The notes below the pieces were generated by a model that saw only the letters and a list, made by a program, of their open reading frames with translations, was not told the origin of the DNA and did not search any database. Shown here in pieces: positions 1 to 64,000 of a stretch of DNA of 64,000 bases. Both the position numbers and the translations under genes were made by a program. Every line of letters starts with the position of its first letter. The stretch's first letter is position 1. The stretch is from contig JANYGX010000002.1 in the NCBI GenBank assembly GCA_025362295.1, positions 1 to 64,000 of the forward strand, read 5' to 3'. This stretch comes from Sphingomonadales bacterium (lineage in GTDB: Bacteria > Pseudomonadota > Alphaproteobacteria > Sphingomonadales > Sphingomonadaceae).

Positions 1-80
1 GCCACGTCCCGGCAACTGCGCCCCGACGCAACCGCCGCAGCAACACGTTCACGAAGATCGTTCGAATATGGTCTCGCCAT
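1..80 (-). CDS. IS630-family transposase, N-terminal fragment (cut by window edge)
   Basis: Read leftwards from ATG at 80, the first 26 codons give a peptide starting MARPYSNDLRERV and continuing ASGRSCRDV. This is the typical opening of the helix-turn-helix half of IS630-family transposases, which bind the terminal repeats before TA-targeted cut-and-paste transposition. The frame stays open to base 1, so the rest of the gene lies outside the window, and whether the copy is intact cannot be judged. Identification rests on recognising the family N-terminus only. Confidence 0.75.
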   Translation of the reverse strand, partial: MARPYSNDLRERVAAAVASGRSCRDV

Positions 81-153
81 CCATGCTGACCTCCATTCCA
101 GCCAGCAGGTTGAATCACATCAAGCAGCAAATGGGAACCCCCAATCGATTCAA
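1..153. mobile_element. End of an IS630-family insertion sequence (partial)
   Basis: The stretch from the transposase start to about base 153 is noncoding and looks like the terminal region of the element. It contains a GAATCGATT segment near 142-152, followed by a TA at 155-156. IS630 elements insert at TA dinucleotides, so this TA could be the target site. The outer edge is inferred; without the other end the terminal inverted repeat cannot be confirmed. Confidence 0.5.
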
Positions 154-370
154 TCTATCTGGAATTAACTCTAAAGGCTGCAACGATCTCGGACATACGG
201 AGCAGGCACCTCACCGTCTCAGCCAGCAGGTCGAAAAAAAGCCTGTTGTCGCTATCCTCAAAAAACATCTGCGCCCGACTGTTACCGCACTCAGTGGTAT
301 GATGGGGCATGCCGGGAATAACACGTCGGGAAATATGAACGATGTGAAGATGGTGGCATATAGAGTGCCT
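154..370. other. Gene-free stretch between IS end and lipoprotein gene
   Basis: No convincing gene lies here. Short open frames exist on both strands but none has a ribosome site or a recognisable product. A minus-strand frame of about 37 codons from an ATG near 271 ends at about 161. It looks protein-like in composition but has no supporting signal. Confidence 0.4.
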
Positions 371-979
371 TTAGGAAGCTGGCACCGTAGTGCCAATTGG
401 CGAATTGAGCAGCATGGCAACAGGTTTTGTCACGAGCTGCATCGCTGCATTGGTTTTTGCCTCTTGTACAAACGCATCAATGAACTGCTGGATGTTGGAA
501 CGAATTGCGCCCTCATTGGCAAGCTGAAGCCGTTTCACTCCAACAAAGGCATCGCTCATTTTCGCAGTGTAGGGCGTGACGATTTCTTTTTCCCACACTA
601 CGGCACTTGTATCGACGTTTGTCAGCACATATTTTACCCGTGATGTGACGGTCATCGAGAATCCTACGATAGGCTGCTTGAGTTCAACAAGTTCTGCAGA
701 AAGATTGAAGCGAGCTTTATCAGTTGTAAGAATGGTATTGGCGAGCAACGATTGCCGCAGGGCTTCGGCAAAATCAGCATTTGAAACATTTGATTTCCAC
801 AACGGGCTAGTCTCTTTTCCACCTTTAACCGTAGGGGTAGCCGTTGACTTGTAGATCGCCGAAGTGTTGCTAATAATTGATGTCTCAGACACTGCAACAG
901 CCATAGCACCTGGTTTAGCAGAGGTTGCGCACGCACCAAGGCTTACACTTAGAATTGAGACAATAATCCTTTTACCCAT
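371..979 (-). CDS. Predicted lipoprotein of unknown function
   Basis: This 202-residue protein begins MGKRIIVSILSVSLGACATS, a lipoprotein signal with lipobox LGAC, so it is expected to be lipidated on the inner face of the outer membrane. The start at 979 is chosen because a CAGGAGGAACAA ribosome site sits just upstream; a start 15 codons earlier lacks one. The mature part has a conserved-looking core (PLWKSNV, then DAFVGVKRLQLANEGAIRSNI) that resembles alphaproteobacterial conserved lipoproteins of unknown role. It stands alone between an IS end and a divergently oriented second lipoprotein gene. No function is assigned. Confidence 0.75.
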   Translation of the reverse strand: MGKRIIVSILSVSLGACATSAKPGAMAVAVSETSIISNTSAIYKSTATPTVKGGKETSPLWKSNVSNADFAEALRQSLLANTILTTDKARFNLSAELVELKQPIVGFSMTVTSRVKYVLTNVDTSAVVWEKEIVTPYTAKMSDAFVGVKRLQLANEGAIRSNIQQFIDAFVQEAKTNAAMQLVTKPVAMLLNSPIGTTVPAS

Positions 980-1091
980 TGTTTGTTCCTCCTGTTTATA
1001 AACGTTGCGATATATACGTGCCAATAAGGCATTGACTACGTGCAGCAGTCAACATAATAATTCAATATTGATTTTGTTTAGCAGGTCAAAT

Positions 1092-1487
1092 ATGCGTTGG
1101 TCATGTGCAATTGTTTTGGTGCTTGTCGCCAGTGCTTGTGGGGGAAGAGTATCCCATCCGATACAGCTGATTCAGCCGATAGACGATCAGCTGACCTGCG
1201 ATCATCTCCAAGCGGAATATAGCAATAATCAATACAGAGTGCGCGAACTCTTGGGCGAACGGGCCGACCAGATGCGCGATAATGTTGGCTTTATCGCTAC
1301 AAGCATTCTCTTTATTGACCTGAAAGATACCGAGCGCAAAGAAATAACTGCCGCGCAGGCCCGTAATCAGCGTTTGTCTTCGCTGGCGAAAGCCAAAACT
1401 TGCGACCCAAACTTACCAGTGATGACCGTGCCGGAGCCAAAGCCAGCGCCGCAACCTGCAACGAAGGATAGCAAATCGGGCAAGTAA
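1092..1487 (+). CDS. Small predicted lipoprotein of unknown function
   Basis: The 131-residue product starts MRWSCAIVLVLVASACGG, with lipobox ASAC, and should be a membrane-anchored periplasmic lipoprotein. The start at 1092 is preferred over a longer frame from 1005 because only the shorter form puts the signal peptide at the N-terminus. The mature region is polar, has three further Cys and ends in a Pro/Lys-rich tail (VPEPKPAPQPA). It is divergent from the neighbouring lipoprotein gene, with the shared intergenic region at 980-1091. The family is not recognised. Confidence 0.65.
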   Translation: MRWSCAIVLVLVASACGGRVSHPIQLIQPIDDQLTCDHLQAEYSNNQYRVRELLGERADQMRDNVGFIATSILFIDLKDTERKEITAAQARNQRLSSLAKAKTCDPNLPVMTVPEPKPAPQPATKDSKSGK

Positions 1488-1511
1488 GGCGACTGGAAAT
1501 TACAGTATAAC

Positions 1512-1831
1512 CTAGCTCAAATATAATGATTCAATTTTGAGCAGGTTTGAGTTTGAGCAGGCAAGCTTTTTGCGGATTGACTTGAGGTTGGGCCACTTTT
1601 TCTCGATTGGATTGAGCTCAGGCGAATTAGGCGGGAAGAACGTCGAGTGTGTGACCCGCAGCGGCGCGATGGCGGTTTGAATTTCAAGACGCTTGTGTAA
1701 GGCTTATGCCGTGTGAGCTGCGGCTCAAGCCGGGTCAACCAACGGACCACAGCGGCAATACCCACACCAAACCGGTCCGCCACATCGGCAATCTTTCCCC
1801 CCCTCCTTCTCGCGAACAGCAAGGGCTTCAA
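1512..1831 (-). pseudogene. Degraded IS630-family transposase
   Basis: Two frames on the minus strand carry parts of one transposase. From about 1810 to 1680 the HTH portion reads [11 protein letters not shown] then [17 protein letters not shown]. In another frame, from about 1650 to 1565, the end of the DDE domain reads FFPPNSPELNPIEKKWPNL, ending at a stop near 1512. The catalytic region between them (roughly 150-200 codons in an intact element) is missing, and the halves are out of frame. The element is therefore dead, with an internal deletion and a frameshift. It differs in sequence from the IS630 fragment at the left edge. Confidence 0.75.
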
Positions 1832-1923
1832 AACAGACGTATTATGAACAGGTTACAACATCGGTATGGAAATACCCCACCCCGGCAGTTGTGGTTGATA
1901 AGCTCGACTGTTATAACTTTTTA

Positions 1924-2622
1924 ATGCCACAACATACTCTTCGCATCGCTCCATCGATTCTGTCTGCTGACTTTGCTGCACTCGGCGAAGCTGTGCGGGC
2001 TGTTGATGTCGCTGGTGCTGACTTCATCCATATAGACGTGATGGACGGCCATTTTGTGCCGAATATTACTATCGGTCCGGATGTTGTAAAAGCGCTGCGG
2101 CCGCACACTTCAAAACCCTTTGACGTGCATCTGATGATTGCCCCGGCCGATCCATTTATTGAGGCTTTCGCCAAGGCCGGAGCGGATATAATCTCTGTGC
2201 ACCCACAAGCTGGGCCGCATCTGCACCGCACCTTGCAAACCATCAAAGCGCTGGGTAAGCGCTGCGGCGTTGTGCTCAACCCGGCAACGCCTGTGCAGGC
2301 GGTTGATGAAGTGTTGGATATGGTTGATCTCATTCTTGTGATGAGTGTTAACCCGGGCTTTGGTGGCCAAAGCTTTATTAACAGCCAGCTCGATAAAATC
2401 GCCGCACTGCGCCGCCGCATCGATATGACAGGTCGGCACATCGATCTTGAAGTTGATGGTGGCATCACGCCGGATACCGCACGTGATTGTGTGGCGGCAG
2501 GTGCGGACATCCTGGTCGCCGGTAGCAGTGTTTTCAAAACACAGGATTATGCCACCAATATTGCAGCGCTGCGCCATGCCCAAAATGTGTTGGCGCCTGT
2601 GCCAGATTTGAACGCAACATGA
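1924..2622 (+). CDS. rpe: Ribulose-phosphate 3-epimerase
   Basis: Interconverts ribulose-5-phosphate and xylulose-5-phosphate in the cytosolic pentose phosphate pathway, feeding transketolase (encoded at 45.3 kb). The 232-residue TIM barrel shows the family signatures in order: APSILSADF at the N-terminus, [11 protein letters not shown] (metal and catalytic Asp/His), [15 protein letters not shown] and EVDGGI. The start at 1924 is chosen because the family begins just before APSILSADF; an upstream frame from 1891 adds 11 atypical residues. It overlaps the heparinase-like gene by ATGA, so the two are co-transcribed, and purH follows. Confidence 0.95.
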
Positions 2623-4403
2623 GCGCACCAGCCAAAAACGACAACGGTGATACGCAGGCAAAGGCCAAACCGCGCCGCGCAAAAATAGCCACCACAAAAA
2701 TCGCACCGTCCGAAACGGACACGCAACGGTTGGTCAGGCACGGTGCCGAAGGCCCGTCGCTGTCTGAAAGGTTTACCGATTCACTGCGCACAACATGGTA
2801 TCGCAGTGGCGTATATCGCTTGCGGCTGCGCGGTCGCTATCCTTTGAAGTTACAGATAGCGCCACCGGATCTTTGGGCGGGAGATGCTGCGCGCGGGCGT
2901 GATATCCTTCAAGGTCAGCTCGGAAAAGCGAACATCATTGCCAATCTGAATGCCATTCGCTTTTCGGAGGTTGATGCGCCATTGGATTGGCTCGCCTGGA
3001 TGCACGGCTTTGGCTGGTTGCGCGATCTTGCAGCGGCGGCCCCTGATGTCGGCAGCGGTGCCGTGGTAACCGAGCGGCTGGTCAAACTATGGCTGCGGGA
3101 TTTCTCCCAGTTTCATAAACTGGCGTGGCGACCTGATGTGCTGGGTGTGCGCTTGATGGCATGGATCGGCCATGCCAACCTGCTCTTGTCTTCAAGCGAT
3201 CAGGTTTACCGATCAGCCGTGCTCACGGCGTTTGCAAGGCAGGTCAAACACTTGTCCCGTACAACCAGTCGTGCACCGGATGGGTTGCCGCGTTTACAGG
3301 CCGCAGCCGGATTGGTAGCAGCGGGTCTCGCCTTGCCGGGTCGGGATGGGCTTGCCGAGCGTGGTGGGTCGGTGCTCGATGAAACGCTCATTCGTTTTGT
3401 GCTGCCCGATGGCGGCATTGCCTCTCGCTGCCCTGAAGATATGTTGGGCGTTTTAAAATTACTGCTAACAGTGCGGAGCCTTTATCACACGCGCGGGCTA
3501 GAACCATCAGCGACGATTGTGCAAACTATGGATCGGCTGGTGCCAGCCTTGCGCGGTCTCGTGTTTGCCGGTGGAACGCTGGCGAGTTTTCATGGTGGTG
3601 GCGCTGGTGTCGCGGATCAGGTCACGCAAAGTCTGTCACTGATCGAGCATATGACAAAGCCGCTGAAAAACGCCGCTTATTCTGGCTATCAGAGGTTGGA
3701 AGGCGGCCGCAGCGTGGCGATCATCGATGCTGGCCCTCCACCCCCCGGTCGTATGTCTATCAATGCCCATGCCAGCACATTGTCATTTCAATTTGCAGAC
3801 GGCGCGCAGCGTTTTATAGTCAACTGCGGTGGTACACTTGACGCACCAAGCGGGTTGTCACACGAGCTTTTGCAATCACTGCGATCGACGGCAGCGCACT
3901 CAACATTGATCATCAATGATGTGAACTCAACTCAAATCCGGCCGGACGGTCTGCTTGGCAAAGGCGTTGGCGAAGTCACCGTCGTTCGTCAGGAAAATGA
4001 GGACGGCACTTGGGTTGATGCAGTTCATGACGGGTATGTGGCACGCTTTGGTGTGGCCCACCGGCGCCGCATTTTTCTGAGTGCTGATGGCATAGATTTG
4101 CGCGGCGAGGAAATGCTTTCATATTCAGGGAAGCGCCGTCCACAGAAATTGGTTTCGGTTGTGCGGTTTCATCTGGCACCAGGCATCACGGCGGTTCCGA
4201 CTCAAGGCAACACCAGCGCTGCCCTGAAGCTACCAAACGGCACCGCCTGGATGTTTCGCTGTAAGGGCGCCGAGCTTGAAATAGCGGAGAGTCTGGTGGT
4301 CGAAAACGATACTGTGCGCCGCACAACACAACTTGTCCTCACCAGCCATACCGATGCTGACTCTGGCAGCATCAACTGGCTCTTCAAACGATCTGCAAAA
4401 TAA
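2619..4403 (+). CDS. Heparinase II/III family protein
   Basis: A 594-residue protein of the heparinase II/III-like polysaccharide lyase superfamily. The N-terminal half (to about residue 350) is a helical, Trp- and Leu-rich toroid-like domain. From about residue 380 the beta-sandwich part begins ([15 protein letters not shown], then FIVNCGG), typical of the Hepar_II_III domain. There is no evident signal peptide: the N-terminus is Lys/Ala-rich and polar. The true substrate is unknown. The gene is wedged between rpe (4-base overlap) and purH (10-base gap), an arrangement common in alphaproteobacteria, where members are annotated by fold only. Confidence 0.85.
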
Positions 4404-4413
4404 AAAGGTTTTT

Positions 4414-6030
4414 ATGCTTGGCGTCGCTTCAAACTTGGTAGCCCCCGATACTGTGCGCATTACCCGCGCCTTGCTTTCTGTTTCCGATAAAACAAATTTG
4501 GTGGATTTTGCCGCAGCTTTGGCAGCACAAGGGGTTTTGTTGTTATCAACAGGTGGCACGGCCAAGGCGCTGCGCGCGGCTGGCCTTCAGGTCACGGATG
4601 TGTCCGATCACACCGGCTTTCCTGAAATCATGGATGGGCGTGTCAAAACCCTGCACCCTAAAATACACGGCGGCTTGTTGGCTGTGCGGGATAATCCAGA
4701 ACACGCAAAGGCCGTGCACGATCATGATATCGCCGCCATCGATCTCGTGGTTGTCAATCTCTATCCTTTTGAGGCGACCGTTGCTGCCGGTGCTGACCAG
4801 GCAACGATTATTGAAAATATAGATATCGGTGGTCCGGCGATGGTGCGATCAGCAGCCAAAAATCACCGCTACGTAACAATTGTGACAGACCCGCAGGATT
4901 ACAGCGCTGTGCTTGAAGATATTGCGGCACATACGGGTTCCACCAGTTTTAAATTGCGGCAGCGCCTTGCTGCAAAAGCTTATGCCCGCACAGCGCAATA
5001 TGATGCTGCGATTTCATCGTGGTTTGCCTTTGGCGTTGAAGCTCATTTGTTTCCTGACACCTTGAATGTATCCATGACCAAGGCACAGGATTTGCGGTAC
5101 GGTGAAAATCCGCACCAGCAGGCTGCTGTATACAGAGCGCAGGTTTCTGTAAGGCCAAACCTGCTTGATGCTAAACAACTGCAGGGTAAAGACCTCAGTT
5201 ATAATAATCTCAACGATGTGGATGCAGCTTATGAGCTGATCAGTGAGTTCGATCCACACATACCAACTGTTGCAATCATAAAGCACGCCAACCCGTGTGG
5301 GGTTGCCACTGGCAAAACATTGACAGATGCTTATGCCCGCGCGTTTGATTGCGACCGCGTGTCAGCTTTTGGCGGCATTATTGCACTCAATCAAATAATC
5401 GATGAAGCCACTGCACGCGCTATCACAGACATATTCACAGAAGTCGTTATAGCCCCTGATGCCGATGCAGGCGCTAAAGCCGTTTTTGCGGGCAAGAAAA
5501 ACTTGCGTCTGTTGCTTACCGGTGGTTTGCGGCAAAGCCAGCCTGGTTTGCAACTCAAGACTATTTCCGGCGGTTATCTTGTTCAGACCCGTGATATCCA
5601 GACGGTCAGGCAAGATGATCTTAAGGTGGTGAGCAAACGTGTGCCGTCCGAAACTGAAGTTCGTGATATGCTGTTTGCATTTCAGGTGGCAAAACATGTT
5701 AAGTCCAACGCGATTGTTTATGTCAAAGATTCGGCAACAGTGGGTATCGGGGCTGGTCAGATGAACCGCCTGAACTCGTCGCAGATTGCAGCACACAAAG
5801 CTGTGCACGCAGCCGAGACTTTGGGTTTGGCAATCCCTCTCACCAAGGGTTCGGTCGTGGCGTCCGATGCATTTTTCCCGTTCGCTGATGGTTTGATTGC
5901 AGCGGCTGACGCTGGTGTCACGGCCATAATCCAGCCCGGCGGTTCGGTGAAGGATGCAGAAGTGATTGCAGCTGCAGACGATCGTGGCCTGGCTATGGTG
6001 TTTACTGGTCTACGGCACTTTCGCCACTGA
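4414..6030 (+). CDS. purH: Bifunctional AICAR transformylase / IMP cyclohydrolase
   Basis: Catalyses the last two steps of IMP synthesis: formylation of AICAR with 10-formyl-tetrahydrofolate, then ring closure. At 538 residues it has the normal full length. The N-terminal MGS-like cyclohydrolase domain shows [12 protein letters not shown] and [15 protein letters not shown]. The C-terminal transformylase domain shows KHANPCGVA (catalytic Lys/His) and GIGAGQMNR. The start at 4414 follows an AAAAGG site; a longer frame would run into the upstream gene. It is the third gene of the rpe operon. Confidence 0.96.
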
Positions 6031-6054
6031 ATAAGAGGTGATACACGTTTCTTC

Positions 6055-6510
6055 ATGACAGTGACCAATCACGATGTGGATACCCTGATCGCGGAACTCG
6101 AAATGTTTTGGCGCGACTATGCCAAGGCCTTTCAAACGGGTGATCTTGGCTTGTTGCTACCTGCGTTTTCCCTGCCGCTGGTGATTCAGACTCGTGACAG
6201 AACAGGCATTTATGAAAGCCTTGAAGATATCGATGCCAACAACAACGCCCTGGTCGCATTTTATCGCTCCCAAGGCGTGAAGCGCGTTGAGGTCAACCTT
6301 GATACTGTCGATCCTTTACACCGTGACTTTATGCAGGTGCATCTGACATACCGAATGCTTGATCTTGATGACGCGGAAATTATCAGTTGGACGACAATTT
6401 ATGGCCTCAAGCATGCAGGCAGCCGCTGGCTTATTCATTCCATTATTGCGCAGGACGAAGTGAATGCCTGGGAAAAATATACAGCAAAGCAAATTAGCAA
6501 GAATAAATAG
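6055..6510 (+). CDS. NTF2/SnoaL-like domain protein
   Basis: A 151-residue soluble protein. The pattern [20 protein letters not shown], followed by beta strands that include a conserved Trp ([20 protein letters not shown]), fits the cone-shaped NTF2/SnoaL-like fold used by small hydrolases, isomerases and binding proteins. No catalytic set can be named. It lies 24 bases after purH and 42 bases before a glycosyltransferase, so it may be the tail of the purH operon. Fold assignment is from pattern only. Confidence 0.6.
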
Positions 6511-6552
6511 GTGCACAACGTTTTCTTTGCGCATTAAAACCAGGAATTTTGC

Positions 6553-7665
6553 TTGATAAAAGCTAAACGCATCTTGCATATTTTTGCCACGTTCAATGTC
6601 GGGGGCCAGCAGGTGCGGGTCTGTCAGCTGATGCGCGCGTGGGGCACTGGCATCGAACATCACATAGCAGCGCACGATGGCAATTATGGTGCCGAGGCTC
6701 TGCTGGAGGGCGTCAACTATACGCGCGTGGACAGCTTGCCATTAAAGCGGCCTGGTATGGTAGCGCGACTGCACGCGCTCGGTGCCGCTTTGAAATATTA
6801 TGAGGCCGATCTTGTTTGCACGTACAACTGGGGCGCTATGGATGCTGTGCTGGCCAATCGGTTGTTTGGTAAACGCAAATTGATTCATCATGAAGATGGC
6901 TTTGGCCCGACTGAGGCTGTCCGCCAAGATTCCAAACGTGTTCTTTATCGCAAACTGGCGTTGCCGGGAGCCACCAAATTGGTGCTCTGCTCAAATAACC
7001 TGCTCGGTATCGCAACGCAAATCTGGCGACGTCCGGTAAACCAGTGCGTGATGATTCCCAATGGGGTGGCGCTTGAACTGTTTTCAACAAAGCCAAAACC
7101 TGATGCAATACCTGGGTTGATAAAAGGCCCAAATGAAATCATTGTCGGGTCGGTCGCCAAGCTTCGACCAGAGAAAAACTTTGCGCGTATGGTGGAGGCT
7201 TTTGCCGAAGCATCACATGGTCTTGATGCACGACTGGTGATCGTCGGAGATGGACCCGACAAAGATACCATCATGAAACAGATCACTCGATTAAAGCTTG
7301 AAGACCGAGTGATTTTGCCAGGCTTTATGGCTGAACCTCACAAATATATGGGTCTGTTTGATGTGTTTGCCATGTCTTCAGACACTGAGCAATTTCCAAT
7401 TTCACTTGTTGAGGCGATGGCTGCTTCAGTTGCAGCGATTGCCACAGATGTCGGTGATATAAAACATATAGTGCCAACTATACAGCAGCCATTTGTTACT
7501 GAAACATCGGATATGAAGATTTATGTTAATAACCTGCGTCAGCTGATCACTGATGCAAGGCTTCGACAAAATCTTGCACACTCAAATTATCAGGCTGTGC
7601 AAAAATATTCCGAAGCTGAAATGGTTTTGGCCTATAGTAAGCTTTATAATCAAGCGTGTGGTTGA
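6553..7665 (+). CDS. Glycosyltransferase family 4-type protein
   Basis: This 370-residue GT-B glycosyltransferase starts at TTG (6553), with CAGGA eight bases upstream; no in-frame ATG precedes the conserved start region. The N-terminal acceptor domain begins ILHIFATFNVGGQQ, with the Gly-Gly loop of GT4 enzymes. The donor domain has GSVAKLRPEKN, LVIVGDGPDKD and an E-x7-E motif (EQFPISLVE) that binds the sugar nucleotide. It probably acts at the cytosolic face in polysaccharide or LPS assembly, but donor and acceptor are unknown. It converges on lexA. Confidence 0.85.
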   Translation: MIKAKRILHIFATFNVGGQQVRVCQLMRAWGTGIEHHIAAHDGNYGAEALLEGVNYTRVDSLPLKRPGMVARLHALGAALKYYEADLVCTYNWGAMDAVLANRLFGKRKLIHHEDGFGPTEAVRQDSKRVLYRKLALPGATKLVLCSNNLLGIATQIWRRPVNQCVMIPNGVALELFSTKPKPDAIPGLIKGPNEIIVGSVAKLRPEKNFARMVEAFAEASHGLDARLVIVGDGPDKDTIMKQITRLKLEDRVILPGFMAEPHKYMGLFDVFAMSSDTEQFPISLVEAMAASVAAIATDVGDIKHIVPTIQQPFVTETSDMKIYVNNLRQLITDARLRQNLAHSNYQAVQKYSEAEMVLAYSKLYNQACG

Positions 7666-7693
7666 GGCCGCCGTATAATACTAAAGGCCGCAT

Positions 7694-7719
7694 TCATTAT
7701 CCAGCCTTCGCTGGAATGA
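7694..7719. repeat. Palindromic element between convergent genes
   Basis: The palindrome TCATT-at-CCAGC-cttc-GCTGG-AATGA forms a hairpin with a two-base bulge, between the convergent glycosyltransferase and lexA genes. The core CCAGCCTTCGCTGG resembles dispersed palindromic repeats seen in many alphaproteobacterial genomes. It lacks a T-run, so it is a weak candidate for a terminator. No second copy was noticed in this window. Confidence 0.5.
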
Positions 7720-7755
7720 CGAGTGTGGGCTAGTCTCCAGGGCTCGTGATCTAAG

Positions 7756-8487
7756 CTAATACTTCCGCATCAACCCAACTAACCGGCCCTGCACCTTCAC
7801 TCTTCCAGGTTCAAAAACTTGCGTGATATGGTCCCTGTTGCACGGCTCAAGATTAATCATCCGATCGTGGCGCTTTAACCGTTTCAGGGTGGCCTCTTGT
7901 TGGTCAATCAATGCCACTACAATTTCACCGTCTCTGGCAGTGTCTGAACGCTCGATAATCACATAATCACCACTGAGAATGCCGGCATCAAGCATCGAAT
8001 CACCGTCAACTTCAAGAGCGTAGCAATCGCCCCTGCCAAGCAAATGCAGTGGCACAGAAAGAAGTGAATCAGATTGTTCAAGTGCCTCCAAAGGCAGGCC
8101 CGCAGCGATTTTACCATGCAACGGAATATTGGCATTCGCAGCATTATCATTATTGTCTTGAATTGCAGGATGTTTAGGGAACTGCATGCGCACAACGTTG
8201 CTTCCGGCCTTGTTTATAATCGCATCCCGGTCATGCATCAGTGTGACCGTTCTGCCTTCCCGCGGACTGACTTCATCAGGCATACGCAGCACTTCGAGTG
8301 CTCTGGCGCGGTTGGGCAAACGCCGGATAAATCCACGTTCAACCAAAGCTGTAATCAGCCGATGCACGCCGGATTTCGACTTCAGCCCCAACGCTTCTTT
8401 CATTTCATCAAAAGAGGGTGAAATGCCCGATGTTTTGAGCCTATTATCAATCAATAAAAGTAATTCGTGTTGTTTGCTGGTTAGCAT
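7756..8487 (-). CDS. lexA: LexA repressor
   Basis: SOS-response repressor that cleaves itself when RecA is activated by DNA damage. The N-terminal winged helix (residues 1-65, [20 protein letters not shown]) binds the GTTC-N7-GTTC box. A linker leads to the S24 peptidase domain, with the scissile Ala129-Gly130 (IAAGLP), nucleophile Ser164 (DGDSM) and general base Lys202 (ATLKRL). The length of 243 is typical of alphaproteobacteria. Two boxes sit upstream (8505-8534), so the gene is autoregulated. It is divergent from dapF. Confidence 0.96.
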
Positions 8488-8504
8488 GTGGTCACCTTGA
8501 ATTT

Positions 8505-8534
8505 GAACGAAACAAGAACGTTCTACTAAAGTTC
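8505..8534. promoter_or_regulatory. Two abutting LexA (SOS) boxes, head to head
   Basis: Bases 8505-8519 read GAAC-N7-GAAC and 8520-8534 read GTTC-N7-GTTC. Both match the alphaproteobacterial LexA box exactly, on opposite strands and with no gap, so the half-sites form one larger symmetric operator. They lie 17 bases upstream of the lexA start codon and overlap its predicted -10. Confidence 0.88.
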
Positions 8535-8548
8535 TTGCGCAAGGTCAA
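8520..8548 (-). promoter_or_regulatory. Predicted lexA promoter
   Basis: Reading leftwards, TTGACC (8548-8543) and TAGAAC (8525-8520) are separated by exactly 17 bases, a plausible sigma-70 type -35/-10 pair. The right-hand LexA box covers the -10 and most of the spacer, so LexA binding would occlude RNA polymerase. Confidence 0.6.
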
Positions 8549-8599
8549 GCGTGTTTTATTAAGCTTATTCAAACGTGGTATTTCTGCCTGTCATTCAAT

Positions 8600-9436
8600 A
8601 TGAGCAATATCATGATTGATGTATCCAGTTTGTGGCCCTTCCGCAAAATGCATGGCCTCGGTAATGATTTTATCATTTTCGATGCGCGCGCACGGTCGAT
8701 AACACTTACCCCCAATATGATCAAACGGCTTTGCCACCGGTACACAGGCATTGGTTGCGATCAGTTGATTGTTATGGAGCCATCGCACATCGCCCATGTG
8801 CAAATGCGGATTTACGGCGTTGATGGTCTTGAGGTAGGCGCATGTGGCAATGCCAGTCGGTGTGTTGCCAGTTTGATGGGGCGCAATACAGCAACCATCG
8901 CCACACCAGCTGGTGTGTTAGCGGCTCATATTGATCACGATATTCCGACTGTTGATATGGGTATACCGAAGTTTGATTGGCAGGATATCCCGCTGAGTAT
9001 GGCGATGGACACGCTCTCGATGCCTGTCGGTTGGGGTTTGCTTGGCGCTCCTACGGCTATCAATGTCGGTAACCCGCACGTCATTTTCTTTGTTGAAAAC
9101 ATTGATAAAATTGATCTGGCACGACTAGGGCCAATGATCGAGAAAGACCCGCTGTTTCCAGAGCGTGTAAACGTTAATGTGGCGCAGGTGATCAATCGTC
9201 AGGAAATTCGCCTGAGAGTATGGGAGCGTGCCGCAGGCTTTACTCTGGCGTGCGGTACGGGTGCGTGCGCGACGACAGTTGCGGCCGTACGTCGCAAGCT
9301 GACGGAGCGCCGCGTGCTCGTTGATTTGCCGGGCGGCGTATTAACAATCGAATACACGGAAACGGGCCACATGATGATGGGTGGACCCGTAGCCACGACT
9401 TATACGGGAGAGGTTGATCTCACTCTGTTTAGCTGA
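8600..9436 (+). CDS. dapF: Diaminopimelate epimerase
   Basis: Converts LL- to meso-diaminopimelate for lysine and peptidoglycan synthesis, in the cytosol. The 278-residue protein carries the family opening FRKMHGLGNDF and both catalytic cysteines, Cys82 (VGACGNASRC) and Cys218 (LACGTGACA), one in each of the pseudo-symmetric halves. Starts at 8600 and 8612 are both possible; the conserved region begins 12 residues further in. It is divergent from lexA. The LexA operator lies 65 bases upstream, so an SOS influence on dapF cannot be excluded. Confidence 0.95.
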   Translation: MSNIMIDVSSLWPFRKMHGLGNDFIIFDARARSITLTPNMIKRLCHRYTGIGCDQLIVMEPSHIAHVQMRIYGVDGLEVGACGNASRCVASLMGRNTATIATPAGVLAAHIDHDIPTVDMGIPKFDWQDIPLSMAMDTLSMPVGWGLLGAPTAINVGNPHVIFFVENIDKIDLARLGPMIEKDPLFPERVNVNVAQVINRQEIRLRVWERAAGFTLACGTGACATTVAAVRRKLTERRVLVDLPGGVLTIEYTETGHMMMGGPVATTYTGEVDLTLFS

Positions 9437-9450
9437 AAAAAACTCTACGA

Positions 9451-10359
9451 TTATTGAGGTAATTCATATTGATAATCCTTGAGCGATACCGGCACGTACT
9501 TTTGAAGCTCAGCATTTGACTGCGCATAATGGCCTGAAAACTGTGTTTGTATCAATGCTCTCAAGCGTGCACCTTCGCCTTTAAACAACAGGCGCTGGTT
9601 ATAGCCCAAACTTCTGAACACATTGCCCAGTAAGGATGTGTTGATAAACCCGGGCTCATTCAGTGGACCTTTGTAAAAGTGATTTCCCAACCGCATAAAT
9701 GGAATAGACGATTCTGGCGGGCTAATATTACGAACAACATCATGTTGTTTTTCAACAGCTGGACGCAACGTCTGGCCAAGAAAACGACCAAGTGCTGCAA
9801 TAAATCCAGCCTCGTCGTGCTTTAGATATTCTTGCGGCAAAACAATGATATTGGATGCTCCAAAAAATCCGGCATAATGGTTTACGATATGATGATAGGC
9901 AAACACTTCAGGATCAAAAGCAAAAAACTCGCTGTAAAGTTTAGGTAAAAAGAAATTGCTCGCCGAATGTTTCCCGCCTTCTTTTAAATACTGAATGTAT
10001 AAAGACCTAAGCATGTCAGGTTGTCGCCTGATTGTGAATAATATTTTTGCTTCGCCAAACACGGCTTTGAGCTTAGCAGCGGTTGTTCCCGCTTCACGCG
10101 CACCATAATGTGGATTACCACCCAAACCTTCTTCAGACAGAACGGTGATAACGCTGGTGGGTGTCATATCAGTTTGTTTCTGGAACAGAGCCCGTGCATT
10201 TTCAGCATTGAACCGTAGTGGGTGAGGCTTGATCAGATGGGCTTCAATAAACGCACGGGACCACGGCTGGCAAAATTGCGCTGCATCGGCAAACAAGCCA
10301 TATTGCAGATATGTCGTGCCGGTTTTGTGAAACGCTGGATGTATAAGGACTGTTTTCAT
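9451..10359 (-). CDS. Sulfotransferase-fold protein
   Basis: A 302-residue protein with a P-loop-like motif near the N-terminus (HPAFHKTGTTYLQ) that matches the 5'-phosphosulfate loop of PAPS-dependent sulfotransferases. A second element, FTIRRQPDMLRSLYIQYLKE, matches the 3'-phosphate-binding helix with its Arg and Ser. It probably transfers sulfate to a carbohydrate or lipid, acceptor unknown. It converges on dapF (14 bases between stops) and is divergent from rlmN across an AT-rich 90-base region that probably holds both promoters. Confidence 0.7.
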   Translation of the reverse strand: MKTVLIHPAFHKTGTTYLQYGLFADAAQFCQPWSRAFIEAHLIKPHPLRFNAENARALFQKQTDMTPTSVITVLSEEGLGGNPHYGAREAGTTAAKLKAVFGEAKILFTIRRQPDMLRSLYIQYLKEGGKHSASNFFLPKLYSEFFAFDPEVFAYHHIVNHYAGFFGASNIIVLPQEYLKHDEAGFIAALGRFLGQTLRPAVEKQHDVVRNISPPESSIPFMRLGNHFYKGPLNEPGFINTSLLGNVFRSLGYNQRLLFKGEGARLRALIQTQFSGHYAQSNAELQKYVPVSLKDYQYELPQ

Positions 10360-10448
10360 TTATTTTTCTGGTTATAGAATAAATTTAATTATGACTTTAT
10401 ATAATTATATTGTTTAATCAAATGACATTTTGAGTGATTTTAGACTAT

Positions 10449-11630
10449 ATGGAAATGACTGGACCTTTTGACCTTGTTGTCGTGCCGCGTGTGCAGGCTT
10501 TGCCAGCTATACGCAGAGATCTGCTTGGTCTTGACCGGCTGGAGCTTAGGCAAGCGCTGATCGACGTTGGTATTCCGGAAAAGCAAGCCAAAATGCGGGT
10601 GACTCAAATCTGGCAATGGATTTACCATCGAGGTGTCACGGATTTTCAATTGATGCTCAATATTGCCAAAGATGTGCGGCTTACCTTGAGTGAACATTTC
10701 ATCATAGGCCGCCCAGAGGTGGTAACAGCCCAGATATCGGAAGATGGTACACGCAAGTGGCTGTTGCGGACAGTTGATGGTAATGACTACGAAATGGTTT
10801 TCATTCCTGATGCGGATCGTGGCACGCTCTGTGTGTCGTCGCAGATTGGCTGCACGCTGGCGTGCCGGTTTTGTTATACTGGTACCATGAAGCTGGTGCG
10901 AAACCTCACGCCGGATGAAATTGTCGGTCAGATTATGCTGGCGCGAGACGCGCTTGGCGAATGGCCCTCGGCAACGGAAGGCCGGTTGCTCACCAACATC
11001 GTGATGATGGGTATGGGGGAGCCGCTGTATAATTTCGACAATGTGAAAAAAGCCTTGCACATCTTGATGGATGAAGAGGGCATTCAAATGTCGCGCCGGC
11101 GCATAACCTTGTCAACGTCTGGCGTCGTTCCACTCATGACAAAGGCCGGGTATGAGATAGGCGTTAATCTTGCCGTGTCGCTGCACGCCGTGCGCAAAGA
11201 CATCCGCGACGAGATCGTGCCGCTGAATAAAAAATATGGTATTGAAGAATTATTGCAAGCCTGCGCCGATTATCCCACGGCAAACAATGCACGTCGCATA
11301 ACGTTTGAGTATGTCATGCTCAAAAACAAGAATGATAGTGACGCCGATGCCCATGAGTTGGTGCGACTGATCAAAAAATACAAAATACCAGGCAAAGTGA
11401 ATTTGATACCATTCAACCCGTGGCCCGGCAGTGCCTATGAATGCTCTGACTGGGGCCGCATTGAAACATTTTCAGATATTATTTTTCAGTCTGGCATATC
11501 AGCCCCTATCCGCACACCGCGCGGCCGCGATATTATGGCGGCCTGCGGGCAATTGAAAAGTGCTTCTGAGAAAATCAGTGTTGCTGAGATTGCCCGGCGA
11601 CAGGCGGCAAAAGAGGCGGTGCAGTTGTAA
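10449..11630 (+). CDS. rlmN: 23S rRNA (A2503-C2) / tRNA (A37-C2) methyltransferase RlmN
   Basis: Radical-SAM enzyme that methylates C2 of A2503 in 23S rRNA and A37 in some tRNAs. The Fe-S motif C-x3-C-x2-C is present as [12 protein letters not shown], with MGMGEPL for SAM binding and the C-terminal acceptor cysteine in MAACGQL. The length of 393 residues is normal. The start could instead be GTG at 10434, five codons earlier; the ATG at 10449 is preferred, without strong ribosome-site support. The last 56 bases overlap the convergent secreted-protein gene. Confidence 0.95.
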
Positions 11631-12375
11631 CTTGGTTAGCCTGATTATCCGGTAACGTTGTTGTCGCCATTGCTTTTGGCATTACAGGCCCAATATCAGG
11701 TGCGCCTGATACGGCATAAGCCAGCATGGTTTGTCCATAACAACCAAATGCTGCACCATTGCGCATATCAGCAGGTTTCAATGAGGTGGCAAGCGCTCCT
11801 TGTTTCTCAAGCGCCTTACGGGCATCATCAATATTGGCCGAATATTTCATGGCATTGCCGCGATTGCCAGACGCCATTTTAACTGATTGATACGGCGTGA
11901 CATCCCCAAAATAAACGACCTGGCCAGCCTCAACATGTAAAACTGGCGCGCTCAGGCAAAAACTTACCACCTGTACTTTGGTAGCTATAAATGACCCGCC
12001 ACCCAGTGTTGCACTGGACAACACATAATCTCCAGCCGCAATCACCATCGCATTATATTCCAATGGCGATTTTCGATTGGCACTGCTGAACTGGATCCAG
12101 TAAGTGTTTTTATCGCCATTTTTTTTTGCATTTTTTGGCTCGAAAACGAGATCACGCTTGTCAACATCATAGCGGGTAAACTCGATTGAACCTGCCGTAC
12201 CAAGGCTTCGAGAATCAGGGCGCCTGAAACCCATGACTAGTAGGGCTTGATTTGGTTGCAATGTGATGGGTAGGCTCACGTCAGCACGCTTTTCCGCACG
12301 CAGCTGGGCAATTGCAGGTGAATAAACATTGATACAAAAACAAAAAATTAAACCGGATCCAAGCAATGGTTTCAT
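11575..12375 (-). CDS. Secreted protein of unknown function
   Basis: A 266-residue protein with an N-terminal signal peptide ending near PAIAQ, so periplasmic or surface located. The body contains likely beta structure ([52 protein letters not shown]) and a paired FCLSAP/FGCYGQ cysteine pattern. The C-terminus is Pro/Thr-rich. It overlaps its upstream partner gene by ATGA and overlaps the end of rlmN tail-to-tail by 56 bases. No family recognised. Confidence 0.7.
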
Positions 12376-12962
12376 TTGGCTGCCTCCTCTGAAAGTTTGG
12401 GATCAGCAAAATCATTGTTCCACTGTATTATCTTTTTTGCTTCGATATTTGTTGCGCCAATAACCTGGTTAAAATAAGCGTCTCGATCAGCAGCAGACAT
12501 TGTATTGATACGCGCCGTTTCCGTGCTATCAAGATCGACTTGTCGCCAGCCATGCACAAGAAGGCATTGCCGCCGGTTGGTTTTTCTCAGCTGCGCTTCA
12601 ACAATAATCTGGACGATAACAGCCCCTATACCGCCACCAATGCCTGCAGCTATAGGAGATACGGATGGATTGTATAAATAAGGATTGTAATAATTAGGCG
12701 AAGGTGCACTTGATCCGCGCGCTATCAGGCGACACTCTTGCCAGGCGGTATTATATTCCGCACGTGTGGCTCCGGGTTTATTGTAGAAACGGTTGCTTTT
12801 GAGGTCCGCTTCGGCATCCTTTGCTCGTTCAAGGGCGTCCTTGTCGTCTGGTTTTACAGAAACAGTTTGACCGGCAGTTTTGGAAGCCGCTGCTGTACTG
12901 ACCTCATTCGGCACAGTGGTCGCCGTTGCCGAAGCCACGACGGTTGCAAATACAAGAAGCAT
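12372..12962 (-). CDS. Secreted protein of unknown function with glycine-rich hydrophobic segment
   Basis: A 196-residue product starting MLLVFATVVASATA, a short signal peptide. Around residue 105 a glycine-rich hydrophobic stretch (AAGIGGGIGAVIVQIIVEA) resembles glycine-zipper membrane segments, preceded by a Tyr/Asn/Pro-rich region (SPNYYNPYLYNPSV). Two Cys (QECRL and RQCLLV) may pair. It is the first gene of a two-gene unit (ATGA overlap with the next secreted protein), which suggests a joint role in the envelope. Function unknown. Confidence 0.65.
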   Translation of the reverse strand: MLLVFATVVASATATTVPNEVSTAAASKTAGQTVSVKPDDKDALERAKDAEADLKSNRFYNKPGATRAEYNTAWQECRLIARGSSAPSPNYYNPYLYNPSVSPIAAGIGGGIGAVIVQIIVEAQLRKTNRRQCLLVHGWRQVDLDSTETARINTMSAADRDAYFNQVIGATNIEAKKIIQWNNDFADPKLSEEAAK

Positions 12963-13238
12963 AAGCTACATCCCCTATATTATTTTCTACACCTCTACAT
13001 GTATTAAAAACTGAAGCAATCAATTTTACCATATTTCTGGTATTGCTGGCCACATTATTTGACAGCCATGCCCCATTCGCCGTACCTTGCAACCATGAAC
13101 AGAAGTCACTTCAATCCCGCTCTATCGGCCAAATCCGAGTTGCTTCGTTTGTGCGCGCGGATAGGTTACACGCCGCCTTGCAAGGTCAGTGCTTAATACG
13201 AACCCCAATCACTGACACGTCCAGCAAGGAATTTTCTA

Positions 13239-14621
13239 ATGGCTACGCATTTAAGATCCAACTCCACTGCCCAATTGCAGGCACTTGATGCCGCGCACCA
13301 TCTGCACCCATTTTCTGATCATGCAGCGCTCGCCAAAGAGGGCACGCGGATTATTGTCAAGGGTGAAGGCCCTTACATTTACACAAATGAGAACAAGCGC
13401 ATTCTTGATGGCATGGCAGGCTTGTGGTGCGTTAACATCGGCTACGGCCGCAAAGAACTTGCCGAGGCGGCCTATGCGCAAATGCAGGAGCTGCCGTTTT
13501 ACAACACGTTTTTCAAAACCACGAATGAGCCTGTAATCGAGCTGTCTGCCAAACTTGCGGAGCTTTCGCCTGATGGATTTCAGCATGTGTTTTATGGCTC
13601 ATCTGGTTCGGAATCGAACGATACAGCCATTCGCCTGATTCGCCATTACTGGACACTTATGGGCGAACCTGAACGCACCGTCATCATCGCGCGCAACCAT
13701 GCCTATCATGGCTCGACGATCGCTGCTGTGTCGATGGGCGGTATGTCTGCGATGCACGAACAGACCAATCCCAAACTGCCAGACTTCAAGCATGTGTTAT
13801 CGCCTTACCATTATGGATATTCCAATGAGGGTGAAACACCGGAAGCGTTTGGCAAGCGCGCAGCGCAGTCCATTGCGGACATGATTGAAGAGGTAGGCCC
13901 GCACCGCGTTGCAGCTATCGTCGGTGAGCCAGTGCAGGGCGCAGGCGGGGTTAAAATTCCACCGGAAAGCTACTGGCCGGAGGTGATGCGCATTGCAAAC
14001 CATTATGGCATTCTGGTGCTGGCTGACGAAGTGATTTCAGGTTTTGGTCGCACGGGTGACTGGTTTGGTTCACCCGGCATGGGCATCAAGCCTGACCTTA
14101 TCACGTTTGCCAAGGCTGTGACCTCCGGTTACATCCCGTTATCGGGTGTTATGGTGGGGGAGCGCATTGCCAAGGCGTTGTTTGAAAAAGGCAGCGAGTT
14201 TTATCATGGCTATACCTATTCTGGCCATCCGGTCTCGTGTGCTGTGGCACTTGCTAACCTAAAGGTTATTGAAACAGAAAACATGCTGCCGCACGTGCGC
14301 AATTTTGGTACGCCAGCATTGGAAAAACTTTTGGCTGGCATCAAGGATCACCCACTGATTGGCGAGGTGCGCAACCATGGCTTGCTTGGTGCATTTGAGC
14401 TGGTGAAAGACAAAACTACCAAAACACGTTTCCCGGGTGATGGTGCTGTCGGTCTTATCTGCCGTGATCACTTTTTTCGTGAGGGGCTGATCTTCCGTGC
14501 AGTTGGTGACACTATGTGTATGAGCCCACCGCTAATCTGGCAGCAGGCGCAATTTGATGAAGCGACGGCAATTGTGCACAAAGTGCTCGATCTCACTCTG
14601 GCTGACGCAAAGAAACTCTGA
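13239..14621 (+). CDS. Class III aminotransferase, probably putrescine/omega-amino acid:pyruvate type
   Basis: A 460-residue PLP enzyme of aminotransferase class III. Visible are YGSSGSESNDTA (phosphate loop), ARNHAYHGST, ADEVISGFGRTG with Asp263, which contacts the PLP nitrogen, and Lys292 (FAKAVTSG), the Schiff-base lysine. The motif set matches SpuC-like putrescine-pyruvate and omega-amino-acid transaminases. The overlapping PuuD-like hydrolase downstream supports a role in polyamine or GABA catabolism; exact substrate is inferred. AAGGA eight bases upstream supports the ATG at 13239. A 10-base palindrome CCTTGCAAGG (13176-13185) lies in the leader and could be an operator. Confidence 0.88.
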   Translation: MATHLRSNSTAQLQALDAAHHLHPFSDHAALAKEGTRIIVKGEGPYIYTNENKRILDGMAGLWCVNIGYGRKELAEAAYAQMQELPFYNTFFKTTNEPVIELSAKLAELSPDGFQHVFYGSSGSESNDTAIRLIRHYWTLMGEPERTVIIARNHAYHGSTIAAVSMGGMSAMHEQTNPKLPDFKHVLSPYHYGYSNEGETPEAFGKRAAQSIADMIEEVGPHRVAAIVGEPVQGAGGVKIPPESYWPEVMRIANHYGILVLADEVISGFGRTGDWFGSPGMGIKPDLITFAKAVTSGYIPLSGVMVGERIAKALFEKGSEFYHGYTYSGHPVSCAVALANLKVIETENMLPHVRNFGTPALEKLLAGIKDHPLIGEVRNHGLLGAFELVKDKTTKTRFPGDGAVGLICRDHFFREGLIFRAVGDTMCMSPPLIWQQAQFDEATAIVHKVLDLTLADAKKL

Positions 14622-15355
14622 TGGCACAGCGCCCGACAGTTGCCATGGTTGCGGACACGCGCGTGTTGGGACCGCATCAATTTGACGTTGTCGGGCGCAA
14701 ATATATCAAGGCAATTTCTGAACTTTCGGAAGCAACAGTTATACTTTTGCCAGCAACGCCAGGCGCTGTTTCAATTGAAGCGGCTCTGGCGCTGGCGGAT
14801 GGTTTGTTGTTCACCGGTTCAACGGCCAATGTTCATCCTGATCTGTATGGCAGTGATGAACCACCTGTGCTGCCTGACAAGCTCGATCCGGATCGTGACG
14901 CGCTGACATTACCATTGCTCCGCGCGGCTATAGAGGTTGGTAAACCCATATTCTGTATTTGCCGGGGCTTTCAGGAATTGAACGTGGCATTGGGCGGAAC
15001 GTTGTATCAGGCTATACAAAACGAGCCCGGCCGAATGGACCACCGGGAGGATTTAACGACACCGTTAGATGTGCAATATTCTGCTGTTCATCCTCTCAAA
15101 CTCTCTGGCTGGTTTGCTAAAACTATCGGGACCGATAACATTATGGTGAACTCTTTGCATGGCCAGGGCATTCGCGATCTGGCCCCTCGGCTGGTGGCTG
15201 AAGCTATTGCCCCGGACGGCATTATTGAAGGTGTACGGTTGAAAGATGGCCCCGGTTTTTGTGTCGGCACCCAGTGGCACCCGGAATGGCAGGCTTCAGG
15301 CAACCCCGCATCAACAGCGCTGTTCAAAGCGTTTGGTGATGTGATACGGGGGTGA
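14621..15355 (+). CDS. puuD: Gamma-glutamyl-gamma-aminobutyrate hydrolase family protein
   Basis: Class I glutamine amidotransferase-like hydrolase (peptidase C26). In the PuuD reaction it frees GABA from gamma-glutamyl-GABA during putrescine breakdown. The 244-residue protein has the nucleophile Cys114 in CICRGFQELN and the His/Glu pair in GTQWHPEW (about His220, Glu222). It starts on the last base of the upstream aminotransferase stop (TGATG), so translation is probably coupled. The aminotransferase neighbour fits the polyamine role. The symbol is by analogy; other C26 members act on related gamma-glutamyl compounds. Confidence 0.85.
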   Translation: MAQRPTVAMVADTRVLGPHQFDVVGRKYIKAISELSEATVILLPATPGAVSIEAALALADGLLFTGSTANVHPDLYGSDEPPVLPDKLDPDRDALTLPLLRAAIEVGKPIFCICRGFQELNVALGGTLYQAIQNEPGRMDHREDLTTPLDVQYSAVHPLKLSGWFAKTIGTDNIMVNSLHGQGIRDLAPRLVAEAIAPDGIIEGVRLKDGPGFCVGTQWHPEWQASGNPASTALFKAFGDVIRG

Positions 15356-16936
15356 ATGACCTTCGATCTTTATTCATTGCGCACAATTCTGAATAATCAA
15401 TTGCCAAGAAGTCGCCACGCTTTGGCTTTCGTTATTGGTGCGCTTGGTGCGCTTGGTTTTGCACCGCTTGATTTGTGGCCGCTTATGCTTTTGGCTTTTG
15501 CCTTTTTGCTGTTGCTCATTGATTGTGCAAAATCGCCAATCCAGGCATTTATCGCTGGCTGGTGGTTTGGTTTTGGTCAGTTGTGTGCAGGCTTGTACTG
15601 GCTAGCGATTGCCTGGCAATATCAAGCGCAAATGCCTGCGGTGCTTGGCATTTTTGCGGTTATCTTGCTTTCAGGCCTTTTGGCACTCTATGCGGGGTTT
15701 GCAGCAGCTTTTACTTTCAAATTCGCAACGCTGGGCTGGTCGCGCGTGTTGATGCTTGCGGTTATGTGGAGCGTGGGCGAATATTTGCGGGGGCATCTGT
15801 TCAGCGGGTTTCCGTGGAATACCGTTAGTTCCGTGTGGATTGCATTCTTGCCAGTGGCACAGGTGAGTGCGTTGATTGGTCCGTTTGGCCTGTCGTTACT
15901 GACAGTGGCAATGGGTGCAGGTTTTGCCGTTAAAGGCGGCTATCGTTTCGGTTTAGGCAGCATTGTAGTTTTTACAATCATTGGCGGACTTTGGTTGTAT
16001 GCCAATCCCACCCGCACTGTGCCAGGTATTCAGGTGCACGTGGTGCAGGCCAACATTGGCGAAGATGTAAAGCAGGATGACAGTGCGGCTTCCAGTATAT
16101 TCAATCGTTATCTGGATCTCAGTGAGCAGGCGGTGCGGGCGCAGGGGCCGGGTATTATAATATGGCCTGAAACGGCTGTGCCGCCGCTGGTTGCATCAAC
16201 AGCTTCAGGGCGGATTTCAATTTTATCCATAACGGATCAACCAACGTCGATATATCGCATCACGCGCAGATTGCTCGCGCGTGGCGGGCAATTGATCACC
16301 GGCATAGATCGTTATAACGAAGATGCAAACGGGCGCATTGGTTCAGCCCGCAACAGCCTTGCTGTGATGAATGCAGACGGCGTGGTGACAGCCCTTTATG
16401 ACAAGCATCACCTTGTGCCATATGGTGAATATTTGCCCATGCGGGCATTGCTGGAACCTTTGGGCTGGGCGCGGCTGGTGCCCGGCGATATCGATTTCGC
16501 TCCTGGCTCGGGCCCGGTTACACTTATGCCGCCGGGGCTGCCAGCGTTTGCACCGTTGATCTGTTACGAGGCAATTTTTGCTGATGATATAATCTCGAAG
16601 CATGGCATCAGACCACAATGGATTGTCAATATTTCGAATGACTCGTGGTATGGTCGTGCGGCTGGACCGGAACAGGCTTTGGCGCAAGGCCGTCTGCGAA
16701 CGATTGAACAGGGTTTGCCCATGGTGCGCGCAACACCCACAGGCATTTCCGCCATGATAGATGCGCATGGGCGGTTGACCGGTACCATTAAAGCGAGTGA
16801 AGCCGCCGTGTTAACGCGGCCGCTGCCAGCGCCTGCAAGCCCAACAGTTTACGCAAGGTTTGGTGACTGGGTATTTTTTACTTTATGCTGCATTGGCATT
16901 TTTATGGCATATCATTTCAGGCATAAGCGGATATGA
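15356..16936 (+). CDS. lnt: Apolipoprotein N-acyltransferase
   Basis: Inner-membrane enzyme that adds the third acyl chain to the N-terminal Cys of lipoproteins. The 526-residue protein has six or so N-terminal membrane segments, then a periplasmic nitrilase-like domain with the Glu-Lys-Cys triad: WPETAVPP, YDKHHLVPYGEYLP and LICYEAIFADD. A final hydrophobic helix follows. The ATG directly abuts the puuD-like stop, so lnt is likely read through from the polyamine genes, although it usually lies beside ybeX/ybeY or miaB. It converges on recR with 31 bases between. Confidence 0.95.
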   Translation: MTFDLYSLRTILNNQLPRSRHALAFVIGALGALGFAPLDLWPLMLLAFAFLLLLIDCAKSPIQAFIAGWWFGFGQLCAGLYWLAIAWQYQAQMPAVLGIFAVILLSGLLALYAGFAAAFTFKFATLGWSRVLMLAVMWSVGEYLRGHLFSGFPWNTVSSVWIAFLPVAQVSALIGPFGLSLLTVAMGAGFAVKGGYRFGLGSIVVFTIIGGLWLYANPTRTVPGIQVHVVQANIGEDVKQDDSAASSIFNRYLDLSEQAVRAQGPGIIIWPETAVPPLVASTASGRISILSITDQPTSIYRITRRLLARGGQLITGIDRYNEDANGRIGSARNSLAVMNADGVVTALYDKHHLVPYGEYLPMRALLEPLGWARLVPGDIDFAPGSGPVTLMPPGLPAFAPLICYEAIFADDIISKHGIRPQWIVNISNDSWYGRAAGPEQALAQGRLRTIEQGLPMVRATPTGISAMIDAHGRLTGTIKASEAAVLTRPLPAPASPTVYARFGDWVFFTLCCIGIFMAYHFRHKRI

Positions 16937-16967
16937 TTCAGTACCGAAAAATGTCAGTAGAAACTTT

Positions 16968-17558
16968 TCACAACGGCCGCCGTGCTTTCAGGGCTTGTGT
17001 CAGTGTGCCCTCGTCAAGATAATCGAGTTCGCCGCCAACGGGCACGCCGTGCGCCAACGCTGTTATCTGCAAGGGATAATGAGCCAGCTGGGTGGCCACA
17101 TAATGCGCTGTGGTCTGGCCATCAAGCGTTGCGCCAACAGCCAGCACGACCTCTTCAATGCCGCCCGCATGAACACGTTCAACCAACCCTTTAATATTAA
17201 GATCGTCAGGGCCAACGCCATTGAGTGCCGATAGTGTGCCGCCTAGCACATGATAGCGACCACGCCATGAATGCGCGCGCTCAAGCGCCCAGAGATCATC
17301 GACGTCTTCGACAACACACAGTGCGGTATCATCGCGCCGTTGATCCGTGCAGATATGGCATGGGTTTACTGTATCCACATTACCGCACAGATTGCAGGTG
17401 GTGAGTTCGGCGGCAACATCTGATAATGCCGTGATCAGCGGAAATAATGCCATCTCTTTTTTCTTGATCAAATACAGCACAGCCCGCCTTGCCGAACGAG
17501 GGCCAAACCCCGGCAGTCGTGCCATCAGTTTAATCAGATGGTCAAGGTCGGCAACCAT
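16968..17558 (-). CDS. recR: Recombination mediator RecR
   Basis: Helps load RecA at gaps as part of RecFOR. The 196-residue protein has the N-terminal helix-hairpin-helix ([16 protein letters not shown]), a C4 zinc finger ([16 protein letters not shown]), a Toprim domain ([15 protein letters not shown]) and the C-terminal ARRPL-type tail. It starts by TGATG overlap with cinA/pncC and ends the ispDF-pgpA-cinA run. In most bacteria recR follows dnaX-ybaB; that pair is not present here. Confidence 0.95.
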
Positions 17559-18055
17559 CAGTCGAGCAATAATCCTAATGCCACGCGCACGGCCTGCAGG
17601 CGAATGTCTGTACGGCCAAGATCACCAAATTCACGCTTGTCATAAGGGTAGCTGTCTGATGATTCGCCTTTGTGTGCAACAGCAAATACCACCAAACCAA
17701 CCGGCTTGCCTTGCGTGGCGCCACCAGGTCCAGCAATACCTGTGATAGCGACAGCAATATCAGCGCCTGATTTTTCCAGAGCGCCTTTTGCCATGGCCCA
17801 GGCTACAGCCTCGGATACGGCACCAAAGGTATCAATAATATCTGTGCCAACGCCGAGCGATTTTACCTTGGCATCGTTGGAATACACCACATAACCCCGA
17901 TCCAGCACTTCTGATGAGCCGGGAATTTCCGTTATAGCGCCAGCCACCAACCCGCCTGTGCACGATTCGGCCAAGGCGATACGACTTTTTTGCATGGAAT
18001 ATTGTGCCACTACCCTAGTAGCGAGTTCAATAATATCAGGTGGAAACAGGCTCAT
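17558..18055 (-). CDS. pncC: CinA-family nicotinamide-nucleotide amidohydrolase
   Basis: A 165-residue stand-alone C-terminal CinA domain, which deamidates nicotinamide mononucleotide in NAD salvage. Signatures are [20 protein letters not shown] (catalytic Ser and Lys region), [13 protein letters not shown] and ITGIAGPGG. The N-terminal molybdopterin-binding-like half of full CinA is absent, as in many alphaproteobacteria. It sits 14 bases downstream of pgpA and overlaps recR by one base. Confidence 0.9.
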
Positions 18056-18069
18056 AAACTACCAATTTA

Positions 18070-18534
18070 TCAAAATCTAAAAAACACTCGCACCAGCCAT
18101 AAACCGAGTGCAGCCGCGATGCCAGCGGCGACATCATCAACCATGGCACCCAACCCACCATTTACATGCTTGTCCAGCCATGAAATAGGCCATGGTTTCC
18201 AAATATCAAACAACCGAAACAGAACGAAACCAAGGCCATAAGCCCATATTGTGCCAGAAAGTACAGCAAGCGGGATGAACGCAATCCACTGCCCGATCAC
18301 CTCGTCAATCACCACCTCGGGGCTATCATGTTCGCTCTTATGGGTTTCATAGGCTTCAGCTGCCCAGACGCCAACGATAAAAACAGCCGTGCACCCTACC
18401 AGCAAGCCAGCAAGGCCTGTGTGTTGAATGATAAACCAGCCGAGTGGTGCGGCTGCCAATGAGCCCCAGGTGCCGGGCGCAGGCCGCATGTTTCCCACAC
18501 CAAACCAAGTGGCAAATAATGTTGAGGGCCTCAC
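18070..18534 (-). CDS. pgpA: Phosphatidylglycerophosphatase A
   Basis: Removes phosphate from phosphatidylglycerophosphate to give phosphatidylglycerol in the inner membrane. The 154-residue protein has several hydrophobic helices and the family motifs GTWGSLAAAPLGW and DEVIGQWIAF (Asp/Glu metal ligands), with a final VDDVAAGIAAALG segment. It starts at GTG (18534), overlapping the ispDF stop by four bases (GTGA). Confidence 0.93.
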   Translation of the reverse strand: MRPSTLFATWFGVGNMRPAPGTWGSLAAAPLGWFIIQHTGLAGLLVGCTAVFIVGVWAAEAYETHKSEHDSPEVVIDEVIGQWIAFIPLAVLSGTIWAYGLGFVLFRLFDIWKPWPISWLDKHVNGGLGAMVDDVAAGIAAALGLWLVRVFFRF

Positions 18535-19679
18535 GCTGGCAACATCAGCGTGGCCACAGCTTGAGCTGCCATGCCTTCCTGTCTGCCGGTGAAGCCAAGC
18601 CCTTCCGTTGTGGTGGCTTTGACGCTCACTTTTGCAACATCAAGTTTTAATATTTCTGCAATACGCGCCCGCATGGCCTCACGATGTGGACCAACCTTAG
18701 GGCGCTCGCAGATGATCGTAACATCTACATGGGTAACAAACCCTCCGGCTTTCGCGACAAGTGCGCTCGCATGATCAAGAAATTTCCATGAAGGCGCCCC
18801 GCGCCACTCAGGATCACCAGGTGGAAAATGCTGGCCTATATCGCCGTTGCATAGGGCACCGAGAAGCGCATCCGTAAGCGCATGAAGACCAACATCAGCA
18901 TCCGAATGACCAAGCAAACCATTGTCATGAGCTATGCATATGCCACACAGCCAGATGTGGTTTGAACTGCCATCAGCGTTGTTGCCAAAACGATGCACAT
19001 CGTAGCCAAAACCGGTACGGGGAACTAGTCTGGTTTGAATCATATTTTCTGCTCTGGCCCAGTCTGCAGTGGTTGTCACTTTGAAATTATCCTCATCACC
19101 CTCGACAAGCGCGACATTAACGCCGTTTGCCATAGCGACAGCGACATCATCGCTATAATTACCCTGCACAGCATGATGGGCTGCACGAATAACCTGATAG
19201 TGAAACCCTTGCGGGGTTTGTACGCGCCAGGCATGCTCGCGTGGTAAATCGCCTGTGATAAAGGTCTCTCCAGTGCGCAATGAATCGACCACGTGCAGGG
19301 CCGGCGTTGCGCCCTGGTGTGTATTCAGACTTTCGATGACACGGTTAATCACTGCGTTCGAAACAAATGGCCGCGCAGCATCGTGAATAAGCACATTTTG
19401 TGTTTGCTCAATCGCATCGAGGCCGCGCAGGACAGACTCCTGCCGTGTCTCACCGCCAGCGATCGGTGATGATAAATTAAGGCCCTCAACTGCCTCATCG
19501 TACAAAGACTGGTGGGCAGGATTGATGACCACACGGACGGCACTGATCTTGGGATGAGCCTGAAAAGCCAATATTGAGCGGCGCAGCATGCTCAACCCTG
19601 CCAACAGCTGGTATTGCTTAGGCAAGCCGCCGAGGCGACGGCCAGAGCCTGCAGCAACAATGAGAGCGGTCGTTGTCAT
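18531..19679 (-). CDS. ispDF: Bifunctional IspD/IspF isoprenoid enzyme
   Basis: Fusion of 2-C-methyl-D-erythritol 4-phosphate cytidylyltransferase and MECDP synthase, two non-consecutive steps of the MEP pathway. The N-terminal domain begins ALIVAAGSGRRLGG (CTP loop) and has HDAARPF. The C-terminal domain, from about residue 225, has GYDVHRFG, LGHSDADV and KATTTEGLGFTGR. The start at 19679 gives an ATGA overlap with the upstream extensin-like gene; a second ATG at 19685 would add two residues. Fused IspDF is common in alphaproteobacteria. Confidence 0.95.
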   Translation of the reverse strand: MTTTALIVAAGSGRRLGGLPKQYQLLAGLSMLRRSILAFQAHPKISAVRVVINPAHQSLYDEAVEGLNLSSPIAGGETRQESVLRGLDAIEQTQNVLIHDAARPFVSNAVINRVIESLNTHQGATPALHVVDSLRTGETFITGDLPREHAWRVQTPQGFHYQVIRAAHHAVQGNYSDDVAVAMANGVNVALVEGDEDNFKVTTTADWARAENMIQTRLVPRTGFGYDVHRFGNNADGSSNHIWLCGICIAHDNGLLGHSDADVGLHALTDALLGALCNGDIGQHFPPGDPEWRGAPSWKFLDHASALVAKAGGFVTHVDVTIICERPKVGPHREAMRARIAEILKLDVAKVSVKATTTEGLGFTGRQEGMAAQAVATLMLPA

Positions 19680-20371
19680 TTGCACAACCTGAACTGTCCC
19701 ATGTCAAAATGCAAATGATCCTCGTGGTGTCCGTCGGACCCCGGCCCCAGCACCACGGAAAACATGCGACAACCGCCTTTGCGTACGGCACGGATGAAGG
19801 CCTGATCGGCGGCAGGCGCTGCACCAATGCCACGAACTGTAATGTGCCTGCCATCGTCCAGCACAAAGCCGGATATGTCTATAGCGTTGGCCGTTGCATG
19901 TTCCGACAGACGTTCTCCTGGAAGGCTATTGCGCGTTCTGCAGGCATAGCTGCCAAAATTCTCTAGGCGGTTGACATGCTGGCCGAAATGCAAATGTGCG
20001 GCGGGGGCCACCACATCGCGCAACCACAAGTGCAATCCAGCGGCCATAGCGCAGCTGGTATCCATGGGCTTGGAAATAGTGATCGTGCTGCTACCACTCA
20101 TAAGCACGCCGCCAAATATACCGCAGCCGGGTGATATGGGATGGTCAGGAACGGGTTTTGTCTGCAAGCCATGTGTTTTTGCCAACGCCGTATAGCATTC
20201 GCCTGGATATTGCCGAAACTGCCTGAGTTCAGGCCAGATGCTATCGTCCATGGGTGCGTTGAGATCAGGGATACTGTACTGTTTTAGTGTCGTATGCTTG
20301 GCAGGATGAACTGTTGTTTCGCTGCAAGACGCTAGCAAGATCATAACGGCAAGTTGATTCAAATGTTTCAT
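19676..20371 (-). CDS. Extensin-like C-terminal domain lipoprotein
   Basis: A 231-residue predicted lipoprotein (LLASCSE lipobox) with the bacterial extensin-like domain. The metal-site patterns SEHATANAIDISGF and GHHEDHLHFDMG are those of VanY/LAS-type peptidases, so it probably trims peptidoglycan peptides in the periplasm. Several further Cys (GECY, GCGIFGG, YACRTR, GGCRMF) suggest disulfides. It leads the minus-strand unit that continues into ispDF by a four-base overlap and is divergent from serC. Confidence 0.85.
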   Translation of the reverse strand: MKHLNQLAVMILLASCSETTVHPAKHTTLKQYSIPDLNAPMDDSIWPELRQFRQYPGECYTALAKTHGLQTKPVPDHPISPGCGIFGGVLMSGSSTITISKPMDTSCAMAAGLHLWLRDVVAPAAHLHFGQHVNRLENFGSYACRTRNSLPGERLSEHATANAIDISGFVLDDGRHITVRGIGAAPAADQAFIRAVRKGGCRMFSVVLGPGSDGHHEDHLHFDMGQFRLCK

Positions 20372-20442
20372 GAGGGTTAGCCATGGTCAAAATTATCCGA
20401 CTTGACAACCTCTGTCGAATTTCGTTTACGCAACTCGGGCCA

Positions 20443-20460
20443 CGCTACCCCAACGTAGCG
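20443..20460 (+). promoter_or_regulatory. Hairpin in the serC leader (candidate serC RNA motif)
   Basis: CGCTAC (20443-20448) and GTAGCG (20455-20460) form a perfect six-pair stem with a CCCAAC loop, ten bases before the GAAAGGAG ribosome site. A TTGACA at 20402-20407 is a plausible -35. A structured leader called the serC motif has been described upstream of serC in alphaproteobacteria; whether this hairpin belongs to it needs a covariance search. Confidence 0.5.
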
Positions 20461-20484
20461 CTTATTCTCTGAAAGGAGAAACTA

Positions 20485-21621
20485 GTGATTGATTCGATTA
20501 TTGCGCGGCCCGTGAGCCGCCCGGCAAACCCCAATTTTTCATCCGGCCCTTGCGCTAAACGTCCTGGTTGGGCTTTGTCAGCTCTTGCTGATGCGTCGCT
20601 TGGGCGGTCACACCGTGCCAAGCCGGGTAAAGCCAAATTAAAAGCAGCCATTGACAAAACGCGTGCCATTTTAAACGTGCCTGAAGATTACCGAATCGGT
20701 ATCGTGCCAGCCTCCGATACGGGTGCTTATGAAATGGCCATGTGGTCCATGCTTGGTGCCCGGCCGGTCACCATGATGGCATGGGAAAGTTTTGGTGCTG
20801 GCTGGGTTACGGATGCGGCAAAACAGCTCAAACTTGCCGATTGTACAGTTATTGAAAGTGCCTACGGTTTACTGCCTGATTTAACAGCTGTTGACGGAAA
20901 TTCTGATATTTGTTTCACTTGGAACGGCACAACATCCGGCGTGCGGGTACCAAATGCAGACTGGATACAATCTGACCGTCAAGGCCTTACGCTTTGCGAT
21001 GCCACATCTGCCGTATTTGCCATGGATTTGCCTTGGGATAAGCTGGATGTTGTGACCTACAGCTGGCAAAAAGTGCTTGGTGGCGAAGGTGGTCACGGAA
21101 TGCTCATTCTTTCCCCACGGGCTGTAGACAGGCTGGAAAATTACAAGCCCGTTTGGCCGCTACCAAAGATTTTCCGGCTGACATCTGGCAGCAAACTCAT
21201 TGAAGGTATTTTTTCTGGTGAAACCATAAACACGCCGTCCATGTTGTGCGTGGAAGATTATATTGACGCACTGGATTGGGCGGCCTCCATTGGTGGGTTG
21301 CCAGCTTTGATCAATCGGTCCGAAGCCAACTCGCACGCTCTGCAAACTTGGGTTGATAAAACGCCGTGGATTGAGAATTTGTCAGCGGTTGAAAACACCC
21401 GTTCCTGCACATCCGTGTGTTTGAAACTGGTAAACACATCAGTTGATCCGAAGGCTTTGGCAAATTTGCTTGAAAAAGAATCGATAGCCTATGATATCGG
21501 GGCGTACCGCGATGCACCGCCGGGCTTGAGAATATGGTGTGGGGCAACAGTGGAAACCACTGATATTGTGGCACTGACAGAGTGGCTCGATTGGGCATAC
21601 GCCAGCCTCTTACGCATTTAA
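20485..21621 (+). CDS. serC: Phosphoserine aminotransferase
   Basis: Makes 3-phosphoserine from 3-phosphohydroxypyruvate and glutamate, the second step of serine synthesis. The 378-residue PLP protein is the longer alphaproteobacterial form, opening with [15 protein letters not shown]. It shows [24 protein letters not shown] (PLP Asp) and [15 protein letters not shown] with the Schiff-base Lys. The start is GTG at 20485, fixed by GAAAGGAGAA just upstream. serA follows after 63 bases. Confidence 0.95.
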
Positions 21622-21684
21622 TTTCGTTATCCTGGCCATACGCCGGACTGATAAGCGACACTATTAATTTAAAGGAAACACTTC

Positions 21685-23280
21685 ATGCCGACAGTTCTTA
21701 TATCTGATAAAATGTCGCCCAAAGCGGCCGAAATTTTTAAATCGCGCGGTATTACAGTTATTGAAGACTACGAAATTCATAAAGATCGTGAAAAATTTGT
21801 TGCTTTATTGAAAACGGTTGATGGATTGGCCATTCGTTCGGCGACCAAAGTCACCCGGCAAATTCTTGAGGCCGTCGGCAGTGGCGTGCTCAAAGTAATT
21901 GGTCGTGCTGGTATCGGTGTGGATAACGTCGATATTCCAACAGCAACCGCTGCCGGCATTGTTGTGATGAACACACCGTTTGGGAATTCCATAACCACGG
22001 CCGAACATGCGATTGCCCTGATGTTTGCCCTGGCGCGTGAACTCTCGGAGGCCGATACATCGACACAGGCTGGCAAGTGGGAAAAAAACCGCTTCATGGG
22101 TGTGGAGCTCACAAGTAAAACTCTGGGCATTATTGGCTGCGGAAACATCGGATCGATCGTTGCTGACCGAGCTCAGGGTTTGCGTATGAAAGTAATCGGC
22201 TTTGATCCGTTTCTGACACCGGAACACGCCCTGCACCTCGGCATTGAAAAAGTTACTCTGGATGAATTGCTGGCACGGGCTGATTTTATAACGCTTCATA
22301 CACCACTCACCGAAAGTACAAAAAATGTCCTGAGCCGCGAGAATCTTGCTAAAACAAAAAGAGGCGTGCGCATTATCAATTGTGCGCGTGGCGGTCTGAT
22401 CGACGAGGTGGCGCTCAAGGAAATGCTCGAAAGTGGGCATGTGAAAGGGGCGGCACTTGATGTGTTTGTTGAAGAGCCAGCCACAGCTAGTGCCTTGTTT
22501 GGTACGCCAGGGTTTCTTGCCACACCGCATCTTGGCGCATCAACCAGCGAAGCTCAAATCAATGTAGCGCTTCAGGTGGCGGACCAGATGGCAGAATATC
22601 TGACCACCGGGGGCGTGGAAAATGCACTGAACATGCCGTCGCTGACACCGGAAGAAGCGCCGAAACTGAAACCTTATATGGCGCTTGCAGAAGAACTTGG
22701 ACAGCTTGCAGGGCAGCTCACGCCAGCCGATCTGCGTTCTGTTATGGTTGAGTATGAGGGCGCTATCGCGCAGTTGAATACTAAGCCCGTAACAGCCGCT
22801 GTGCTCGCCGGGTTGATGAAATCGCACTCCGACACCGTTAACATGGTCAACGCGCCCTTCATCGCCAAGGACCGAAATATCGATGTGTCTGATGTGCGTC
22901 ATGACAGGGAAAGTGACTATCACACGCTGGTGCGCCTGACTGTTAAAACCAGTGAGGGCGAACGTTCGGTGGCCGGCACATTGTTTGCTAATGCACAACC
23001 GCGTCTGGTTGAATTGTTCGGTATCAAGGTAGAAGCTGATTTATCAGGGCCAATGCTTTTTGTTGTGAACGAAGACAAACCAGGCTTTATCGGGCGGGTT
23101 GGAACAGTGTTGGGTGAGGCGAATGTCAACATCGGTACGTTCCATCTGGGAAGACGTGCGGCGGGTGGTGAGGCTGTATTGCTGCTGTCGGTTGACACAG
23201 CTGTGTGTTCTGAAGTGCTGGCGAAGGTTGCTGCTGTGCCAGGTGTAAAACAGGTTAAAGCGCTAACATTCGCATATTGA
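21685..23280 (+). CDS. serA: D-3-phosphoglycerate dehydrogenase
   Basis: Oxidises 3-phosphoglycerate with NAD in the first step of serine synthesis. At 531 residues it is the long type with an extra ASB domain and a C-terminal ACT domain. Visible are the catalytic Arg region VIGRAGIGVDNVD, the Rossmann loop GIIGCGNIGS, NCARGGLIDE and the His of TPHLGASTSEAQ. The ACT part (PGFIGRVGTVLGEANVNIGT) may sense serine. AAAGGAAAC lies before the ATG. hisZ starts 9 bases after the stop. Confidence 0.96.
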   Translation: MPTVLISDKMSPKAAEIFKSRGITVIEDYEIHKDREKFVALLKTVDGLAIRSATKVTRQILEAVGSGVLKVIGRAGIGVDNVDIPTATAAGIVVMNTPFGNSITTAEHAIALMFALARELSEADTSTQAGKWEKNRFMGVELTSKTLGIIGCGNIGSIVADRAQGLRMKVIGFDPFLTPEHALHLGIEKVTLDELLARADFITLHTPLTESTKNVLSRENLAKTKRGVRIINCARGGLIDEVALKEMLESGHVKGAALDVFVEEPATASALFGTPGFLATPHLGASTSEAQINVALQVADQMAEYLTTGGVENALNMPSLTPEEAPKLKPYMALAEELGQLAGQLTPADLRSVMVEYEGAIAQLNTKPVTAAVLAGLMKSHSDTVNMVNAPFIAKDRNIDVSDVRHDRESDYHTLVRLTVKTSEGERSVAGTLFANAQPRLVELFGIKVEADLSGPMLFVVNEDKPGFIGRVGTVLGEANVNIGTFHLGRRAAGGEAVLLLSVDTAVCSEVLAKVAAVPGVKQVKALTFAY

Positions 23281-23289
23281 GATAGTTTG

Positions 23290-24441
23290 ATGACCAATCG
23301 TTTCAGCCTGCTACCGGAAGGCCTTCGTGATACACTGCCACCACTGGCAGACGCTGAAGCGCGCGTGCTGCGCACTCTTATCGATCATCTGGCATGTCAT
23401 GGCTATGAGCGCGTTAACCCTCCACTTGCAGAGTTTGAGCACAGCCTGGATGGCCCGGTTTCCGGTGCGCATGTGCCTGACCATTTTCGCTTTATGGATC
23501 CGGTGTCGGGTCGCACCCTTGCTGTACGGTCAGATATCACCGGACAAGTGGCGCGTATCGCGTCATCTCGGCTGGCGCATTGGGCAAGACCGTTGCGCCT
23601 GTCCTATTCAGGGTCTGTCTTGCGGGTCAAAGGCACGCAGTTTAACGCTGACCGGCAATTTATGCAGGTTGGTGCAGAGTTAATTGGTAGCGATGCACCC
23701 AATGCGATCGCAGAAGTTATCAGCGTTGCCGTTAACGCCCTGAAAGCTGCCGGATTGACAGGGCTGAGAGTGGATATAACGCTGCCTGATTTTCTTGAAA
23801 ACTTGCTGAAATCAAACGGTATTGAAGGTAAAGTTGCTGATTCTATTCGTGACAGTTTCGATGCCAAAGACTCCGCAGGGCTTGCCAGCTTGCACTTGCC
23901 AGATGTTTTTAATTCTATTCTGTCCGTTGTCGGATCTGCGAGAAAAGCTATCAGGCAGTTGCAAAATCTCTCTCTGCCAGAGGCTTGCGAACATTCTGTT
24001 GCAATAACCAACGGACTTATCGATATTCTTGAATCACATCTTTCTGATATTGATTTGTCACTGGACCCCTGTGAACGGCGTGGTTTTGAATATCAGACCA
24101 CAATCGGGTTTTCAATATTTGCAAAATCAGTGCGCGGTGAAGTTGGTCGCGGCGGCACATATGTCATTCATGGCAGTTCTGGCACATCAGAAATTGCCGT
24201 TGGCTTCTCGCTCTATGTCAATGGCCTCATAGAAGCTGGGCATGGCCTCCAGCATCCAAAACGTTTGCTTGTGCCGGCACATCTTGCCGAGGATATTATG
24301 AGTGGTTTGCACAACCAAGGCTGGGTGACGGTTTCTGATCTGGGGGCTCAAAGTCAGTCAGAAACCGCCATATCCCAGCGTTGCGATCACATTTGGTGCG
24401 ATGGAACAATACGCACGTGCAAAGATTACTTCGGCGCTTGA
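23290..24441 (+). CDS. hisZ: ATP phosphoribosyltransferase regulatory subunit
   Basis: A 383-residue HisRS-like protein without tRNA-synthetase function. It partners short-form HisG in the first step of histidine synthesis. The class II aminoacyl-tRNA synthetase core is seen in LLPEGLRDTLPP, DPVSGRTLAVRSDITGQVAR (motif 2 region), RVKGTQFNADRQFMQVGAEL and GRGGTYVIHGSSG. Lacking the HisRS C-terminal anticodon domain, it fits HisZ. The ATG at 23290 is chosen over the adjacent TTG. A serA-hisZ-purA order is common in alphaproteobacteria. The 3' end overlaps a convergent gene by 16 bases. Confidence 0.88.
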   Translation: MTNRFSLLPEGLRDTLPPLADAEARVLRTLIDHLACHGYERVNPPLAEFEHSLDGPVSGAHVPDHFRFMDPVSGRTLAVRSDITGQVARIASSRLAHWARPLRLSYSGSVLRVKGTQFNADRQFMQVGAELIGSDAPNAIAEVISVAVNALKAAGLTGLRVDITLPDFLENLLKSNGIEGKVADSIRDSFDAKDSAGLASLHLPDVFNSILSVVGSARKAIRQLQNLSLPEACEHSVAITNGLIDILESHLSDIDLSLDPCERRGFEYQTTIGFSIFAKSVRGEVGRGGTYVIHGSSGTSEIAVGFSLYVNGLIEAGHGLQHPKRLLVPAHLAEDIMSGLHNQGWVTVSDLGAQSQSETAISQRCDHIWCDGTIRTCKDYFGA

Positions 24442-24818
24442 GGGTTTGGCGCCCCTTGTGTAGGGGTGGTTGTGGTTTGTGACGGGGTTGAGCTTACCGG
24501 AGGGTTTTTATGTGGGTGCGCAGCGGCTTCTTTGTCACGCGCAGCTTCGCGCTTCCTGTCGCGCTCTTGTGTGTCAACCGTGTTGCGGCTGGCTAATGCA
24601 GTTTTGCAACCATCGCTAAGTTCAGTTTCGTGGGCCTTATAGCAAGCGCCGGCTCTGCTAACGCCTTTGACCTTAGGCGTATTTGTACAAAACTTTTTAA
24701 AGTCAGCTTTGCATTGCTCATGAACTCTAACGTCATCACTGTCACGGGTAACCGCAGCGAAAACGGGCGCGGACATGAATGTCAGAGTGGTTGCAGCGAT
24801 TATCAAATGGTTGATCAT
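24426..24818 (-). CDS. Small secreted Cys-containing protein
   Basis: A 130-residue protein with a clear signal peptide ending at PVFAA. The mature region has four spaced cysteines (HEQCKADFKKFC, GACYKAHETELSDGC), a pattern like the cysteine-rich GLG1-type repeat found in small periplasmic proteins. A charged Arg/Lys/Glu helix and a Pro/Thr-rich C-terminal tail follow. AGGAAAAACCAC precedes the ATG. It converges on hisZ with a 16-base overlap. Function unknown. Confidence 0.7.
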   Translation of the reverse strand: MINHLIIAATTLTFMSAPVFAAVTRDSDDVRVHEQCKADFKKFCTNTPKVKGVSRAGACYKAHETELSDGCKTALASRNTVDTQERDRKREAARDKEAAAHPHKNPPVSSTPSQTTTTPTQGAPNPQAPK

Positions 24819-25004
24819 GTGGTTTTTCCTGATTGTTAAGTGTGCATTGTATTACTCATACAGGTTAGGTCGTTTAAGTTGAATGCAGGATGAATATACC
24901 CTTCACGCGGTGGTCATGCAACAAAGTCTGGACGCACTGCAAACACAGCTTTAGAAACAGATAAGAGTATTAAATAACAATCTTTTCAGGAATATTCGAC
25001 AAAT

Positions 25005-26294
25005 ATGGCAAATGTGGTGGTGGTTGGTGTCCAATGGGGCGATGAGGGCAAAGGCAAAATAGTGGACTGGTTGAGTGAACGTGCCGACGTTGTGGCACGC
25101 TTCAACGGTGGACATAATGCTGGCCATACGCTTGTCATCGGTGATCAGGTGTACAAACTCGCATTGCTGCCATCGGGTATCGTGCGTGGCACACTCAGCG
25201 TCATTGGCAACGGTGTTGTTCTGGACCCGTGGCATCTCAAGTCTGAAATTGAAAAAGTATCTGCGCAAGGCATAACGATTACGCCAGATAATTTGCAGGT
25301 GTCGGAACTTTGCCCACTTATTCTACCGCTGCACCGCGATCTTGATGCGTTGCGTGAAGATGCGTCAGGTGCAGGCAAGATTGGCACAACGCGGCGCGGC
25401 ATTGGTCCTGCGTATGAGGATAAAGTCGGCCGTCGGGCACTGCGTGTTTGTGATCTTGCAGATATTGATGCCGCCAGTGGCCAGATTGATCGCTTGCTGG
25501 CGCATCACAACGCTTTGCGTGTTGGTTTTGGTCAGCCACCAATAAACAGGGCAGCACTTGTTGCGGAGCTGAAAGCAATAGCCAGCTTCATCACGCCCTA
25601 TGCAACATCGGTGTGGCGCACACTGGCGGACGCTAAAAAACGCGGCAAGCGTATTTTGTTTGAGGGCGCGCAAGGCATTCTGCTTGACGTTGATATGGGG
25701 ACGTTTCCGTTTGTGACATCATCACAAACCCTTGCAGCGCAGGCTGCCACGGGCACCGGCGTTGGCCCGGGGGCACTTGGGTATGTTCTGGGCATTTGCA
25801 AAGCCTACACCACACGCGTCGGTGGCGGCCCTTTTCCCAGTGAATTGTTTGATGATGTCGGCCGACACATTGGCGAGGTCGGCAAAGAGGTTGGTGTGAA
25901 CACCGGGCGTGCGCGCCGCTGCGGCTGGTTCGACGCCGTGTTGGTTAATCAAACAGTGACAACATCAGGTGTCACCGGCATAGCCTTCACCAAGCTTGAT
26001 GTGCTTGACGGGCTGGATGAACTTAAAATTTGCACCGGTTACAAATTGCATGGCAAGCTGATAGATTATTTTCCGCCACGCGCGGCTGACCAAGCAGCCG
26101 TTGAGCCGGTTTACGAGGTGCACGAGGGCTGGAAATCCACCACGGCAGGTGCACGCTCTTGGGCAGATTTACCGGCTAAGGCGATCAAATACGTCAAGCG
26201 GGTAGAAGAGTTGATTGGTTGTCCGGTGGCACTGCTTTCTACATCACCGCAACGGGACGATACGATATTGGTGCAGGATCCGTTTGCAGATTAA
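25005..26294 (+). CDS. purA: Adenylosuccinate synthetase
   Basis: GTP-dependent condensation of IMP and aspartate, the committed step to AMP, following from the IMP made by PurH. The 429-residue protein has the phosphate loop [45 protein letters not shown] and the base-binding [12 protein letters not shown]. The upstream 186 bases back onto a secreted-protein gene and probably hold the promoter. Confidence 0.97.
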
Positions 26295-26326
26295 AGTGTC
26301 CCGTATAATTAGGTATGTGAATTTTT

Positions 26327-26443
26327 ATGTTTACAGGTGAAGATTTTATAAAAACTATGGGGCGTGCCGTCCAGGAAGCACAGCAGGGTATGTTCGATCA
26401 TAGTTTGCCGACACTAAAATTACCTCTACACTGGAATACATAA
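26327..26443 (+). CDS. Possible 38-residue small protein upstream of valS
   Basis: ATG at 26327 opens 38 codons ([20 protein letters not shown]...) and stops one base before the valS ATG. The N-terminal 20 residues suggest an amphipathic helix. There is no strong ribosome site, so the frame could be a translated leader, a real small protein or chance. In Caulobacter the gene next to valS is popZ; this frame shows no PopZ motif. Confidence 0.35.
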
Positions 26444-26444
26444 T

Positions 26445-29099
26445 ATGACCCTCGATAAAACCTACGATCCGGCAGCGATCGAAAGCAAATGGTATGCGCA
26501 TTGGGAGGCCAGTGGTGCTTTCAAGCCACGCATGGATAATGCCAAGCCAAATTATGTGATCATGATTCCGCCACCAAATGTTACCGGCTCATTGCATATG
26601 GGCCATGCGCTCAACAACACGCTGCAAGATATTCTGGTGCGCGTGCAGCGTATGAAAGGCTACAACGTGCTGTGGCAACCGGGCACCGATCACGCTGGGA
26701 TTGCCACACAGATGGTTGTGGAGCGACAGCTGGCTGAAAAACAAGAGAGCCGCACACAGATGGGCCGCGACGCCTTCATTGAAAAAATCTGGCAGTGGAA
26801 AGCGAAATCTGGCGGTACGATTGCCAGTCAGCTGCGTCGGCTCGGCGCAAGCTCTGACTGGAGCCGCGAACGCTTCACTATGGATGAGGGATTGTCAAAA
26901 GCCGTGACGAAGGTTTTCGTTGATCTTTATAATAAAAAATTGATCTATCGTGACAAGCGGCTGGTGAACTGGGATCCGAAACTGGAAACCGCTGTCAGTG
27001 ATCTTGAAGTTGAAAATCGCGAAGTGAATGGCAAATTCTGGCATTTCGCCTACCCATTGGCGGATGGCTCGGGCGAGATTTGTATTGCCACCACACGGCC
27101 GGAAACCATGCTGGGGGATGGTGCCGTGGCGGTGCATCCATCTGATGCACGCTATGCACATTTGGTGGGCAAGATGGTGCGCTTGCCGCTGGCAGATCGG
27201 CTGATTCCGATTATTGCCGACGAATATCCCGATCCTGAAAAAGGCTCTGGTGCTGTTAAAATAACAGGCGCGCATGACTTCAACGATTTTGAGGTTGCCA
27301 AGCGGCATAATATTCTGTTCTTTCCATTGATGGATGCACAAGCGCGCATGGCAGGTGACTGGGTGCCGGAGAAATATCGTGGACTTGATCGGTTTGAAGC
27401 GCGCAAACAGATTGTGGCTGACATTGATGCACTGGGCTTGTTGCGCAAGGTTGAAGATAAGGTGATCATGCAGCCGTTTGGTGATCGTTCCGGCGTGGTC
27501 ATCGAGCCGTTCCTGACAGATCAATGGTATGTAGATGCGAAAACATTGGCGGCACCCGCCATTGCCGCTGTGAAAAACGGCAATACTAAATTTGTACCTG
27601 CGAATTGGGATAAAACATATTTCAACTGGCTCAACGATATTCAGCCGTGGTGTGTGTCGCGGCAATTGTGGTGGGGACATCAAATCCCGGCATGGTACGA
27701 TGAGACTGGTAAAATCTATGTGGCTGAAACGGAAAACGATGCACAGGTGCAAGCAGGGGAGGGCGTGAAAATAACCCGCGATCCTGATGTGCTCGATACG
27801 TGGTTTTCATCTGCCCTGTGGCCGTTTGGTACACTGGGCTGGCCAGAAAAAACCGATGTGCTGCAACGTTTTTACCCTAATACTAAAAATAATACGCAAG
27901 CTGTGCTGGTCACAGGTTTTGACATCATTTTCTTCTGGGTGGCGCGGATGCTGATGCAGGGCATCGAATTCATGGGTGCAGTGCCGTTTCAGACGGTTTA
28001 TATTCACGGTCTCGTGCGCGATGAAAAAGGTGCCAAAATGTCCAAGTCGAAGGGCAATGTGGTTGATCCATTGACGCTTATCGACACATACGGTGCTGAT
28101 GCCTTGCGGTTTTTTATGGCCGCAATGGAAAGCCAGGGCCGTGATATCAAAATGTCTGACAGCCGCGTGCAGGGCTATCGTAACTTTGCCACCAAATTGT
28201 GGAACGCCAGCCGCTTTTGTGAAATGAATGGCATCGTGGGTTCGACCTCCGTGGCCCCACCAGCAGCCAGCCTTATCATCAACCGCTGGATTATCGGCGA
28301 GGTTTCTAAAACCGTTGCATCACTTGATGCAGCACTGGCGAGCTACCGCTTTGATGAAAGCGCATCTGCTATTTACCGGTTTGTGTACGATAGTTTTTGC
28401 GACTGGTATGTAGAACTTACCAAACCTATTTTGCAGGATGAAGCCTCACCCGCAGCGCATAAAATCGAGACCCGCGCTGTTGCTGGCTGGGCACTTGATC
28501 AGATTTTCGTCATGCTGCACCCGTTTATGCCGTTCATTACTGAAGAACTGTGGCACGCAACAGGATCGCGGGCGTATGATCTGATCAACGCGGCGTGGCC
28601 GTGTGTGCCGCAATCTGCATTTGATACCAATGCCAGTCATGAAATTGATTGGCTCATCAATGTCATCACATCGATACGCTCAGCGCGCACGGAACTTAAT
28701 GTGCCAGCCTCTGCACTTGTGCCGTGCCATGTCAGCGGTGCCAGTGCTGAAACGCTGTGGCGGTTAAAAGCACATGAGCCAGCACTCAAACGCTATGCCC
28801 GGTTGGCCAGCATCACAACCGAAGTGTGTGATACCACAGGTGCCATTCAGGTGGTGTCCGGTGAAGCCACCTATTTGCTGCCAATCGCTGGTGTTATCGA
28901 TCTTGAAGCAGAGCGTAGTCGCCTGGGCAAAGCCATCGAGAAAGCGACCAAGGAATCCGGCAGCATACAAGCTCGCCTTGGTAACGAGGCCTTTATTGCC
29001 AAAGCCAAACCTGAAGTGATCGAAGAAAACCGTGCCAACGTAGAAGAGTTACACAGGCAAATTATGAAGCTATCGGCAGCCTTGAAAGTGCTGGGATAG
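26445..29099 (+). CDS. valS: Valyl-tRNA synthetase
   Basis: Charges tRNA-Val and edits mischarged threonine. The 884-residue class Ia synthetase has the HIGH-type motif in [14 protein letters not shown], the editing domain ([18 protein letters not shown]), [12 protein letters not shown], the anticodon-binding helical domain and a C-terminal coiled coil ([18 protein letters not shown]). Length and domains are complete. Confidence 0.97.
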
Positions 29100-29273
29100 T
29101 GAACATTATGATTCAACGCACATAAAACAAGGCGCTGTCGAGCACACCGCCTTCACGTACAGTTGAGGCGCGCTGAAACGCCCAAGTGACACAGGATTGT
29201 AATAATTCCGGGGTTGTCAGACGGGCAAAAGTCAATCACTGTTGTCATCAGGCAGCCAATGGTGAGGGATGAT

Positions 29274-32045
29274 ATGATTTCCAGATTCTGTATTGCGATC
29301 GTGTTGCTGAGTGTATTTACCAGTCATAGTCTCAGCGCGCATGATGCTGATGACGGCGCGCAACCAACACCATCAGGGTTTTCCATCACCCCGCTGGAGT
29401 CGCCCGGTGCACAGCTGACACGCCTGGGAACACTGGATGGCACGGCCACTTCACCGGCAATCAGCAATCCGTCGGCTTTGGCCACCAGTCCGGATGGCAA
29501 GGTGCTGGCGCTGCTGACCTCCGGTTTTAACGGCATGGCGCTGCCGAGCGGTGCCCCTGACAGGGCACACTCAACAGAGCGATTGATGGTTTTCAGAAAC
29601 GATCGTGGTGGCATGATCAAACTCGCCGAGGTGCCTCTGCCCGCGACCTTTGCAGGTCTCGCCTGGTCTCCCGATGGCCACCATATTGCAGCAACGCTTG
29701 GTGTGGGCGATGCCGTCATCATTTTTGACTGGAATGGCAGGACACTGATCGCTGACGGTGCGCCAATCGCGCTTGGCCACAAATTTGGTTTGGGCTTGGC
29801 TGTCGAGCCTGCGGCAGCCGGTTTGGTTTATGCAGGGCCACAACAGATACTGGTTGCCAATTTTTTTAATGACTCAGTCAGCCTTGTTGATGTGCCAACG
29901 CGCAAAGTCATTGCCGAGCAGGATCTTCGGCCAGGTTTTCAGGAGCCTGCGCGGCACGGCGTGCCTGGCGGCACATATCCGTTCCGTATCGTTATGGCGG
30001 CAGCGGGGCGAGCCGTGGTCTCCTCGCCACGTGACCGTGAATTGATAACGCTTGCTGTTAATGACAATCGTATAAAAATCTTAAAGCGTGCGCCGACAGA
30101 GGCTGAGCCAACAGCTCTTATGGCACTGGCCGACGGGCGTGTGCTGGCAACCGGCGATAATGCGGATACGCTGATAGCACTTTCGGTTAACGGTGCCAGC
30201 GTGTCAGAATATCCGCTGGTGGCGTTTTCAGCTGGCACACCATTTGGCCGCCCAAAGGGATTAAATCCGAACGCCATGGCTCTTGGCCATGATGGCCACG
30301 TGTGGATAACTCTGGGCGGTATCAATGCTGTGGTCGCTGTTGATCTTGCCCGCACACTGGCGCGTCACCCCGGCATGCCTGCCGTGATAAGCGGCATGGT
30401 GCCAACCGGCTGGTACCCTGATGCTGTGGCCATGCTTGGCAATCAATTGGCCGTGGCAAATTTTAAAGGCCTGCCGGGCGCAAACCCCAATGGCTGTCGC
30501 CAGACACTGGCAACCGACGAGAAAGATGAAAAAACATGCCGCGCATCGGGGCAATATGTGTTGCAACTGCAAGCGGGCTCTTTGCTAACACTGCCGGTGC
30601 CGCATGGATCGGTGCTTGCTCGATTGACAGCCCGGGTTATGGCCAACCTTGGTGTACCATCCGCAAATCGCCGTGCAGCCGCTGAAGCAATGATGGTTAC
30701 CTTGCGACAGCATATCCGCAATGTCATCTATATCGTTAAGGAAAACCGCACCTACGATCAGGTGCTTGGTGATCTAAAGCCGGGCGATGGCGATCCACGC
30801 CTGACGTTGTTTCCGGATGTGATGACGCCCAATCATCATGCGCTGGCAAAGCAGTTTATAACATTTGATCGTTTTTTCGATACTGGCGACGTTTCAGCAA
30901 CCGGCTGGAGCTGGACAACGCAGGCGCGTGCTCTTGACCTGCTGGAGCGGATCACGCCGGTCGGTTATGCGGGCAAGGGCCTTGCGTATGAGGCGGAAGG
31001 CAGCAACCGCTTTGTCAATGTGGCCCTGTCGCCCGCCGACCGACATGCGGCAAACCCAAATGTGCCGGTCGATCCTGATCTTCTCGCGGGCACTGCCAAC
31101 CTCACGGCAACCGACCCGCCTTCTGGCGAGGCTGGCAGCGGCAACCTCTGGGCAGCCGCCATGTCCAGAGGGCTGTCGGTACGCAATTATGGTTTTTACG
31201 GGGACCTGTCGCGCTACGATGAAAAAGCCGGTGCAAACCGTATCCCGCGCGATCGCAATCCGGCCGCCACTGGCCTTCGCGTCATGTGGGCTGCTGACAA
31301 ACGGCTTGATCCAGTAACTGACCCTTATTTTCGCAGCTTTGATCAGGGTTACCCCGATTATTGGCTGGTGAACGAATGGCAGCGGGACTGGTTGCCGCTG
31401 GCTGCTGCGGGTAAAACGCCTCGCCTGACACTGCTGCGTTTGGGACACGATCACTTTGGTGATTTTGCCGAGGCGATTGACGGGGTAAACACGCCAGATC
31501 GGCAAATGGCTGACAATGATTATGCCATTGGCCGTGTGGTTGCAGCAGTGGCCAACAGCGCCGCTGCAAAAGACACGCTGATTGCAATCGTTGAAGATGA
31601 TGCGCAAAACGGTGCCGATCACGTGGATGCCCATCGTTCTCTGGCGTATGTGATTGGCCCTGGTGTCAAACACGGGGCTGTGATTTCAACCCGCTACTCC
31701 ACAGTCAACCTGATAAAGACTATCGAGCGCCTGCTTGATCTGCCACCACTTGGATTGAACGACAGTCTGGCACTGCCAATGGCTGATGCTTTCGATCCGG
31801 CAACACTGCGACTGCCGTGGCACTACACAGCGCTGTGGCCACAACCGCTTGATGCCACGGCACTGCCAAAACCCGCCAATCACGCAAGGTTGCACCGACC
31901 AGCCGGTTTGGCTCCGGAACATTCCGCCAAGTGGTGGGCGTCAGCCATGAAGAATCAGGATTTTTCAGGCGAAGATAAGCTGGATACAGAGGCGTTCAAC
32001 AAGGCGTTGTGGCGCGGGTTGAAACGGGATCGATTGCCAGAATAA
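29274..32045 (+). CDS. Secreted beta-propeller/phosphoesterase fusion protein
   Basis: The start at 29274 (MISRFCIAIVLLSVF) has a GAGGGAT ribosome site and gives a signal peptide ending near SLSAH; a longer frame from 29214 lacks both. Residues about 30-430 form a YncE/YVTN-like seven-bladed propeller (TSPDGKVLALLTSGF, LAWSPDGHHIAATL). From about 484 a phosphoesterase domain of the alkaline phosphatase superfamily begins (IYIVKENRTYDQVLGDL, FFDTGDVSATGWSW, IVEDDAQNGADHVD). It is probably periplasmic or exported and acts on phosphate or sulfate esters; substrate unknown. 923 residues. It converges on dsbD. Confidence 0.85.
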   Translation: MISRFCIAIVLLSVFTSHSLSAHDADDGAQPTPSGFSITPLESPGAQLTRLGTLDGTATSPAISNPSALATSPDGKVLALLTSGFNGMALPSGAPDRAHSTERLMVFRNDRGGMIKLAEVPLPATFAGLAWSPDGHHIAATLGVGDAVIIFDWNGRTLIADGAPIALGHKFGLGLAVEPAAAGLVYAGPQQILVANFFNDSVSLVDVPTRKVIAEQDLRPGFQEPARHGVPGGTYPFRIVMAAAGRAVVSSPRDRELITLAVNDNRIKILKRAPTEAEPTALMALADGRVLATGDNADTLIALSVNGASVSEYPLVAFSAGTPFGRPKGLNPNAMALGHDGHVWITLGGINAVVAVDLARTLARHPGMPAVISGMVPTGWYPDAVAMLGNQLAVANFKGLPGANPNGCRQTLATDEKDEKTCRASGQYVLQLQAGSLLTLPVPHGSVLARLTARVMANLGVPSANRRAAAEAMMVTLRQHIRNVIYIVKENRTYDQVLGDLKPGDGDPRLTLFPDVMTPNHHALAKQFITFDRFFDTGDVSATGWSWTTQARALDLLERITPVGYAGKGLAYEAEGSNRFVNVALSPADRHAANPNVPVDPDLLAGTANLTATDPPSGEAGSGNLWAAAMSRGLSVRNYGFYGDLSRYDEKAGANRIPRDRNPAATGLRVMWAADKRLDPVTDPYFRSFDQGYPDYWLVNEWQRDWLPLAAAGKTPRLTLLRLGHDHFGDFAEAIDGVNTPDRQMADNDYAIGRVVAAVANSAAAKDTLIAIVEDDAQNGADHVDAHRSLAYVIGPGVKHGAVISTRYSTVNLIKTIERLLDLPPLGLNDSLALPMADAFDPATLRLPWHYTALWPQPLDATALPKPANHARLHRPAGLAPEHSAKWWASAMKNQDFSGEDKLDTEAFNKALWRGLKRDRLPE

Positions 32046-32111
32046 CGTGCAAAGCTTTCTGGCCAGCGTTAGCTGTGCGCGGGCTATACCGGCAACCCTT
32101 TAAAGCCATTG

Positions 32112-34085
32112 CTATCCCCCGAGGGTTTTAACGAAAGCGTCCGGCGTCAATACCTGTGGCAATATTTCCGGTGTCTCTGTGGTGGCCCCCGGCTTGAAAT
32201 ACAAATACAACGGCACACCGGAGCGGCCATATTTGGCCAGCGTTCCGGCAATCGCGGCGTCTTTGCGGGTCCAGTCGCCAACCAGCACAGTCACACCATG
32301 TTTTTTCAGTGCCGTCGCAACAGCGTCGGTGTGGAGCGTGCTGTGTTCGTTAACCTTGCAGGTCAGGCACCAGTCGGCAGTGAAATAAACAAAGGTTGGT
32401 TTGCGGTCTGCCAGCAGGCTCGCAAGTTTTGTCTCGCTGTAAGCTTGCTCGTTCAGCGCAGTCGTTGCCGTTGCAGCGGTTGCCGGACCAACCTGCTGGT
32501 AAAGCACCCAGCCCAGCCATGCAGCGGTCATGAACATCGGGACAGCAAGCAGCTTGCGAAAAGTTAGCATCCAGGCGCCAGGCTTGGGCAGCCTGCGCTG
32601 CAATGCCGGCATAAACCCGATCAGCAGAAAGGGCAGGGCAAGGCCCAGCCCCAAGAAGACAAAAATCATCAGGCCGCCAATGGCCGGGAGCACCACGGCT
32701 GCACCCAGAGCCCCGGCCATGAACGGCGCCGTGCAGGGGCTCGCTACAAGTACGGCCAGCACGCCGGTCCAGAAAGGGCCGGCCAGTCCATCTTTTTGGG
32801 TGAGCGATTGGCCACTGCCGGCAAAGCGTGTGCTGATTTCGAATACCCCAAGCAGATTAAGGCCAATGACAAAAATCATCAGGGCAAGGCCACCGACAAT
32901 CCATGGATTTTGCAATTGAAACCCCCAGCCGATGGTCTGGCCGAGCGAGCGCAAAATCAGCAGTAATCCGCCCAGAGCGGCAAAGCTCAATATCACGCCA
33001 GCAGTGTAGGCGAGCGCTTCATTTTTGGCTTTTGCAGGGCTATGGCCGGCTTTTGCCAGCGCCAGCGCTTTCAGGCTGAGAATCGGGAAAACGCACGGCA
33101 TAAGGTTGAGAATGATGCCACCCATAAAAGCCAGGCCAACCGCTGCAAATAGGCCAAGCGGTTTATCGCTGCTATTTGTTAATTGAGCCGGTGTTGCATT
33201 CGCAGGCACATCAAGCCGGGCAGGGGCCAGCTGGCTGTTAAGAGTGAAGGCCTCTGTTTCGGCACTTGCTGACGTTTTTACAGTGAGCACACCCGATAGA
33301 CTGTCCGGTATTTTTGAAGATTTAAGAGCTTTTGCAGATATCCAGAGGGAGTTTCCATCGACGCTCAGCGTTTGCGGTGCGCCATTGACCAAGACGGCTG
33401 GCGTGAGCGGGTAAAACTGCGCCGAAACCAGTGTAGGCTTGTTCACCCCCCAGTTAATATGCATTGTGACGGTGCCCTGCGACACGGAAAACTGGCTGGG
33501 CCATGCCACAGTTTGAGGCAGCAGGGCACGGGCTTTGGCAAACCGCACCGCTTGTGCCGGTTCAGGCTTACCATCGCCCGGTTGCAGGCTGAGCGCCAGA
33601 TCAGCCTGTTCAGGCACGCATTGCTCATCGGAGCACACCAGCCACGAGACGGTGCTTTTTAGGAGAATCGGGCCTATGCCCTTGGTTGACATCCTATCGA
33701 AATCAGCCGGGGCTGTGATCGATCCCAGCAACGTGAGTGGACCATCATAGGCAAAATTAACGATATCATTGAGTCTGATGATGCCGGGCGGCGGGAAAGC
33801 GAGACCTCCGGCTTTGAAACCTTTGGGAAGAGTCCATTGAATATCTGTGGCAAGCCCGCTGTCACCGGGGTTCTGCCAATAGGTGTGCCAATGGGGAATC
33901 GGGCTTAAGGTTAGCGCAACTGCAACGGTCTGACCCGCCTTAATGGTTTGAGATTCGGTTACCAGATCAACACTTGTGTGTGCACGTTTAAAGCTAACCG
34001 CTGAAGCTAAATCCGCTACAAAAAATAAACTGAAAAAGGTCAGTAAATGACCCGTAATTCTTAAAATCGATATAAAAAACACCAT
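32112..34085 (-). CDS. dsbD: DsbD-family protein-disulfide reductase
   Basis: Transfers electrons from cytosolic thioredoxin across the inner membrane to periplasmic thiol proteins. The 657-residue protein has a signal peptide, an N-terminal DsbD-alpha-like domain (YWQNPGDSG, then VCSDEQCVPE), about eight membrane helices with the redox pair in NLMPCVFPIL and ASPCTAPFM, and a C-terminal thioredoxin domain with WCLTCK. AAGGA close upstream fixes the start at 34085 rather than 34133. The partner for the exported electrons is unknown. Confidence 0.9.
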   Translation of the reverse strand: MVFFISILRITGHLLTFFSLFFVADLASAVSFKRAHTSVDLVTESQTIKAGQTVAVALTLSPIPHWHTYWQNPGDSGLATDIQWTLPKGFKAGGLAFPPPGIIRLNDIVNFAYDGPLTLLGSITAPADFDRMSTKGIGPILLKSTVSWLVCSDEQCVPEQADLALSLQPGDGKPEPAQAVRFAKARALLPQTVAWPSQFSVSQGTVTMHINWGVNKPTLVSAQFYPLTPAVLVNGAPQTLSVDGNSLWISAKALKSSKIPDSLSGVLTVKTSASAETEAFTLNSQLAPARLDVPANATPAQLTNSSDKPLGLFAAVGLAFMGGIILNLMPCVFPILSLKALALAKAGHSPAKAKNEALAYTAGVILSFAALGGLLLILRSLGQTIGWGFQLQNPWIVGGLALMIFVIGLNLLGVFEISTRFAGSGQSLTQKDGLAGPFWTGVLAVLVASPCTAPFMAGALGAAVVLPAIGGLMIFVFLGLGLALPFLLIGFMPALQRRLPKPGAWMLTFRKLLAVPMFMTAAWLGWVLYQQVGPATAATATTALNEQAYSETKLASLLADRKPTFVYFTADWCLTCKVNEHSTLHTDAVATALKKHGVTVLVGDWTRKDAAIAGTLAKYGRSGVPLYLYFKPGATTETPEILPQVLTPDAFVKTLGG

Positions 34086-34173
34086 GAATTCCTTACTGCG
34101 CTGCCTATGGGTTTCGACCACACGAAATCCCAACTCACAATAAGATATAAACCAATACGGTTATAAAGTCAAG

Positions 34174-34341
34174 TTATTTAATTTTCGCTTCTTTAAATTC
34201 AACGTGTTTGCGAGCCACAGGATCATATTTTTTGAAGGTCAATTTTTCTGTTTTGGTACGCGGGTTCTTCTTGGTTGTGTAGAAAAAACCGGTGTCAGCC
34301 GTGCTGACCAGCTTGATTTTAATGGTGGTTGGCTTTGCCAT
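34174..34341 (-). CDS. rpmG: 50S ribosomal protein L33
   Basis: A 55-residue protein starting [20 protein letters not shown] and continuing [19 protein letters not shown], the standard L33 sequence of the zinc-independent (C-minus) type without Cys ligands. It is a component of the large subunit near the E site. A ribosomal gene downstream of rnr on the same strand is usual in alphaproteobacteria; about 100 bases separate them. Confidence 0.95.
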
Positions 34342-34442
34342 GGTACATACCTTCTTAGCGTCGCAGTTGCCTGCGCCGGGATTAAGTTGTCCGTATGCCG
34401 GAGGTGGCGCTCCAAGTCAACGCTGGATGATGAAGCTCGGGC

Positions 34443-36482
34443 CTACGTATGCCGCTGCCTCTTGCCCCGATGCTTGATGGAACGCTTAGGCCTGACCTTT
34501 GCGGTCTCTTGCGTGCCCTCACCCACAACCACCTCGAACTGTAGCCCGCCTGAAACGGGTTTTGCCTCGATCAGCTTGAGCGCCAGTTGCTGGCCCATGT
34601 GATAGACAGTGCCGGTTGTGTCCCCCTTAAGAGTCAGGCTTTTTTCATGAAATGTAAAATAATCCTGCCCCAATGAGCCTATGGGCACCAGCCCATCACC
34701 GCCGATTTCATCGAGCGTTACAAACAGCCCAAACTTTGTCACACCGGTGATGCGTCCGGGGAAAATCTCACCGGTGCGCGCCGACAGGTAGGCCGCCACA
34801 TAGCGGTCGATGGTATCGCGCTCGGCGATCATGGCGCGTCGCTCGGTTGATGAAATATGCTCACAGGTCTTATCGAGGGTCACCACGTCCGCATCGCTCA
34901 TACCGCCGTCGCCAAGCTTCAAACCGGAAACCAATGCACGGTGGATCATCAGATCGGAGTAGCGCCGAATCGGCGAGGTGAAATGCCCATAGGATGGCAA
35001 CGCCAAACCAAAATGCCCCAGATGTGCCGTGCCATAATACGCTTGTGTTTGAGTGCGGAGCACAATCTGTTGCACCAGCGCTGCCACATCGGTGTTTTTG
35101 GTTTTTTCGAGAATGCTATTGAACATGGCGGGTTTAAGCAGTTGGCCAAGAGCAAACGCCTGATCAAGCGATTCAAGAAAATCTTTCAGTGCCAACAATT
35201 TTTCGCGGGTTGGTGGTTCATGTATGCGGTAGACCACCGGGTTTTTCAGTTTCTCAAGTTGCTTGGCGGCAGCCACATTGGCCATGATCATGAAATCTTC
35301 CACAACCCGGTGCGCATCGAGATGCGGCCGCGCGGCGATACGCCGGATGACGCCTTGCTCATCAAGTTCAACCCGCCGTTCCGGCAAATCAAGGTCAAGC
35401 GGTGCACGCGCATGGCGGGCTTTGGTGAGAGCAGACCAGGCACCCCAGAGATTTTTAAGATAAGGCACATGCTCGTGTTGTTCCTGCGCCATTTCATAAG
35501 CGAGGTTGGCGGCAGAACGCATCAGCGCGCGGGTGAATTTATAGCTCAGCATTTTGCCTTCTGCATCAATATGAATATGTGCAGCGAGGCAGGCACGGTC
35601 AAGCTCCGGCATCAGCGAACACACATCCGCCGACAATATTTCCGGCAGCATCGGCACGACCCGATCGGGAAAATACGCCGAGTTGCCGCGCGCGCGCGCT
35701 TCGGCATCAAGGCTGGTGCCAGGGCGCACATAGTAGGACACGTCAGCAATCGCCACGATCAAATTCCAGCCCCCATTGCCATCGGATTCCGCCCATATGG
35801 CATCATCATGATCGCGGGCGTCAGCCGGATCGATGGTGATGAGCGGAACGTCACGCAAATCTTCCCGCTCACCAAGTGGCTGGTGTGCTGACATTTTAGC
35901 TTCGGCCAAAGCTTCATCAGGAAAACGGGTTGGCAAGCCGTGCTGATGAATGGCGATCAGCGACATGGAGCGTGGTGCCAGCGGTGAACCAAGCCGCTCA
36001 ATCACCTTGACCATTTGCATGCCCAACTTCTGATTTTTGCCTGTGGGTGTCGCCAGCACCAGCTCGCCGTGCAGAGCTTCGGCAAGATCGCCCGGCAGAA
36101 TCATAAAGTCCATGCGCAGACGCTTGTTGGTGGGCTCGAGCAGAGTCTGGGTTTTATCGACGCGCACAACACCAAGGATGTTATCCGGTTTTTTCTCCAG
36201 CTGCTTCAGCGGATGCGCGCGGTAGCGGCCCGATTGCTTCTGCTCAATACGGGCAAGCACACGATCACCGAAACCCAGTGCGCAGTTTTTTTTGCCGATC
36301 CGCGATTTGCGTTCAACAATCAGAATACGCGGTGGTCTCCCGTCACCACTCCACTCCTCTGGCTCGCCCATAGGGTCACCATCATCGGTAATGGCCACCA
36401 CTTTAAGAGTCATGAGTTTGTCGAGAGTAACAGCAGGCTTTGTTTGTGGGGAAGGTTTATCAGAATGTTGGTTTTTTTTCAT
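34443..36482 (-). CDS. rnr: Ribonuclease R, lacking the N-terminal winged helix
   Basis: Processive 3'-5' exoribonuclease of the RNB family. The 679-residue protein has cold-shock/OB regions (ALGFGDRVLARIEQ), the catalytic RNB domain with the metal-binding aspartates in TIDPADARDHDDAIW, and a C-terminal S1 domain (FPGRITGVTKFGLFVTLDE) with a basic tail. Most alphaproteobacterial forms start with an 80-90 residue winged helix; here an in-frame stop lies five codons before the only upstream Met, so it is absent. No clear ribosome site is seen at 36482. Confidence 0.9.
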   Translation of the reverse strand: MKKNQHSDKPSPQTKPAVTLDKLMTLKVVAITDDGDPMGEPEEWSGDGRPPRILIVERKSRIGKKNCALGFGDRVLARIEQKQSGRYRAHPLKQLEKKPDNILGVVRVDKTQTLLEPTNKRLRMDFMILPGDLAEALHGELVLATPTGKNQKLGMQMVKVIERLGSPLAPRSMSLIAIHQHGLPTRFPDEALAEAKMSAHQPLGEREDLRDVPLITIDPADARDHDDAIWAESDGNGGWNLIVAIADVSYYVRPGTSLDAEARARGNSAYFPDRVVPMLPEILSADVCSLMPELDRACLAAHIHIDAEGKMLSYKFTRALMRSAANLAYEMAQEQHEHVPYLKNLWGAWSALTKARHARAPLDLDLPERRVELDEQGVIRRIAARPHLDAHRVVEDFMIMANVAAAKQLEKLKNPVVYRIHEPPTREKLLALKDFLESLDQAFALGQLLKPAMFNSILEKTKNTDVAALVQQIVLRTQTQAYYGTAHLGHFGLALPSYGHFTSPIRRYSDLMIHRALVSGLKLGDGGMSDADVVTLDKTCEHISSTERRAMIAERDTIDRYVAAYLSARTGEIFPGRITGVTKFGLFVTLDEIGGDGLVPIGSLGQDYFTFHEKSLTLKGDTTGTVYHMGQQLALKLIEAKPVSGGLQFEVVVGEGTQETAKVRPKRSIKHRGKRQRHT

Positions 36483-36744
36483 AGAGATGCAATATCAGGC
36501 ATAAGCGGCGTTGTCATCAAGATGTCAGATTGGAGATGAGACACAGAGTAATGGCTTAGTAACCCGTTCTCTAGCTGAGGGTAGAAGTATGGGCATTTTG
36601 TGATTTTTGGCCATTTGGTAAGGGGGTAATTCCACCAGAAATGGCATGGTCTAAGCCCACAGGCAGCCCCCGGACCTCCAAGTGATAGGCCTCCTCACCA
36701 AATATTAACCATGCTGCATTATTGTGCAATATGGGATAGTAAGA

Positions 36745-37200
36745 ATGAAAAAAATTTTCGTAGCGATTATTTTTGTCACGCTGTGCGCGGGCTTGTCTGC
36801 CCATGCACAAGTGGTCACGCAAACAACAGGTTTGCAACTTGGCTCGTTTGTTTTTAGCGGCAGCCCATGTTCTATATCTTTAAATCCTATAACGTCAGCG
36901 CGCACCGTAACAAGTGGTAGTGCACTCTTGTTGCCAAGTGGCACACCCGCAACAGTCGCAAAATTTTCAGTGACCGGTTTGCCAAATCAGGTGGTGACCA
37001 TAATTCTGCCTTCAAGCATCATCGTAAACTCAGGAAGCGGACCACCAATGACTGTTGTGCCGGTGCTCAACGGTCCGGTCAGCCGCACGCTCTCACCAAG
37101 TGGCACCATCACCTTTCAGGTTGGTGCCGATATATCCCTGCCTGCAGGCACGGCTGGAAATTATGCGTATAGCGGGTTTTATTCCGTTACAGTGAATTAA
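36745..37200 (+). CDS. DUF4402-like secreted protein (pilin-like)
   Basis: A 151-residue protein with a signal peptide (MKKIFVAIIFVTLCAGLSAHA). The beta-rich, Ser/Thr/Gly-rich mature chain (LGSFVFSGSPCSISL, FSVTGLPNQVVTIILP, YAYSGFYSVTVN) resembles DUF4402 proteins, thought to be surface or fimbrial subunits. It keeps only one Cys in the mature part. The start at 36745 puts the signal at the N-terminus. It opens the surface locus ahead of the chaperone and usher genes. Confidence 0.7.
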   Translation: MKKIFVAIIFVTLCAGLSAHAQVVTQTTGLQLGSFVFSGSPCSISLNPITSARTVTSGSALLLPSGTPATVAKFSVTGLPNQVVTIILPSSIIVNSGSGPPMTVVPVLNGPVSRTLSPSGTITFQVGADISLPAGTAGNYAYSGFYSVTVN

Positions 37201-37337
37201 ATTTCCTTTTGAAAATACGGCCGTTTGTTTTGGCTGCAAAACTAAAACATCCTTAATTTTTTGCTTACCAGGTTATTTGGCAAGTCTTTAACGCTGCCTG
37301 AGCTAGTTGTGTCTTGTTTGGCTTAACTCAACTAAAA

Positions 37338-37352
37338 GTCCTCAGGAGGGAC
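37338..37352 (+). promoter_or_regulatory. Shine-Dalgarno in a small hairpin, first copy
   Basis: GTCCT-CAGGA-GGGAC can pair as a five-pair stem (one G-T pair) with the ribosome site AGGAGG in its loop and 3' arm, seven bases before the ATG at 37360. The identical 15 bases precede the downstream paralog, although surrounding bases differ. Confidence 0.5.
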
Positions 37353-37359
37353 AATACAC

Positions 37360-37950
37360 ATGAAAAATACAATCACAAAAATCTTGCTACTGAGCGTTGC
37401 TGTTTCATCATTCGCAAGCGTTGCCAATGCTGATACGTTTTCTGCTGCTACAATCGGTGCTACTGTTGTTGCACCAGTCGTTGTTTCAGAAAAGCGCGGC
37501 TTGAACTTTGGTACAGTGGCCCCAGGTGCCGCTGGTGGTACAGTCACCATTCTGAACGGTGCTGGTGTAACCGCAACAGGTGCAGCGCTCACCAACTATC
37601 CATCAACACGTACGACAGCAGGCGCCATTATCCTTGGTACAGCTTTGCTGAACACAGGCGTCATTCTCGCCGTTGGTTCCGCTGCCACAGCCAGCACACC
37701 GGTCAGCCAAATCGTACTGCCAGCAGTAGTATCAACACTGACAGGCTGCGATGGTACCGGCACATCGCCAACAGTTGACACTTTCACCAGAGCACCAGCC
37801 GCTGCTGTAACAATGCCAGCCGCCGCTGCCGTTGTTGCCGGTGCAGCTTCTGCTGTTCAGGTTGCTATCGGCATTGGTGCAACATTGCACATGAACGTCG
37901 GTAACACTGGCACATGCGCTGGTACATACACAGTGCAAATGGATTACTAA
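37360..37950 (+). CDS. DUF4402 domain secreted protein A
   Basis: A 196-residue protein with a signal peptide ending at ANA-D. The beta-sandwich mature chain has the DUF4402 features RGLNFGTVAPGAAGG and a C-terminal GTYTVQMDY. Two cysteines (130 and 186) may form a disulfide. Ala, Thr, Gly and Val dominate, as in pilins and spore-coat-like subunits. It is very similar to the next gene and has its own strong terminator at 37962-37986, so it can be made at higher level than the chaperone and usher. Structural surface subunit is the likely role. Confidence 0.85.
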   Translation: MKNTITKILLLSVAVSSFASVANADTFSAATIGATVVAPVVVSEKRGLNFGTVAPGAAGGTVTILNGAGVTATGAALTNYPSTRTTAGAIILGTALLNTGVILAVGSAATASTPVSQIVLPAVVSTLTGCDGTGTSPTVDTFTRAPAAAVTMPAAAAVVAGAASAVQVAIGIGATLHMNVGNTGTCAGTYTVQMDY

Positions 37951-37961
37951 AAAAATAAACG

Positions 37962-37986
37962 TGGGGGCAGCCAAAAGCTGCCCCCA
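37962..37986 (+). terminator. Rho-independent terminator after DUF4402 protein A
   Basis: TGGGGGCAGC and GCTGCCCCCA form a perfect 10-pair stem with loop CAAAA, followed by TTTTCT. It lies 12 bases after the stop codon and is one of the strongest terminators in the window. Confidence 0.92.
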
Positions 37987-38168
37987 TTTTCTATTCTGAT
38001 ACAAATACACAGCGCATTCATAAATGACGCATTATAGAGCTGATAGCTTAAGCGCATCGCTGCTATAAAACCATTTCATTTTTAATATTAATGTTTCGTT
38101 TACCACTTGGGTTGGTAATATTTTAATCCCTTCTGCGTTATCAGTATTACGTCAAGTTAATAGTAAAC

Positions 38169-38183
38169 GTCCTCAGGAGGGAC
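38169..38183 (+). promoter_or_regulatory. Shine-Dalgarno in a small hairpin, second copy
   Basis: Same 15 bases as at 37338-37352, six bases before the ATG at 38190. The AGGAGG site is in the loop and 3' arm of the potential hairpin. Confidence 0.5.
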
Positions 38184-38189
38184 AAACAT

Positions 38190-38780
38190 ATGAAAAATAC
38201 ACTCAAGAAAATATTGATGGTCAGCGTTGCTGTTTCATCATTCACAGGATCAGCGTTCGCTGGCACTTTTGCAGGGGCCACTATTGGTGCAACAATTATC
38301 GCTCCTGTTGTCGTTTCACAACAACGCGGTTTAAACTTTGGTACAGTAGCGCCTGGTGCAGCAGGCGGCACAATCACCATTCTGAATGGTGCCGGTGTCA
38401 CGGCTACAGGTGCAGCGCTTACCAATTATCCATCAACACGTACGACAGCAGGCGCGATTATCCTTGGTACAGCTTTGCTGAACACCGGTGTTATTCTTGC
38501 TGTTGGTTCTGCTGCCACAGCCAGCACACCTGTCAGCCAGATCGTACTGCCAGCAGTAGTATCAACGCTTACTGGTTGTGATGGTACCGGCACATCGCCA
38601 ACAGTTGACACCTTCACCAGAGCACCAGCCGCTGCTGTAACAATGCCAGCGGCTGCCGCTGTTGTTGCCGGTGCAGCATCAGCTGTGCAGGTTGCGATTG
38701 GTGTTGGTGCAACACTACACTTGAATATCGGCAATACCGGCACGTGCGTAGGTACATACGCAATACAGATGGATTACTAG
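38190..38780 (+). CDS. DUF4402 domain secreted protein B (paralog of A)
   Basis: A 196-residue paralog of the preceding gene. Residues 63-171 are identical in sequence, while the signal peptide (SAFA-G) and ends differ. Cys130 and Cys186 are kept. Many codons in the identical block differ silently (for example Val, Gly and Ala third positions), so the protein sequence is held by selection rather than by very recent copying. It has its own terminator (38794-38815), then the chaperone gene. Confidence 0.85.
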   Translation: MKNTLKKILMVSVAVSSFTGSAFAGTFAGATIGATIIAPVVVSQQRGLNFGTVAPGAAGGTITILNGAGVTATGAALTNYPSTRTTAGAIILGTALLNTGVILAVGSAATASTPVSQIVLPAVVSTLTGCDGTGTSPTVDTFTRAPAAAVTMPAAAAVVAGAASAVQVAIGVGATLHLNIGNTGTCVGTYAIQMDY

Positions 38781-38793
38781 AAAATTTTAATCG

Positions 38794-38815
38794 GGGGCAA
38801 TCTTGCGATTGCCCC
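38794..38815 (+). terminator. Rho-independent terminator after DUF4402 protein B
   Basis: GGGGCAATC and GATTGCCCC form a 9-pair stem with loop TTGC, followed by TATTTTTT. It lies between the second pilin-like gene and the chaperone, so it would attenuate transcription into chaperone and usher. Confidence 0.9.
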
Positions 38816-38843
38816 TATTTTTTGAATTGGAAGGAGACAGCCG

Positions 38844-39719
38844 ATGATTGTTCGGTTTTTTTTAAGGCTTTTTGAAGCGATTAACCTTAACAGGGTTTAC
38901 ACCATAGCCGCACCACTCAGTGCGGTTTTTCTGCTTTTAATGCCAAAACTTGCGGTCGCCAACGGACAAGTGCTTATTGCGCCTTACCGCGTGGTGTTTG
39001 AAGGACCAATGCGGGTGCAAGAGGTCGCAATACTCAACACCGGAGACAAACGCACCACCTATCGCATCAGCCTAGAAAATAAAATCTGGAACGAGTCCAA
39101 GCAAGGCTATGACACTGTGACAGAGCCACGGAATGGTGAGCGCTTTGCAGATCAGATGATTCGTCTGTCAGTAAAAGAGGTCACGCTTGACCCGCAGGAA
39201 TCGCAGAGCATTAAAATGCAACTTCGCAAACCTGAAGGTGTTCAAGAGGGTGAGTACCGCACTCACCTTGCAGTGCGGTCGGTTGCAGAAATACCTGAAG
39301 TGAAAGAAAAACCAAAGCCTGGCACCCTGACAGTAAACCTTGTTCCGATTTATGGCCTGTCAATTCCAATCTTTGTGCGCGTTGGCAATTTGCAAGCCGA
39401 GGCTAGTCTTAAGTCGACCAGGTTCATGCTTAACATCGATAAGGTCGAAGTGTTTAATGTTGTGTTGGAACGTAAAGGTGATCGCACCATTTACGGTAAT
39501 CTTGATTTATTCCATCAGGCAAGGTCTGGTAAATGGGAGAAGCTGGCACGCTACAACGCTCTGCCACTGCTTTGGCCATATCCGGAGCGATCGTTTCAAC
39601 TGGGCACAGCACCGGAAACCGCAGCTATCATAAAATCAAGTCCAATTAAATATGTGTATACGGAAATTGATGCTGTCAACAAAGAATTGCCGTATCACAT
39701 AGAAGGTATGCTGAAGTGA
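38844..39719 (+). CDS. PapD-like periplasmic fimbrial chaperone
   Basis: A 291-residue protein with an N-terminal signal-anchor (ending near LAVANG) and a two-domain immunoglobulin-like chaperone layout. Strand patterns LIAPYRVVFEGPMRVQEVAILNTGD and VKEVTLDPQESQSIKMQLR correspond to the first domain of PapD-type chaperones, which complete the fold of pilin subunits by donor-strand complementation. It is longer than classical PapD (about 240). GAAGGAGAC precedes the ATG. It follows the pilin-like genes and precedes the usher, supporting the role. Confidence 0.8.
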   Translation: MIVRFFLRLFEAINLNRVYTIAAPLSAVFLLLMPKLAVANGQVLIAPYRVVFEGPMRVQEVAILNTGDKRTTYRISLENKIWNESKQGYDTVTEPRNGERFADQMIRLSVKEVTLDPQESQSIKMQLRKPEGVQEGEYRTHLAVRSVAEIPEVKEKPKPGTLTVNLVPIYGLSIPIFVRVGNLQAEASLKSTRFMLNIDKVEVFNVVLERKGDRTIYGNLDLFHQARSGKWEKLARYNALPLLWPYPERSFQLGTAPETAAIIKSSPIKYVYTEIDAVNKELPYHIEGMLK

Positions 39720-39747
39720 GATGAGCCAAAGATAAGGACACAGCCGC

Positions 39748-42700
39748 TTGGCTGTCAGCACACCAGTTTTGTATAATAAGCGTTGGCGCATGGTCTGTCA
39801 CTATGGACCATGCATCAGCGCTGCCATGCTGTGGGCAACCATGCCGGCGCATGCAGACACTGCAAAACTTATCCACGAAAGTGAGATGAGTTTTGTCAGT
39901 TTGCATTTGCGCGAATATATCCTCAAGGATGCTGTCAACATTTATGGCAAGGGCGATGACACTTGCCTCGTTCTCAGTGATTTTTTAGCAGGTGTTGAAT
40001 TCCCCATAACGGTGGACCGTCAAAATCAGAGCGCGAAAGGCTGGTTTCTGAACGAAAGCCGTATTTTCTTGCTTGATTATGCCCATCAGATGGTGATGGT
40101 TGGCGGGGTTAACAAGCCGCTAGAGCCTAACAGCGTCATAGCGACAGAAGACGGCCCATGCGTAAAGCTTAAAACACTCGCCAGCTGGTTTCCGGTGAGC
40201 TTTACTTACCAGCCGAAAGATGGGGTTGTCACACTAGAATCCCGTGAACGGTTACCGCTTGAGCAACGCCTCGAGCGCGAAAATTTGCGTGCGCAAATTG
40301 CCAGAAACGTCGCTCCGCATGATGATGAGAAACTGATTAAAGCCCAGCGCATTCCATACCGCTGGATCAATATTCCAACAATAGATTTAAGCGCCAGTGC
40401 GGCCTTCAATCACGAGAATGGCAAAACCCGTTTTACCCCTGTGTATAACGTGGCGGCTGTTGGTGAACTCGCCAAGATGACAGCGGAGGGTTTGTTGTTT
40501 AGTTCGAGCAATGGCAAGCCGGACGCTTTGCGATTGAGACTGTTTCGGTTTGATTCAGTTGGAAAAGTTTTCAGTAAAATTCCTGGTATTACGGAATTTA
40601 CTTTGGGTGATGTGTCGTCCGGCACCAACACGCTGGCGACTAGCGGCGGTCGTGGTCGCGGTGTGTCGGTGTCTACATACCCGGCCAATGTTCCGCAAGA
40701 GTATGACCGCACCACGTTGCGTGGTGATATGCCGAAAGGTTGGGATGCTGAACTCTACCGCAATGGTGCGCTGCTGGCGTTTGTTGAACCGAATGATACG
40801 GGCCGGTATGAGTTTAAAGATGTGCCCATATTGTTTGGCGAGAATGCCTTCAGGATTGTGTTGTATGGTCCGCAAGGCCAGCGCAAAGAAATAACCAGTG
40901 CTGTCAACACTGGCAACATCATCGCACCACGCGGTAAAATTTATGCGCGCGCCTCGGTGTTGCAAAGTGATCTCAATCTCATCGATATTTCACGTAAGCC
41001 AACCAGCAGTATTGCCGATCGCGGTTCTGTGCGTGTTGATGCTGATGTGCGCACGGGCGTGCTTAAAAACCTGTCGCTCGGCACATCGGTTGATAGCTAC
41101 GTGAGTGGCGGCGAACGGCTGTGGTTTGGCGGCCTTTCAACTCAAACATCGGTTGGCCTGACAGGGTTGGAGCTTGAGGCCGTTAAAAAATCGACTGGTG
41201 GCCTTGCTGTGCAGGGGCTGGTGAGCCGACGCTTTAACAATGTTGGTGTTCGCCTTCGTTATGCTCGCTTTCTGGATAACTTCACGAGCGACCGGGTGGA
41301 TGCCAACACACTCTCCCGCTTCGATGGCAGCGTTGATAGTAGTCTGAAATTTAAAGATGGTTTGGTCATTCCGGCATCGCTTCGCGTGCGTTACGAAACA
41401 TTCAGGCAAGGCAGTGCGCGACTCGAAATCAATCAGCAATCTTCGCTGAGTATGTTCTCGGCGAGGCTTTCCAATGATTTGATGGTTGTCAATCAGAACA
41501 GTGCAACATCGGTGAGCGGACAGTTGCTACTGAATTCGCACATTGGCAACTATAATGTGCGTGCACAAAGCGCCTACACAGTATCGCCGTCCCCCCGTTT
41601 TCAGGATATTCAGGCCTCGTTCGATAAATCTCCTGATGATCTCAACAGGCGTTGGTTTTATTCCGGCAGTCTAGGCTGGGGTTTTGTCAATAAGGTGGCT
41701 TCCGCCAGCCTTGGTGCCAACCGGCGTTTTGACAAGTTCAATATCGGTCTTAATGCGCTGGCAGATACGCGCGGCTCGGTTGGCTTTGGCCTCAATATCT
41801 CGACATCATTTGGTCGCGAACCTATTTACAATCGCTGGCGGGAGACCTCAAACGCACTTGGCAATTCTGGCTCTGTCGTTGCGCGCGTGTTCGAGGATAG
41901 CGATGGCAGCGGTCGCTTCGGGCCGGACAGCCGCATTATTCAGGGTGCGCGTTTCAACGTGGATGCTGGCAATCCCACTCGTAATGTAGCCAAGGGCGGC
42001 GTGACCGTGATTGATGGCCTCGCACCCTACACGGCAGTGAACTTTCGTGTTGATCCGGAGAGCCTTGATAACCCTGATCTTATGCAGCCGGATGATATCA
42101 ATACCGCGATCATTCCGCGCCCAGGCACCATGGGTATTATCGATATTCCATTGCGTATAAATGGTTCTATTGAGGGTCAGGTAGATATTGGCGTTGGCGC
42201 AAACAAGCACGCCCAAGGCGGTATGAACATCGAGATTGTCGATAGCGCAGGCAAGGTTATTAAAAAAGGCCGCAGTGAATATGATGGCTATTTCCTCATT
42301 CCCGGCGTGCCGGTTGGCAAGTACAGTGTGCGGCTGTCGGCTGATCAACTGAAGATACTGGATGTTGGCAGTGTGCCAGCCAAACCTGTCGAGGTAACGC
42401 GCAAAAACCCCTATCCGGGTAGTGTTTATTTCAGACTTGGGGCAGGCGGGGTTGATGCACAAGCTTCGGCGCACATCACACCTGTGCGTTTTGAAATTGA
42501 TGATGTGCAGGCGACTGCGGCGCACACAGCTGTGCGACGTGTTTATTTCGCCAAGCGCAAGCGTTCTCATCATCATCATCATCATAGTGCGCAGCACCCG
42601 CCCCATTATCCAACACTGGGTCCGCCATCGGGCCATATCTTTGATGATGACATGGTCTTTGCGGCAACGCCAGACGAGCGTATTCCTGTTGCGCCTGTTT

Positions 42701-42846
42701 CCAATGATGATGTATTACCGGTGGATGTTGCCCGCACCGTTTTGCAGCAAGATGCGTTTCCCACAGCATTTTCTGATGCCGAGCAACAGTTGGCCATGCT
42801 GGTGTCGGGCATCAAAATGCGGGGACTGCGCCGCCAAGTAGATTGA
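39748..42846 (+). CDS. Usher-like outer-membrane protein with C-terminal carboxypeptidase-regulatory-like domain
   Basis: A 1032-residue protein starting at TTG (39748), supported by AAGGAC nine bases upstream; the signal peptide ends at MPAHA. Residues about 40-150 form an N-terminal domain (LSDFLAGVEFPITVDR, GWFLNESRIFLLD). A long beta-rich region, about 200-780, alternates short strands as in outer-membrane ushers (PKGWDAELYRNGALL, YEFKDVPI, AFRIVLYGPQG). An SdrD-like segment (EDSDGSGRFGPDS, about 715) and a carboxypeptidase-regulatory-like domain (about 809-890, YFLIPGVPVGKYSV) follow. A natural His6 run lies at 941-946. Placed after the chaperone, it probably exports and assembles the DUF4402 subunits. 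It is not a close PapC type. Confidence 0.75.
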   Translation: MAVSTPVLYNKRWRMVCHYGPCISAAMLWATMPAHADTAKLIHESEMSFVSLHLREYILKDAVNIYGKGDDTCLVLSDFLAGVEFPITVDRQNQSAKGWFLNESRIFLLDYAHQMVMVGGVNKPLEPNSVIATEDGPCVKLKTLASWFPVSFTYQPKDGVVTLESRERLPLEQRLERENLRAQIARNVAPHDDEKLIKAQRIPYRWINIPTIDLSASAAFNHENGKTRFTPVYNVAAVGELAKMTAEGLLFSSSNGKPDALRLRLFRFDSVGKVFSKIPGITEFTLGDVSSGTNTLATSGGRGRGVSVSTYPANVPQEYDRTTLRGDMPKGWDAELYRNGALLAFVEPNDTGRYEFKDVPILFGENAFRIVLYGPQGQRKEITSAVNTGNIIAPRGKIYARASVLQSDLNLIDISRKPTSSIADRGSVRVDADVRTGVLKNLSLGTSVDSYVSGGERLWFGGLSTQTSVGLTGLELEAVKKSTGGLAVQGLVSRRFNNVGVRLRYARFLDNFTSDRVDANTLSRFDGSVDSSLKFKDGLVIPASLRVRYETFRQGSARLEINQQSSLSMFSARLSNDLMVVNQNSATSVSGQLLLNSHIGNYNVRAQSAYTVSPSPRFQDIQASFDKSPDDLNRRWFYSGSLGWGFVNKVASASLGANRRFDKFNIGLNALADTRGSVGFGLNISTSFGREPIYNRWRETSNALGNSGSVVARVFEDSDGSGRFGPDSRIIQGARFNVDAGNPTRNVAKGGVTVIDGLAPYTAVNFRVDPESLDNPDLMQPDDINTAIIPRPGTMGIIDIPLRINGSIEGQVDIGVGANKHAQGGMNIEIVDSAGKVIKKGRSEYDGYFLIPGVPVGKYSVRLSADQLKILDVGSVPAKPVEVTRKNPYPGSVYFRLGAGGVDAQASAHITPVRFEIDDVQATAAHTAVRRVYFAKRKRSHHHHHHSAQHPPHYPTLGPPSGHIFDDDMVFAATPDERIPVAPVSNDDVLPVDVARTVLQQDAFPTAFSDAEQQLAMLVSGIKMRGLRRQVD
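42568..42585 (+). repeat. (CAT)6 tract encoding His6
   Basis: Six CAT codons in a row near the 3' end of the usher-like gene encode six histidines, followed by further His-containing sequence (SAQHPPHYPTLG). It may bind metal or vary in length by slippage. Confidence 0.85.
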
Positions 42847-44208
<1,362 letters not shown>

Positions 44209-44267
44209 TGTCACATAAAATTCAACTTTTAAGTTGACGCCTTGGCATATTATTGATTCAGTGTGAC

Positions 44268-44600
44268 ATGGCTCTTGTATCTTCCATAACCGAGCGCTCA
44301 CGCAAGGCTCTTTGGCCCGCAATATGCATTGCAGCTATCGTATATTTTACCTGGCACACAGTGCAAGGCCGCCATGGTTTGCGTGCCTATCAGGCCTATG
44401 GTGACCAGCTTGTCAGCCTGGAAGCGGAGGCAGCGCAAACACAACAGCGCAGGGCGCAAATGGAAAACCAGTTAAAGCTATTGCAATCGAACGCTATAGA
44501 CCCTGATTATTTGGATGAGCTCGCACACAAGAAACTGAATTACATGGCGCCGGGTGAGGCGATGATTGAATTACCGAAATCAGGCGAGCCGAAGCCGTAA
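44268..44600 (+). CDS. ftsB: Septum formation initiator FtsB/DivIC family
   Basis: A 110-residue single-pass inner-membrane protein: a short cytosolic N-terminus, a membrane helix (ALWPAICIAAIVYFTWH) and a periplasmic coiled coil (LVSLEAEAAQTQQRRAQ). The C-terminal LAHKKLNYMAPGEAMI resembles FtsB proteins of the FtsQLB divisome complex. The ATG at 44268 is preferred over a TTG at 44253. Confidence 0.85.
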   Translation: MALVSSITERSRKALWPAICIAAIVYFTWHTVQGRHGLRAYQAYGDQLVSLEAEAAQTQQRRAQMENQLKLLQSNAIDPDYLDELAHKKLNYMAPGEAMIELPKSGEPKP

Positions 44601-44605
44601 AGCCA

Positions 44606-44920
44606 TCAAGCTTCAAATGTTTTAGCCAGCTTTTCCACATGCTCGGCAGCGCTCATGATGGCAGCAATTGATAGCGTATGGTCCGGCTTTATTTCAGGTG
44701 ATAATTTATTGGCTTTCTCTTTGGTCTCGAACAATTCATCGGCAACCAGCAATGCGGACATAAGCAGCATGCGCGGTTCGGCCATCTGGCCGAGTGTGTT
44801 TGCCAAATCTTCGGCTTTGATATTAATATGATTTGCAAGTCGGGTTAGGCGGTCTTCCTCGCCGTCCCGGCACGCCAGTGAGTAGGCCCGGCCACCAACC
44901 ATGACATTAATCTGCGCCAT
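44606..44920 (-). CDS. zapA: Cell division protein ZapA
   Basis: A 104-residue FtsZ-ring stabiliser. The N-terminal globular part (INVMVGGRAYSLACRDGEE, then RLTRLANHIN) is followed by a helix that dimerises (PRMLLMSALLVADELFETK). It starts on the last base of the upstream DUF4164 stop. It converges on ftsB with 5 bases between stops, so two division genes end tail to tail. Confidence 0.9.
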   Translation of the reverse strand: MAQINVMVGGRAYSLACRDGEEDRLTRLANHINIKAEDLANTLGQMAEPRMLLMSALLVADELFETKEKANKLSPEIKPDHTLSIAAIMSAAEHVEKLAKTFEA

Positions 44921-45138
44921 TATTTGATTGCCGTTTCAAAACTGGCCTCCTCCATACGTTTGATCAATCCGTCGAGTAGGCCAAGCGTGTGACTGATGGT
45001 CTCGCGCAATCGGGTATTCTCGGACTGCAGGGCACCGATCTGTTTTTGATCGTTCGCACCAGTGCCCTTGCCTTGGATATTGCCTTCCAAAAGCACTAGA
45101 GCTTTATTAAGGCGCTCGGTTGCGAGCTCTATGGACAT
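44920..45138 (-). CDS. DUF4164-like coiled-coil protein
   Basis: A 72-residue helical protein (MSIELATERLNKALVLLEG, then QIGALQSENTRLRETISHT) of the small coiled-coil type commonly found beside zapA in alphaproteobacteria (DUF4164), possibly a ZapB-like partner. The start at 45138 follows GAGAAG; 45153 is an alternative. Role inferred from neighbours. Confidence 0.7.
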   Translation of the reverse strand: MSIELATERLNKALVLLEGNIQGKGTGANDQKQIGALQSENTRLRETISHTLGLLDGLIKRMEEASFETAIK

Positions 45139-45297
45139 GATTAATCTTCTCACTCGATATACTTATAAAGAAATTATAAGACGGCAGATGAACTCCAGTC
45201 AACACCCATGAAGGAACTCTCTTCTTTATACGACGTTGACGGGTAGAGAGGACGTTGCCAAAGTACATGGCACTATCCTCATACTTGAAAGATCAAC

Positions 45298-47265
45298 ATG
45301 GTTGCGGATTCGAGGCAAATGGCTAACGCCATTCGAGTATTGGCGATGGATGCTGTTGAAAAAGCCAACTCCGGCCACCCAGGTATGCCCATGGGTATGG
45401 CCGATGTGGCAACCGCCTTGTTCACCAAAGTCCTGAAGTTTGATCCTGCAGCGCCGAATTGGCCGGATAGGGACCGTTTTGTGCTCTCTGCAGGCCATGG
45501 TTCGATGCTAATTTATGCCCTTTTATACCTAACAGGTTACGAAAAACCCACACTAGAAGATATCAAAAACTTTCGTCAATTAGGCAGCCCGTGTGCAGGC
45601 CACCCTGAAAACACCCACCTGGCCGGTGTGGAAGTCACCACTGGCCCGCTGGGCCAAGGGCTTGCCATGGCCGTCGGGCTGGCTCTTGCCGAGCGGCATT
45701 TGAACGCAACGTTCGGCGATAATCTGGTAGATCACCATACCTACGTTATGGCTGGGGATGGCTGCCTGATGGAAGGGGTCAGTCAGGAAGCAATCTCGCT
45801 GGCCGGGCATCTTGGCTTGTCGCGTCTGATTGTGATGTGGGATGATAACAAGATCTCCATCGATGGGCCAACGTCTCTTTCGACATCAGAAGACATTGCC
45901 AAACGATTTGAGGCGGCTGGTTGGGATGTGCAGGCGGTTGACGGGTTTGATCAGGACGGTGTGACGGCTGCGCTGTTGGCTGCCAAAGCGTCGAGTAAGC
46001 CATCGCTCATCGCCTGTCGTACCATCATTGGCTACGGTGCTCCCAACAAACAAGGCACCGAAAAGGTGCATGGGGCTGCGCTTGGCAAGGATGAGGTGGC
46101 GGCAGCGCGCATACAAATGGGCTGGGACGCGCCAGCTTTTGAAGTGCCGCCTGACATAAAGGCGGCCTGGATAACCGCAGGCGCACGGGGAAAAACTGAG
46201 CATGAAGCGTGGACGGCCCGCCATGCCGCACATAGCAAACGCGTTGAATTTGATCAGCGATTGACAGGCGATTTGCCAGCTGCAGTTGATACAGCCATCG
46301 CCCACTATATTGATGGCGTGCTGGCCAGCCCAGATACGATTGGCTCGCGCAAATCTTCTGAAAATGTGTTGCAGGTGATCACGGCTGCTGCACCTCAAAT
46401 CATCGGTGGTTCTGCTGATCTCACTGGCTCCAACTACACCCGCACAAAAGCGCAGGTGCCGTTGAGCCGCGATCATTATGCTGGCACATATATGCACTAT
46501 GGCATTCGCGAATTCGGCATGGCTGCGGCTATGAATGGCCTGGCGCTGCACGGTGGCATTGTGACTTATGGTGGCACGTTCCTGGTGTTTGCGGATTATT
46601 GTCGGCCTGCCATTCGCTTGTCGGCCATACAGCATGCGCGGGTGATTTACGTGATGACGCACGACAGCATTGGCGTGGGTGAGGACGGCCCAACCCATCA
46701 GCCGATTGAACATCTGGCAAGTCTGCGCGCCATGCCAAACTGTCTGGTGTTTCGCCCGTGCGACAGCGTGGAAACCGCTGAATGCTGGCAGCTGGCGCTG
46801 GCGCATAAAACCGGACCATCGGTAATTGCGTTGTCGCGTCAAAACCTGAAGCAGCTGCGGTTGCTTGCAACACCAGACAATCTTTCGGCTCGTGGCGCTT
46901 ATGTGCTGTCTGAAAATCCTGACGCCAGGGTGAGTTTAATTGCCACGGGTTCCGAGACTATGCTGGCAATGGCTGTACAGGATGTGTTGCGTACTAAAGC
47001 AATTCATGCGGATGTTATTTCCATGCCGTGCTGTGAACTGTTCGATGCACAACCTCGGGGATACCGCACTAGCGTGCTTCGATTAGACCGTTTGAAAGTT
47101 GCTATTGAAGCGGCAAGCCCGTACGGTTGGCATAAATACGTTGGTTCCGGCGGCCTTGTCTTTGGGATTGATCACTTCGGTGCATCTGCACCGGCACCAA
47201 AACTCTATGAAGAATTCGGCCTGACGGCTGACACGATTGCCAACACAATTTCTGCCACTCTTTGA
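45298..47265 (+). CDS. tkt: Transketolase
   Basis: Thiamine-diphosphate enzyme that moves two-carbon units between sugars in the pentose phosphate pathway. The 655-residue protein shows [34 protein letters not shown], the ThDP/Mg motif [13 protein letters not shown] to [10 protein letters not shown], and [20 protein letters not shown]. gap follows after 14 bases. It is divergent from the zapA unit across 160 bases. Confidence 0.96.
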
Positions 47266-47279
47266 AAGGACACACCCCT

Positions 47280-48290
47280 ATGATCACCCGCGTTTCGATT
47301 AATGGATTTGGCCGCATTGGCCGCAATGTGCTGCGCGCTATTATTGAAAGCAAGCGTAAGGATATTGAGGTTGTTGCCATCAATGACCTAGCTTCACCGG
47401 CAGACAATGCCCACCTGCTTAAATATGACAGCGTGCATGGCATTTTCGGTGCCAAAGTTGAAGTGAGCGGCACGAATATTATTGTCAATGGCAAAGAGAT
47501 AGCTGTCACCGCCGAGCGCGATCCTGCTAATCTGCCGCATAAAAAGCTGAAAATTGATGTCGCGATGGAATGCACCGGTTTTTTCACAGACGCTGAAAAA
47601 GCTGGCGCGCACCTGAAAGCTGGCGCCAAGCGTGTGCTGATATCTGCACCTGGTAAAGGTGAAGATATTACCGTTGTTTACGGCGTGAATCATCACTTGT
47701 TGAAAAAGACTCACAAGATAATTTCAAACGCCTCGTGCACGACCAATTGCCTCGCGCCGGTTGCCAAGGTGCTGAATGACAATGTTGGCATTGTGCGCGG
47801 TTTCATGACCACCATTCACAGCTACACCAATGACCAGCGCATTCTCGATCAAATTCACAGCGACATGCGCCGGGCACGCGCGGCTGCCATGTCGATGATT
47901 CCAACGTCGACGGGAGCCGCAAAAGCACTTGGTCTGGTGCTGCCGGAATTGAAAGGCAAACTCGATGGCACGTCCATCCGCGTGCCAACGCCCAATGTAT
48001 CGGTGGTTGATTTAACCTTCGACGCAGGCCGCGATACCACAGTTGAAGAAATTAATGCCATGATGGAAAAAGCTTCACTGAAAGGCCCGCTGAAGGGCGT
48101 CCTTGGTTATGTTACAGCGCCGCTTGTGTCGATCGATTTTAATGGCAACGCATTCTCATCGAGCTTCGATGCCACACAAACTCAGGTTGTTGAAAAACGG
48201 TTTGTGCGCATCCTCAGCTGGTATGATAACGAATGGGGCTTCTCCAATCGTATGAGCGATACGGCGGTTGCCTTAGCAAAACTGGGTTGA
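47280..48290 (+). CDS. gap: Glyceraldehyde-3-phosphate dehydrogenase, type I
   Basis: NAD-dependent oxidation of glyceraldehyde-3-phosphate. The 336-residue protein has the NAD loop [14 protein letters not shown], the catalytic Cys153 in [11 protein letters not shown] and [19 protein letters not shown] upstream fixes the ATG at 47280. Its stop overlaps the start of a MOSC-like gene by one base instead of being followed by pgk. Confidence 0.97.
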
Positions 48291-48733
48291 TGGCAACGCT
48301 CATTGGCATTGCCTTCAAGCGCCAACGTCGCGGGGAGGTTGAAAGCACACACGCAACGCACATAAGTGTAAGCGCGGGCGTTGCAAACGACCGCGTTGGC
48401 AGCCTATCAAAGCGCCGCCAGGTCACAGTGCTCCGCGCTGAAGATTGGGCAGCGGCTGTGGCCGATGTTGGTGCTGACCTGTCGTGGACTGTGCGCCGTG
48501 CCAATCTTCTGGTGGAGGGCTTGCCCGCTTTGATTGCCGCAACTGGTCAATTTTTAATGATTGGTGGCGTTAAACTTCTGATCACCGGTGAGTGCGACCC
48601 CTGCAGCCGCATGGGGGAAATTCACATGGCATTGCCCGATGCCCTGACGCCAGACTGGCGCGGTGGTGTAACATGCACAGTCATGAATGGGGGCGATATT
48701 GCTTTTGGGGATAACGTGGCGATTATTAGTTAA
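48290..48733 (+). CDS. MOSC domain protein
   Basis: A 147-residue stand-alone MOSC domain. The Cys in TGECDPCSRM is typical of the sulfur-carrying residue of this superfamily, which delivers sulfur or acts in molybdenum-cofactor chemistry and N-hydroxylated compound reduction. The ATG overlaps the gap stop by one base (TGATG), so it is translationally coupled to gap. No molybdopterin genes are nearby; substrate unknown. Confidence 0.75.
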   Translation: MATLIGIAFKRQRRGEVESTHATHISVSAGVANDRVGSLSKRRQVTVLRAEDWAAAVADVGADLSWTVRRANLLVEGLPALIAATGQFLMIGGVKLLITGECDPCSRMGEIHMALPDALTPDWRGGVTCTVMNGGDIAFGDNVAIIS

Positions 48734-48782
48734 GCTGATCCAACCCTTTACGAAACCGGCGCATACCACTATATTCTAAGTC

Positions 48783-49130
48783 ATGATTAATACTGCACGC
48801 ATCACGATTGCCGGGTTTTTCCTGTTCTGGACAGTGTTCTTATTTGCCGGATATGGCCTTGTAGATGCTGTTGGCGATACGCTTGTGGGCTGGACGGACG
48901 CGCATGGTATTAGTTGGTTTTTTCACGCCCTCCAGAGCCTTGGATTGTTTGTTGTCGGATTTATCTGGTTCATCGGAACATTTTTTATGGTTGTTATATG
49001 GGTTGCCATTGGCAAAGCCAGAGCCTTTGAAAGTGTGCTGCAACGACAACAACAATCGAGCAGTCAGGCAAATACAACCGCTCCGTCGGATATAACCCTG
49101 ACACAGGGCGATGATGGTGTATATCGTTAA
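48783..49130 (+). CDS. Small membrane protein of unknown function
   Basis: A 115-residue protein with two predicted membrane helices (ITIAGFFLFWTVFLFAGYG and LGLFVVGFIWFIGTFFMVV), a short loop and a soluble polar Gln/Ser-rich tail. The stop overlaps the start of the following membrane glycosyltransferase by one base (TAATG), suggesting the two act together. Family not recognised. Confidence 0.65.
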   Translation: MINTARITIAGFFLFWTVFLFAGYGLVDAVGDTLVGWTDAHGISWFFHALQSLGLFVVGFIWFIGTFFMVVIWVAIGKARAFESVLQRQQQSSSQANTTAPSDITLTQGDDGVYR

Positions 49131-50683
49131 TGATTGCTGCTGATACGTCGCCTCTTGTGCCAAAAAATGTGCCTTGGCTTATCTATGTTATGGCCGCTGT
49201 ATGCTTTCTGGTCGCGCTTACAGCACGCATTGATGATGACGTGGCATGGCAGCTCTGGATTGCAAGACAGCTGAACGGTGGGTTTCGCCTCTATACAGAT
49301 GTGAGTGAGGTTAATCCGCCGCTATGGTTTTGGATGGCGCAAGCCTCGACATGGATTGCCGACGGCCTGCACATCGCCCCCGTGTTTGCAAACCGCATCT
49401 GCATTGCAGTTTATGGTTTCGTTGGTTTGCTTTTGGTCGCGCATTTTTGTCGTTATTTGGTTTCAGAAAATACAAACGCTTGGCTTGTCAGTTTATCTCT
49501 TGCCTATTTTGGCATTGGCTGGGTTTTTTTTGGTCAACGTGAACACCTCGCCTTCATGGCAGCAATTGCATATGTTTTTATATTTGTCAGTCGTGCCCAG
49601 CACGTTCCGGTGTCGCGCAAGCTGGCCATAGCAACGGGTCTGTTTGTTGCCTTCGGCATAGCCCTTAAACATTACTTTGGCCTAGTCGTTATCGGTCTGG
49701 AACTCTGGTTGTTGTGGCAAAGACGACAGCACAGACAATCGATTCGTCATAAAATTATGCGGCCTGAACTTGTGACGCTCGGGTGCACAGCGCTGTTGTA
49801 TGGCAGCGCCATTGTGTGGCTGACCCCGGCATATCTGCATGAAGTTGTGCCGCTTATCCGCCTTGCTTATCAGCATTATGATTTTAATCTCTGGTTTCTG
49901 CTAAACGAGCGCAGTTTTTATTTAATAATTGCGCTGGGCCTGGTGTTGTTTACCAGCAAATTTGAGGTAAGCTCGGTGGTGCAGACGATGCTTGTGGCGA
50001 TGGCTCTGTTTTTTATCATCGCTGTTCTGCAATCCAAGGGCTTCTTTTATCATTATCTAGCGGTTTACTCACTGCTCTTCAGTGTGGCGAGCTATCTGTT
50101 TATCACAAAAATCCACCAGCAGCGTTCAATTGCTATAACCAGTATCATGGTAGTTATTTTGATTGCATTAGCGAGCCGGTTTCTGTTTTATGGCATTTAT
50201 CAAAACGGTAGTATTCGTGTTTTCAAAGCAGAGCTAGCGGCACTTTCAAAAACCGGTCCGATTGTGTTGCTTTCAAGTCGCGCAGCATCAACGATCACGG
50301 CAAGCCAGATGTTGGGTCAGAGCTGGGGACAGCGCTATTACCTGTTGTGGATGGCTCCCATTCTGTCAATTGACGACTCTCAAAGAACCGCTGCTGAACG
50401 TCAAGCGGTTAACGATCTCAGACGGTCGTTGGTTGATGATCTTGTGTGTCAATCACCAGACATCATGCTTGTTGACACTGGTAAAGATGAACATTCCATG
50501 CAGGGTGCCACGATCAACTATATGGCGTTTTTCTCACAAGATGCACGCTTCGCAAAATTGTTAAACAGCTATAAGCACATCAAGAATCTGGATTATCTAA
50601 TGGTATATAAAAAACAGGTGAGTGTTACCGGCAATAAATCTTGTCATCCTTTCATCCCGGGATCGATTTTCAAAGCCAAATGA
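49130..50683 (+). CDS. Polytopic membrane glycosyltransferase, PMT/ArnT-like
   Basis: A 517-residue protein with roughly ten hydrophobic segments. The first periplasmic loop has DDDVAWQLWIARQLNGG and YTDVSEVNPPLWFWM, the acidic and aromatic pattern of GT39/PMT-type transferases that use polyprenyl-phosphate sugars, followed by several TM helices and a soluble C-terminus. It likely decorates a glycan or lipid on the periplasmic side. It is coupled to the small membrane protein upstream and converges on bamB. Confidence 0.7.
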   Translation: MIAADTSPLVPKNVPWLIYVMAAVCFLVALTARIDDDVAWQLWIARQLNGGFRLYTDVSEVNPPLWFWMAQASTWIADGLHIAPVFANRICIAVYGFVGLLLVAHFCRYLVSENTNAWLVSLSLAYFGIGWVFFGQREHLAFMAAIAYVFIFVSRAQHVPVSRKLAIATGLFVAFGIALKHYFGLVVIGLELWLLWQRRQHRQSIRHKIMRPELVTLGCTALLYGSAIVWLTPAYLHEVVPLIRLAYQHYDFNLWFLLNERSFYLIIALGLVLFTSKFEVSSVVQTMLVAMALFFIIAVLQSKGFFYHYLAVYSLLFSVASYLFITKIHQQRSIAITSIMVVILIALASRFLFYGIYQNGSIRVFKAELAALSKTGPIVLLSSRAASTITASQMLGQSWGQRYYLLWMAPILSIDDSQRTAAERQAVNDLRRSLVDDLVCQSPDIMLVDTGKDEHSMQGATINYMAFFSQDARFAKLLNSYKHIKNLDYLMVYKKQVSVTGNKSCHPFIPGSIFKAK

Positions 50684-50707
50684 ATTTACATCACAGTTTT
50701 TTTTATA

Positions 50708-52054
50708 TCACCGGTAAGCAATAATCTCTGCCTTGGTGGTCATCACATAGAGCGTATCATTGGCGACAATCGGTGGCAACCAGCTGCCGGTTGGCATTTT
50801 CTCGACCGACATAAGCTTGCCAGTGTAAGGCGACACACTGGCAATGTAACCGTTCGAAGATGTGAGCAGCAAGCGGTCACCGGCGAGCACTGGCCCTTGC
50901 CAGCGCACCAGGCCCTTGCGACTGGAGACATCAGTGTAGCGCTGGAGCTGTGTTACAAAGCGCACCCGGCCGTCCTTTCGGGTGAGGGCAACCAGTTCAC
51001 TGTCAGTGGTGACCACAAATACATAATCGCCGGCAACCCACGGCGTAGACAATCCAGCCAAAGATTTTTCCCAGACACGCTCACCACTGGCGAGATCGAG
51101 TGCGACCATACGGCCGCCATGGCCAATGGCAAACACCCGGCCGCGATCGATCACTGGGGATGCATCAATATCCGTGAGTGCTGCAAGGGCTGTGAGGTTG
51201 CCGGTGCGTGCCAGACTGTCCTGCCAGTTGACCTTGCCGTTTTCAGTTCGCAGCGCATTGAGTTCGCCCGATGAGAAACCAACCACCATAGTATCGCCAG
51301 CGATGGCCGGGCTGCCAGCACCCAGCAAGCCAGCAGTTTCAACTATGGCGCTGGTATCCCAAACCTGTTCACCTTTGTCGGCTGACAGGGCATAGAGTTC
51401 GTTGTCTTGTGTTTCAACAAACACCTTGCCTTGTGCAACTGACGGGGCACCGCGCAAAGGGATGCCGTAGTTGTGACGCCACAGTTCACGACCGCTGCTG
51501 GCGTCAAGCGCCACGACCATCCCATAACCGGATGTTGCAAACAGCTTGCCGTCGGCAAAGCCAACACCCCCACCGAAGGACAACGTTTTCTCAAGTTTTT
51601 TATCGCCTGATATGGTATTGCGCCATAATGGTTGGCCGGTTTTTGCATCGAGCGCTGTAACCGTTGATGATGTGTCCATGGCATAGATCCGCCCGTCCCC
51701 AATCACCGGCGAGGCAAGCAGCTTTGCACCCGCTGTTTCGCCAGCCCCTATAGCCCGGGACCAGACTTTGTGCAGTGAGGCACCAATGGTGACATGCTGC
51801 ATGGCTTTGGCTGGTGCACCGCCGGACTGTGGCCAATCCGTATTGGCATAAGGCGGCGGCAACAGAATTGGCACATCCTTAAGGGCTGTATCCACTTCGA
51901 GTGATTGTTCAAACGACAGCACGGGAATGCGCTCACCTTTGAGCGTAGAAGCTTTTTCCTTGAGCTTGCTGCAACCAGATATGCTGACAATAGCAAGTGA
52001 GAGCGCAAGAAGTGGCGTAAAAAATCCGGATTTCATGATCATGGCTTTACTCAT
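50708..52054 (-). CDS. bamB: BamB-like PQQ-repeat lipoprotein
   Basis: A 448-residue lipoprotein (SISGC lipobox) with tandem beta-propeller repeats of the PQQ type (YAMDTSSTVTALDAKTGQPLW, VVALDASSGRELWRHNYG, MVALDLASGERVWEKSL), matching BamB of the outer-membrane beta-barrel assembly machine. It starts by ATGA overlap with the YfgM-like gene, a common pairing. The usual next gene der is not seen here. Confidence 0.88.
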   Translation of the reverse strand: MSKAMIMKSGFFTPLLALSLAIVSISGCSKLKEKASTLKGERIPVLSFEQSLEVDTALKDVPILLPPPYANTDWPQSGGAPAKAMQHVTIGASLHKVWSRAIGAGETAGAKLLASPVIGDGRIYAMDTSSTVTALDAKTGQPLWRNTISGDKKLEKTLSFGGGVGFADGKLFATSGYGMVVALDASSGRELWRHNYGIPLRGAPSVAQGKVFVETQDNELYALSADKGEQVWDTSAIVETAGLLGAGSPAIAGDTMVVGFSSGELNALRTENGKVNWQDSLARTGNLTALAALTDIDASPVIDRGRVFAIGHGGRMVALDLASGERVWEKSLAGLSTPWVAGDYVFVVTTDSELVALTRKDGRVRFVTQLQRYTDVSSRKGLVRWQGPVLAGDRLLLTSSNGYIASVSPYTGKLMSVEKMPTGSWLPPIVANDTLYVMTTKAEIIAYR

Positions 52055-52770
52055 AACGCTTTGGCTGCGGTTGTTGTTTTGCTGGCTGGCAGCGCATTGG
52101 TCTGGCTACCCAGCAGCCGCTGCATTTCCTTGGCACGAATTTTGACTGTCTGCGGTACATCGGGGTTGGCAGCTAGTGCTTCAAACACAGGCAGTGCGTC
52201 GGCTGGCTTGTTGTCACGCATATAAGCAATAGCCAGCAGCTCGCCGGCTGTGCCAAACCAGGCGCTGTTTTCCTGCGCCAGTGGTTTAAGCGCTGTAATG
52301 GCCTCGGCAGGTTTCATATCTTCATAGCGTATCATGATCGCACGCAAGCTTGCGAAATCACGAAATGGTTTGGCAATGCTGCTGTTATCTGAAATTGCCT
52401 GATACTGTTTGACAGCTTCAGCGGCCTTGCCATTTTTGAATTGTGCAGAAGCAAGATCGAGTTGCGACAGGGCACGGTAGCCGGGTGTGCCTGACTCGGC
52501 GAGCTTTTGCAAGATTGGCTGCGCGGTTGCCGTGTCACCTGCATCAAGCGCTTTGGTCGCTTTGACATATGTATCAGCTTGCGCATTAATAGCCTTGTCT
52601 TGATAGTTTTGCCATAACAGATAGGCACCTGCTGCTATTAGCAACAAGCTGACACCAGCGATAACGGTCGCTCCGTAACGTTTCCAAAAATCTTCCAGTT
52701 GACCGCGTTTATAGTCATCATCGACTTCGCGAAGGAATATATCAGCTTGATCAGTTTCGTTTTTGGCCAC
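52051..52770 (-). CDS. YfgM-like tetratricopeptide membrane protein
   Basis: A 239-residue protein: an acidic cytosolic N-terminus (FLREVDDDYKRGQLEDFWK), one membrane helix (TVIAGVSLLLIAAGAYLLW) and a periplasmic TPR region (repeats near QLDLASAQFKNGKAAEAVKQ and ELLAIAYMRDNKPADALPVF). This matches the YfgM/SecYEG-accessory family found next to bamB. Confidence 0.8.
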   Translation of the reverse strand: MAKNETDQADIFLREVDDDYKRGQLEDFWKRYGATVIAGVSLLLIAAGAYLLWQNYQDKAINAQADTYVKATKALDAGDTATAQPILQKLAESGTPGYRALSQLDLASAQFKNGKAAEAVKQYQAISDNSSIAKPFRDFASLRAIMIRYEDMKPAEAITALKPLAQENSAWFGTAGELLAIAYMRDNKPADALPVFEALAANPDVPQTVKIRAKEMQRLLGSQTNALPASKTTTAAKAL

Positions 52771-52901
52771 GGTATCTCACTCTGTTCTGGTTGTCTGTTG
52801 GCCTTCTAGCCCAAAGTGTGGCCACGACAACAGCCTTATATTTTAGCCGCATTCAGAATGGTCGGGTTTACAGCGCTGCTGGTCGCAGGCTATGCGGGTG
52901 T

Positions 52902-53945
52902 ATGACAGCTAGATTGACGATAGATTTAAGCGCTTTAGCTCAGAATTACGATTGGCTTGCAGAGCTTTCCGGTTCTGCTGCCTGTGCCGCCGCTGTCAAG
53001 GCCAACGCCTATGGGCTGGGTCTTGAACCGGTTGTCGCGCGCTTATGGCAGGGCGGATGCCGGGCGTTTTTTGTCGCGAGTGTGCTGGAAGCGGCTGAAC
53101 TGCAAAAGCTGTTGCCGATAGCCAAAGTCTATGTACTGAGTAATTTTTTGCCTGAAAATCTTGCGGAACTGAATAATAATGGCGCAATTCCGGTTCTAAC
53201 TAGCCCAGATACAGCGGCTGCGTGGGCTCTGCAGTTTCCGTACAAACCTTGCGCCCTGATGATCGATACTGGGATTAATCGCTCCGGCATAGCGCCGGAC
53301 CAACTTGCGCATATCAATCTAGGCACGCTTAAGGTAGATTTGTTGATTAGTCATCTGGCCTCAGCGGACGAGCCTCTAAACCCGCAAAACCAGCAACAAC
53401 TGGCACTGTTCAGGCGCGTGCAAGGCCAATTTCCGGGTGTAGCCGCCAGCCTTGCCAATTCAGCCGGTATCTTTTTAGGGGCAGACTATCATTTTGACAT
53501 GACCCGCCCTGGCCTTGCCCTCTATGGGGCAGAGGCTGGCCCGCTGGGTGTCGCAGTCAAGCCGGTTGTCCACGTTGAGGCGCAGGTTTTGCAATGCCGG
53601 GCCATGCCTGCAGGCACAAGAATTGGATATAATGGCACCTACACAACCAAACGACCAAGCCGTATTGCCACCCTCGGTATTGGTTATGCCGATGGCTACG
53701 GACGGGATTTCAGTAATGTCGGTACAGTTATGGTGCACGGTGTGCGCTGCCCAGTGGTGGGTCGGGTATCAATGGATATGACCATTATAGATGTTACTGA
53801 CGCACCAGACTGTGCAGCGGGTGACTGGGCAACCCTTATCGGCGGCGGTATCAGCCTTGCCGAGGCAACGGCGGCATCCGGCATTTCGCCCTATGAAATA
53901 TTAACCAGGCTTGGCGGGCGCTTTGAACGTCGCTACACGAACTGA
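52902..53945 (+). CDS. alr: Alanine racemase
   Basis: PLP enzyme making D-alanine for peptidoglycan. The 347-residue protein has Lys33 (AAVKANAYGLG) as Schiff base, DTGINRSG, the TRPGLALYG segment, GYNGTYTT and GRVSMDMTIIDVTD. The start at 52902 is chosen as the family begins just before its TIDLSAL motif; the frame from 52791 adds 37 unrelated residues. mlaE begins one base after its stop. Confidence 0.94.
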   Translation: MTARLTIDLSALAQNYDWLAELSGSAACAAAVKANAYGLGLEPVVARLWQGGCRAFFVASVLEAAELQKLLPIAKVYVLSNFLPENLAELNNNGAIPVLTSPDTAAAWALQFPYKPCALMIDTGINRSGIAPDQLAHINLGTLKVDLLISHLASADEPLNPQNQQQLALFRRVQGQFPGVAASLANSAGIFLGADYHFDMTRPGLALYGAEAGPLGVAVKPVVHVEAQVLQCRAMPAGTRIGYNGTYTTKRPSRIATLGIGYADGYGRDFSNVGTVMVHGVRCPVVGRVSMDMTIIDVTDAPDCAAGDWATLIGGGISLAEATAASGISPYEILTRLGGRFERRYTN

Positions 53946-53946
53946 T

Positions 53947-54726
53947 ATGACCTTTTTCATCATCATCGGCCAATGGACCCTTGCAGCGCTTGCCAGCATC
54001 GGGCGGTTGGCGCGTTTTGCCGGCAAAGCTTTGGCGAGCCTGGTGATGCCACCGCTTTACATAGTCCGCATTCTTGAACAGATGCTTTCCATCGGCTATT
54101 TCTCGCTGCCGGTGGTTGGCCTCACAGCGTTGTTCACCGGGGCTGCACTGGCCCAGCAGATATATGTCGGCGGTGCCCGCTTCAATGCCGAAGGTGTGGT
54201 TGCTGGTGTGGTGGTGATTGCAATCGTGCGTGAGCTTGGGCCAGTACTTGGCGGTTTAATGGTCGCTGGCCGTGTGTCATCATCAATGGCGGCGGAACTT
54301 GGCACCATGAAAGTTACTGAGCAGATTGATGCACTGACAACACTGCAAGTCGATCCAGTCAAGTATCTGGTTACCCCGCGCTTGATTGCCGCCGTTATCG
54401 TCATGCCGCTCTTGACACTTGTCGCTAACGTGATTGGCGTGCTCGGCGGGTATATTATTGCAACTGAACGACTGGGTTTCAACGGCGGCAACTATCTCAA
54501 GGTCACCATGCAATTTCTGAAAGCCAGCGATGTGCAATCGTCTATGGTGAAGGCAGCGGTGTTTGGTTTTATCATAGCCTTGATGGGTTGCTACAACGGC
54601 ATCAACAGTGCCGGTGGTGCCGCTGGCGTCGGCAAGGCAACCACCAATGCGGTGGTTTCGGCATTTATTCTTATACTGCTTGCCAATCTCATCATCACAG
54701 TTGTGGTGTTTGGCGGTGCGAAGTGA
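53947..54726 (+). CDS. mlaE: MlaE-family ABC transporter permease
   Basis: A 259-residue inner-membrane permease for lipid transport across the envelope. Several hydrophobic helices are seen, with the family block IVRELGPVLGGLMVAGRVSS followed by AELGTMKVTEQIDAL. Its ATPase partner follows after 138 bases. The usual MlaD (MCE) gene is not present in this cluster. Confidence 0.92.
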   Translation: MTFFIIIGQWTLAALASIGRLARFAGKALASLVMPPLYIVRILEQMLSIGYFSLPVVGLTALFTGAALAQQIYVGGARFNAEGVVAGVVVIAIVRELGPVLGGLMVAGRVSSSMAAELGTMKVTEQIDALTTLQVDPVKYLVTPRLIAAVIVMPLLTLVANVIGVLGGYIIATERLGFNGGNYLKVTMQFLKASDVQSSMVKAAVFGFIIALMGCYNGINSAGGAAGVGKATTNAVVSAFILILLANLIITVVVFGGAK

Positions 54727-54864
54727 GTGCGGTGCGGAGTACATTATCCGGACAAACCCGTGAGCGCTTTCTGACCCTCCCCCTCAATCGGTGGAGAAAT
54801 TTAAAGAATGTGCTCATCGTATCGTTATTTCAGACAAGCAAAATTGTAGTGCGTGGGCCTTGCC

Positions 54865-55635
54865 ATGACTCCTAAAATCGACATGCAAGATGTGCGCAAA
54901 GCGTTCGGCACTAAGCAGGTGCTGGATGGTGTCAACCTCACCGTGGCAGCCGGTGAATCACTGGTCATCATCGGCGGCTCCGGCACGGGCAAGTCTGTGA
55001 CCATCAAATGTATTCTTGGCCTCATCAAACCAGACAGCGGCGAGGTGAAGGTTGACGGCGAAAGCCTGATTGGCCTTAACGAGGCGGGCTTCAGGCGGGT
55101 GCGCAAAAACTTCGGTATGTTGTTTCAGGGCGGCGCATTGTTTGATTCATTGCCAGTGTGGCGAAACGTTGCTTTCGGATTAATGCAGGGCCAGGGCATG
55201 GCGGCAAAGCCAGCGCGCGAAATCGCCATCGAAAACCTTCAGCGCGTTGGCCTGTCGCCGGATGTGGCTGACTTGAAACCATCAGAACTTTCCGGCGGGA
55301 TGCAAAAGCGCGTTGGCCTGGCACGCGCCATTGCCGCGCGCCCGCAAGTGATCTTTTTTGATGAGCCAACCACAGGGCTTGATCCGATCATGGCTGATGT
55401 CATCAACGAGCTAATATCTTTTCAGGTGAAAGATCTAGGCTGTACGGCGGTCACCATCACCCACGACATGTCGAGCGTGCGCAAAATCGCTGACCGGGTG
55501 GCAATGCTTTACAGGGGCAAAATTGTCTGGAACGGGCCTCGCGCTGATATCGACCACTCGGGCAATGCCTATGTTGAGCAGTTTGTCAAAGGCCTGGCAG
55601 AGGGGCCGATCCAGATGGATGTGCGGCGCGGCTAG
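54865..55635 (+). CDS. mlaF: MlaF-family ABC transporter ATPase
   Basis: The 256-residue ATPase of the MlaE transporter. It has Walker A GGSGTGKS, a Q-loop (MLFQGGALFDSL), the ABC signature LSGGMQKR, Walker B VIFFDEPTTGLDP and the switch His in THDMSS. ATG at 54865 is preferred over GTG at 54853. The KirBac-like channel gene starts 5 bases after its stop, so they are co-transcribed. Confidence 0.93.
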   Translation: MTPKIDMQDVRKAFGTKQVLDGVNLTVAAGESLVIIGGSGTGKSVTIKCILGLIKPDSGEVKVDGESLIGLNEAGFRRVRKNFGMLFQGGALFDSLPVWRNVAFGLMQGQGMAAKPAREIAIENLQRVGLSPDVADLKPSELSGGMQKRVGLARAIAARPQVIFFDEPTTGLDPIMADVINELISFQVKDLGCTAVTITHDMSSVRKIADRVAMLYRGKIVWNGPRADIDHSGNAYVEQFVKGLAEGPIQMDVRRG

Positions 55636-55640
55636 CGAGA

Positions 55641-56516
55641 ATGCAACCACCCCGCCCAAAACAGAAGCAAGTCGCCATCGGCGACCGTCAAGTGATTGCC
55701 AAGGGCCTCTCCAACAGTTTTTGGAGCGATTTATACCACCACGCCCTTACCGTTTCTTGGCCTGTATTCATCGCTATCACGGCGTTCATTTTCATGCTGC
55801 TCAATGCATTTTTTGCCTTGGCCTATGCTGTGCGACCAGACAGTATTGCCAACACCAGCGGTGCCGGATTTTTCAACTTTTTTTCCTTCAGCATCGAAAC
55901 TTTGGCAAGCGTTGGCTACGGCGACATGCACCCGCAAACACTGTATGGCCACATCGTTGCCGATATGGAAATTTTCGTTGGCATTTTCAGCATTGCCCTG
56001 CTTACCGGGGTTATCTTTGCCCGCTTTTCCCGCCCCCGTGCCCGGCTGCTGTTTGCCGAGAGGCCGGTTGTTTCCATGCACGATGGCAAGCTGAGCCTTG
56101 TTATCCGTGTTGCCAACGCTCGGCTGAACATGATCAGTGATGCGTCTGCGCGACTTTGGCTGGTTAGTCTGATGACTTCAAAAGAGGGCAAAAGCTTTCG
56201 CCGTTTTGCTGAACTCACGCTGATCAAAACTGAAAACCCGACCTTTGTGCTCAGCTGGAGTATATTCCACATTATTAATGATAGCAGCCCGCTGTTTGGC
56301 TTAAGCGCTGTCGATTTCAATGGTCAGGAAGCTGAGCTTATCCTGTCCATTAACGGAAATGACGAAACCACTGGACAAATTATACGCAGCCGGCACCGTT
56401 ACAATCATGCGGATATTGCTTTTGATCACCGTTATGTTGATATCTTGGAAACCGGCGAAGATGGCCGCACCATTATTAACTATGACCGGTTTCACCATGT
56501 CGAAGCCTTAGAATAG
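55641..56516 (+). CDS. KirBac-type inward rectifier potassium channel
   Basis: A 291-residue protein with two membrane helices flanking the pore loop. The selectivity filter TLASVGYGDMHP (VGYGD at residues 91-95) matches the KirBac family. The C-terminal half is a soluble beta-sandwich typical of Kir cytoplasmic domains (SIFHIINDSSPLFG). It is immediately downstream of mlaEF. Ion selectivity is inferred from the filter. Confidence 0.93.
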   Translation: MQPPRPKQKQVAIGDRQVIAKGLSNSFWSDLYHHALTVSWPVFIAITAFIFMLLNAFFALAYAVRPDSIANTSGAGFFNFFSFSIETLASVGYGDMHPQTLYGHIVADMEIFVGIFSIALLTGVIFARFSRPRARLLFAERPVVSMHDGKLSLVIRVANARLNMISDASARLWLVSLMTSKEGKSFRRFAELTLIKTENPTFVLSWSIFHIINDSSPLFGLSAVDFNGQEAELILSINGNDETTGQIIRSRHRYNHADIAFDHRYVDILETGEDGRTIINYDRFHHVEALE

Positions 56517-56630
56517 AGTCGCAATCGTTTGTAATCTTGAAACCAGGCAATTAACCCCGAAAGCACATTGCAGCACGCGCTTGCCACCTTATAAACGCTG
56601 GCAACGCAACCCTCTTCCAAAGGCCGCCCC

Positions 56631-57542
56631 ATGACCATCACCGACACCGTCAAAAACATCCTCTCATGGTACGAAAGCGATTGTCCTGGTACCAAGGCAA
56701 ACATCGCGCGGATGCTGATGGCCGGGCGGCTTGGCGGCACTGGCAAGATGGTGATTCTTCCCGTCGATCAGGGCTTTGAGCATGGCCCAGCGCGCTCGTT
56801 TGCACCCAACCCGGCAGGCTATGATCCGTTCTATCACCCGTCGCTGGCCATCGAGGCTGGCCTTTCCGCCTACGCCACACCGCTTGGCATGATGGAGGCG
56901 GTGGCCGACCGCATTGCCGGACAAATCCCGACCATATTGAAGGTTAACAGCTCGAATTCACTGGCGAGCGCCAAAGATCAGGCGATTACCGGCACGGTGG
57001 GTGATGCGCTGCGGCTCGGCTGTGCGGCCATCGGCTTTACCATCTACCCCGGCTCGGATCACTGCTTCGACATGATGGAGGAAATCCGCGAAATGTCAGC
57101 TGAGGCCAAATCTGTCGGCCTTGCCACTGTGCTCTGGTCGTATCCGCGTGGTGGCATCAGCAAGGAGGGTGAAACCGCCCTTGATATCACCGCTTATGCT
57201 GCACACATGGCAGCCCTTATGGGTGCGCACATTATCAAGGTAAAGCTGCCAAGCGCGCATCTGGAGCAGTCGGAAGCCAAGACGGTATACGAGGCTCAAA
57301 ACATCAACCGTGCCAGCCAGGCCGAGCGCGTCAAACACATCACGGATGCCTGTTTTGGCGGCCGACGGATTGTGGTGTTCTCCGGCGGTGCAGCCAAAGG
57401 CACCGATGCGGTGTTTCAGGATGCGCTCGATATCCGGGATGGTGGCGGCAACGGCTCGATCATTGGTCGCAACACTTTCCAGCGCCCGAAGGCCGAAGCC
57501 CTTGCCATGCTAAATAAAATCATCGCCATATATCTGGGCTAG
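56631..57542 (+). CDS. fba: Class I fructose-bisphosphate aldolase (DhnA type)
   Basis: A 303-residue Schiff-base aldolase of the archaeal-type/DhnA class. Visible are [33 protein letters not shown] and the Lys of [12 protein letters not shown], expected to form the imine. It acts in glycolysis and gluconeogenesis. thiE follows after 2 bases; an fba-thiE pair is usual in alphaproteobacteria. Confidence 0.93.
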
Positions 57543-57544
57543 GC

Positions 57545-58177
57545 ATGAGTGCAAAACGCCCACCCTGCCAGCTATATCTTATAAATCCACCAGCGATTGT
57601 ATTGGCGGATTTTATCGAGCACCTAAAGCAGGCTCTGGGTGGTGGCCCGGTAGCCGCCCTGCAACTGCGGCTAAAGACCGTGCCAGATGCTGACATCCTG
57701 CGGGCAGGGGAGGCGCTGCTTCCCATATGCCGTGCCCACGATGTGGCGCTCATCATCAACGACCGGGCTGATCTCGCCCGCACCTTAGGCGCTGATGGTG
57801 TCCACCTCGGCCAGTCGGACGGCGACATCAAAGACGTGCGCACACTTCTCGGGCCCGATGCCCAGATCGGTATCACCTGCCACAACAGCCGCCACTTCGC
57901 CATGGAGGCTGGCGAGGCCGGGGCTGATTATGTGGCCTTCGGAGCCTTTTACCCCACCCAGACCAAAACCCCGCCGGCGATGGCCACGCCAGATATTCTC
58001 ACCTGGTGGACTCAATTGGCCGAGCTGCCGTGTGTTGCAATAGGCGGCATCACCCCGGAGAATGCGCGGCCACTTGTGGAAGCGGGGGCAGACTTCATAG
58101 CTGTCTCGGCTGGCGTGTGGGCGCATCCGCAAGGGCCGGAGCAGGCCGTGCGCGAATTTGGCAAGGCGATGGCCTGA
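57545..58177 (+). CDS. thiE: Thiamine-phosphate synthase
   Basis: Joins HMP-diphosphate and thiazole phosphate to make thiamine phosphate. The 210-residue TIM barrel has [41 protein letters not shown] and [10 protein letters not shown]. Family members have the same order of phosphate- and pyrimidine-binding loops. It follows fba in one unit. Confidence 0.92.
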
Positions 58178-58185
58178 ACGCACCT

Positions 58186-58222
58186 TTACCCTCTCCCCTT
58201 CGGATGGCGGGGAGAAGGGTAA
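58186..58222. repeat. Imperfect inverted repeat between thiE and TonB receptor
   Basis: TTACCCTCTCCCC (58186-58198) and GGGGAGAAGGGTAA (58209-58222) pair with one bulge around a ten-base loop. Similar CCCTCTCCCC elements are dispersed in many alphaproteobacteria. A weaker related string lies near 54774-54793 upstream of mlaF. It could end thiE transcription but lacks a T-run. Confidence 0.6.
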
Positions 58223-58391
58223 GCCGATGGCGACAACTGTAACCTTAATGCAACACTCCCTCACAACTCCATCCTACAAACTCAATCAACCCCTTTACAG
58301 GCCCCTGTTGTTGTGGGCATTTGAAAAGATGAAGCGGGCATGGTGCCTGTCGAACAGATTTTATTAACCAACAGTAAAAAGGAAAACGATT

Positions 58392-61337
58392 GTGACAAAT
58401 CGGCTTACCCTCACCAAAATTGCCCTAAACACCAGCGTTGCGAGCATGATCGCCCTGAGCGTCGCTTCAGTCAGTGCCCAGACAACGCCCGCTGCCGCGC
58501 CTGCGGTAAAAAGCACAGAAGCCGCTGTTGAGACGATTGTGGTGACGGGGTCGCGTCTGTCGCGTCCGGATTTGAAGAGCACCAGTCCAGTTGCTGTTAT
58601 TACTGCACAAGAACTGAAGATTTCCGGTCAAGTTAATGTTGAAAACGTGATCAATGATTTGCCACAATTTGTACCTGGTTTAACATCAGCTTCGAATAAT
58701 CCTGGTAATGGCGTGACAACAGCAAATCTGCGCGGCCTTGGAGCTCAGCGCACTTTGGTGCTTGTCAACGGCCATCGTTATATCAACTATGATTCGGGTC
58801 AGCTGGTTGACCTCAATACGATACCCGCAGCACTTATTGATCGTGTTGACGTGGTTACAGGTGGTCGCTCTGCGGTTTATGGATCAGACGCTATTGCTGG
58901 CGTTATCAACTTTAATCTCAAACGCAATTTCGAAGGCGTGGACCTCAAATCAGAATATCAGGTCACAGGCCGCGGCGATGGCAATGATTGGACTAATGAC
59001 TTAACAATAGGCGGTAATTTTGCCGATGGCAAAGGCAATGCAACCGTCTATATTGGCTACGACAAACGCGATCCCGTTTTTCAGGGAGATCGTGAATTTT
59101 CAGCATTCGCCAAACAAGATGTAGGTGATGGCACCTTGTTCAACGGTGGTTCAGGCTCGATTCCTGGTGGCCGTTTGATAGGGGCGGGCTCGACACAACG
59201 ATTTTTACAAGACGGAAGTGTTGTGGAATACAATAGATCGACAGATCAATATAATTATGCTCCCGTTAATTATCTGCAGATTCCACTCGAACGCTTTATC
59301 ACGAGTGCACAAGCGCATTACGAGGTGAACAAAAATCTTGAATTTTATTCGGAAGCACAGTTCATCAATTCGCGCTCCAGAACTCAGCTGGCCCCCACAC
59401 CTACCGGTGCTGTGCCCGTGACAATTCAGATCAACAGTCCTTTCCTGCCTACATCTACCCAAGCATATCTGGCCCCATTTGATTCTGGTGTGCTTGCAGG
59501 TAATGCGCCATCTGGTTATGTTAATGCAAATTTAGCACGCCGTATGGTTGAAACGGGCCCACGCATTGATAACAACGAACGCAATGCATTTCGCATTCTC
59601 ACTGGACTGCGCGGAGACGTTATAGGCAACTGGAGCTATGATGCTTACTACTCTTTTTCTAGAACTCGAAATTCAGAGCTGCAGCAGGGTAATATTTCAT
59701 TTTCCAAGTATCAAAATGCTATCAATACACAATTTAGTTTCAATGGTGTTACAAGTCCGTTTCCGATCAGTGGGGCACCAAATGGTGGGAACCTTGTTTG
59801 TGTGTCCAGTGATGCAGCCTGTATTCCTGCCAACCTTTTTGGTGCCAATAATATTTCAGCAGCGGCGTTGAACTACCTCATAGTTCCTGTGCAGAACAGC
59901 GATGAATCGCAAACACAAGTCGCAAACCTTACTTTCACTAACAACAACCTCTTTGATTTAGGTGCTGGTGGTGTAGGTCTGGCAATTGGTGCTGAATGGC
60001 GCAAGGAAGCAGCAGCTTTTAACGCAGATGCATCACTCCAATCTGGTGATGTGCTTGGCTTCTCACCAGGCCAGGCCACACGAGGTTCATACTCCGTGCG
60101 AGAATTTTTTGGTGAACTTAACGTACCATTGCTGAAAGACGCGCCGCTAGCCAAGAGTCTTGAACTGAATGCTGCTGTTCGCTACTCAAGTTATTCAATA
60201 AAAAGTACTGGTTCAGTGGTTAGCTGGTCAGGTGGCGCTGCCTATTCGCCAATTAAGGATATTACTTTCCGTGGCCAATTTCAGCGCGCTATTAGAGGTG
60301 CGAATGTAAATGAACTTTATCAGGGCGCATCGCAAAGCTCTCCTGCAGTGTCCGATCCTTGCAACAATGCTTTTCAAAATACGCAACTGAAGGCAATCTG
60401 CATTTCAACTGGTGTTCCGGCAGCTTTGCTAGAACCAGTAATTGGGCCAGGGGGTGTTGTGACTAAGCCTCAAGCTTTTAATGAGCCAAATTCGCAACTA
60501 CAAGCTAACTTAGGGGGCAACTCTAATCTGAAATCCGAAAAATCTAACACGTTCACGCTTGGAGTGGTGGTGCAGCCAAGCTTTTTGCCCGCTTTCAATA
60601 TGACGGTCGATTATTTCAATATCAAGATTAAGGACTATATCTCTCCAATAGGATCGGCTAATATTTTAAATTTATGTTACACACAAAACATTTCAGCTTT
60701 TTGCGGTTTAATTGTGCGTGATCCACTGTCTGGTCTAACAACTTCTACCCCCCAAGATGGTATTACTGATCTTACACAAAACTCTGGGGGGCTCGTTACA
60801 GATGGCGTTGACGTAGGAGTGGATTATAAGTTGAATTTGAATGTTGGAGCATTTGGTACTAACAACAGTAGTCTCAGATTTCACATCGCTGGAACTTACA
60901 CTGCACGTAATAACTACACGCCGGTTGTTTTTCTGCCAAACACTGTGAATCGTTGTGCAGGAAAATTTGGTGTTATTTGTGGTACGCCTCAGCCAAAATG
61001 GAAAATGACCAGTCGCGTTACATGGGATACTGGTCCACTCACTGTATCTGGCAAGTGGCGTTATATCGGTCATGTCAATGACGATGGAGGAAATTTGACA
61101 GTCAATGGGGGTGCTATTGATACGATTGCTGTCAGTCGTATTGGTGCTACAAATTATTTTGACATCTCAGCTAACTTTAAGGCAAGCGAACATCTGGAGA
61201 TGACTTTTGGCGTCGATAATATCGCGAACCGTTATCCAATTATATTAGGAAGTAACGGGGAGCAGGCCAACACCTACCCATCGGTTTACGAAACATTAGG
61301 CCGTAAATTTTTCATCTCAGCCAACGTGAAATTCTAG
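58392..61337 (+). CDS. TonB-dependent receptor
   Basis: A 981-residue outer-membrane receptor. It starts at GTG (58392), with AAAAGGAAAA upstream. A signal peptide ends near SVSAQ, then a TonB-box-like ETIVVTGS. The plug domain (about residues 60-170) has GQVNVENVINDLPQF, NLRGLGAQRTLVLVNG and GRSAVYGSDAIAGVINF, with the typical plug/barrel motifs. The barrel ends in ETLGRKFFISANVKF, with the C-terminal Phe. The substrate is unknown; a TPR/2OG oxygenase gene sits opposite. Confidence 0.93.
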   Translation: MTNRLTLTKIALNTSVASMIALSVASVSAQTTPAAAPAVKSTEAAVETIVVTGSRLSRPDLKSTSPVAVITAQELKISGQVNVENVINDLPQFVPGLTSASNNPGNGVTTANLRGLGAQRTLVLVNGHRYINYDSGQLVDLNTIPAALIDRVDVVTGGRSAVYGSDAIAGVINFNLKRNFEGVDLKSEYQVTGRGDGNDWTNDLTIGGNFADGKGNATVYIGYDKRDPVFQGDREFSAFAKQDVGDGTLFNGGSGSIPGGRLIGAGSTQRFLQDGSVVEYNRSTDQYNYAPVNYLQIPLERFITSAQAHYEVNKNLEFYSEAQFINSRSRTQLAPTPTGAVPVTIQINSPFLPTSTQAYLAPFDSGVLAGNAPSGYVNANLARRMVETGPRIDNNERNAFRILTGLRGDVIGNWSYDAYYSFSRTRNSELQQGNISFSKYQNAINTQFSFNGVTSPFPISGAPNGGNLVCVSSDAACIPANLFGANNISAAALNYLIVPVQNSDESQTQVANLTFTNNNLFDLGAGGVGLAIGAEWRKEAAAFNADASLQSGDVLGFSPGQATRGSYSVREFFGELNVPLLKDAPLAKSLELNAAVRYSSYSIKSTGSVVSWSGGAAYSPIKDITFRGQFQRAIRGANVNELYQGASQSSPAVSDPCNNAFQNTQLKAICISTGVPAALLEPVIGPGGVVTKPQAFNEPNSQLQANLGGNSNLKSEKSNTFTLGVVVQPSFLPAFNMTVDYFNIKIKDYISPIGSANILNLCYTQNISAFCGLIVRDPLSGLTTSTPQDGITDLTQNSGGLVTDGVDVGVDYKLNLNVGAFGTNNSSLRFHIAGTYTARNNYTPVVFLPNTVNRCAGKFGVICGTPQPKWKMTSRVTWDTGPLTVSGKWRYIGHVNDDGGNLTVNGGAIDTIAVSRIGATNYFDISANFKASEHLEMTFGVDNIANRYPIILGSNGEQANTYPSVYETLGRKFFISANVKF

Positions 61338-61360
61338 GCTCGAGACTTAATAACTAAAAA

Positions 61361-61380
61361 GGCGGGGTAAACACCCCGCC
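61361..61380. terminator. Bidirectional rho-independent terminator
   Basis: GGCGGGGT (61361-61368) and ACCCCGCC (61373-61380) form an 8-pair stem with loop AAAC, flanked by A5 on the left and T6 on the right. It can serve both the TonB receptor and the convergent TPR gene. Confidence 0.9.
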
Positions 61381-61470
61381 TTTTTTATGCCTCTACTGCC
61401 CGCGTATAAACGCTCGCCGTAGCGGCTTTACCCGCGCAGGTTGGCACATGTTTTCTTTTGATATTAGATA

Positions 61471-63291
61471 TCACGCTACATCAAACGCCACTGTCAGTCT
61501 TGGGGTGTCTGCCTCAAACGGCACGGTGCCGTGCCACATGTAGGATGGAAACAGTACCAGACGTCCGGGCTGCGGTTGCACCAGTCTGTATGGTTTCAAA
61601 TTTAACCCCAACTCAACCGGCGGCGCGCCAAACTGAATCCAGCCTGCGTGGTTTTTGTCGGCGGCGGCAATCACGGTTGGCAATGCCACATACAGCGCCG
61701 AACTCATCCGGCCTGCCGGGTGTATGTGGCTGACATGGAAACCATCGCTGGCCAGCCGCACCGACCATGAGCCGGTAAAATCCCATGCGGTGCGTCCGCA
61801 AAAGTGACGGCGAAAAGGATGTTTTGCATCCGCAGCAACGGTGGCCACAGCGCGGGCAATCGCGGCACGAATATCGGCAACAGCACGGTGCAGCACAGGC
61901 TGTTTTTTTGTGAATAAATTGCCGCGCGTTTGTGTGCCGCCGCGCAGGCTCTGATCTGCCGGGTTACGCTGGGTATCGTGCAACGTTGTCAGCGTGGCGG
62001 CGAGTTCTGCCATATTTATATTGGGCAGGCTTTCGATCATGACCAGTGCTTCAGGATCGTACAGCCAGTCAGCGCGCGCATCGCCGAGCAACCGCCAAGC
62101 CGTTCCAAGGTTTGCCCAGGCTGCCTGATTGTCTGGAGCTAAAGCCAAGGCGCGGCCTGCATGATCGGCCGCTAGCTCCGGGTCTGATGCCGCTTTCATA
62201 TGGTAACGCGCCAGCCCGAGGTGAATGGATGCTTGGGCCGACATATCACCACTGGCAAGCGCCAGTGCGCGGGTGAGCAGGGGAAGGGCCTTCTCCCGTT
62301 CGCCAAGGCCGTTTAGCGCCTCTCCGTGCGCATAGCAAAGCTGTGTATCGTCGCCAAGCGTGGCGAGCGCTTCCGCAGCCAGTGTTGCCGCAGCCTCATA
62401 GTGTGCGCCGCGAATGAGGGTGTTTAGGGCCTGCAGCCACAATTGTTTGGCCATGGGCACGCGCTTTAAAGCGGGCGCATAGCTGCTCACAGGATCGTCG
62501 CTCAGGCCCTGCTCCCACAATTGCGCCGACAGGCTAAGGTGTGCATCGAGATGCGCTGGGTGCGCATCAACAACGTACCGATATAGCTCAATAGCCTCGG
62601 TGTGCCTGCCCAGGTCCACAAGTGCATGAGCGCGGTGGCTGCCAATCTCTGGTCCAGTCAGGCCCAGCGCAATCGCCTTGTCATAGGCCGCAAGGGCTGC
62701 AATGGGCTGTTCATCGATGCGCAGCGCTACGCCCAGATTGTGATGCAGACTGGTTGAATCCGGTTTGACCGCGATCCCTTGCTGATAGGCTTTGAGAGCC
62801 GATTCAATCTCGCCATTGGCTTTCAGCGCATTGCCATACGCATCCCACGCTGTGGCATGGTTTGGGTTCAGGCGCGTTGCGGTTGCCAGTGCTTTTTTGG
62901 CAAGCGTGAGGTTGCCTGCATCGGTCGCAACAATCCCAAGGTTGGTCCAACCTTCCACATAGTGCGGATCAAGTTCGACGGCGCGATGAAGCGATTTTAG
63001 CGCCAGTGCGTGCTCTCCCATATCGCCAAGCACATTGCCCAGTGAATTGTGAATATGCGGGTTGCGTTTGGCGCTATGCGCGGCTTTTTCTAAAGTTGTG
63101 CGGGCCTCCGACAATCGGCCTTTTGCCTTTTGCACCAGACCAAGCAGATGCAGGGCGTCTGGCTGGTTCGCGCTGAGCACAAGCACTTGATGCACTGTAT
63201 GTTCACAGCGGTCGAGCGCACCCTGCTGAAGATGTCCATGTGCCGTTTGCAGGGTATCAATCTGATTTTGCGTGAGTGGTGCTGACATCAT
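61471..63291 (-). CDS. TPR protein with C-terminal putative 2OG-Fe(II) oxygenase domain
   Basis: A 606-residue protein. Roughly residues 10-420 are tandem tetratricopeptide repeats (ALHLLGLVQKAKGRLSEA, IHNSLGNVLGDMGEHALA, AWDAYGNALKANGEIESA). The C-terminal 200 residues carry a double-stranded beta-helix dioxygenase domain with metal-ligand pattern HVSHIHPAG and the distal His and 2OG-binding Arg in MWHGTVPFEADTPRL. A protein hydroxylase role is suggested by the fold; substrate unknown. It converges on the TonB receptor gene, a pairing often seen in the Caulobacterales/Sphingomonadales type. Confidence 0.85.
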   Translation of the reverse strand: MMSAPLTQNQIDTLQTAHGHLQQGALDRCEHTVHQVLVLSANQPDALHLLGLVQKAKGRLSEARTTLEKAAHSAKRNPHIHNSLGNVLGDMGEHALALKSLHRAVELDPHYVEGWTNLGIVATDAGNLTLAKKALATATRLNPNHATAWDAYGNALKANGEIESALKAYQQGIAVKPDSTSLHHNLGVALRIDEQPIAALAAYDKAIALGLTGPEIGSHRAHALVDLGRHTEAIELYRYVVDAHPAHLDAHLSLSAQLWEQGLSDDPVSSYAPALKRVPMAKQLWLQALNTLIRGAHYEAAATLAAEALATLGDDTQLCYAHGEALNGLGEREKALPLLTRALALASGDMSAQASIHLGLARYHMKAASDPELAADHAGRALALAPDNQAAWANLGTAWRLLGDARADWLYDPEALVMIESLPNINMAELAATLTTLHDTQRNPADQSLRGGTQTRGNLFTKKQPVLHRAVADIRAAIARAVATVAADAKHPFRRHFCGRTAWDFTGSWSVRLASDGFHVSHIHPAGRMSSALYVALPTVIAAADKNHAGWIQFGAPPVELGLNLKPYRLVQPQPGRLVLFPSYMWHGTVPFEADTPRLTVAFDVA

Positions 63292-63336
63292 CGTGCACTA
63301 TGGCAAGTGTTGGTCTCAGAGTAAATCATCTCAAAT

Positions 63337-64000
63337 TCAGCCGAGACGTCGCTCCTGAAAGGCTTCCGGCAGTGGCCTGTATGTTGGCTGTATGGCAATC
63401 TCTGGCTTATGCACCAGTCGCTCGGCTGGCAGTGTTAATCGCGCCGTGGTGCCGCCCTGATCGCCAGATTTTGCCGCGTGAACGCTTTCCAGAATAAGGC
63501 TGCCGCCCTGCAGCTCTATGAACTGTTTGGCCAGTGGCAAACCCAGCCCGACACCGCCAAAGCGCCGTGCCTCGTGGCCCTCGACCTGAGCAAAAGGCTT
63601 CAGCACTTCATCGAGTAATGTGGCTGGAATACCAATACCTTCGTCGCGCACAGTGATTTCGATTCCCATCTCATTATCGACACGCATGGTGGTCCACACC
63701 CGACCACCAAGCTTGGTGAATTTCACAGCGTTCCCGATCAGGTTGATCAGCGCTTGGCGGGTCAGGCGGCCATCAAGCAGTGCATAGACAGGCACAGCCG
63801 GCAGATCGAGAATGATGTTTGGCGGGTTCTGCACCTGGCGGCCAATCGCAAGGCTTGCCGCCACCCGTATCAGATCACAGAGATCCACTTCGGATTCTAC
63901 AAACTTAAGTTTGCCAGCTTCAATACGCGCAAGATCAAGCATATCTTCTACGATAGCCAGCAAATGGTGCCCTGAGTCATGAATGGTCTGGGCATATTGA
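63337..64000 (-). CDS. Sensor histidine kinase, C-terminal part (cut by window edge)
   Basis: The frame is open to base 64000; upstream sensing domains and the phospho-accepting His lie outside. The visible 221 residues start in the last part of a HisKA domain (YAQTIHDSGHHLLAIVEDML, DLARIEAGKL). They then give the ATPase domain with N box LINLIGNAVKFT, G1 DEGIGIPA, F box LKPFAQVEG and G2 GGVGLGLPLAKQF. The response regulator partner is not in the window. Confidence 0.9.
   Translation of the reverse strand, partial: QYAQTIHDSGHHLLAIVEDMLDLARIEAGKLKFVESEVDLCDLIRVAASLAIGRQVQNPPNIILDLPAVPVYALLDGRLTRQALINLIGNAVKFTKLGGRVWTTMRVDNEMGIEITVRDEGIGIPATLLDEVLKPFAQVEGHEARRFGGVGLGLPLAKQFIELQGGSLILESVHAAKSGDQGGTTARLTLPAERLVHKPEIAIQPTYRPLPEAFQERRLG

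Follow-up and report, generated by a model that had tools for sequence, protein, structure and literature searches.

The locus between positions 36745 and 42846 of the window, a stretch of 64,000 nucleotides from a Sphingomonadales bacterium, raises the question of whether three secreted DUF4402 proteins, a chaperone and a 1032-residue protein that standard domain models do not call an usher can together form a chaperone-usher system. We found the locus to be a real, widespread and undescribed variant of the chaperone-usher pathway, and its five genes very probably make up a complete fibre locus that belongs to a divergent and unannotated clade. All of the genes, like every feature described below, lie on the forward (+) strand, and the first-pass annotation had placed all five correctly. 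They encode, in this order, a small DUF4402 protein with a signal peptide (36745–37200, 151 aa), which is probably a minor subunit; two paralogous DUF4402 proteins, subunit 1 (37360–37950, 196 aa, with the C-terminus GTCAGTYTVQMDY) and subunit 2 (38190–38780, 196 aa), which are probably the major subunits; a periplasmic chaperone with a signal peptide and two Ig-like domains (38844–39719, 291 aa), recognized by AF2 modelling and Foldseek; and an outer-membrane usher with a TTG start (39748–42846, 1032 aa), recognized from its AF2 model and PDB fold matches. Promoter consensus matches were at chance level (9 versus 9.4 expected) and were left unused.

Pfam and NCBIfam give no usher call for the 1032-residue protein, and the Pfam Usher model PF00577 has no match in its own genome. 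The AF2 model (moderate pLDDT of 76.4) nevertheless predicts a plugged barrel of 24 strands. Its N-terminal periplasmic domain (residues 47–165, 39886–40242, pLDDT mostly 85–93) is followed by barrel strands 1–6 (residues 207–309, 40366–40674), a plug-like β-domain (residues 318–388, 40699–40911, pLDDT about 59–73), which includes the stretch with the highest conservation in the family (GWDAELYRN, GRYEF and YGPQGQ), and barrel strands 7–24 (residues 398–690, 40939–41817). Behind the barrel lie C-terminal β-domains (residues 697–883, 41836–42396) and a tail with a His-rich run (residues 899–1032, 42442–42843, pLDDT mostly under 50), which in the alignment is missing from the usual relatives of about 900 residues. 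FimD and PapC account for all of the 18 best PDB fold matches of the model (E 1.6e-27 to 1e-12). The match that follows, to Ig-like domains, lies at 3e-9, and barrels such as LptD match at 4e-6 or worse; the target-normalised TM score to the FimD pore 3ohn is 0.67. Among solved structures, FimD and PapC thus fit this predicted barrel best.

SdrD- or carboxypeptidase-like repeats might instead mark a protein of this size as a transporter or a large surface protein, since its sole Pfam match is to CarboxypepD_reg and lies below the cut-off (24.9 versus 32.3 bits), and PF00577 does not match it. That FimD and PapC lead the PDB matches of a plugged 24-strand barrel by many orders of magnitude contradicts this reading, and the chaperone gene lies directly upstream of the usher gene in 80/80 relatives examined; we therefore regard a non-usher as hardly conceivable. 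The SdrD-like and carboxypeptidase-regulatory-like domains of the first-pass annotation need correction: the latter stays below its cut-off and SdrD_B has no match to the usher of the window at E ≤ 1, but SdrD_B does match 16/19 proteins of the homologue alignment. In the model these domains represent no extra module, because they sit at the place of the C-terminal periplasmic β-domains of FimD and PapC.

The second question is to which ushers the protein is related. In the homologue alignment PF00577 matches only 1/19 proteins, and that one below the cut-off. A phmmer search of the usher and the chaperone against the PDB gave chance matches only, and single K-12 ushers compared with a usher profile from Sphingomonadaceae alone gave nothing above the LptD, FhuA and BamA controls. 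The relationship emerged only when profile was compared with profile or when a broader alignment was used, in which 3/7 K-12 ushers scored 51–69 and controls up to 31. The usher profile scored 72 against the K-12 ushers (shuffled columns 14–23, reversed 19), and the broader alignment reached 183 against SCPU-type ushers (E 7.5e-21, shuffles up to 24), compared with 105 against classical ushers. A tree was built together with EcpC, six ushers of E. coli K-12, and PF00577 ushers of the SCPU type and of other types, a sample covering part of the six Nuccio-Baumler clades. In it the DUF4402-linked ushers formed a clade of their own (support 100/100) to which none of the others belonged, EcpC lying outside it on a long branch. 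The earlier statement that the protein is not a close PapC-type usher is borne out by this separation and by the failure of PF00577 to detect it.

The proximity to SCPU-type ushers could also mean that the system is simply an archaic one of the sigma (Csu-like) type, which no longer reaches the Pfam thresholds because its sequences have drifted. SCPU-type and classical ushers, however, score 331 against each other and are far closer than either is to the DUF4402-linked usher, the clade of the latter is separate, and PF00577 detects the SCPU-type ushers of related genomes but not the DUF4402-linked ones. The subunits, too, are DUF4402 proteins rather than SCPU proteins, and the genome itself has no match to PF05229 (SCPU). 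We consider such simple drift quite improbable, and the subunit and chaperone residues discussed below bear on it as well.

If the five genes form a divergent chaperone-usher locus, their homologues should stay together, and they do. A search with the single protein against genome contigs returned no matches, and relatives were found by searching with an alignment of close relatives, which yielded 242 usher relatives at one genome per species; the branch occurs in hundreds of Sphingomonadales genomes. A DUF4402 gene lies upstream of chaperone and usher in 77/80 relatives, the remaining three being at contig ends, and in 27/27 ushers tested with a DUF4402 match on the same contig the distance is within 5 kb. 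Across 289 genomes of the class the co-occurrence has a Fisher p of 5e-13. Two outcomes that the first-pass annotation had named as refuting it, a structure prediction without a barrel and homologues that never co-occur, thus did not materialize. At the phylum level, matches to the usher profile are mostly to the C-terminal Ig-like or plug domain only, and near full-length matches occur in 8/349 genomes.

The DUF4402 assignment of the subunits is uneven. With a Pfam cut-off for DUF4402 (PF14352) of 25.2 bits, the small protein is clearly a member (57.7 bits, E 2.5e-15), whereas subunits 1 and 2 barely reach it, with 28.1 and 25.2 bits, respectively. The latter two are 89% identical as proteins and 83% as DNA; their genes differ at 98/588 bases, and since 73 of the 98 differences are at third codon positions, both copies have been retained as protein-coding genes. 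The C-termini carry a pilin-like signature. Among 85 distinct subunits of relatives, Tyr at −2 is present in all 85 and Gly at −14 in 84, which is the classical pilin signature also found in FimA, FimF, FimG, SfmA and ElfA. The small protein likewise has Gly at −14 and the last strand SGFYSVTVN. In subunit 1 (37909–37947) and subunit 2 (38739–38777) the signature is shifted by one residue, with Gly at −13 and a final Tyr, so that, measured by the classical form, one residue is missing at the end. Archaic subunits end one residue short in the same way (PMC4654587), which speaks for the drifted archaic system. The similarity of DUF4402 and pilin profiles is weak and confined to the last 14–28 columns (13–26 versus 10–17 for shuffles); since only the C-terminal strand matches, we dropped the claim of fold homology with SCPU or classical pilins.

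Each of the two major subunit genes is followed by a terminator-like hairpin with a T-rich tail, as first annotated: one after subunit 1 (37961–37987, −23.1 kcal/mol) and one between subunit 2 and the chaperone gene (38793–38816, −18.0 kcal/mol). A hairpin 3′ of the DUF4402 gene is present in 72/77 relatives compared with 22/231 random 130-mers, and the layout therefore goes beyond chance. The high subunit-to-usher ratio that had been read from it is thus backed by a conserved layout, and the excess itself would follow from termination.

Fibre formation is what we infer from this arrangement, and it is also conceivable that the DUF4402 proteins secreted by the usher stay on the surface singly or in short chains. 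Most relatives have only subunit, chaperone and usher genes without a conserved tip-adhesin gene, and no separate two-domain tip adhesin is encoded within the window, which counts against a fibre locus. However, two near-identical major subunits and a conserved terminator imply a large, polymer-like excess of subunits, and single-subunit chaperone-usher loci can make fibres, as in the case of Caf1. Secretion without a fibre therefore seems unlikely to us, and a fibre locus is the preferred reading.

The chaperone of the window is not called PapD-like by Pfam or NCBIfam, and PapD_N matches 6/19 of its homologues. Its AF2 model (pLDDT 87.1) has a fold like that of CsuC, CfaA, Caf1M, FimC and PapD and ends in a strand without a C-terminal helix. 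The best Foldseek matches are CsuC, CfaA, WxLIP, Caf1M, YadV and FimC, among which the chaperones of chaperone-usher systems prevail; the profile comparison scored 47.7 versus 10–17 for shuffled profiles. That CsuC comes first again favours the drifted archaic system, but the anchor residues do not. Arg49 (38988–38990) aligns with Arg8 of FimC and is invariant (54/54 and 19/19 relatives), and His141 (54/54 and 19/19) aligns with the position of the archaic Arg89-type anchor, where SCPU-type chaperones carry Arg, in an alignment at about 16% identity. Arg139 (54/54 and 16/19) lies two residues earlier, and this Arg-x-His motif (39258–39266) is located in predicted strand F of domain 1 (model strand 136–146). 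The classical Arg8 and Lys112 carboxylate anchor is incomplete, for FimC Lys112 aligns with Pro175 (39366–39368), which is Pro in all members (54/54 and 19/19). A chaperone proline, Pro59 in CsuC, has been described as invariant across the superfamily (PMC4654587). In an alignment to FimC and SCPU-type chaperones, a proline that may correspond to it is present in 53/54 and 18/19 relatives and is Val110 in the window, which counts against the assignment.

On this basis a pathway can be proposed. After export of the DUF4402 proteins into the periplasm, each subunit would be capped there by a strand that the two-domain chaperone donates, and the C-terminus of the subunit would be held in the inter-domain cleft of the chaperone. 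The usher, a predicted 24-strand plugged pore with periplasmic N- and C-terminal domains, would receive the chaperone-subunit complexes and thread the subunits outward as a polymer linked by donor-strand exchange. The two near-identical major subunit genes, with a terminator after each, would be transcribed in excess of those for chaperone and usher, and the fibre may function in attachment.

In the literature searched we found no paper on DUF4402 (PF14352) and none describing the DUF4402-linked usher branch, which would be explained by the failure of standard domain models to recognize that branch. Usher surveys defined by PF00577 accordingly overlook the whole branch. DUF4402, named as a domain of unknown function, gains a likely function, and pili are predicted in hundreds of species of Sphingomonadales, a group of importance for biofilms and for biodegradation. 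The mixed anchor residues could also be used to test the way in which classical chaperones and non-classical ones diverged.

Compared with the known systems, the locus is most similar to the archaic (sigma) pili, such as Acinetobacter Csu and the SCPU loci of Sphingomonadales, in its chaperone fold (CsuC), its closest usher profile, a Pro-containing motif in the donor-strand region and the subunit-chaperone-usher order. It differs from them in having DUF4402 in place of SCPU subunits, a usher of another clade missed by PF00577, a chaperone that keeps the Arg8 equivalent and has His in place of Arg, and usually no tip-adhesin gene. With the classical type 1 and P pili it shares the plugged 24-strand usher, the Gly(−14)/Tyr(−2) signature of the subunits and the Arg8 equivalent, but it has Pro at the Lys112 position, DUF4402 subunits and no sequence match to PF00577. 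The alternative pili (CFA/I and ECP) resemble it in the chaperone, CfaA being one of the best fold matches, whereas the long-branched EcpC usher stands outside the DUF4402-usher clade. The Gram-positive WxL/WxLIP system has no usher or outer membrane, and the chaperone here lacks the transmembrane helix of WxLIP and the subunits gave no WxL match in domain searches. However, the chaperone profile matches EfmWxLIP1 (E 2.7e-4), WxLIP is the fourth-best fold match, and a strand of WxLIP inserts, according to a prediction, into the WxL partner (PMC10599100). We tentatively suggest that the DUF4402 loci might represent a distinct deep lineage of chaperone-usher systems outside the six described usher clades, with its own subunit family and a mixed classical and non-classical carboxylate-anchor chaperone that may form a bridge between the pilus chaperones of Gram-negative bacteria and the WxL-interacting proteins of Gram-positive ones.

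The window lies in a genome of 2.59 Mb (G000) assigned to the Sphingomonadaceae, and the five genes that the first-pass annotation had placed at 36745-42846 were all found on the plus strand at exactly those positions: a small DUF4402 protein, subunit 1 (37360..37950), subunit 2 (38190..38780), a chaperone (38844..39719), and an usher of 1032 residues (39748..42846). The locus is flanked upstream by rnr (34443-36482, minus strand) and downstream by eno (ORF 42865-44208, plus strand), both named by reading of their translations. Direct reading indicated signal-like N-termini in all five proteins. The three small proteins scored 57.7, 28.1, and 25.2 bits against the Pfam DUF4402 model (PF14352), whose cut-off is 25.2 bits, so that subunits 1 and 2 barely attain it. 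The window's chaperone and usher both went unrecognized by Pfam and NCBIfam, and a genome-wide search of G000 found no protein of the Pfam Usher family (PF00577). The sole Rfam match within the window was a serC leader RNA (RF00517, 20433-20485, 45.7 bits).

In the AlphaFold2 model of the usher (alignment of 57 sequences, pLDDT 76.4), an N-terminal domain (residues 47-165) is followed by six barrel strands (207-309), a plug-like domain (318-388), eighteen further strands (398-690), C-terminal beta-domains (697-883), and a tail of low confidence (899-1032). PapC and FimD are built from 24 strands with the plug after the sixth, and the same arrangement is predicted here. The best 18 PDB matches in Foldseek were all FimD or PapC (E 1.6e-27 to 1e-12), followed by Ig-like domains (3e-9) and by unrelated barrels such as LptD (4e-6 or worse); the target-normalised TM-score against the FimD pore (3ohn) was 0.67 at 10% identity. 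The usher profile scored 72 against the K-12 ushers, compared with 14-23 for shuffled and 19 for reversed controls. A broader alignment scored 183 (E 7.5e-21) against the SCPU-type ushers of Sphingomonadales and 105 against classical ushers. The latter two groups scored 331 against each other, which makes the DUF4402-linked ushers the outlier. In a tree of 35 sequences, one branch (support 100/100) parts all 19 DUF4402-linked ushers from the K-12, SCPU-type, and other PF00577 ushers, and no PF00577 match in 80 related genomes coincided with a DUF4402-linked usher. POTRA domains of the ShlB type are found at the N-terminus of two members of this usher family (L064:6776-10447 and L070:7619-11464), a combination not found, to our knowledge, among described ushers.

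Of 289 class genomes, 20 contain usher homologues, as do 15 of 80 relatives, G000 being counted among them. Among 349 phylum genomes, near full-length homologues came from 8, and half of these (four) lie outside the class. The one-genome-per-species collection yielded 242 stretches, of which 80 (L085-L164) were kept for analysis. A DUF4402 gene lies 5' of the chaperone in 77 of 80 Sphingomonadales loci, and the contigs of the other three start at or near the chaperone. DUF4402 was within 5 kb in 27/27 tested ushers having a DUF4402 match on their own contig. Usher and DUF4402 occur together in 11 of the 289 class genomes against 0.9 expected (Fisher p 5e-13, indicative only, since the genomes are phylogenetically related). 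In 64-65 of the 80 loci the module is directly downstream of the chromosome-partition neighbourhood mnmG-rsmG-parA-parB, which sits some 3-8 kb 5' of the usher, with mnmE also present in 61, whereas the module of the window is flanked by rnr and eno, and the parB of G000 is on another contig.

The protein sequences of subunits 1 and 2 share 89% identity, and their genes differ at 98 of 588 DNA positions; 73 of these are third codon positions, and therefore selection maintains both copies. The duplicated unit includes leader and terminator (37253-37990 aligns with 38088-38821 at 80% identity). The strong terminator proposed earlier for each paralogue was borne out by hairpins of -23.1 kcal/mol (37961-37987) and -18.0 kcal/mol (38793-38816). 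Downstream of the last DUF4402 gene, 72 of 77 loci have a terminator-like hairpin, compared with 22 of 231 random 130-mers, which suggests that subunit would be made in excess. Where a locus has two DUF4402 genes (L102:5819-6334, with a comparable first gene in L131 and in L142), the first subunit is more divergent, has an N-terminal CxxC (QCQLC), and is possibly a distinct minor subunit. A genome of about 0.9 Mb (G282) shows a striking subunit-gene expansion, with 32 DUF4402 matches and two ushers of this family. Directly 3' of one usher, a 343-residue protein (L060:11732-12763) has DUF4402 confined to its C-terminal third, a layout like that of a two-domain tip adhesin; L082:11764-12777 is a similar long ORF, and the window contains no such protein.

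The chaperone model has two beta-domains (pLDDT 87.1), and its best 50 PDB fold matches were chaperone-usher chaperones, headed by CsuC, CfaA, Caf1M, YadV, and FimC, except for chains of the Gram-positive WxL-interacting protein and one CEP192 domain. By sequence, the chaperone profile matched the WxL-interacting protein (9i25/9i1y, E 2.7e-4) better than any pilus chaperone (FimC, 0.15).

The analysis demonstrates the parts list, the conserved linkage, and, as predictions, the folds. Because this architecture matches known chaperone-usher systems, we propose that DUF4402 subunits would be exported by Sec, capped by the chaperone, and targeted to the usher N-terminal domain, whereupon the plug would be displaced and the subunits joined by donor-strand exchange. 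Published schemes, as recounted in PMC3559732 (citing Nuccio and Baumler 2007), comprise six usher clades, to which the DUF4402-linked ushers might add a seventh. Since no NCBIfam model covers the usher or the chaperone, apart from isolated weak hits, and neither DUF4402 nor PF14352 was found in any of the 5.39 million papers searched, we rate the locus as a new form of chaperone-usher system.

Compared with known systems, the putative carboxylate anchor of the chaperone appears mixed. Arginine is invariant at residue 49, aligned opposite FimC Arg8 (54/54 and 19/19); the classical Lys112 position, by contrast, is an invariant proline (Pro175), as in SCPU-type chaperones. Non-classical chaperones have their anchor arginine on strand F of the first domain (CsuC Arg89; PMC4654587). 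The same strand here bears Arg139 and His141, the latter aligned opposite the conserved arginine of SCPU-type chaperones in a register that is uncertain at ~16% identity. In the chaperone of the window, Val110 stands where 53 of 54 aligned sequences have proline. As the similarity between DUF4402 and pilin profiles is weak outside the last strand, we only infer that the subunits have an incomplete Ig fold. A fourth DUF4402-like secreted protein of G000, an orphan (C2:36995-37399, L183) slightly under the Pfam cut-off and distant from any usher, ends in GTYTGQVNIMMDYQ, with Gly at -14 and Tyr at -2. Among 85 distinct subunits, Tyr is at -2 in all and Gly at -14 in 84, a signature identical to that of FimA, FimF, FimG, SfmA, and ElfA. 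Subunits 1 and 2 of the window share this motif, although their chains stop one residue sooner; the strand F of CsuA/B is likewise reported to be one residue shorter than that of classical subunits (PMC4654587).
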